Of a stretch of 21,585 nucleotides of DNA, positions 1 to 21,585 are shown in pieces. Within the stretch, counting starts at the first letter, position 1; the number at the start of each line of letters is the position of its first letter. The stretch lies in IMG/VR virus record IMGVR_UViG_3300020027_000034, positions 1-21,585 of that record. The stretch is one strand, 5' to 3'. This DNA comes from a virus. The notes under the pieces were generated by a model, which saw nothing but the letters and a program-made list of their open reading frames with translations, was not told the DNA's origin and made no database searches. The translations under genes were made by a program, and so were the position numbers.

Positions 1-122
1 CTTCTTCAGTGGCCAACAGTCGTAGTTTCGCACCTGTTATTAACGTGACGGTTCAAGGCGGTGGCGATGGGACCGCTACCGCTAACGCCATCGTCCGCCG
101 GCTTCTATCGGTAGGGGTATAG
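1..122 (+). CDS. C-terminal end of a probable tape measure protein (partial)
   Basis: An open frame enters from the left edge and ends at TAG 120-122, giving about 39 residues. They include VINVTVQGGGDG and end in a basic helix AIVRRLLSVGV. A beta segment of the type INVTVQG followed by a short AIVRRL-like helix is a common ending of siphophage tape measure proteins, which set tail length and occupy the tail lumen. The next gene, a Dit-like minor tail protein, starts directly after the stop (TAG ATG), which is the expected order. Only the tail of the protein is visible, so the name rests mainly on position and this short motif. Confidence 0.6.
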   Translation, partial: SSVANSRSFAPVINVTVQGGGDGTATANAIVRRLLSVGV

Positions 123-1499
123 ATGTTTACAGGATGGCTCTCATATGCGGGCGTGGAGATCGTCAACGAAGCGCGACTGTTCGCTTACACCCGAAGCTTG
201 GGGATTCCCGGTTCGCAGTGCGAGGACTGCCCAACGCTGATCACAGCTTTTGAGCATGAGCCTTACACCACCCCGGAAGCCGATAATGCTCCTTGGTATG
301 ACGCTGACATCCCAGAATCGGGTCAGGTCGCCGGGTTTTATATTCGTGCTTTGGACGGCTTGGGTGATACAGCTACGCGCCGTGTCGATGAACTGACACG
401 TAACGGGGCGATTGTTGGTTCCAGGCGCAGGTCTTCACGGCAGCTGAATATCACTGTTCAGGCCGTTGCTGCTTCGGATTGCGCTTTGAGTTATGCGATG
501 GGCTGGTTGGCTCGTGTCCTTCGTGGAGCGGACTGCTCACCTGTCGCTCAGTCTTTCGGTTCCTCCGGCGTGGGTTGCGCCTCTGAAACGCTTTGTATGC
601 TTACTTGTTGCCCGTTGACACCGGAAGACATCCCGAAGTATTTGACGTCCCTGCATCGTGTTGGTGTCACGCAAGGCCCCAATGTGGTCAGCCAGTCCCA
701 CGAGTCGACGTTTGATGTGGGCGACGAGTGTGGGCTGGTTATCTGCGACGCGGAAATAACGTTCACGGCGGGTGACCCTGGCTGGTACAGCCCACTCGTC
801 AACATTATTGATACTCCACTAGCACCGTTTTATGTTGGCACAACTGATCCGTTTAATGCCTATGACATCACCGAACCCTGCAACCCGCTGGCAAGTAACG
901 CCAACGCCGTGGTGTGTTCACCGATCGTCCCTTCCGGGTGCGGCACGTCGGTTGTTCCATCCCCACAGGTCCTGCCTATACCGTGCCTGGGCATACCTGA
1001 TCCGAGAACCACATACACGCAATACAACTTTTATTCCATCCCCATCGACACGTCCGGTATCAGCCAGTGGCTGGACCTGGTACCTCGCCTCATCTACCGG
1101 CCCGGGTTTCTGTCCCCCACGGGGGATTTCGCGAGCCCGCAGGACATCGCAAACTTCGAAGGCCCCATCGCTTTCCAGCTGCGGCGTGTCACCCCAGGTA
1201 ACCCGTGTGGTGAAGAATCCGATCCGTGTGATGTGTGCCTGGAACTGTTCGCTCCGTTGTGGCCGCGGTCCACGGAGGGCGTCGCGGACTGGATTGAGCG
1301 GAAACTGTTCCGTATGGAAGCGAACGGTACCGGGCTGTGCCCCCTACCGGTGTACACGCGGGGCTTGGCTCCATTCAACTGGCCAACTCTGGTTTGCGGG
1401 TCAGAAATGTGCCTGGACATTTACATCACCACAGACAGCGATGCACGTACCGGCAGCGTTAGGCTAGATGTGATGCGTCGCCAGGACGCCCAATGCTAA
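123..1499 (+). CDS. Minor tail protein, Dit-like (distal tail) family
   Basis: This is a 458-residue protein starting immediately after the tape-measure stop. Residues about 70-140 contain GFYIRALDGLGDT, then RRVDELTRNGAIVGSRRRSSRQL, and end in ALSYAMGWLARVLRG. That layout (strand, conserved turn, long basic beta hairpin, helix before a W..LL/VLRG segment) is what I recall of the first minor tail protein of many actinophages, which occupies the distal-tail position and connects the tube to the tip. The central part is rich in cysteine and proline. It is presumably translated together with the tape measure and the 377-residue tail protein 10 nt downstream. Dit-like assignment is by family resemblance and gene order; the minor tail protein call is more certain. 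Confidence 0.8.
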   Translation: MFTGWLSYAGVEIVNEARLFAYTRSLGIPGSQCEDCPTLITAFEHEPYTTPEADNAPWYDADIPESGQVAGFYIRALDGLGDTATRRVDELTRNGAIVGSRRRSSRQLNITVQAVAASDCALSYAMGWLARVLRGADCSPVAQSFGSSGVGCASETLCMLTCCPLTPEDIPKYLTSLHRVGVTQGPNVVSQSHESTFDVGDECGLVICDAEITFTAGDPGWYSPLVNIIDTPLAPFYVGTTDPFNAYDITEPCNPLASNANAVVCSPIVPSGCGTSVVPSPQVLPIPCLGIPDPRTTYTQYNFYSIPIDTSGISQWLDLVPRLIYRPGFLSPTGDFASPQDIANFEGPIAFQLRRVTPGNPCGEESDPCDVCLELFAPLWPRSTEGVADWIERKLFRMEANGTGLCPLPVYTRGLAPFNWPTLVCGSEMCLDIYITTDSDARTGSVRLDVMRRQDAQC

Positions 1500-1509
1500 G
1501 GGGACAGTC

Positions 1510-2643
1510 ATGGCAATAGGCTGCGCAGAAAACTATTCGGTGTTGATAGCTCGGCAAGGCGGCGAAGGAACTGGGCACGGGGCAACACCCGTTGTTGTCG
1601 GCGAAGTCATCGAGATCACGTCTTTGGAGTTCAACCGCATACTGTCCGGCACATCAACCGCGACCCTCCAATTTACGCGTTGCCCCACTAACTGCGGGTT
1701 CATGTCCACCCCAGTGAAACCGTGGGCGTATGAAATGTGGATTTACCGGGATGGACTACTCGCCTGGTGCGGGCCCATCGTCCTTAAACGGGAAAGCCGC
1801 AACTCGGAAACGTTTGAGCTGACCGCATGGGACATCACCGGCTGGACCACTAGGCGACGCGTCGGTATCGACTACACCCTCACCAACAACGCCACTAGCA
1901 TCGCCATAAACCTCGCGCAAGTGTTCTTCGACGGAACAAGTTCACGACCCGACCCCGGGTTTTTGGACTACGTAAACTTTTTGGGCTTCGCGTCGACGAC
2001 GATAACTGTCGAGTACGACGGATTTCAGTACACAGTAGCCCAAAAATGGGTTGATTTGGTTAACGCCGGGTTCAGCTACACCACCATGGGGCGGTACACA
2101 AATGTGTGGGGCGAAACGGCACCCAACATAGATGCGCCCTACGTTCTTGACGCGACGGGAATCATCGGAGAAATGGAGCTGGTGGAAGACGGAACCGACT
2201 TCGGGACCCGCGTGGTAGCCATGGGGGAAGGTGTCAGGTTTTCTGTAGGTCCGGGACCAACCGATCTTGACTACTACGGCGTAGTTGACTGGCCGACAGT
2301 CAGATACCCGGGGATAAGCGATACCCCACAAATTCAGGCTTTGGGCCTATCCCTCTACTTTGAGAGACGGGACCTGTCCCCCACGCTCGTTATCCCATCC
2401 GGTTCGTCGCTGGCAGCCGACACCGAAATTCAGACAAGCGGCTACACCGTCGACTACGCCACACAAATAGCCCTCCCCGAACTGATGTGCGGGCTGCGCT
2501 ACGACGTGCAAGTTCCAGAGGAGCAGTTCTGCTCATCCGGGCTCTACCCGATGCGGCTAAACGAAGTGAAAGTTACTTGGACACCAGACGAACAAGAAAA
2601 GATCGCCACCACATTCGGCACCCTCGGTATAACACCCGAATAG
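1510..2643 (+). CDS. Minor tail protein, baseplate-hub / Gp37-like family
   Basis: This 377-residue protein has an N-terminal half with the signatures of the phage tail hub family often annotated as Gp37-like. These are an opening beta domain with FNRILSGTSTATLQF, then WIYRDGLLAWCGPIV, and a segment ELTAWDITGWTTRRRVG. The latter matches the family pattern of an aspartate-rich strand followed by W..RR. Such proteins form the hub or upper tip beneath the tape measure and Dit. It follows the Dit-like gene with a 10-nt gap and precedes a 67-residue protein with a good ribosome site (GGAGG before ATG 2653). No peptidoglycan hydrolase motif is obvious. The tail hub call is confident at the level of minor tail protein. 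Confidence 0.8.
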   Translation: MAIGCAENYSVLIARQGGEGTGHGATPVVVGEVIEITSLEFNRILSGTSTATLQFTRCPTNCGFMSTPVKPWAYEMWIYRDGLLAWCGPIVLKRESRNSETFELTAWDITGWTTRRRVGIDYTLTNNATSIAINLAQVFFDGTSSRPDPGFLDYVNFLGFASTTITVEYDGFQYTVAQKWVDLVNAGFSYTTMGRYTNVWGETAPNIDAPYVLDATGIIGEMELVEDGTDFGTRVVAMGEGVRFSVGPGPTDLDYYGVVDWPTVRYPGISDTPQIQALGLSLYFERRDLSPTLVIPSGSSLAADTEIQTSGYTVDYATQIALPELMCGLRYDVQVPEEQFCSSGLYPMRLNEVKVTWTPDEQEKIATTFGTLGITPE

Positions 2644-2652
2644 GAGGAAGAA

Positions 2653-2856
2653 ATGGCGCTACCCATCGACGGGATAGAAGCTTTGGTACGAGAAGTGATC
2701 AACCTTCGCACCGAAGTCGAAGCCCTCAAAAACGAACAAGGACGAAGCCTGTCCTTCGGGACCTCTTACCGACTTCAGGTAGTCGGCACGGGTGTCGGTG
2801 CCGTAGTGCAGGCAGTACGGATCGCTGACGGAAACACCGTCCAGATAGCACCATAG
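2653..2856 (+). CDS. Small coiled-coil tail-region protein, unknown role
   Basis: A 67-residue protein starts at ATG 2653 behind a clear ribosome site (TAGGAGGAAGAA). Residues about 6-30 form a heptad-like helix (ALVREVINLRTEVEALKNEQ). The rest is a short beta-rich part ending VRIADGNTVQIAP. Small coiled-coil proteins between the hub and the tip fibres are common in actinophages and may act as a trimerisation or attachment piece for the following surface proteins; that role is inferred from position only. The next gene starts 8 nt downstream. No enzyme motif is present. Confidence 0.7.
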   Translation: MALPIDGIEALVREVINLRTEVEALKNEQGRSLSFGTSYRLQVVGTGVGAVVQAVRIADGNTVQIAP

Positions 2857-2864
2857 GAGACAAC

Positions 2865-3419
2865 ATGCCTGTATGCGGATGCGGAGATCAGCAAGGGGGA
2901 GGCCCACCCACGCTGATCGGCGGCGATTTCGGGATCATAGTTTCGGGGACGTTCGATGACACCATCGTTTCGGCTTCCGGGGCTATGGCGTGGCGCCCTC
3001 TAGCTCTAGGAGCAGCGACTGGGCAGGCGCAACTCGTAAACTTCACATTGGGCAACGGCACCTATTCGGGACGGTTCCTGCGCGACGGGTACAACGTGGA
3101 CCTGATTATGAGTTTTCGGTTCGGTACCACATCGACGTGGGCCGCCACCCAGTTTGAGGTGAATGTGCCATGGAATCCGGTACTCAACGCCGGGATCATC
3201 GTAAACCATGACGTTCTAGGGCAATGGTCTGTTTTTGACAGTTCCACCACGAACTGGTGGCGGGGGTCGGTCATTGTCACGGCGGGCGGGAACCTTGCCT
3301 TCCGCACCGGAGATGATCTGGCAGGAACTAACACGACCATGCTGCAAGGCCAGCCCATCACGTTTGCGTCTGGCGATGAATTGAACTTCATTGTCCGCTA
3401 CCAATCCATCACCAACTAA
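2865..3419 (+). CDS. Tail-tip/surface protein, first of two tandem paralogues
   Basis: The protein has 184 residues and starts at ATG 2865 behind GGAGA. It begins with a cysteine cluster (MPVCGCGDQQGGG) and then a beta-rich domain. From NFTLGNGTY onward it aligns along its whole length with the next gene: the shared blocks are NFTLGNG, F/L-RFGTTST, a tryptophan-rich middle, R-GDD-AGTN, LQG-P-TF and DEL. The two are tandem duplicates. The all-beta, low-charge composition and position at the end of the tail module suggest a virion surface or receptor-contact protein, but no known receptor-binding family was recognised. Confidence 0.7.
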   Translation: MPVCGCGDQQGGGPPTLIGGDFGIIVSGTFDDTIVSASGAMAWRPLALGAATGQAQLVNFTLGNGTYSGRFLRDGYNVDLIMSFRFGTTSTWAATQFEVNVPWNPVLNAGIIVNHDVLGQWSVFDSSTTNWWRGSVIVTAGGNLAFRTGDDLAGTNTTMLQGQPITFASGDELNFIVRYQSITN

Positions 3420-3429
3420 GGAGTTCATC

Positions 3430-3957
3430 ATGGCTGAGCCGTGCTTGTGTGGCCAGGCAACTGCGGAACCGGTGTGCACGGTCACTGCGGGCGCTGGCAT
3501 CAACGTGATCGGGAACGTTCTAGCCGCGCATTCTGCTTTGCCGTGGGTGTCTTACGTTCCAGCTACCACAAACTTCACTTTGGGGAACGGGTTGAATGAT
3601 TCCCGCTATTTGCTGAACGGTAAAACGTTGGATGTCCTGATCGCGTTCCGGTTCGGTACGACGTCGACGTACACATCAACGCAGTGGCGTATCGGGTTGC
3701 CGCCCGGCCTTGTTCCGTTTTTCGGAACGAACACCATCGCGCAAAACCACGTCTTTGGTTTGGCTTCGATGCGAGACGTGTCCGCTGCTTCCCCGTGGTT
3801 CAGTGGGGAAGTGATCCTGACGAACAACGCGAACCCGTTGAGTGTCCGTGTCGGTGACGACTCGGCTGGCACGAATGGTTTGTTGTGGCAGGGGGTCCCG
3901 TTCACGTTCACCACTTCCGATGAACTTGTGATGAAAGCAAGATTTGAAATAGTGTAG
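3430..3957 (+). CDS. Tail-tip/surface protein, second tandem paralogue
   Basis: ATG 3430 is chosen because AAGGAG lies 6 nt upstream, overlapping the previous stop; an earlier start at 3391 lies inside the upstream gene. The 175-residue product starts MAEPCLCGQ, again with paired cysteines, and repeats the upstream gene's domain: NFTLGNGLNDSRYLL, AFRFGTTSTY, VRVGDDSAGTN, LLWQGVPFTF, DEL. Codon third positions are richer in G and T than those of its neighbour, so the pair has diverged in base usage. It is the last gene of the tail module, followed by a bidirectional terminator. Confidence 0.7.
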   Translation: MAEPCLCGQATAEPVCTVTAGAGINVIGNVLAAHSALPWVSYVPATTNFTLGNGLNDSRYLLNGKTLDVLIAFRFGTTSTYTSTQWRIGLPPGLVPFFGTNTIAQNHVFGLASMRDVSAASPWFSGEVILTNNANPLSVRVGDDSAGTNGLLWQGVPFTFTTSDELVMKARFEIV

Positions 3958-3965
3958 ACATGCTA

Positions 3966-4014
3966 AAGGGCCTCCGACCTAGGGAAACGTTCTCAGGTCA
4001 ACGTGGAGGCCCTT
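3966..4014. terminator. Bidirectional transcription terminator between convergent operons
   Basis: A 10-bp stem, AAGGGCCTCC (3966-3975) with GGAGGCCCTT (4005-4014), is extended inward by GACCT/AGGTC (3976-3980 with 3995-3999) across a one-sided AACGT bulge. AAAA follows on the plus strand and TTTA on the minus strand. It sits between the plus-strand tail module and the minus-strand recombination operon and probably stops both. Confidence 0.75.
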
Positions 4015-4033
4015 AAAAGCGTTCGGGGTACTG

Positions 4034-4435
4034 CTAGCTACCAACCCTTTCAGACGCGAACACCCATCCTTCATCTTCTTTCTTCTTTTTGGGTTTAGGA
4101 CCAGGCTTTTTCCTAGGCGACTCGTACCCGTCCCGCAACGAAACCTGCTTGGGGCCGAGTACGGACACAATGTGGTCCATGTCCCGAGGACGCCAGATCA
4201 CAGCCTCCAAACCCAGGTTCGTCAACGCATCAATCCACACTTTCTGGGCTGGGCGGATTCGTCCCGTTTCTGTTTTCAGCTCAACGAAGATGATGCGTTT
4301 GCGTTCTTCGTTCACGAAAACTTCGTCTGGCCAACCAGCATCAGAAAACTTTGAATTATGTGTGTGATATTGCAGCGTCCACCCGTACATGCGCGCAACT
4401 TGCCGGACTTGTTGCCGAAACGCTTCCTCCTTCAT
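4034..4435 (-). CDS. VRR-NUC domain nuclease
   Basis: This 133-residue protein has a compact PD-(D/E)XK fold signature: SDAGWPDEVFV (acidic residue D37), IIFVELKTETG (E52 and K54), RPAQKVWIDAL (Q64) and EAVIWRP. This is the VRR-NUC family, whose stand-alone phage members are thought to act as Holliday-junction or branched-DNA nucleases. The C-terminus adds a basic AT-hook-like stretch (RKKPGPKPKKKK, residues about 108-119) likely to bind DNA. It is the last gene of the recombination operon and its ATG overlaps the previous stop (ATGA), so the two are translationally coupled. It likely works with the YqaJ exonuclease and the Rad52-like protein. Confidence 0.88.
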   Translation of the reverse strand: MKEEAFRQQVRQVARMYGWTLQYHTHNSKFSDAGWPDEVFVNEERKRIIFVELKTETGRIRPAQKVWIDALTNLGLEAVIWRPRDMDHIVSVLGPKQVSLRDGYESPRKKPGPKPKKKKEDEGWVFASERVGS

Positions 4436-4686
4436 TGCTTATCCCCATATCCGTAGTCTGCCCACATGTCATCTATTTGCATGTAGTACTGTCTGCCGAC
4501 GTCATCGAAGTCGACATATTCGAACGCTTCGACAGTGCCGTTCAGGCGACGTATCTGCCGCTTCATGCCAACAAGTACCTTGGGCGACATTCCGACAGTT
4601 TTGTGGATTATCTTTTGTAGCGCCGCGGAGGAGATCAGGCACACGTCGTTCATGATCGCGTTAGGTATTTTCACCGAGTCCTTCAC
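4432..4686 (-). CDS. Small protein of the recombination operon, unknown
   Basis: I chose GTG at 4686-4684, preceded by TTAGGAG six bases upstream and just after the stop of the previous gene (4695). Longer versions would run through that gene. The product has 84 residues, with no clear family: a basic middle (VGMKRQIRRLNG) followed by an acidic, aromatic C-terminus (DFDDVGRQYYMQIDDMW). It ends in ATGA overlap with the VRR-NUC gene. Its place between two nuclease genes suggests a role in recombination or replication, but that is inference from context only. Confidence 0.65.
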   Translation of the reverse strand: MKDSVKIPNAIMNDVCLISSAALQKIIHKTVGMSPKVLVGMKRQIRRLNGTVEAFEYVDFDDVGRQYYMQIDDMWADYGYGDKQ

Positions 4687-4694
4687 GTCTGCTC

Positions 4695-4907
4695 CTAACC
4701 AACGATTTTCAGGTTGTAATGACGGGCCGTGCACTCCCAAAACATTTCCGGGATATCCGTGAGGTGATGCATGCCCTCCGGCATCCACGACGAATTCAGC
4801 TCTTCTACTAGCTCCATGCGTTCCAGATGAAAATGTTCCCGGTCAATGGCCGGTAGGTCCCCGGTCCACAGGTCCTTCAATTCTTTTGTCGCGATCTTGG
4901 TAAACAT
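4695..4907 (-). CDS. Small acidic protein of the recombination operon, unknown
   Basis: A 70-residue protein starts at ATG 4907 with a strong ribosome site (GAGGAG, 7 nt spacing) that overlaps the stop of the YqaJ gene. It is largely helical and acidic in the middle (REHFHLERMELVEELNSSW), with histidines and one cysteine toward the end (EMFWECTARHYNLKIV). No family was recognised. It lies 12 nt downstream of YqaJ and 8 nt upstream of the GTG-started gene, in one operon. It might be a partner or modulator of the exonuclease, but the sequence alone does not show this. Confidence 0.65.
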   Translation of the reverse strand: MFTKIATKELKDLWTGDLPAIDREHFHLERMELVEELNSSWMPEGMHHLTDIPEMFWECTARHYNLKIVG

Positions 4908-4919
4908 GGTTGTTCTCCT

Positions 4920-5561
4920 CTATTGCATGCTGGTAACAGTTTTTTCTACGAGCATCTCCCAATGCGGAGGCATGTCTTCATACGACCAAAACATTTCGAT
5001 TACCTCCAAAACGTTTTTGCAAAACTCTTCCCTGTATTCGATGTCCCACGTTTTAACTGGTGCACCACCTATCCGGGCTGCCACATATGCTTCTTGTGTT
5101 TGCATGACGGCCATCTGTGTGTGCACTTGCGCTAGAACGTGTGCTGGCGGCCCGTATCGCCATAGATATCCAGATCGGATGCCTACTACCTTGGCCTCGA
5201 TAAGGGCCGGAAGGGTCCCCCAAACCTGCTCAGGTTGGCGGTTCGTCACGACTGCGTCAGGTGAAACCATCAGCCCATCCATCGACCAGCAGTACCCGTC
5301 TAGATGCGCAGGAGCCACATCCCCGTACAACTCGTGCATAGCGGCGGTGATAATCAATGGTTCTTCTTGGTGCCCCCACCAGATGGGCGTGTTGATCGAT
5401 CCGTCGGGTTGTGGCCGGCCAGCCCCTCGCTTGACCGCCCACACATCCGCCGGGGTATCCCATGGGCTCACACCCAGCAGCGCACCCACATCAGATGCCC
5501 CTAGACGCGTTTTGCGGAGCTCATGCCACTCGGGGCTGTACGTGCGAACTGGGGGCTCCAT
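4920..5561 (-). CDS. YqaJ-family recombination exonuclease
   Basis: This 213-residue protein is a lambda-exonuclease-like (YqaJ) 5'-3' exonuclease. Visible motifs, numbered from the ATG at 5561, are RLGASDVGALLG (19-30), WWGHQEEP (61-68), SPDAVV with D102, LIEAKVV with E122 and K124, and QVHTQMAVM (145-153), the usual order of catalytic residues. It would resect double-stranded ends to give single strands for the Rad52-like annealing protein encoded at 5960-6748, a two-component recombination system. The ATG at 5561 is preferred over the open frame back to 5648 because it has AGGAG at good spacing and starts just before the conserved W-H-R segment. Confidence 0.9.
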   Translation of the reverse strand: MEPPVRTYSPEWHELRKTRLGASDVGALLGVSPWDTPADVWAVKRGAGRPQPDGSINTPIWWGHQEEPLIITAAMHELYGDVAPAHLDGYCWSMDGLMVSPDAVVTNRQPEQVWGTLPALIEAKVVGIRSGYLWRYGPPAHVLAQVHTQMAVMQTQEAYVAARIGGAPVKTWDIEYREEFCKNVLEVIEMFWSYEDMPPHWEMLVEKTVTSMQ

Positions 5562-5665
5562 GGGTGCTCCTGTAGCTGTTTGTTGATGATGTGCTGCGGG
5601 TATCCGAGTCGGGTGAGGTGGGCGCGGAGTTCTTGTAGCTCGGCCCACTTCTTAGGCTTCGTCAT
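5501..5665 (-). CDS. Possible 54-residue basic protein overlapping the YqaJ start
   Basis: A frame of 54 residues opens at ATG 5665 (GAGGA upstream) inside the end of the 65-residue gene, fills the gap before YqaJ, and ends at TAG 5503-5501 inside YqaJ in another frame. The N-terminal 34 residues, in the non-overlapping part, form a plausible basic helix (MTKPKKWAELQELRAHLTRL). The last 20 residues overlap YqaJ and look like out-of-frame translation. It explains an otherwise empty 90-bp gap within a tight operon. It could instead be a leader reading frame that couples translation into YqaJ, or chance. Confidence 0.4.
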   Translation of the reverse strand: MTKPKKWAELQELRAHLTRLGYPQHIINKQLQEHPWSPQFARTAPSGMSSAKRV

Positions 5666-5849
5666 CGCTGTCCTCGCATTCGTATCGGGCGTCTTCTAGG
5701 ATTTCGCAGGGAAACATTGCCGCGTATTCCCGTCCAGGTTCTAGGTCACAGAATGCGCAGACCTCGATGGTTGTTTCTCGGCTGCCGTCTTCGGTGAAGT
5801 AGTGAGCGTCGATTGGCTGGTGGATTTCTTCTATCTGTTCGAGTGTCAT
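5652..5849 (-). CDS. Small acidic cysteine-containing protein, first gene of operon
   Basis: A 65-residue acidic protein starts at ATG 5849 behind AGGGAG. Four cysteines (C31 and C34 as CAFC, then C48 and C58) could bind one zinc ion, and the C-terminus is strongly acidic (ECEDSDDEA). It is the promoter-proximal gene of the recombination operon, beginning about 27 nt after the -10 box at 5877-5882. No family was recognised. An acidic zinc-binding mini-protein expressed early might contact a host or phage DNA-processing protein, but this is speculation from composition. Confidence 0.65.
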   Translation of the reverse strand: MTLEQIEEIHQPIDAHYFTEDGSRETTIEVCAFCDLEPGREYAAMFPCEILEDARYECEDSDDEA

Positions 5850-5876
5850 GTCTGCTCCCTAGAACGTTGTGACACC

Positions 5877-5906
5877 ACTGTAGCAACGTTGCGGCAATGG
5901 TGTCAA
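5877..5906 (-). promoter_or_regulatory. Promoter of the recombination operon
   Basis: Read on the minus strand, TTGACA (5906-5901) is followed by 18 bp and TACAGT (5882-5877), with the first gene starting at 5849. The same stretch contains TTGCCGCAACGTTGC, which matches the -35 and spacer half of the phage promoter family seen at 6927, 6990, 16067, 18956 and 21234. The 3' TATGGT is missing here. It is either a variant member or a sigma70-like promoter overlapped by the same operator. Confidence 0.6.
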
Positions 5907-5914
5907 GGGTATAG

Positions 5915-5942
5915 AAAAAGCCGGCCCCGAAAAGGAGCCGGC
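5915..5942 (-). terminator. Rho-independent terminator after the Rad52-like gene
   Basis: On the minus strand a 9-bp stem, GCCGGCTCC with GGGGCCGGC (one G-T pair), loops through TTTTC and is followed by TTTTTC. The plus-strand coordinates are 5934-5942 and 5920-5928. It lies 18 nt after the Rad52-like stop and just before the next minus-strand promoter, cleanly separating the two operons. Confidence 0.88.
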
Positions 5943-5959
5943 CCACCCATCCGTCACGT

Positions 5960-6748
5960 CTACGACAAAGAAGCCTTACGTTCCTTCCACACCTCAGTCA
6001 AAATCTTCAACTCATTCATGCTTGGCTTAGGCTCCATCTTCGCTATTTCCTCAGCCACCAACTGCAAATCCGGCAAAGACTCCGCAGCATCCATACGTAT
6101 ACACAGCGCAGACACCGCATCCAGGCTATCTAGCGAGAGCTCATCGACCGGCTTGGGCTTAGCCGGGTTCGACCTAACAGCCGCAGACGGCTGGCGGACC
6201 GTTACAGCAACAGGTTCTTCAGCTACTCTCGCCTCAGTGTCGCCCTCCACGCCCTCCACGGTTTTAACCTGAGGTGTCGCCGGATGAGTCAAAGCCTTAC
6301 CCACCACCGCCTCAGGGCTTCCGTTGTTGTAGAGACTCAGACCAAACTGGTCTCCCAAGTTCATGGCGCAGCGCTTCAAAGACTGACTCAAAGCTGTCTT
6401 CATGGCCATGTCGTGGGCATCGCCAAGCGTGGGAAGCGTCGCGTCGCCTACAGCCCCGTCCTCGAAGAACGTTTCGTATCCGCCATCGACTGCTCTGATA
6501 GTTAGTCGGCTCTGGGCCCGGTATCCGACATACCAGGCGGGACGTTTCGCCTTTGTCTCCGTCTCCTTCTCGAAGATCAAATCGCAACTAATTGTTTCGA
6601 TGGTCCACCCGGTGGGCCCGAAGATGCGGATAAGCCACCTACGGACATCCCAAGCAGCCAGGTGCGCCATGCCCTTGTTGTCGTGCTGAACGCGGCTTGG
6701 GGCTATTGGGGCTAGTAGTTGATCTATTTGGGGTGCAGTGAGTGCCAT
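5960..6748 (-). CDS. Rad52/22-family single-strand annealing protein
   Basis: A 262-residue protein whose first 140 residues carry the Rad52-family annealing core: MAHLAAWDVRRWLIRIFG (27-44), a beta sheet with YRAQSRLTIRAVDG, FEDGAVGDA, and the hallmark DAHDMAMKTALSQSLKRC...NLGDQFGLSLY (about 110-140). Such phage proteins form rings and anneal complementary single strands. The exonuclease partner is encoded in the neighbouring operon. Residues about 150-205 are a low-complexity, proline/alanine/valine-rich linker, and the C-terminus is a separate helical region that may bind host SSB or other partners. It lies 13 nt after the RHH gene, with AGGAG 10 nt before ATG, and ends at a strong terminator. 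Confidence 0.9.
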   Translation of the reverse strand: MALTAPQIDQLLAPIAPSRVQHDNKGMAHLAAWDVRRWLIRIFGPTGWTIETISCDLIFEKETETKAKRPAWYVGYRAQSRLTIRAVDGGYETFFEDGAVGDATLPTLGDAHDMAMKTALSQSLKRCAMNLGDQFGLSLYNNGSPEAVVGKALTHPATPQVKTVEGVEGDTEARVAEEPVAVTVRQPSAAVRSNPAKPKPVDELSLDSLDAVSALCIRMDAAESLPDLQLVAEEIAKMEPKPSMNELKILTEVWKERKASLS

Positions 6749-6761
6749 GAGTGCGGTGCTC

Positions 6762-6920
6762 CTATTTTTTGGCGGCGCGGTCTTGGATGAGCATGCGGAT
6801 CATCGCTGAGCGTGGGACGTGGGCTGCTTGTGCCCATTCGTCGAGTTTGGCGACGTCTGCGGGTCGTAGGGATACGGTCACTTGGAGAAAGTCTTTTGGT
6901 GGGTCCTGTTTGGGGTTCAT
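6762..6920 (-). CDS. Ribbon-helix-helix DNA-binding regulator (leaderless)
   Basis: The 52-residue product has the full ribbon-helix-helix layout: a strand FLQVTVSL (about 11-18), helix A PADVAKLDEWAQ, a turn HVPRS, and helix B AMIRMLIQDRAA. Such proteins bind palindromic or repeated operators as dimers. The start is ATG 6920, seven bases after the -10 box TATGGT (6932-6927), so the transcript would begin at or beside the ATG with no ribosome site, a usual arrangement in actinobacteria. A longer frame to 6947 would run through the promoter and is rejected. It is cotranscribed with the Rad52-like gene and its promoter overlaps repeated AACGTT-type motifs, so it probably represses itself and possibly the whole promoter family. 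Confidence 0.85.
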   Translation of the reverse strand: MNPKQDPPKDFLQVTVSLRPADVAKLDEWAQAAHVPRSAMIRMLIQDRAAKK

Positions 6921-6926
6921 GTAAGA

Positions 6927-6955
6927 ACCATACCATTGCCACACCATTGTGGCAA
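6927..6955 (-). promoter_or_regulatory. Leaderless promoter of RHH-Rad52 operon (family member)
   Basis: On the minus strand TTGCCA (6955-6950), 17 bp, then TATGGT (6932-6927), placing the expected transcription start at the ATG at 6920. The spacer CAATGGTGTGGCAATGG resembles the spacers of the other family members, which suggests a shared operator in addition to the core boxes. Confidence 0.8.
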
Positions 6956-6989
6956 CGTTGGGGGCATGTCATCTGGCACATATACAACG

Positions 6990-7018
6990 TTGCGAGAACG
7001 TTGCCACGGTGCTATGGT
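6990..7018 (+). promoter_or_regulatory. Promoter of the two-gene cassette (family member)
   Basis: TTGCGA (6990-6995), 17 bp, TATGGT (7013-7018), followed 26 bp later by ATG 7045 with AAGGAG. The spacer contains AACGTTGCCACGGTG. It is divergent from the RHH promoter, and the 6950-7018 stretch holds three AACGTT copies (GGCAACGTTG, ACAACGTTGC, GAACGTTGCC), good candidate operator sites for the RHH protein. Confidence 0.78.
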
Positions 7019-7044
7019 GACGTTACCACACCACAAGGAGCGCC

Positions 7045-7365
7045 ATGAGATACACCGACTGGTACCAAGCAACCGGCTACCGCAACATCACCGAATACAT
7101 TCAACACAAACTCGGAGCCTTCACCCCCCAATACAACCTACGAAACATCGAAAAACAACTCATCCAAGAAATACAAGACCGCCTCCCCGAAGGATACGAA
7201 CTCCACGGCCTCGGCATCTTCCAAAACCCAGACGCCCCACACCCCCTCTGCTACCTCAACAACGAAGGCGACCTATCCCTCCACCAAGTAATCGAAGACA
7301 TCGACTTCTGGCACATCGCCGACACCAACGAAAAACAAAACGGATGCCAAAATGCAACCCCCTAA
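7045..7365 (+). CDS. Unknown early cassette protein, 106 residues
   Basis: It starts at ATG 7045 behind AAGGAG. The protein opens with MRYTDWYQATGYRNITEYIQ, continues with a helical part (NIEKQLIQEIQDRLPEGYELHG) and ends in VIEDIDFWHIADTNE. The LPEGYELHG and IDFWHIA stretches recall small proteins of actinobacteria and their phages with a terminal (V/I)DFW-I-AE motif whose function is not known to me. It is the first gene of an isolated promoter-gene-gene-terminator unit. Codon third positions are almost all A or C, unlike most of the window, which may mark a separate origin. No enzyme motif was found. Confidence 0.7.
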   Translation: MRYTDWYQATGYRNITEYIQHKLGAFTPQYNLRNIEKQLIQEIQDRLPEGYELHGLGIFQNPDAPHPLCYLNNEGDLSLHQVIEDIDFWHIADTNEKQNGCQNATP

Positions 7366-7564
7366 CCCCTACCCCAAATACACCCCAGAACACTGGGCAC
7401 GATGGCAACCCACCACCACCATCATCAACAACCCATTCCCAGCCTGGGCCATCGTCCTCCACCTAGTAATGACCCTCGGAACCTGCCTCCTATGGCTACC
7501 CATGTGGGGACTCCACTACGCACTACACCCCAAAACCAAAACCATGACAACCTACTGGCAATAA
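7352..7564 (+). CDS. Small single-pass membrane protein
   Basis: This 70-residue protein overlaps the previous gene by 14 nt. A soluble, proline- and tryptophan-rich N-terminus (about 30 residues) precedes one strong transmembrane segment, AWAIVLHLVMTLGTCLLWLP (31-50), that continues into MWGLHYAL; the tail is basic and polar. The H-V-T-(C)-LW-P-W pattern is one I associate with small actinobacterial and actinophage membrane proteins. Because the endolysin gene lies just beyond the terminator, it could be considered as a holin. It is nevertheless cotranscribed with an unknown early gene from an early-type promoter, so superinfection exclusion or host-membrane interaction is equally possible. 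Confidence 0.7.
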   Translation: MQPPNPYPKYTPEHWARWQPTTTIINNPFPAWAIVLHLVMTLGTCLLWLPMWGLHYALHPKTKTMTTYWQ

Positions 7565-7573
7565 GGAAACACA

Positions 7574-7605
7574 AGAGGGCCCCTCCCGTTTGGGAGGGGC
7601 CCTCT
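7574..7605. terminator. Perfect 14-bp terminator hairpin, bidirectional
   Basis: AGAGGGCCCCTCCC (7574-7587) pairs without mismatch with GGGAGGGGCCCTCT (7592-7605) across a GTTT loop. It lies between the plus-strand cassette (ends 7564) and the minus-strand endolysin-like gene (ends 7628). T-runs are short on both sides (TTAC on plus; TGTGTTTCC on minus), so efficiency would come from the very stable stem. Confidence 0.8.
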
Positions 7606-7627
7606 TACAGACCACGACAAACAAATA

Positions 7628-8344
7628 CTACTTCAACATACTACCGACAACCCTCTTAATATCCGCGACATCAGCCTCCAACTTCGCCAAACGAGGCGAC
7701 TCCTCCTCATACCACCGACGCAAAAACGCCCGAGAATACCCCTCCTTCTCAAACGCATTCCCCTGCACAATCACCTCATGCAAATCGAACAACTGCTGCG
7801 CCAACGTCCGATTCTCACCATCAGAACCAACCGCATACGACTCATCCAACCGACCCATATCATCATCCCCCTCATCGCCACCCATGAACCGCTGACCATC
7901 ATCAAGCCAACGCTTAAACCTCTTAACCAAATCCCCATCCACATCACCATTCTCGAAAGAAAGATGAACATGGTGATCCGTCGAATACGAAGACTTCAAC
8001 GTCCCATTCTTCGCCCTCTCAAAAGAAGACCACGACTGAACGTTCCAATGCCGATTGAGGACATTCACGTACTTCAACCCGGCGAGCTCACCACGACCCC
8101 ACGAACGACGAATAAACGTCTCCATCAAATCTAGGTAATACTCAGACCCACCAATATCTTGCGCATGAACCTGCCCCTGCGTCGGATAACCAAACTTCCC
8201 ACCATGCGTAGACCAAGGCGTATGATCACCCGCCCCCTGTTGATGAGACGTATCACCAATCGTCCCCAAATCCGTCAAAAACGACGTACCACGCACATCG
8301 CGGTTAACCTGCGCCACATTCGGCGCCAAAGACCAACCAGCCAC
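7628..8344 (-). CDS. Endolysin-like peptidoglycan peptidase (LAS/M15-type)
   Basis: A 238-residue protein from GTG 8344. Its first 130 residues match the actinophage lysin domain with DGTIGD-AH...SDHNP...AxDI. Here the pattern is LGTIGDTSHQQGAGDHTP (26-43), QVHAQDIG with D63, and a closing HHVHLSF (H125, H127), consistent with a zinc peptidase of the M15/LAS type that cuts peptide bridges in the cell wall. The C-terminal 100 residues are acidic and helical and end in a coiled coil (RLAKLEADVADIKRVV) rather than a recognised wall-binding domain. The start is uncertain: MAGWSLAP matches family beginnings and GGGGGG lies 7 nt upstream. No signal peptide is seen, so a holin is needed. Confidence 0.75.
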   Translation of the reverse strand: MAGWSLAPNVAQVNRDVRGTSFLTDLGTIGDTSHQQGAGDHTPWSTHGGKFGYPTQGQVHAQDIGGSEYYLDLMETFIRRSWGRGELAGLKYVNVLNRHWNVQSWSSFERAKNGTLKSSYSTDHHVHLSFENGDVDGDLVKRFKRWLDDGQRFMGGDEGDDDMGRLDESYAVGSDGENRTLAQQLFDLHEVIVQGNAFEKEGYSRAFLRRWYEEESPRLAKLEADVADIKRVVGSMLK

Positions 8345-8371
8345 AAAACACCCCCCAACAAAACAACAACG

Positions 8372-8400
8372 TAACCACAACACCGTAACACCGTCGGCAA
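8372..8400 (-). promoter_or_regulatory. Weak promoter candidate for the endolysin-like gene
   Basis: On the minus strand TTGCCG (8400-8395), 17 bp (ACGGTGTTACGGTGTTG), then TGGTTA (8377-8372). The -35 and GGTG-rich spacer resemble the promoter family, but the -10 is poor, so it may be a decayed or late-controlled relative. Confidence 0.3.
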
Positions 8401-8438
8401 CACTAGCGCCCCTGACTAAACCCTGTCAGAATTTGGAC

Positions 8439-8918
8439 ATGGGCAGAGAAATCACCGAACGCATGGAAGACATCTACGAACTCCGACGCGTCAAACGCTG
8501 GTCTTTCACCCGTATCGGCAGGTCATATGGGATCACCAAACAGTCGGCGCGTGAGTCGTACCTGCGTGCGTTAGCCCACATACACGAACGCAACGGAGGT
8601 GAAGACCTTCCTGAGGGCGTGAGCATTGATGACATGTACCGCACTGAGGAGTTGGAGTACATCGAGGGTGTCCTTGAACGCTACATGCGCCTTGCTGACG
8701 ATAATGAGGCGAAGAAGCCCAGGACGGCCATAGAGGCGCTGAACGGTGCTCACAGGTACCTGGACTCCCTAATCAGGATTAAGGGCATCAACGCACCTCT
8801 GAAGGTGCAGCACACCATCACCAACGATGCGCTTGAGGCAGAGTTGTTGAAGATTAAATCTGAACTGCTCAATGTCATTGATGTTGATGCTGAAGATGTG
8901 AAGCAGATAGATGCCTAG
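8439..8918 (+). CDS. Terminase small subunit
   Basis: This 159-residue protein has an N-terminal helix-turn-helix (ELRRVKRWSFTRIGRSYGITKQSARESYLRAL) of the sigma-region-4-like type. A helical middle follows, with a C-terminal part HRYLDSLIRIKGINAPLKVQH typical of small terminase subunits, which recognise the packaging site and hand DNA to the large subunit. ATG 8439 is used; TTG 8433 in frame is possible. No ribosome site is seen, and CAGAAT lies 7 nt before the ATG, so a leaderless start is plausible. Its stop overlaps the large subunit start by 8 nt. Confidence 0.85.
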   Translation: MGREITERMEDIYELRRVKRWSFTRIGRSYGITKQSARESYLRALAHIHERNGGEDLPEGVSIDDMYRTEELEYIEGVLERYMRLADDNEAKKPRTAIEALNGAHRYLDSLIRIKGINAPLKVQHTITNDALEAELLKIKSELLNVIDVDAEDVKQIDA

Positions 8919-10305
8919 CCGCGCCGAGTTGGAGAAGCGCGCGTTCCTCATTGAACAGCTGCTGGAGGCTAGGCGCACTAAGGCTGCGATGGAGCAGGAT
9001 GGTTGGCATCGGTGGGTGAAACTCGCGCGCCCTAACCAGTTGCCTCCTGAGGGTGTGGCTTGGTCGGTGTGGATGGTTTTGGCTGGTCGCGGGTTCGGCA
9101 AGACCCGTGGTGGTGCGGAGTGGGCATGCCACAAAGCCATTTCGGAGCCGGGTACGTCAGGTGCTGTGGTCGCACCGGTGTGGAGGGACACGAAAGACGT
9201 CCCTATGGCAGCTATCGAAAAGGTCCTAACCGGTCAGTTTTACAAGATCGAAAAGTCAACGTTGGAGTACCGGTACAACAAGTCTGACCTGCACGTATAC
9301 CTTCCAAACAAGTCAGAAATCATCGGCTACAGCGCAGACAAACCAGACCGTATTCGTGGCGCTAACCTGTCATGGGCGTGGCTGGATGAGCTGGCCGCGT
9401 TTCAGAAAGCACAAGAGCTGTGGTATGAGGCCCTGTTGCCTGCGCTGCGTATCGGAGCGCACCCTGAACTACTCGTCACCACCACGCCGCGCCCAACACC
9501 ACTAATCAAGGAACTTGTGGCCCGCGACGACGGTTCCGTAATCGTGGTTCGGGGCTCCACCTTCGATAATGCGGCGAACCTGTCCCCAGCGGCTTTGAAA
9601 GAACTGAAACGCAGATATGAAGGAACACGCATAGGTAGGCAGGAACTGTACGGCGAACTACTCATGGACGCAGAGTTCTCCTTGTGGACCCGGGAACTAA
9701 TCGAAGCCGTGCAGTCCACGAAGCCTGTATCGCAGCTGATGCGCACCATCGTGTCTGTTGACCCTTCCGGGTCAGCGGGCGGTGACGCAACAGGCATTAT
9801 CACAGCTGGTATAGACCGCGCAGGCATTGTTTACATATTGGCCGACGATACTTGTAACGGAACACCCGATTACCGCTATAAACAGGTGTGTCATGCCGCT
9901 TCTCGGTCCGGGGCCGGGACGATCCTCTACGAGGGTGCATACGGCGGCGACAATGTGGCGCACGGTATCCGTCTGTCGTGGAAAGACCTCGCAGCGCGGG
10001 GAGAGGTGGAGGGGCCTCTTCCCTTGCTGAAGGTGAGTCCAACGAAGTCATCTAAGGCGGACCGTGCCCACCCCGTTGTTGCTCTGTATGAGCAGACCGC
10101 GAATGGTATTACGAAGATTGTGCATCCTGTTCCGTTGCCGGAGTTGGAGGACGAGTTGGTGCAGTGGGAGCCGACGTCTTCGTGGTCTCCGAACCATATG
10201 GATGCTCTTGTGCATGCTGTTCGGTTCCTTGCACCGCATATGGTGTCTTCGAGGCTCCAGTCGCCGTTGTCTCTTCCGGGTTTGCCGTCACTGCCTATAG
10301 GGTGA
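8911..10305 (+). CDS. terL: Terminase large subunit
   Basis: 464 residues with both terminase domains. The ATPase part has Walker A AGRGFGKT (58-65), Walker B WAWLDELAAF with D159 and E160, and the coupling motif VTTTP (189-193). The nuclease part begins at TIVSVDPSGS with D284, continues with ILYEGAYGGDN, and ends in PNHMDALVHAVRFL. It packages genomic DNA into preformed heads and cuts it. It overlaps the small subunit by 8 nt. Length and motif order are normal for the family, with no sign of an intein or truncation. Third-position usage shifts along the gene from A/C-leaning to G/T-leaning near 10000. Confidence 0.96.
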   Translation: MPSRAELEKRAFLIEQLLEARRTKAAMEQDGWHRWVKLARPNQLPPEGVAWSVWMVLAGRGFGKTRGGAEWACHKAISEPGTSGAVVAPVWRDTKDVPMAAIEKVLTGQFYKIEKSTLEYRYNKSDLHVYLPNKSEIIGYSADKPDRIRGANLSWAWLDELAAFQKAQELWYEALLPALRIGAHPELLVTTTPRPTPLIKELVARDDGSVIVVRGSTFDNAANLSPAALKELKRRYEGTRIGRQELYGELLMDAEFSLWTRELIEAVQSTKPVSQLMRTIVSVDPSGSAGGDATGIITAGIDRAGIVYILADDTCNGTPDYRYKQVCHAASRSGAGTILYEGAYGGDNVAHGIRLSWKDLAARGEVEGPLPLLKVSPTKSSKADRAHPVVALYEQTANGITKIVHPVPLPELEDELVQWEPTSSWSPNHMDALVHAVRFLAPHMVSSRLQSPLSLPGLPSLPIG

Positions 10306-10364
10306 TCCTTTTTTAGTCGCTTCACGTCCATCTGGGAACGTTTTCGCAGGTCAGAGGGGTTGTC

Positions 10365-10691
10365 ATGTCGTTTGGGGTAGCTGTTTTGGTGGTAGGTGTT
10401 GTGGCCCGGCTCACACGCCTGGTGGTGTTGGATGCTTTAACCGAGACGTTCATGGTCAAAACAATCAACCGTCTAGGAAGATGGCCGCGCTTCCAGGAAT
10501 GGTTCACTGATCTGGTCACATGCTCCTGGTGTACTTCAATGTGGATAGCCCCACCCGTCGCCGCAGCGGGATGGTACTGGGGACACAGTCCTTGGTTTGT
10601 GATCCCGGCCGTAGCATTGACCGCATCACACGCAATATCTGTTGTCGCACAATGGGCGGACCCCGGACGTCGAGGCTTTGCGCGTGACTAG
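10365..10691 (+). CDS. DUF1360-like membrane protein
   Basis: 108 residues starting at ATG 10365 behind GAGGGG. The pattern VARLTRLVVLDALTE...FTDLVTCSWCTSMWIA, followed by hydrophobic helices (FVIPAVALTASHAISVVA) fits the DUF1360 family: a conserved R-T-L-D helix and a C-x2-C next to W-A. DUF1360-like genes are often found next to or between terminase and portal in actinophages, as here. The role is unknown; two to three membrane segments and the CSWC pair are visible. It follows the large terminase after 59 nt and precedes the portal promoter. Confidence 0.8.
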   Translation: MSFGVAVLVVGVVARLTRLVVLDALTETFMVKTINRLGRWPRFQEWFTDLVTCSWCTSMWIAPPVAAAGWYWGHSPWFVIPAVALTASHAISVVAQWADPGRRGFARD

Positions 10692-10692
10692 C

Positions 10693-10722
10693 TTGACATT
10701 TGAGCGGTACAGTACGCATAGC
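10693..10722 (+). promoter_or_regulatory. Candidate promoter before the portal gene
   Basis: TTGACA (10693-10698) is followed after 18 bp by CATAGC, and TAGCTA overlaps it. The portal ATG is at 10740. The -35 box is perfect but the -10 is weak, and the site does not match the TATGGT family, so it may be a late or separate head-module promoter. Confidence 0.45.
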
Positions 10723-10739
10723 TAACGAATGGGGTGCAC

Positions 10740-12389
10740 ATGGCTTTGCTGGATGCGTTGCGCAAGAGGAAGCCTAAACCTCCTCGGATGCACTCTAATA
10801 CGACTCAGTATGCGTCGATTTCGTTGGCGTCTGCGTCGTTGTCTTCCCCTTTGGCCCAGGTTGCTGGGTCTGGTACGGGTTGGCAGAGGAAAGCGTGGGA
10901 GTTTTACGACGTTGTTCCTGAGATGCGCCTGGTTGTGTCGTATCGTGCATCAGCGTTGTCGAAGGTCAAGTTGCAGATAGCCCGGGTCACCCCTGACGGT
11001 CCCGAACTGATAACGGATGACCGGTCACAGTCCATGCTGGACACCCTGTTCGGCGGTGTGTCCAATCATGCGTCTTCGCTGTCCCGCTATGCGCAGCATC
11101 TGACAATCGCCGGCGAAACGTACACCTTTGTGATCAAAGGCGACGACGGTAAAGACGAATGGCTGATAGTTCCCGCTGACCAAGTCAACTTCAACCGCAA
11201 AACCTTGCGGTTCACGCACCCCATCAGCGGCGAAGACTTGTCATACAACATTGAGGACCTGTACAACTTCCGCCTATGGCAGCCCCACCCCCACAAATTT
11301 TGGGAAGCCGATTCGCCCACACGCGGCGGCATATCCGCTTTGGACAAAATTCAGGCCATCGACGCATCCATCAAAACCACAGCAATGTCACGGCTGGTCG
11401 GTGCCGGTATATATCCGATGCCGCTAGAAGCTAACCTGCCTGCCCCTACCGCCGACCAGCAGGGAATGTCACCTGAGGACGCGTTTCAGCAGTCGCTTCA
11501 CATGGCTGTAAGCCAGTCCATTTCTGACCCTAATGCTGCTTCCCGACACGTCCCGTATTTCATGTGGATGCCAGCTGAGGCTATCGCTGCGCTACCGGAT
11601 AAGGCGATCACGTTTTGGTCAGAGTTCGACGATAACGCTTCCGATTTGCGGGATACGGAGATACGCCGGTATGCAACCGGTCAGCCTCTTCCAACGGAAA
11701 TGGTTACTGGCATAGGGCAGGTTAACCACTGGACAGGCTGGCAGTTGTCTGAGGAAGACTTGAAGTTTGATATCGCCCCGCTCGCTCAGACGATGTGTGA
11801 TGCTCTCACCGTTCGCGTGGTTCATCCCGTTATGGGCACAGAATACATTGTTCAACCCGACTTCACGGACCTTGTAAGCCGCCCGGATCGTACACCTGAA
11901 GCGATTGAGCTACGTGCCGCTGGTGTGATCAGCTTGAACGAAACGCGTGAGGCGGCCGGATATGCGCATGTGGACGGCGGTGATGACATTGGTGCGATGG
12001 AACGTGACGACATCACAGACCCGGTGCGCATCGAATCGGAGCGTGCAGCCCCACCCCTGCTGGACCGCAGTGACGATCCTGCGCAGTTTGCTGTAGCGGA
12101 AATGCTGGCCCGGGACATTGTTTACACGGCCGGGCAGTGGCTATCTACCCACTCGGGCCGTTCGAATAGGGCCGCGCTGGAGAACGTCGCCGCGCTCGAA
12201 CGGCACGTCGAGTTTTCCGCTGATGCCACAGTGTTGACTGAGGCAGTATCGAGGACCAAACCCAAATATGAAGAAGTCGTTGCTAGCAAGTTGTTTGATT
12301 GTGTCGTTGGCTATGTGGGCCATATTTTTGCTGGTCGTGAACGCTATTCTTCGGATGGTTTAAAAGCGTGGGTGCGTAGTGGACATTGA
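10740..12389 (+). CDS. Portal protein
   Basis: A 549-residue protein downstream of terminase, with the HK97-type portal layout. The N-terminus has WQRKAWEFYDVVPEMRLVVSYRASALSKVKLQIARV, then GETYTFVIKGDDGKDEWLIVPADQV. A middle region holds the stem and wing helices (EEDLKFDIAPLAQTMCDALTVRVVHPVMG), and the C-terminal region is polar. Twelve copies form the DNA gate at the head vertex that binds terminase and later the tail. ATG 10740 is preferred to the in-frame GTG 10734. The gene overlaps the Mu F-like gene by 11 nt. Confidence 0.9.
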   Translation: MALLDALRKRKPKPPRMHSNTTQYASISLASASLSSPLAQVAGSGTGWQRKAWEFYDVVPEMRLVVSYRASALSKVKLQIARVTPDGPELITDDRSQSMLDTLFGGVSNHASSLSRYAQHLTIAGETYTFVIKGDDGKDEWLIVPADQVNFNRKTLRFTHPISGEDLSYNIEDLYNFRLWQPHPHKFWEADSPTRGGISALDKIQAIDASIKTTAMSRLVGAGIYPMPLEANLPAPTADQQGMSPEDAFQQSLHMAVSQSISDPNAASRHVPYFMWMPAEAIAALPDKAITFWSEFDDNASDLRDTEIRRYATGQPLPTEMVTGIGQVNHWTGWQLSEEDLKFDIAPLAQTMCDALTVRVVHPVMGTEYIVQPDFTDLVSRPDRTPEAIELRAAGVISLNETREAAGYAHVDGGDDIGAMERDDITDPVRIESERAAPPLLDRSDDPAQFAVAEMLARDIVYTAGQWLSTHSGRSNRAALENVAALERHVEFSADATVLTEAVSRTKPKYEEVVASKLFDCVVGYVGHIFAGRERYSSDGLKAWVRSGH

Positions 12390-13065
12390 TGAGGGTGAAG
12401 CCGCTGTCAGGTTGGCTGTCCAGCAGGCGTTTGATGAGTTCATTGCCCGCATCAAGGCAACGGTGTTCGCTGATCCGGGCAACCCGGATTGGCTTGTGTG
12501 GCCTTCGGATGCGTGGGCTGAGCTGGTTGCCCGGTTTGTGACTCCTGAAGCGCGCCGTGTGTTTGAGGAAACTTTGGTGGAGGCGGGGGTGGTTTCTCCT
12601 GCTCTGGTGGCGGGTGCTGCGGGCACGTTCGTTGGTCAGGACCTTGTGCCTGTTGTTGCGGCTACAACGATTCCTGATGAGACTCAGCAACGTTTGTATG
12701 ACGCGTTCATCGCCGGTGGGGTTGTTGCCGCTTTGGCGTTGCTGGTGGGTTCCGCTTCTTTGTGGGCGCCGATGCTGGGTGTGATGGCCCGCAATGGTGG
12801 TGCTGCCGCCGTGAACGCGGCCCAGTTTGATGCTGCCAGGGTGTTCTCTGACAGCGGACGCAGAAGGGTAGTGAAGACGTGGATCGCCCGAGAAGATGAG
12901 AGAACACGTCTAACCCACGCTGCTGTTGATAACACGACAGTTTTGGTGGACGATGTGTTCAATGTGGGTGGTTTCCCCCTCCGCTACCCTCATGACCCAT
13001 TCGGCCCGGTAGGCGAAACAGTTAATTGTCGGTGCAGTTTGAGGTTTGGAGAACAAAATGGCTGA
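12379..13065 (+). CDS. Mu F-like minor head (head morphogenesis) protein
   Basis: 228 residues from GTG 12379, which overlaps the portal stop by 11 nt; there is no ATG in a sensible place. The C-terminal third has the Mu F signature: KTWIAREDERTRLTHAAVDN, then a glycine/proline stretch GFPLRYPHDP, and the cysteine pair ETVNCRCSLRF. The N-terminal half is helical with a hydrophobic alanine-rich segment (AFIAGGVVAALALLVGSASLWAP). Mu F-like proteins join the portal during head assembly and may be ejected with DNA. Position between portal and protease is standard. Confidence 0.88.
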   Translation: MDIDEGEAAVRLAVQQAFDEFIARIKATVFADPGNPDWLVWPSDAWAELVARFVTPEARRVFEETLVEAGVVSPALVAGAAGTFVGQDLVPVVAATTIPDETQQRLYDAFIAGGVVAALALLVGSASLWAPMLGVMARNGGAAAVNAAQFDAARVFSDSGRRRVVKTWIAREDERTRLTHAAVDNTTVLVDDVFNVGGFPLRYPHDPFGPVGETVNCRCSLRFGEQNG

Positions 13066-13945
13066 AGTGCACTGGAGAGCGTTGATAGCTCCCCTAAATA
13101 CGCCTGACGCTGCTGGACGGAAAATCATGATGGGTAGTACAGCTAAGTTTCGGCCTTTGCCGATTCCTTTGCGGTACGCCCCAGCGGATTGGGGGGGTCA
13201 TGCTGGAGCAATATCCGTGGGAACTATCGACCGCGTCTGGTTGGATAGTGGTGCTCTTTGGGGTGAAGGCCGCTTTGATCTTTATGATCAGGCGGCGCGC
13301 GATGTTGTACGCAAGGTACAGAATGGTTTCGTTCGCCATGTTTCTGCTGATATTGAGCCTGGTACCAGCAAACTTATGGCCGCAACAATCGTTGATATCC
13401 CCGCTTTTGAAGACGCTGAAATCAAGTCGATCCATATCCCCGAGGCTGTAGTCGAGCCCGAGTTGGTGTCGTTTGCTTTTAGGGTTGTTGGTGATATGGA
13501 TTTGCCTTTTGCTGATCGTGGGCGGGAGTGGGATTCGGGGGCTGCGGTGGGGCGCGTGTTTGAATGGGCTGGTGGGGATGATTTGGACATCAACCGGTTC
13601 AGGCGCGCGTTCCTTTATCAGGATGAGGACGCTGATCCTGAGACGCGTGGCGCATACAAGTTGCCGTTCGCGGATGTTGTGGACGGGGAGTTGCGTGCTG
13701 TTCCTCGTGCGGTGTTTGCGGTGGCGGGGGGTCGTGGTGTTGATGCTGCGGACATCCCGGAGTCCGATAAGGAAACCATTAAGCGCAGGGTGAGTGCGTT
13801 GTATCGGCGGATGGCGAAGCAGTTTGATGATCCGTCGTTGGAGTCTCCGTTTGAGCGCCAGTCGATGGCTGGGGTTTCGGATGAGTTCGCTACTGCGAGG
13901 CGTCGGGTTCGGCGTGAGTTGGCTCTACTTGAAGGTGGTGTGTGA
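13058..13945 (+). CDS. Capsid maturation (prohead) protease with C-terminal extension
   Basis: A 295-residue protein from ATG 13058 (GGAG upstream, overlapping Mu F by 8 nt). The first 130 residues follow the HK97/herpes-type protease domain of actinophages: VHWRALIAPLNTPDAAGRK, PLPIPLRYAP, GGHAGAISVGTIDRVW with probable catalytic H48, and FVRHVSADIEP with probable S96. A C-terminal part (about 155-260) has RRAFLYQDEDADPE, AYKLPFADVVDGELRAVPRA and a helical IKRRVSALYRRMAKQFDDP. I have seen this domain fused to phage head proteases. The protease trims scaffold and capsid during maturation. No capsid gene follows it here, which is unusual. Confidence 0.85.
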   Translation: MAEVHWRALIAPLNTPDAAGRKIMMGSTAKFRPLPIPLRYAPADWGGHAGAISVGTIDRVWLDSGALWGEGRFDLYDQAARDVVRKVQNGFVRHVSADIEPGTSKLMAATIVDIPAFEDAEIKSIHIPEAVVEPELVSFAFRVVGDMDLPFADRGREWDSGAAVGRVFEWAGGDDLDINRFRRAFLYQDEDADPETRGAYKLPFADVVDGELRAVPRAVFAVAGGRGVDAADIPESDKETIKRRVSALYRRMAKQFDDPSLESPFERQSMAGVSDEFATARRRVRRELALLEGGV

Positions 13946-14157
13946 TGGCGTGTGGGTCGTGTGGTGGTGCGAGGGCTAGGACTGCGGTTGGTGCGGATGG
14001 TCAGCAGCGTCTTGTTTCTCCGCGTCGTACGAAGTATGTGTGGAATTGGGTTCCGTCTGGTGGGGGTGACGCTAAGGTGTTTGAGTCGGAGCGTGAGGCC
14101 CGTGATTGGTTGAAAGCTGGTAATCCGGGTTCTTTGATGGTTGGTCCTGCTGTTTAA
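13945..14157 (+). CDS. Small CxxC protein after the head protease
   Basis: 70 residues from ATG 13945, which overlaps the protease stop (TGATG). It begins MACGSCGGARAR (C3, C6), has a central YVWNWVPSGGGDAKVFESEREARDWL and ends GSLMVGPAV. Small proteins with an opening C-G-x-C-G, a Y-V-W strand and an EAR helix occur in many actinophage head regions; their function is not known to me. It is the last plus-strand gene of the head module, followed by a terminator. Confidence 0.72.
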   Translation: MACGSCGGARARTAVGADGQQRLVSPRRTKYVWNWVPSGGGDAKVFESEREARDWLKAGNPGSLMVGPAV

Positions 14158-14183
14158 TGGTGTTGGCGTTTCGCACCGCCGTT

Positions 14184-14218
14184 GAGCCCCCCTTTCTTCT
14201 CGTGGTTGAGGGGGGCTC
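14184..14218. terminator. Terminator closing the head module
   Basis: GAGCCCCCC (14184-14192) pairs with GGGGGGCTC (14210-14218) and is followed on the plus strand by TTCTTTTA. The hairpin lies between the plus-strand head module and the minus-strand tail-fibre-like gene and could also slow minus-strand transcription, though it lacks a T-run in that direction. Confidence 0.78.
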
Positions 14219-14223
14219 TTCTT

Positions 14224-15663
14224 TTATGCCTCTAGTGAGTATTCGATGCCGTCGAGCATGATGTAGGGCTGCGTATTCGCGGCTCCTAGCATTTGGATGT
14301 TGCCGTTTTTGCGGATGAGCATGCGTATGCCGCCACCGCTACCCATTGCGGTGAAGCCTCGGTCTTGTAGGGGTATAGCGGACACGGTTGCGGTTCCGAC
14401 GGTGATGCCGGTTGGCACTGTGGTGGCAATGATTTCGTCTGTGACACCACCCGTGGTGACGGAGTTGATTCGGCCTCTGAGGATGGCGCGTTTCCCGCCG
14501 GCGATGATCTGTACTTGTGGTGAGTTGGTGTTGTTGGTGCCGTCTGTGTTGGCGGTGAACTTACTGGCAGTTTGTGGCGAGTCGATGGTGATGGGTATCC
14601 ACAGCGATTCGTTGAGGTTGTTGGCGTAGAACACGCCTCCGCGTGAGCGGATTGAGGGAACTGTGGTATCTGCCGGGGCAAAGATTTGGATGCCGTCGTT
14701 GCCGCCTGCGTCTTGCTCGAAGAGTTTTAGGGCCACGTCTGAGTAGCCGAGGTTGGCGAGGGTAGGTACACGGACGCGTGGGCCGCCCCACTCGTTAGCC
14801 CACTTGGATGGGACGCCTTTGTAGTTCGTTGTTTCCTGGTTGGCGCTAGTGGTGGGGTTTACTGTCGCGGATTGGTTTATGACGATCGCAGTGGTGGTGT
14901 CGTTGGGAAGGGTCCATGTTGCAGTGTTGTTGAGCGCGACGGTGTTGCTGATGGTGGTTGCTGCGGAGAATGTTTTGGCGCCGGTGATCGTTTCTGTTCC
15001 GGCTAGGTGCACTACGGATGCGTCGTTGGCTTTGGCAGATAGTGAGGCTGTTAGTCCGATGACTTGAGCTTCGGTGTGGGTGTGCACTGTTGGTGCAGCG
15101 CCGACGTCTGCTGCTGTGAGTACTACTGCACCGGTGTCTCCGTTAACAGAGGTGACTGGTGGTGTGACGACAACGGAGTCGACATAGCTTTTCGACGCGG
15201 CGTCTCCTGGGTTTACGGGTAGCACGGGGATGACGGGTAGGGAGGTGAACGTTTTGATTCCAGCGACTGTTTCGTTTCCGGTGTTGTGGACAACGGCTGT
15301 GTCGTCTGCTGCTCCCACATCGGCGGCGTCTAGGACTACGACACCTGTTTGCCCGTTGACGGACTGCACGTCTCCTGGTGTTCCGCCTGTGCAGGTCACG
15401 GGGTCTAGTTGGTCAGCCGCGGCTATGTCTAGGTCATCGGGGAGGGGGCAGGTGTCTGGTCCTCCGTTGGTGAATCTGAGGGGCCCGTAGGTGCCGCATA
15501 GGGCTTTCTTGACGTGGAAGTGTTGTGTGATGTAGGTGGATACGAATATGTCTTGTGGGGTGGCCCAGCAGATGAGCCGTTGTGACATTTCGTCGAATAT
15601 GTCGTTTGTTGTGGGCCATATGCAGGCTGTGTCTGCTGGGACGCCTGGGTGTCGTCGTGCCAT
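14224..15663 (-). CDS. Tail-fibre-like minor tail protein
   Basis: 479 residues from ATG 15663 with GGAG 7 nt upstream. The N-terminal 90 residues form a distinct domain with several cysteines, probably the attachment part. Then come two repeats of SVNGxTGxVVLxAADVGAA (about 101-119 and 172-190), each followed later by VVHxxGxETxxGxKTF (124-139 and 217-232), a repeat type known from fibre proteins. Residues 240-479 are beta-rich and low in charge, a likely receptor-facing region. It is on the strand opposite the other structural genes and lies downstream of an early-type promoter. No chaperone gene is adjacent. Confidence 0.75.
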   Translation of the reverse strand: MARRHPGVPADTACIWPTTNDIFDEMSQRLICWATPQDIFVSTYITQHFHVKKALCGTYGPLRFTNGGPDTCPLPDDLDIAAADQLDPVTCTGGTPGDVQSVNGQTGVVVLDAADVGAADDTAVVHNTGNETVAGIKTFTSLPVIPVLPVNPGDAASKSYVDSVVVTPPVTSVNGDTGAVVLTAADVGAAPTVHTHTEAQVIGLTASLSAKANDASVVHLAGTETITGAKTFSAATTISNTVALNNTATWTLPNDTTTAIVINQSATVNPTTSANQETTNYKGVPSKWANEWGGPRVRVPTLANLGYSDVALKLFEQDAGGNDGIQIFAPADTTVPSIRSRGGVFYANNLNESLWIPITIDSPQTASKFTANTDGTNNTNSPQVQIIAGGKRAILRGRINSVTTGGVTDEIIATTVPTGITVGTATVSAIPLQDRGFTAMGSGGGIRMLIRKNGNIQMLGAANTQPYIMLDGIEYSLEA

Positions 15664-15720
15664 GAGGTAGCTCCGTGGATTGTGGGAGTTATGGCACTCA
15701 TTATCACTTGTGTTGGGGGT

Positions 15721-15870
15721 TTATTGGGTTTGTATTTTTGGTAGGAGGATTGTGTCGGCGTTGGGGTCGGCTTTCTGTTGGGTTCTGAAGAGTTCTTTGA
15801 TGGTTTGTGTGAGAGTTTTGCTGGGTTTTCGATGTTTCCCTATCGCGTGTCGTGGTCTGGTGTTGGCCAT
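15721..15870 (-). CDS. Small basic protein, 49 residues
   Basis: ATG 15870 lies two bases after the previous stop (TAA CC ATG), so translation is probably coupled. The protein is strongly basic at the start (ANTRPRHAIGKHRKPSKT), then has a helix TQTIKELFRTQQKA and a short end DTILLPKIQTQ. Codon third positions are mostly A/C, matching the other minus-strand genes here. A role in nucleic-acid binding is possible from charge; no family was recognised. It is too short for most gene callers but fits the operon spacing well. Confidence 0.6.
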   Translation of the reverse strand: MANTRPRHAIGKHRKPSKTLTQTIKELFRTQQKADPNADTILLPKIQTQ

Positions 15871-15872
15871 GG

Positions 15873-16040
15873 TTAGACGCTAAACCCTTTTGGAGGTAGG
15901 GCGCCGGCTAGACGTTGGGCTTTGTATCGCAGGTTTCTGGCGTTGATACAGCGTGGGCATGATGCTCCCGGGAGTGCTTCGTATGGCATTTGTTTGCCGC
16001 ATTCTCCGCAGGGGGGTGGGGTGGTGAGTTGGCGTCTCAT
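15873..16040 (-). CDS. Zinc-ribbon mini-protein, 55 residues
   Basis: ATG 16040 is chosen because AAGGA lies 6 nt upstream and the promoter -10 box is at 16072-16067; the longer GTG version would overlap the promoter. The product has two CxxC pairs (C11/C14 and C28/C31) in a classic small zinc ribbon, CGECGKQMPYEALPGASCPRC, which is followed by a basic helix NARNLRYKAQRLAG. Such proteins often bind DNA, RNA or a partner polymerase. It is the first gene of a minus-strand operon with the 49-residue protein and perhaps the tail-fibre-like gene. Confidence 0.75.
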   Translation of the reverse strand: MRRQLTTPPPCGECGKQMPYEALPGASCPRCINARNLRYKAQRLAGALPPKGFSV

Positions 16041-16066
16041 GGTGGGTCCTTCCTCGTGGTTCTTCC

Positions 16067-16095
16067 ACCATACCACCGCGACAACGGTGTGACAA
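16067..16095 (-). promoter_or_regulatory. Promoter of the zinc-ribbon/tail-fibre operon (family member)
   Basis: On the minus strand TTGTCA (16095-16090), 17 bp (CACCGTTGTCGCGGTGG), TATGGT (16072-16067). Spacing is identical to the other members and the spacer shares CCGTTG and CGGTGG with them. Confidence 0.78.
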
Positions 16096-16155
16096 CGGTG
16101 TTTGTGTGTCTTTATTGCTTACAGCCACGCGGCGACCAGGGGAAGGTGCCATAAA

Positions 16156-16188
16156 AAAATCCGCCCCCACGGGAGGAGGGCGGATTTT
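16156..16188 (-). terminator. Terminator of the small-gene operon
   Basis: An 11-bp stem, AAAATCCGCCC (16156-16166) with GGGCGGATTTT (16178-16188), is followed on the minus strand by a T-run that extends to TTTTTTTAT. It lies 10 nt after the stop at 16198 and ends the long minus-strand operon that starts at 18924. Confidence 0.88.
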
Positions 16189-16197
16189 GGAGGGGTG

Positions 16198-16542
16198 CTA
16201 CTTATGTTTCCTTATATGCACACCAGCCCACACTGGGGTAGATACAACTGTTATCCCGGTGATAAGGGTTTTACCGGCCGTGAACTTGATGTTTGGTGAC
16301 ACGTGGACGGGTTTCCCGGTCATGAGCCGCCCCAACAGGGCACCTTGGCTGGCTGTGCCACTAGCGATGATATGCGTTTCGAGGAGAGAAATGTTAGTTA
16401 TGACTCCGGCTGCCACCCCGTCGTTCCACACGGTGATAGGTAAATCGATCCAAGAGTTGTGCACATGCGAGTGGAGTATTTTGCCGTCTTTGGTGGGCTT
16501 GTCGAGGAGTGCTATGGTCCCGGCCCAGCCGAGTTCTTGCAT
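16198..16542 (-). CDS. Shortened relative of the head protease fold (likely inactive)
   Basis: 114 residues from ATG 16542 (AGGAG upstream). By eye it follows the N-terminal domain of the protease at 13058-13945: GWAGTIALLDKPTKDGK against HWRALIAPLNTPDAAGR; LPITVWND against LPIPLRYAP; AGVITNISLL against SVGTIDRVW; GKPVHVSPNIKF against GFVRHVSADIEP; and LITGITVVSTPVWAGVHI against the ATIVDIPAFEDAEI region. The putative catalytic serine is kept (S81), but the histidine of GGHAGA has no counterpart, so it is probably not a protease. It is the last gene of an early-type operon, not of the head module. Role unknown; a binding or regulatory domain is possible. Confidence 0.7.
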   Translation of the reverse strand: MQELGWAGTIALLDKPTKDGKILHSHVHNSWIDLPITVWNDGVAAGVITNISLLETHIIASGTASQGALLGRLMTGKPVHVSPNIKFTAGKTLITGITVVSTPVWAGVHIRKHK

Positions 16543-16557
16543 CAGGTGCTCCTAGGT

Positions 16558-16815
16558 TTATTTGGGGGTTGTGGTGAATTTCAGTAGCGCACCGCTGTGG
16601 GCCAGGGTGAGCTTGTAGGTGGCTCCCGTATCGGTGATCGTCGCGGCGACGTCTTTAATTAGCTGTGTTACGTCATCTTCGGGTGTGGCGGAGATGTCGA
16701 TGGTGAACCGCATTTGGGTTTCGGTGAGTACTTCTTCACTGTTTTTGAGGTGCGCGTAGTCGGCGAGTAGTTCGGAGTAGTCGGCTCGTAGTTGTTCGTA
16801 TGCGTGGGTTTCCAT
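16558..16815 (-). CDS. Small protein with N-terminal coiled coil
   Basis: 85 residues from ATG 16815 (AAGGA upstream). Residues about 4-35 form a tyrosine- and leucine-spaced helix (AYEQLRADYSELLADYAHL), probably a coiled coil. The remainder is a strand-rich domain (MRFTIDISATPEDD... ATYKLTLAHSGALLKFTTT). It lies between the 30-residue membrane peptide and the protease-like mini-protein, with 8-15 nt gaps. The beta part with an acidic ATPEDD turn suggests a small binding domain; no family was recognised. Confidence 0.7.
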   Translation of the reverse strand: METHAYEQLRADYSELLADYAHLKNSEEVLTETQMRFTIDISATPEDDVTQLIKDVAATITDTGATYKLTLAHSGALLKFTTTPK

Positions 16816-16823
16816 GGGGTTCC

Positions 16824-16916
16824 TTAGTTGGTGAGCATCCAGGTGATGGCGAGGAGGGTTGCGCAGATCATGGCGAGGCAGATGATGCCTGCGGTGGTGT
16901 TCTTTTTGTCGTTCAT
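16824..16916 (-). CDS. Tiny membrane protein, 30 residues
   Basis: ATG 16916 overlaps the previous stop (CGATGA), with GGAG upstream. The peptide MNDKKNTT followed by AGIICLAMICATLLAITWML is one transmembrane helix with a charged N-terminus. It is one of two adjacent single-helix peptides, so the two may form a pair in the host membrane. Candidates include inhibition of host functions, superinfection exclusion or lysis timing, none of which is shown by sequence. Confidence 0.65.
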   Translation of the reverse strand: MNDKKNTTAGIICLAMICATLLAITWMLTN

Positions 16917-16999
16917 CGGTGGTCTCCGCTTGTGTAAATGTTGATGGCTAGGTTTATGAGGCTAAGAGCTAAAGCGATGAGGGAAATCCAAAGCGCCAT
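16913..16999 (-). CDS. Tiny membrane protein, 28 residues
   Basis: ATG 16999 shares one base with the previous stop (CAGTGATG) and its own stop overlaps the next ATG. The peptide is MALWISLIALALSLINLAIN followed by IYTSGDHR: one transmembrane helix, almost no N-terminal soluble part and a short polar C-terminus. Overlap with coding neighbours on both sides makes translation likely despite the size. Confidence 0.62.
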   Translation of the reverse strand: MALWISLIALALSLINLAINIYTSGDHR

Positions 17000-17292
17000 C
17001 ACTGTTCCCCGCCGCAGATACCGCAATGGTCAGTATTTCCATAATCTTCTGAGGTGTAAAAGTTTTTGACCCATTCAACTTGAATGCTTCTTGCCTTAAA
17101 CCAGGCGGCAACATCTATTTCTATCGGGCTTGGATCGTATGGTACGTTCATCGCCCCTTCTCGGAGCTCCATAAAGAGGGGACGCTGTAGGACTTGTGGT
17201 AGTTGGATGGTCAAGATTTCTTGCGGGCTAAGGCGTAGGGTGACTCTTTCATGTATGGATTCGGCCAGGATGTGACTTAGTACTCCGGTCAT
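16999..17292 (-). CDS. Unknown small-operon protein, 97 residues
   Basis: ATG 17292 shares one base with the stop of the previous gene (TGATG). The protein has a helical start, then a region TLRLSPQEILTIQLPQVLQRP, IEIDVAAWFKARSI and a C-terminal DHCGICGGEQ with a CxxC pair. The terminal GGEQ and stop repeat the 18-bp junction sequence found at 17457-17474. No family was recognised. The CGIC ending could contribute to a metal site with the nearby histidine. Confidence 0.68.
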   Translation of the reverse strand: MTGVLSHILAESIHERVTLRLSPQEILTIQLPQVLQRPLFMELREGAMNVPYDPSPIEIDVAAWFKARSIQVEWVKNFYTSEDYGNTDHCGICGGEQ

Positions 17293-17459
17293 CACTGCTC
17301 ACCGCATTCCTTTAGATGTTTTGTTTTCCACGCGGCTATCTCGTTCTCTACCCATCGGCCGTTGCTCGCCGATAGGTACAGGTCCAACCCCGCGCCGCAT
17401 CTGTTACATGCCACAACCATTGGTTCGTTTTGCCAGTAGTCGGTAAATCGCTCCTTCAT
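17292..17459 (-). CDS. Probable zinc-binding mini-protein, 55 residues
   Basis: ATG 17459 shares one base with the previous stop. The protein has C18-N-R-C21, a strand-rich middle DLYLSASNGRW, a helix with conserved-looking tryptophan, and H48-x3-C52 near its end (TKHLKECGEQ). C-x2-C with H-x3-C is a treble-clef-like zinc-binding pattern, similar in form to the 61-residue protein at 18564-18749. It lies tightly between two overlapping genes. Confidence 0.7.
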   Translation of the reverse strand: MKERFTDYWQNEPMVVACNRCGAGLDLYLSASNGRWVENEIAAWKTKHLKECGEQ

Positions 17460-17836
17460 CACTGTTCCCCGCCGATTTCCTCAATGCGGACGGCGGTGTT
17501 CAAAGAATCTGTATCCAAAAGTGGAATCGATATATGGTTCGTGTCGCTGAGCTCAAGCTTTCTGAAAAGCTCGACTTGGTCGAAGAGCCCCCGCACACAT
17601 TTGCCTGTAACGGTCACTTTGTATTGCTTCCCGTCCTGCATCTGCTGGGGAGTGACTGGCGACGATGGCTTACTAGACAGATACTCCAGGTATGCTGACG
17701 TCAACATCGCAAGGCTTTCCGCCACGGCAGCCGCATAGGCAAGGCTAGCGAATTCTGTGAATTCTGTTTCTGATTGAAGTTTGGCTATCTCTTCTTCAAC
17801 AAGTTTCAGAAATTTCTGCCCTTCTTCTGTGTTCAT
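17459..17836 (-). CDS. Small-operon protein with RIEEIG C-terminal module (copy A)
   Basis: 125 residues from ATG 17836, which overlaps the previous stop (ATGA). Its first 60 residues are helical and acidic (KFLKLVEEEIAKLQSETEF...). The second half begins QQMQDGKQYKVTVTGK and ends TAVRIEEIGGEQ. The upstream gene ends with the same module (MQDGKRYRVMFEG...RIEEIGDNS), so the two are paralogous at the C-terminus. The function of the module is unknown; it looks like a small beta domain of about 60 residues. Confidence 0.72.
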   Translation of the reverse strand: MNTEEGQKFLKLVEEEIAKLQSETEFTEFASLAYAAAVAESLAMLTSAYLEYLSSKPSSPVTPQQMQDGKQYKVTVTGKCVRGLFDQVELFRKLELSDTNHISIPLLDTDSLNTAVRIEEIGGEQ

Positions 17837-17863
17837 GAGTTATCTCCGATTTCCTCAATGCGG
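17472..17863. repeat. Repeated 18-bp segment encoding RIEEIG
   Basis: CCGATTTCCTCAATGCGG occurs exactly at 17472-17489 and 17846-17863. On the minus strand it encodes the RIEEIG end of the two paralogous proteins at 17459-17836 and 17833-18201, marking a recent duplication or conversion. Confidence 0.8.
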
Positions 17864-18201
17864 GAGGCCCCAGAAATTTCTTCAGGGTTCAACCAGTAAC
17901 CGATTTCGTTTATGCAGAATCCGATGTGTTTAAATGGGCGGTCTCCCCATTCGGTTACACCCGCCGTGCCTTCAAACATGACCCGGTAGCGTTTCCCGTC
18001 CTGCATGTCAGCAGAGGAGATGTGCTTGGTATTTTCGGCCACTCGGCGCATAACACCGTTGAGGATGTCCCTCACATCCCGCTCGTCTATTCCTTTTCGC
18101 TTAGTGGCCAGTTCCCGTACCGATTCGGCGATTGCCTGCTCGTAGGCGTTAAATGGCCTGCCGGCTAGTTTTTTTGCTAGGAACTCGTCTTCGCCCATCA
18201 T
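17833..18201 (-). CDS. Small-operon protein with RIEEIG C-terminal module (copy B)
   Basis: 122 residues from ATG 18201 with AGGAG 7 nt upstream; a second ATG follows at 18198. The first half is helical and charged (AYEQAIAESVRELATKRKG, DERDVRDILNGVMRRVAENT). The second half is the shared module: ADMQDGKRYRVMFEG, a variable stretch with KHIGFCINEIGYWL, and RIEEIG. Its N-terminal half does not resemble that of copy A, so the same module is joined to different helical domains. Confidence 0.72.
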   Translation of the reverse strand: MMGEDEFLAKKLAGRPFNAYEQAIAESVRELATKRKGIDERDVRDILNGVMRRVAENTKHISSADMQDGKRYRVMFEGTAGVTEWGDRPFKHIGFCINEIGYWLNPEEISGASRIEEIGDNS

Positions 18202-18380
18202 TCGCTTTCTCCTGTTTTCTCGATTGGGTGGTTCATTTTCAGGATTACTTGTTGCCTCCCATTTGGTGCATGGTTTTGGTGTTGGCGGCCTTCACCGTTT
18301 TTCAGGACACGGAAGGCTGACAGCCCAATGGCGGCGGCTGGTAGGTCGATTTCGACGCGGTCGGTCACCTGATTAGTCAT
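18198..18380 (-). CDS. Small-operon protein, 60 residues, unknown
   Basis: ATG 18380, with AAGAGGG upstream, overlaps the end of the previous gene by 8 nt; the longer frame from 18407 is less likely. The protein has a short strand DRVEIDLPAAAIGLSAF followed by a glycine, asparagine and glutamine-rich stretch and a strand QVILKMNHPIEKTG. It ends in ATGA overlap with copy B. No family or catalytic motif was seen. Confidence 0.62.
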   Translation of the reverse strand: MTNQVTDRVEIDLPAAAIGLSAFRVLKNGEGRQHQNHAPNGRQQVILKMNHPIEKTGESE

Positions 18381-18567
18381 CGGCGCAGCCCTCTTTCCCG
18401 TCCTCATCTAGGAGGTCTTCGGCGTCGCAGTTCTCTAGGACGCTGGTGAGGATCGCTTCACATATTTCGGGGTCTTCTTTGGATGCTTTAGCCGAGCGGG
18501 CGATCACGTGGAGAAGTAGTTCGTTGGCTCGGGCGCTGGCGTCTAGAAGGTCCTGCATGTCAGTCAT
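18373..18567 (-). CDS. Acidic small-operon protein, 64 residues
   Basis: ATG 18567 overlaps the previous stop and has AAGGA upstream. The protein starts MTDMQDLLDASARANELLLH, is helical, and ends in an acidic tail CDAEDLLDEDGKEGCADD. Its first codons share 14 bases (CTGACATGCAGGAC) with the start of the module in copy B (18000 region), another hint of local duplication. Acidity and size suggest a DNA-mimic or protein-binding inhibitor as one possibility, without further support. Confidence 0.65.
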   Translation of the reverse strand: MTDMQDLLDASARANELLLHVIARSAKASKEDPEICEAILTSVLENCDAEDLLDEDGKEGCADD

Positions 18568-18749
18568 TGGATTTCCTTCCGTTTTGGGCAGTTGTGTTCT
18601 CGTCCTGCGAAGTAGCCGGCTACTTCGCTTTCCCTGTCGGAGTACCAGAAGGGTTCTGATACCCATTTGCAGTGTGCGCAGCGGATTTGTCGGTGGCCGT
18701 AGATGTGGCGTGGGTTTCCGGCTTTGATGAGTTGGAGGTCGTATTTCAT
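18564..18749 (-). CDS. Probable zinc-binding mini-protein, 61 residues
   Basis: ATG 18749 follows the previous stop by four bases, with no ribosome site, so coupling is likely. The protein contains C24-A-H-C27 in a basic context (IYGHRQIRCAHCKWVSEPFW) and H52-x-C54 near the end (GREHNCPKRK), a compact zinc finger. A middle part DRESEVAGYFAG separates the ligands. It is similar in layout to small actinophage zinc proteins whose targets are not known to me. It may bind nucleic acid. Confidence 0.72.
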   Translation of the reverse strand: MKYDLQLIKAGNPRHIYGHRQIRCAHCKWVSEPFWYSDRESEVAGYFAGREHNCPKRKEIQ

Positions 18750-18753
18750 GGGG

Positions 18754-18924
18754 TTATAGCTTTATGGCTGCGACGATGAGAACGGCCGTCATGACTGCTG
18801 AGACGACTGTGCCTGCGGCGGCGATCCCGGGTGTGATGGGTTTGCGTGGTTTTCCTATTTGGGCGATGTTTGTGATGGCGACTACGATGTTGAGTAGGGC
18901 GATTGTGTAGAGTGCGTAGTTCAT
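18754..18924 (-). CDS. Small two-helix membrane protein, first gene of the operon
   Basis: 56 residues from ATG 18924 with AAGGAG four bases upstream. Two hydrophobic helices (ALYTIALLNIVVAITNIA and GIAAAGTVVSAVMTAVLIVA) are joined by a basic turn GKPRKPIT, giving a hairpin membrane protein. A longer open frame to 19191 is only antisense to the Acb2-like gene and crosses the promoter. It is the first product from the promoter at 18956-18984. Function unknown; holin-like hairpins have this form, but the operon is early-type. Confidence 0.72.
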   Translation of the reverse strand: MNYALYTIALLNIVVAITNIAQIGKPRKPITPGIAAAGTVVSAVMTAVLIVAAIKL

Positions 18925-18955
18925 TTTACTCCTTGGGGTTTTGCTGAACAACGCA

Positions 18956-18984
18956 ACCATACCATAGCCACAGCGTTGCCGCAA
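18956..18984 (-). promoter_or_regulatory. Promoter of the small-gene operon (family member)
   Basis: On the minus strand TTGCGG (18984-18979), 17 bp (CAACGCTGTGGCTATGG), TATGGT (18961-18956). On the plus strand the same region carries TTGCCGCAACGGTGCCAC just before the ribosome site of the Acb2-like gene, i.e. the 5' half of the family motif. This suggests an operator shared by the divergent genes. Confidence 0.78.
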
Positions 18985-19003
18985 CGGTGCCACGAGGAGA
19001 GTC

Positions 19004-19234
19004 ATGGAACAAGCAGACCTAGACAAACGGTTCACCGAACCATCATCCGACCCAGCAAAAACACAGCTGAAGAACACTGTCCGAAACACACTGAAGGCAG
19101 CAGCAGACGCCATCAACACAGTCGTCCCCGAAGGGCGAGAGAAAGTCCTGGCCATAGCGAAGCTGGAAGAAGCCATGTACTGGGCAAACACTGGTATCGC
19201 ACGGCACGTGGAATCCGAACCTGAAGGCGCCTGA
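19004..19234 (+). CDS. acb2: Acb2/Tad1 hairpin-domain protein (probable cyclic-nucleotide sponge)
   Basis: 76 residues from ATG 19004 behind CGAGGAG. The pattern is that of the Acb2/Tad1 hairpin family in phages: a variable N-terminus with DKRFTEPSSDP, a helix TQLKNTVRNTLKAAADAIN, a turn VVPEGREKV, and the hallmark LAIAKLEEAMYWANTGIARH. Family members assemble into hexamers that bind cyclic oligonucleotides made by CBASS (and, for Tad1, Thoeris) immunity, blocking the effector. Whether this protein is active cannot be seen. It is alone on the plus strand, divergent from the small-gene operon, and ends before a structured region. Assigned by motif, not by search; a related hairpin without the same role is possible. 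Confidence 0.75.
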   Translation: MEQADLDKRFTEPSSDPAKTQLKNTVRNTLKAAADAINTVVPEGREKVLAIAKLEEAMYWANTGIARHVESEPEGA

Positions 19235-19481
19235 GTGTTACACTTGTTAAGTCACTACGCACATCCGTGCGAACTACATAAACTGGCTGGCAACGACAGC
19301 AAAGTCAGTACATAGGCAGCCTGAGCCGGTAGGTGAGGGAGAAGCCCTACATCCTGACCGGACGGCCAGAGGTGTAGGGCTTCAGTCGTTCCCGGGGTTA
19401 TAGTTGTGGGGTTACTACGCATTGAAGCCCCACACGCTAACTGCCTAGCGGTGGGGCTTCGCTACGTCTAGGACGCCTTCC
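19235..19481. other. Structured non-coding region between convergent genes
   Basis: No gene is seen in this 247-bp gap between the Acb2-like and loader-like genes. It holds two large hairpins with the same ends. Hairpin A pairs GAAGCCCTACA (19341-19351) with TGTAGGGCTTC (19373-19383), with further pairing inside (CTGACC with GGCCAG). Hairpin B pairs GAAGCCCCAC (19424-19433) with GTGGGGCTTC (19451-19460) and CGCTA with TAGCG. GTGGGG at 19406-19411 could pair instead with CCCCAC of hairpin B. Neither has a T-run on either strand, so simple terminators are not certain; a non-coding RNA or replication-related site is possible. Confidence 0.45.
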
Positions 19482-20012
19482 CTATTGAGATTCTTTCTCC
19501 AGCGTTGCCCTCATCAGCGCTTTCATCCGAGGTGAAGTCTCAGCTTTATTGGACGGAATGTTCGTCGACGGTGCGATACGTGGCGCGTCCCTAAAAATTC
19601 CACGCAACATCTCTGGGTTGAACTTGCGCTCTATCTGGGCCAGCTCCGTCGGCTTACCACCGTCAGCAAGGTGCCTGATGTGCTTCCTCTGGGCCTCAAT
19701 CGTCCTGATGGCATAGTCCCTATCCGTTTCCCCATCAATCTCCGCTAGGGGCACGAAGGACGACTCCCAGCCGTGGGAGCGCCGCTCCCTGATCTTCACC
19801 ACCTCGGAAGCGATGTCATTCGGGTTGATCCACCTGGCCCGATCTTCCTGGATACGACGACGGACGAGGGTTTTCAAAGCCTCAAGGCAATCAGCGAGGG
19901 CAAAATCCCCGACCACCATCTCCCACGCCTCGATCCCATATTCATCCATCGCAGACTTGGGTCCGGTTTGTCGTGCCACGTTCACGAATTGCACTAGTTG
20001 CTGCGGTTTCAT
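19482..20012 (-). CDS. Probable replicative helicase loader-like protein
   Basis: 176 residues from ATG 20012, which overlaps the upstream stop (ATGA). The pattern EAWEMVVGDFALADCLEALKTLVRRR...RARWINPNDIASEVVKIRERR matches a recurring actinophage domain (W-LGD-F-DA--A---H/R...I-P-DI) placed with replication genes and often compared with helicase loader N-terminal domains. The C-terminus is polar and less conserved, with FNPEMLRGIFRDAPR. It follows the winged-helix replication protein and ends before the structured gap. It probably acts in replisome assembly; the exact partner is unknown. Confidence 0.65.
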   Translation of the reverse strand: MKPQQLVQFVNVARQTGPKSAMDEYGIEAWEMVVGDFALADCLEALKTLVRRRIQEDRARWINPNDIASEVVKIRERRSHGWESSFVPLAEIDGETDRDYAIRTIEAQRKHIRHLADGGKPTELAQIERKFNPEMLRGIFRDAPRIAPSTNIPSNKAETSPRMKALMRATLEKESQ

Positions 20013-20986
20013 GAGACGCCGCCCATGGCGAGCATCCGGTCCCACAGGTTGGTGGGCAGGTTATCGGCCTCACGAGACGCTGCGCGCTCTAGATATCTTG
20101 CATAGTGTGCGTCGGTACCCAAATCGTTATTACGGCCCTTAGCGTGGCCCTGAGAGCCCTTCTCGGCCTGCTCTCGTTGGGCCACAAGCCTGAGCTGGTC
20201 ATATTTCTCACGCAGCTTAGGCATCGACAAGATGTTGGCTTTCCAAAACTCGTGATTCTGGCACCACAAGATCGCTGCCTGAACACGAACCACATCACGA
20301 CCATCACGATCAATCATGAGGCGAGCTGCATCACGCCACTTGTCGCTGATGTTTGGTCTTTTGCTTCCGTTGGCTTCGATGCGGTCAGCTAGCAGTGTGC
20401 AGAGAGACTCCACATCGTCTCTTCTGGGCACCAGGTCGGTAGAGCGCGAAGCGATCTCCGACGTAGAAGAAGACGAAGTCTTCTTCTTAAGGTTTGTATC
20501 TAGCTGATCTACTCCCTTATACCCGGCAGCAGCTTGCCGGTGGTGTGACGCTGGTTCGCCGCCGGCAAGATCTGCCGGTGGTGGATTCTGCCGGTGGTAT
20601 CCCTCCGGTTCCTCTTCCTTTTCGACTACCAGAGGCGGCCATTCCTTGGTGGCTGAGGTGTCTTCTACGGTAGGAAATTGGTGAACTGAGCCGTCTACCT
20701 TCACGGGAACGCGGTACCAGTCAGAGGTGCGCACACCGCCGTGACGGAACCGCATCTTCTTCTGTAGTAGTCCACGCTCGACGAGTCCTCGGATGTGGTC
20801 TCGGGCGGATCGGAGACTCATCTCAGCTTCTTCGGCGATGATCTCTTGTCCTGGATACCCGGATAGGAAGCCGTCGGCTTCGTCTTCGTGGGGGGCCATG
20901 TAGTTAGCGATCATCATGAGGACGGCTTTTGCCGCTGGGGAGCCTGTTTTGACTTTGCAGGCCCAGGCTGTGGCTTGGAAACTCAT
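20009..20986 (-). CDS. Winged-helix replication initiation protein (DnaD-like)
   Basis: 325 residues from ATG 20986 with AGAAGG upstream; a 32-residue longer frame is possible but less like the family. The first 100 residues are a winged helix (MSFQATAWACKVKTGSPAAK, EIIAEEAEMSLRSARDHIRGLVERGLL, RTSDWYRVPV). A low-complexity linker rich in proline, alanine, serine and lysine follows (KKKTSSSST). A C-terminal domain has PNISDKWRDAARLMIDRDGR, WCQNHEFWKANILSMPKLREKYDQLRL. The latter is typical of phage replication initiators. It likely binds the origin, possibly within or beside its own gene. Confidence 0.78.
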   Translation of the reverse strand: MSFQATAWACKVKTGSPAAKAVLMMIANYMAPHEDEADGFLSGYPGQEIIAEEAEMSLRSARDHIRGLVERGLLQKKMRFRHGGVRTSDWYRVPVKVDGSVHQFPTVEDTSATKEWPPLVVEKEEEPEGYHRQNPPPADLAGGEPASHHRQAAAGYKGVDQLDTNLKKKTSSSSTSEIASRSTDLVPRRDDVESLCTLLADRIEANGSKRPNISDKWRDAARLMIDRDGRDVVRVQAAILWCQNHEFWKANILSMPKLREKYDQLRLVAQREQAEKGSQGHAKGRNNDLGTDAHYARYLERAASREADNLPTNLWDRMLAMGGVS

Positions 20987-21059
20987 ATTGCATGCCTTCT
21001 GATAAGGCACGTGATCTGTGGCACTTAGATTGAGTCCACTGCCCCTAAGTTCGTGGGGT

Positions 21060-21135
21060 ACAATAATCTCATCGTGCCGCACATGCAGCGTGCGGATCTA
21101 AAAACCCTCGCCGGGGATGGCGGGGGTTTTTTCTT
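21060..21135. terminator. Hairpin plus terminator upstream of the replication gene
   Basis: A small hairpin CCGCAC/GTGCGG (21077-21082 with 21090-21095) is followed by a stronger stem, AAAAACCCTCGCC (21100-21112) with GGCGGGGGTTTTT (21119-21131, one G-T pair), then TTCTTT on the plus strand. TTTTT also follows on the minus strand. No plus-strand gene lies upstream, so the pair may end a short plus-strand RNA or act as an attenuator in the leader of the minus-strand replication gene. Confidence 0.6.
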
Positions 21136-21233
21136 TGTGTCCCTATCTTACTACCGTTTAGTGCTCGGTGGTTCCTTGTGTTTCTCGCACCTCACGAGAA
21201 CGAACATACCTTAAAACTAATCCACGCACAACG

Positions 21234-21262
21234 TTGCCACAACGGTGCGACGGTGGTATGGT
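21234..21262 (+). promoter_or_regulatory. Promoter of the last gene (family member)
   Basis: TTGCCA (21234-21239), 17 bp (CAACGGTGCGACGGTGG), TATGGT (21257-21262), 40 bp before ATG 21303. This is one of the clearest copies of the phage promoter family. Confidence 0.8.
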
Positions 21263-21302
21263 TGTGAAGTCACACCAGAACAACCACCCCCAGGAGCCCC
21301 AC

Positions 21303-21585
21303 ATGACCCTCACCGGACCCGAACTCGCCTCCACCTACCGCACCTACCTCTACACCCGCGAACACCTCCGCAGCACCCAACTCAACGACCTCATGGACCG
21401 CATCGAGAGCGCCATGGGAACCCTCGGTGTCGCATGGGACAGATTCCCCACCACCACGCAATGGGCAGCCATCGCAGACCATGTCAACGGCCCCACACCG
21501 AACGCCATCACTGCCGCACAGGTCCGCGACCTCTACGACGGAGGCCCCGCCATTAACCGCGAAGGAATGCTCACCATCACCACCG
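21303..21585 (+). CDS. Unknown gene, cut by the window end
   Basis: The frame opens at ATG 21303 with AGGAG upstream and runs 94 codons to the right edge without a stop. It starts MTLTGPELASTYRTYLYTRE, continues with a helical LRSTQLNDLMDRIESAMGTL and a second helical half with WAAIADHVNG and AQVRDLYDGG. Codon third positions are almost all C, similar in A/C bias to the cassette at 7045. It is the first gene from the family promoter at 21234. No known family was recognised; the C-terminus is missing. Confidence 0.7.
   Translation, partial: MTLTGPELASTYRTYLYTREHLRSTQLNDLMDRIESAMGTLGVAWDRFPTTTQWAAIADHVNGPTPNAITAAQVRDLYDGGPAINREGMLTITT

Follow-up and report, generated by a model that had tools for sequence, protein, structure and literature searches.

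The window analysed here is an entire IMG/VR record of 21,585 bases, classed as virus. At 8911-13945 its plus strand encodes a terminase and a portal protein, followed by a MuF-like protein and the protease (295 aa), and the 114-aa protein under study, P0001, is encoded on the minus strand.

10734..12389, plus strand: portal protein (phrog_776, E=8.8e-90)
12379..13065, plus strand: MuF-like head morphogenesis protein, the upstream neighbour of the protease (PHROG matches)
13058..13945, plus strand: capsid maturation protease, 295 aa; catalytic domain in residues 1-125, with H48, S96 and D98
16155..16188, minus strand: intrinsic terminator, AAATCCGCCC...GGGCGGATTTTTTT, a stem-loop and T-run right after the P0001 stop
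16198..16542, minus strand: P0001, a stand-alone protease-domain protein of 114 aa, almost certainly dead (ORF bounds exact, 16542-16198)
16549..16553, minus strand: Shine-Dalgarno sequence AGGAG, 6 nt 5′ of the P0001 ATG (direct reading)
16558..16815, minus strand: 85-aa operon gene upstream of P0001, with no assigned function
20009..20986, minus strand: replication initiator, upstream of P0001 on the same strand (phrog_391, E=2.4e-35)

A minus-strand run of genes leads from near the replication initiator (20009-20986 and up) via small genes to P0001, the final gene before the terminator; a similar terminator lies downstream of the small copy in the sister phage L015. The earlier note had placed P0001 at the end of a minus-strand operon of small genes, far from the head module, and both statements hold: the gene sits in a replication/accessory operon, not near portal and capsid genes, and the small copies of its relatives lie in the right, non-structural arm of the genome. 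From gene position only, we infer that the operon is early. The 85-aa operon gene is 89% identical in L015 yet does not adjoin the small copy there, and a two-gene module of P0001 and this gene was therefore dropped. Just downstream of the small copy, a Cys-rich (zinc-ribbon-like) mini-protein is encoded on the minus strand in the window (15880-16041), L015 (12415-12582) and L017 (5578-5745); its C-terminal tail, QRLAGxxPPKGxSV, is almost invariant, while the remainder is only ~31% identical between the window and L015. On the other side, the interval 13942-15663 holds a 71-aa gene after the protease and then a tail-fibre-like gene on the opposite strand. No capsid gene was identified beside the protease in this interval, and L015 and L016 have the same gene order.

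Relationship of P0001 to the capsid protease domain

The earlier note had aligned P0001 by eye with the N-terminal domain of the window protease. BLASTP aligned the same motif pair (GKPVHVSPNIKF / GFVRHVSADIEP), but at 22% identity and E=1.2, which is not significant, this likeness is no evidence by itself. P0001 had no match in Pfam, PHROG or NCBIfam, Peptidase_S78 (PF04586) included; against the latter model the window's real protease domain scores 12.6 bits, with a curated cut-off of 21. The pairwise E-value and the libraries without a match are what could favour a chance resemblance between unrelated folds, a reading that we give practically no weight, since all profile, structure and reciprocal tests go against it.

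The profile comparisons were significant. When the single P0001 sequence was compared by hhalign with A5, a profile of eight real protease domains, the match had P=91.9 and E=6.9e-7 over 111 columns (111/114 residues), whereas all 47 controls in the same test (17 other phage proteins and 30 shuffles) stayed at or below 6.3%; the two sister copies and the second copy of L017 reached 91-97%. Profiles of small copies matched the proteases with P=97.5 when three copies were used and P=99.1 with twelve, and in the reverse search a profile from ten small proteins picked out the real protease in each of five sister contigs. In hmmsearch, P0001 scored 19.3 bits, the highest-scoring of 20,000 shuffles 10.0 bits, and among 190 window frames the shuffles were outranked only by the protease and P0001. 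All 12 small copies also outranked the 20,000 shuffles, these relatives having been collected partly via the same similarity; six-frame whole-genome searches are the wider test, and in these the protease profile gave exactly two matches at E<=1 in each of nine Microbacterium phages, one to the intact protease, at E 1e-29 to 1e-51, and one to a small gene, at E 4e-9 to 2e-4. Profile searching had been named beforehand as a refuting check, and it placed P0001 with the proteases, not in an unrelated fold. A scan of viral contigs with P0001 alone and scans of genome contigs with two alignments found none; one match from a plasmid search and one to a tail assembly protein of Pseudomonas MP22 (E=8) were taken as chance.

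The AlphaFold (AF2) model of P0001 was built from an alignment of small copies only, with no protease included, and had a pLDDT of 89.7 and a pTM of 0.82. Foldseek against the PDB ranked herpesvirus proteases first (PRV, E=3.8e-4; EBV, E=6.0e-4; probability 1.00), and the lower-ranked matches included MCE-domain barrels at clearly lower TM. Against viral models there were 83 matches at E<=0.001, headed by small copies and prohead proteases; the top matches comprised the small proteins of Cressida and Tyrumbra together with MuF-type proteins and prohead proteases. The model of the window protease itself was weaker (pLDDT 64, six-sequence alignment), but herpes proteases also came first, with weaker E-values, and the order of strands and helices was that of the P0001 model. 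A sequence-profile search of the PDB gave nothing credible. P0001 is predicted to have the assemblin/prohead protease fold, in agreement with the earlier note, so that fold comparison, like the profile searches, places it with the proteases. The note's term "truncated", however, is misleading: P0001 corresponds to the full core domain, the real catalytic domain itself having only ~125 residues, and the parts missing are the C-terminal 170 residues of the protease, a His-bearing loop of ~9 residues and part of one helix. A similar predicted fold was seen for BFVD entries A0A6M9YZZ5 (Vibrio phage River4, 122 aa) and A0A2C9CXB2 (Yersinia phage fHe-Yen9-04, 144 aa), uncharacterised proteins that are possible further stand-alone protease-fold proteins in unrelated phages.

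Active site, distribution and phylogeny of the small copies

The active sites were compared in an alignment of 18 small copies with 19 proteases, numbered after the window protease (His48, Ser96, Asp98). We regard these residues as catalytic on account of their invariance in the proteases and because His48 and Ser96 fit the layout of known prohead proteases; Asp98 would be the third catalytic residue. The complete His-Ser-Asp set was present in 19/19 proteases and 0/18 small copies. P0001 retains the Ser (S82), has Asn at the Asp position (N84) and has lost the His loop by a deletion around W39-N-D-G42, so that the His of GGHAGA is indeed missing, as had been noticed at the outset. Residues are lost differently by copy, and the conserved trait is therefore not activity; the positions conserved in the small copies are fold-core residues. 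P0001 is almost certainly homologous to the domain of the capsid-maturation protease and dead as an enzyme.

An active peptidase with an altered active site, using another base or sites split across two copies, is very unlikely. The window, L015 and seven EC-like copies have a Ser where the nucleophile is expected (in the EC-like copies the only one of the three residues retained), L015 has a His near the deletion and close to the expected place, and two phage records name their small dead copies 'peptidase' (Onika gp73, PP978806; Nicole72 gp81, OR159674). Against this, the nucleophile is replaced by Asp in the L017 orthologue from the window's own group, by Ala in the EI and Hendrix copies and by Gly in Leaf, and conservation falls on the fold core. 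Because the Ser is kept in these copies and L015 has its nearby His, weak activity of some copies is a remote possibility. A further small dead copy, MementoMori gp72 (NC_047987), bears the RefSeq name 'portal protein', which probably derives from PHROG 859, a family of that name that includes the protease domain.

The two sister phages L015 and L017 each have the small copy together with an intact protease. An unannotated relative of 120-150 aa lies in the non-structural arm in more than 40 Microbacterium phage records; as duplicates from RefSeq and many closely related isolates of the EC cluster are counted here, these records amount to only about five or six lineages. Between these phages and the window's group, the small copy is the sole meaningful-looking common gene among the matches listed. 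The intact protease is also present in 11/11 near-complete genomes searched (nine Microbacterium phages and two IMG/VR phages). In SilentRX and Obutu the protease was found without the small copy, so not every such phage needs the partner.

The tree is rough, with long branches; 17 small copies were separated (93/90) from the proteases, with L017:11009-11371 as the exception, and a single clade for all small copies is not rejected (p=0.37). That no small copy of the main group is nearest to the protease of its own genome is better explained by an old split with later exchange than by a series of recent duplications; the extra copy of L017 would be an exception to this scheme. That copy (L017:11009-11371, plus strand), a second small protease-like protein in L017, is divergent from the replication gene and has kept the His, the Asp and the PAF motif, with only the Ser lost (to Gly). 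Because it groups with the real proteases and keeps the PAF motif, the stand-alone copy was probably inactivated independently twice.

Selection, proposed role and precedents

P0001 and the L015 copy are 73% identical, with dN 0.18, dS ~2.0 (near saturation) and dN/dS ~0.09, and the other pairs of small copies have dN/dS of 0.11-0.56; in the same genome pair, dS is 0.28-0.43 for the protease and the 85-aa operon gene. Judged from these rates, the P0001 gene is constrained and was replaced through recombination with a diverged version. The small copy and the Cys-rich gene (15883-16542) show a synonymous divergence from L015 far above that of the 85-aa gene or the protease, which points to a recombination block. 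A functionless duplicate in decay, as the lost catalytic residues and the high divergence might suggest, is most unlikely given dN/dS of 0.09-0.56 over pairs with a third-position excess, an intact frame, ribosome site and terminator, and retention in more than 40 phage records from several lineages.

The reading that we put forward, with a probability of about 0.45 for the whole explanation, is that P0001 is a pseudoprotease kept by selection that acts as a binding partner or regulator. P0001, encoded in a non-structural operon as an inactive paralogue of the protease domain of the same phage, would pair with the real protease domain or occupy the protease's sites on scaffold or capsid, and proteolysis would thereby be held back until procapsids assemble. 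This mechanism, in which we infer the binding itself, is tentative; a binding role is favoured because the two genes always co-occur where tested and the dead copy seemingly arose twice. Herpesvirus assemblins (PRV pUL26N, 4v07; EBV, 1o6e; HCMV) are the best structural matches of the P0001 model (TM ~0.7 over the query), but they are active Ser-His-His enzymes of ~220 residues with dimer helices and ~10% identity to P0001. The dimer interface of herpes proteases is formed by C-terminal helices, and the geometry would differ in P0001 because these helices are missing. The related herpesvirus proteases are active solely as dimers (PMC12632753), and since they need dimerisation, a dead homologue could plausibly disturb activation. 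That tailed phages widely and repeatedly convert a protease-domain copy into a stand-alone dead antagonist, which lies away from the head genes and times capsid proteolysis through binding to the protease or its substrates, with at least two independent inactivations, is doubtful as a broader claim.

Alternatively, the domain, of which only the fold would be inherited, may now serve a purpose directed at the host and unrelated to capsids, for instance the inhibition of a host enzyme or defence protein. Such a role is nearly as likely as binding to the protease or its substrates, because of the operon position and the exchange between lineages. The gene lies in a non-structural operon next to replication genes and small, fast-changing accessory genes; it diverges quickly and is swapped between lineages in a mosaic manner (dS ~2 against 0.3-0.4 for other genes), and each lineage has its own remodelling of the active-site loop and helix. 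However, a freely travelling host-directed gene would not be expected to be accompanied, in all genomes checked, by an intact protease of the same subfamily, and PADLOC models gave no match, which weighs little since these models describe defence and not counter-defence.

The suggestion that a dead protease-domain protein would give the fold a new role leaves out a published precedent from giant phages, whose 'cryptic protease' is a diverged, presumably inactive prohead-protease paralogue (SPN3US gp117, 201phi2-1 gp206 and PhiPA3 gp143) that was called unprecedented at that time (PMC5694885). P0001 falls under the same definition, being a second diverged paralogue of the phage's protease without the catalytic residues (PMC5694885). 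The cryptic proteases are likewise small (145 aa in 201phi2-1, 136 aa in PhiPA3), and the His of gp117 is unaligned; unlike P0001, however, the cryptic protease belongs to another family (phiKZ type, MEROPS S80), and gp117 retains Ser and Asp. No sequence relation was detected between the single sequence of 201phi2-1 gp206 and either alignment A2 (P=0.4) or A5 (P=0.6).

Closer relatives are the MuF-associated actinophage proteases (SilentRX gp19, Leaf gp58, Obutu gp12; PHROG 859/21470), which are homologous along the whole length of P0001 and share its predicted order of strands and helices; P0001, in contrast, is a stand-alone gene without the full His-Ser-Asp set, their other regions or their head-module location. 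The small Microbacterium hypothetical proteins (Matzah gp72, Tyrumbra gp72, Ariadne gp83, Megan gp76, Hendrix gp133, Leaf gp133 and Onika gp73) share with P0001 its size, non-structural location, dead site, tree group and an intact protease in the genome, but are only 16-28% identical to it. The passages searched in a survey of Microbacterium phage cluster genomes do not mention a second protease-like gene (PMC7302621), and no pseudoenzyme timing of capsid maturation in tailed phages is described in the literature searched.

What is new here is the actinophage family, its breadth and the probable second independent inactivation, the concept being already known from giant phages. Restraint of the protease by the dead copy would amount to an internal pseudoenzyme control of the timing of capsid maturation; a host-directed copy would mean that a structural-module domain has been recruited as an effector. 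Either way, more than 40 records named hypothetical, 'peptidase' or 'portal' receive one identity, with the last two names called into question.
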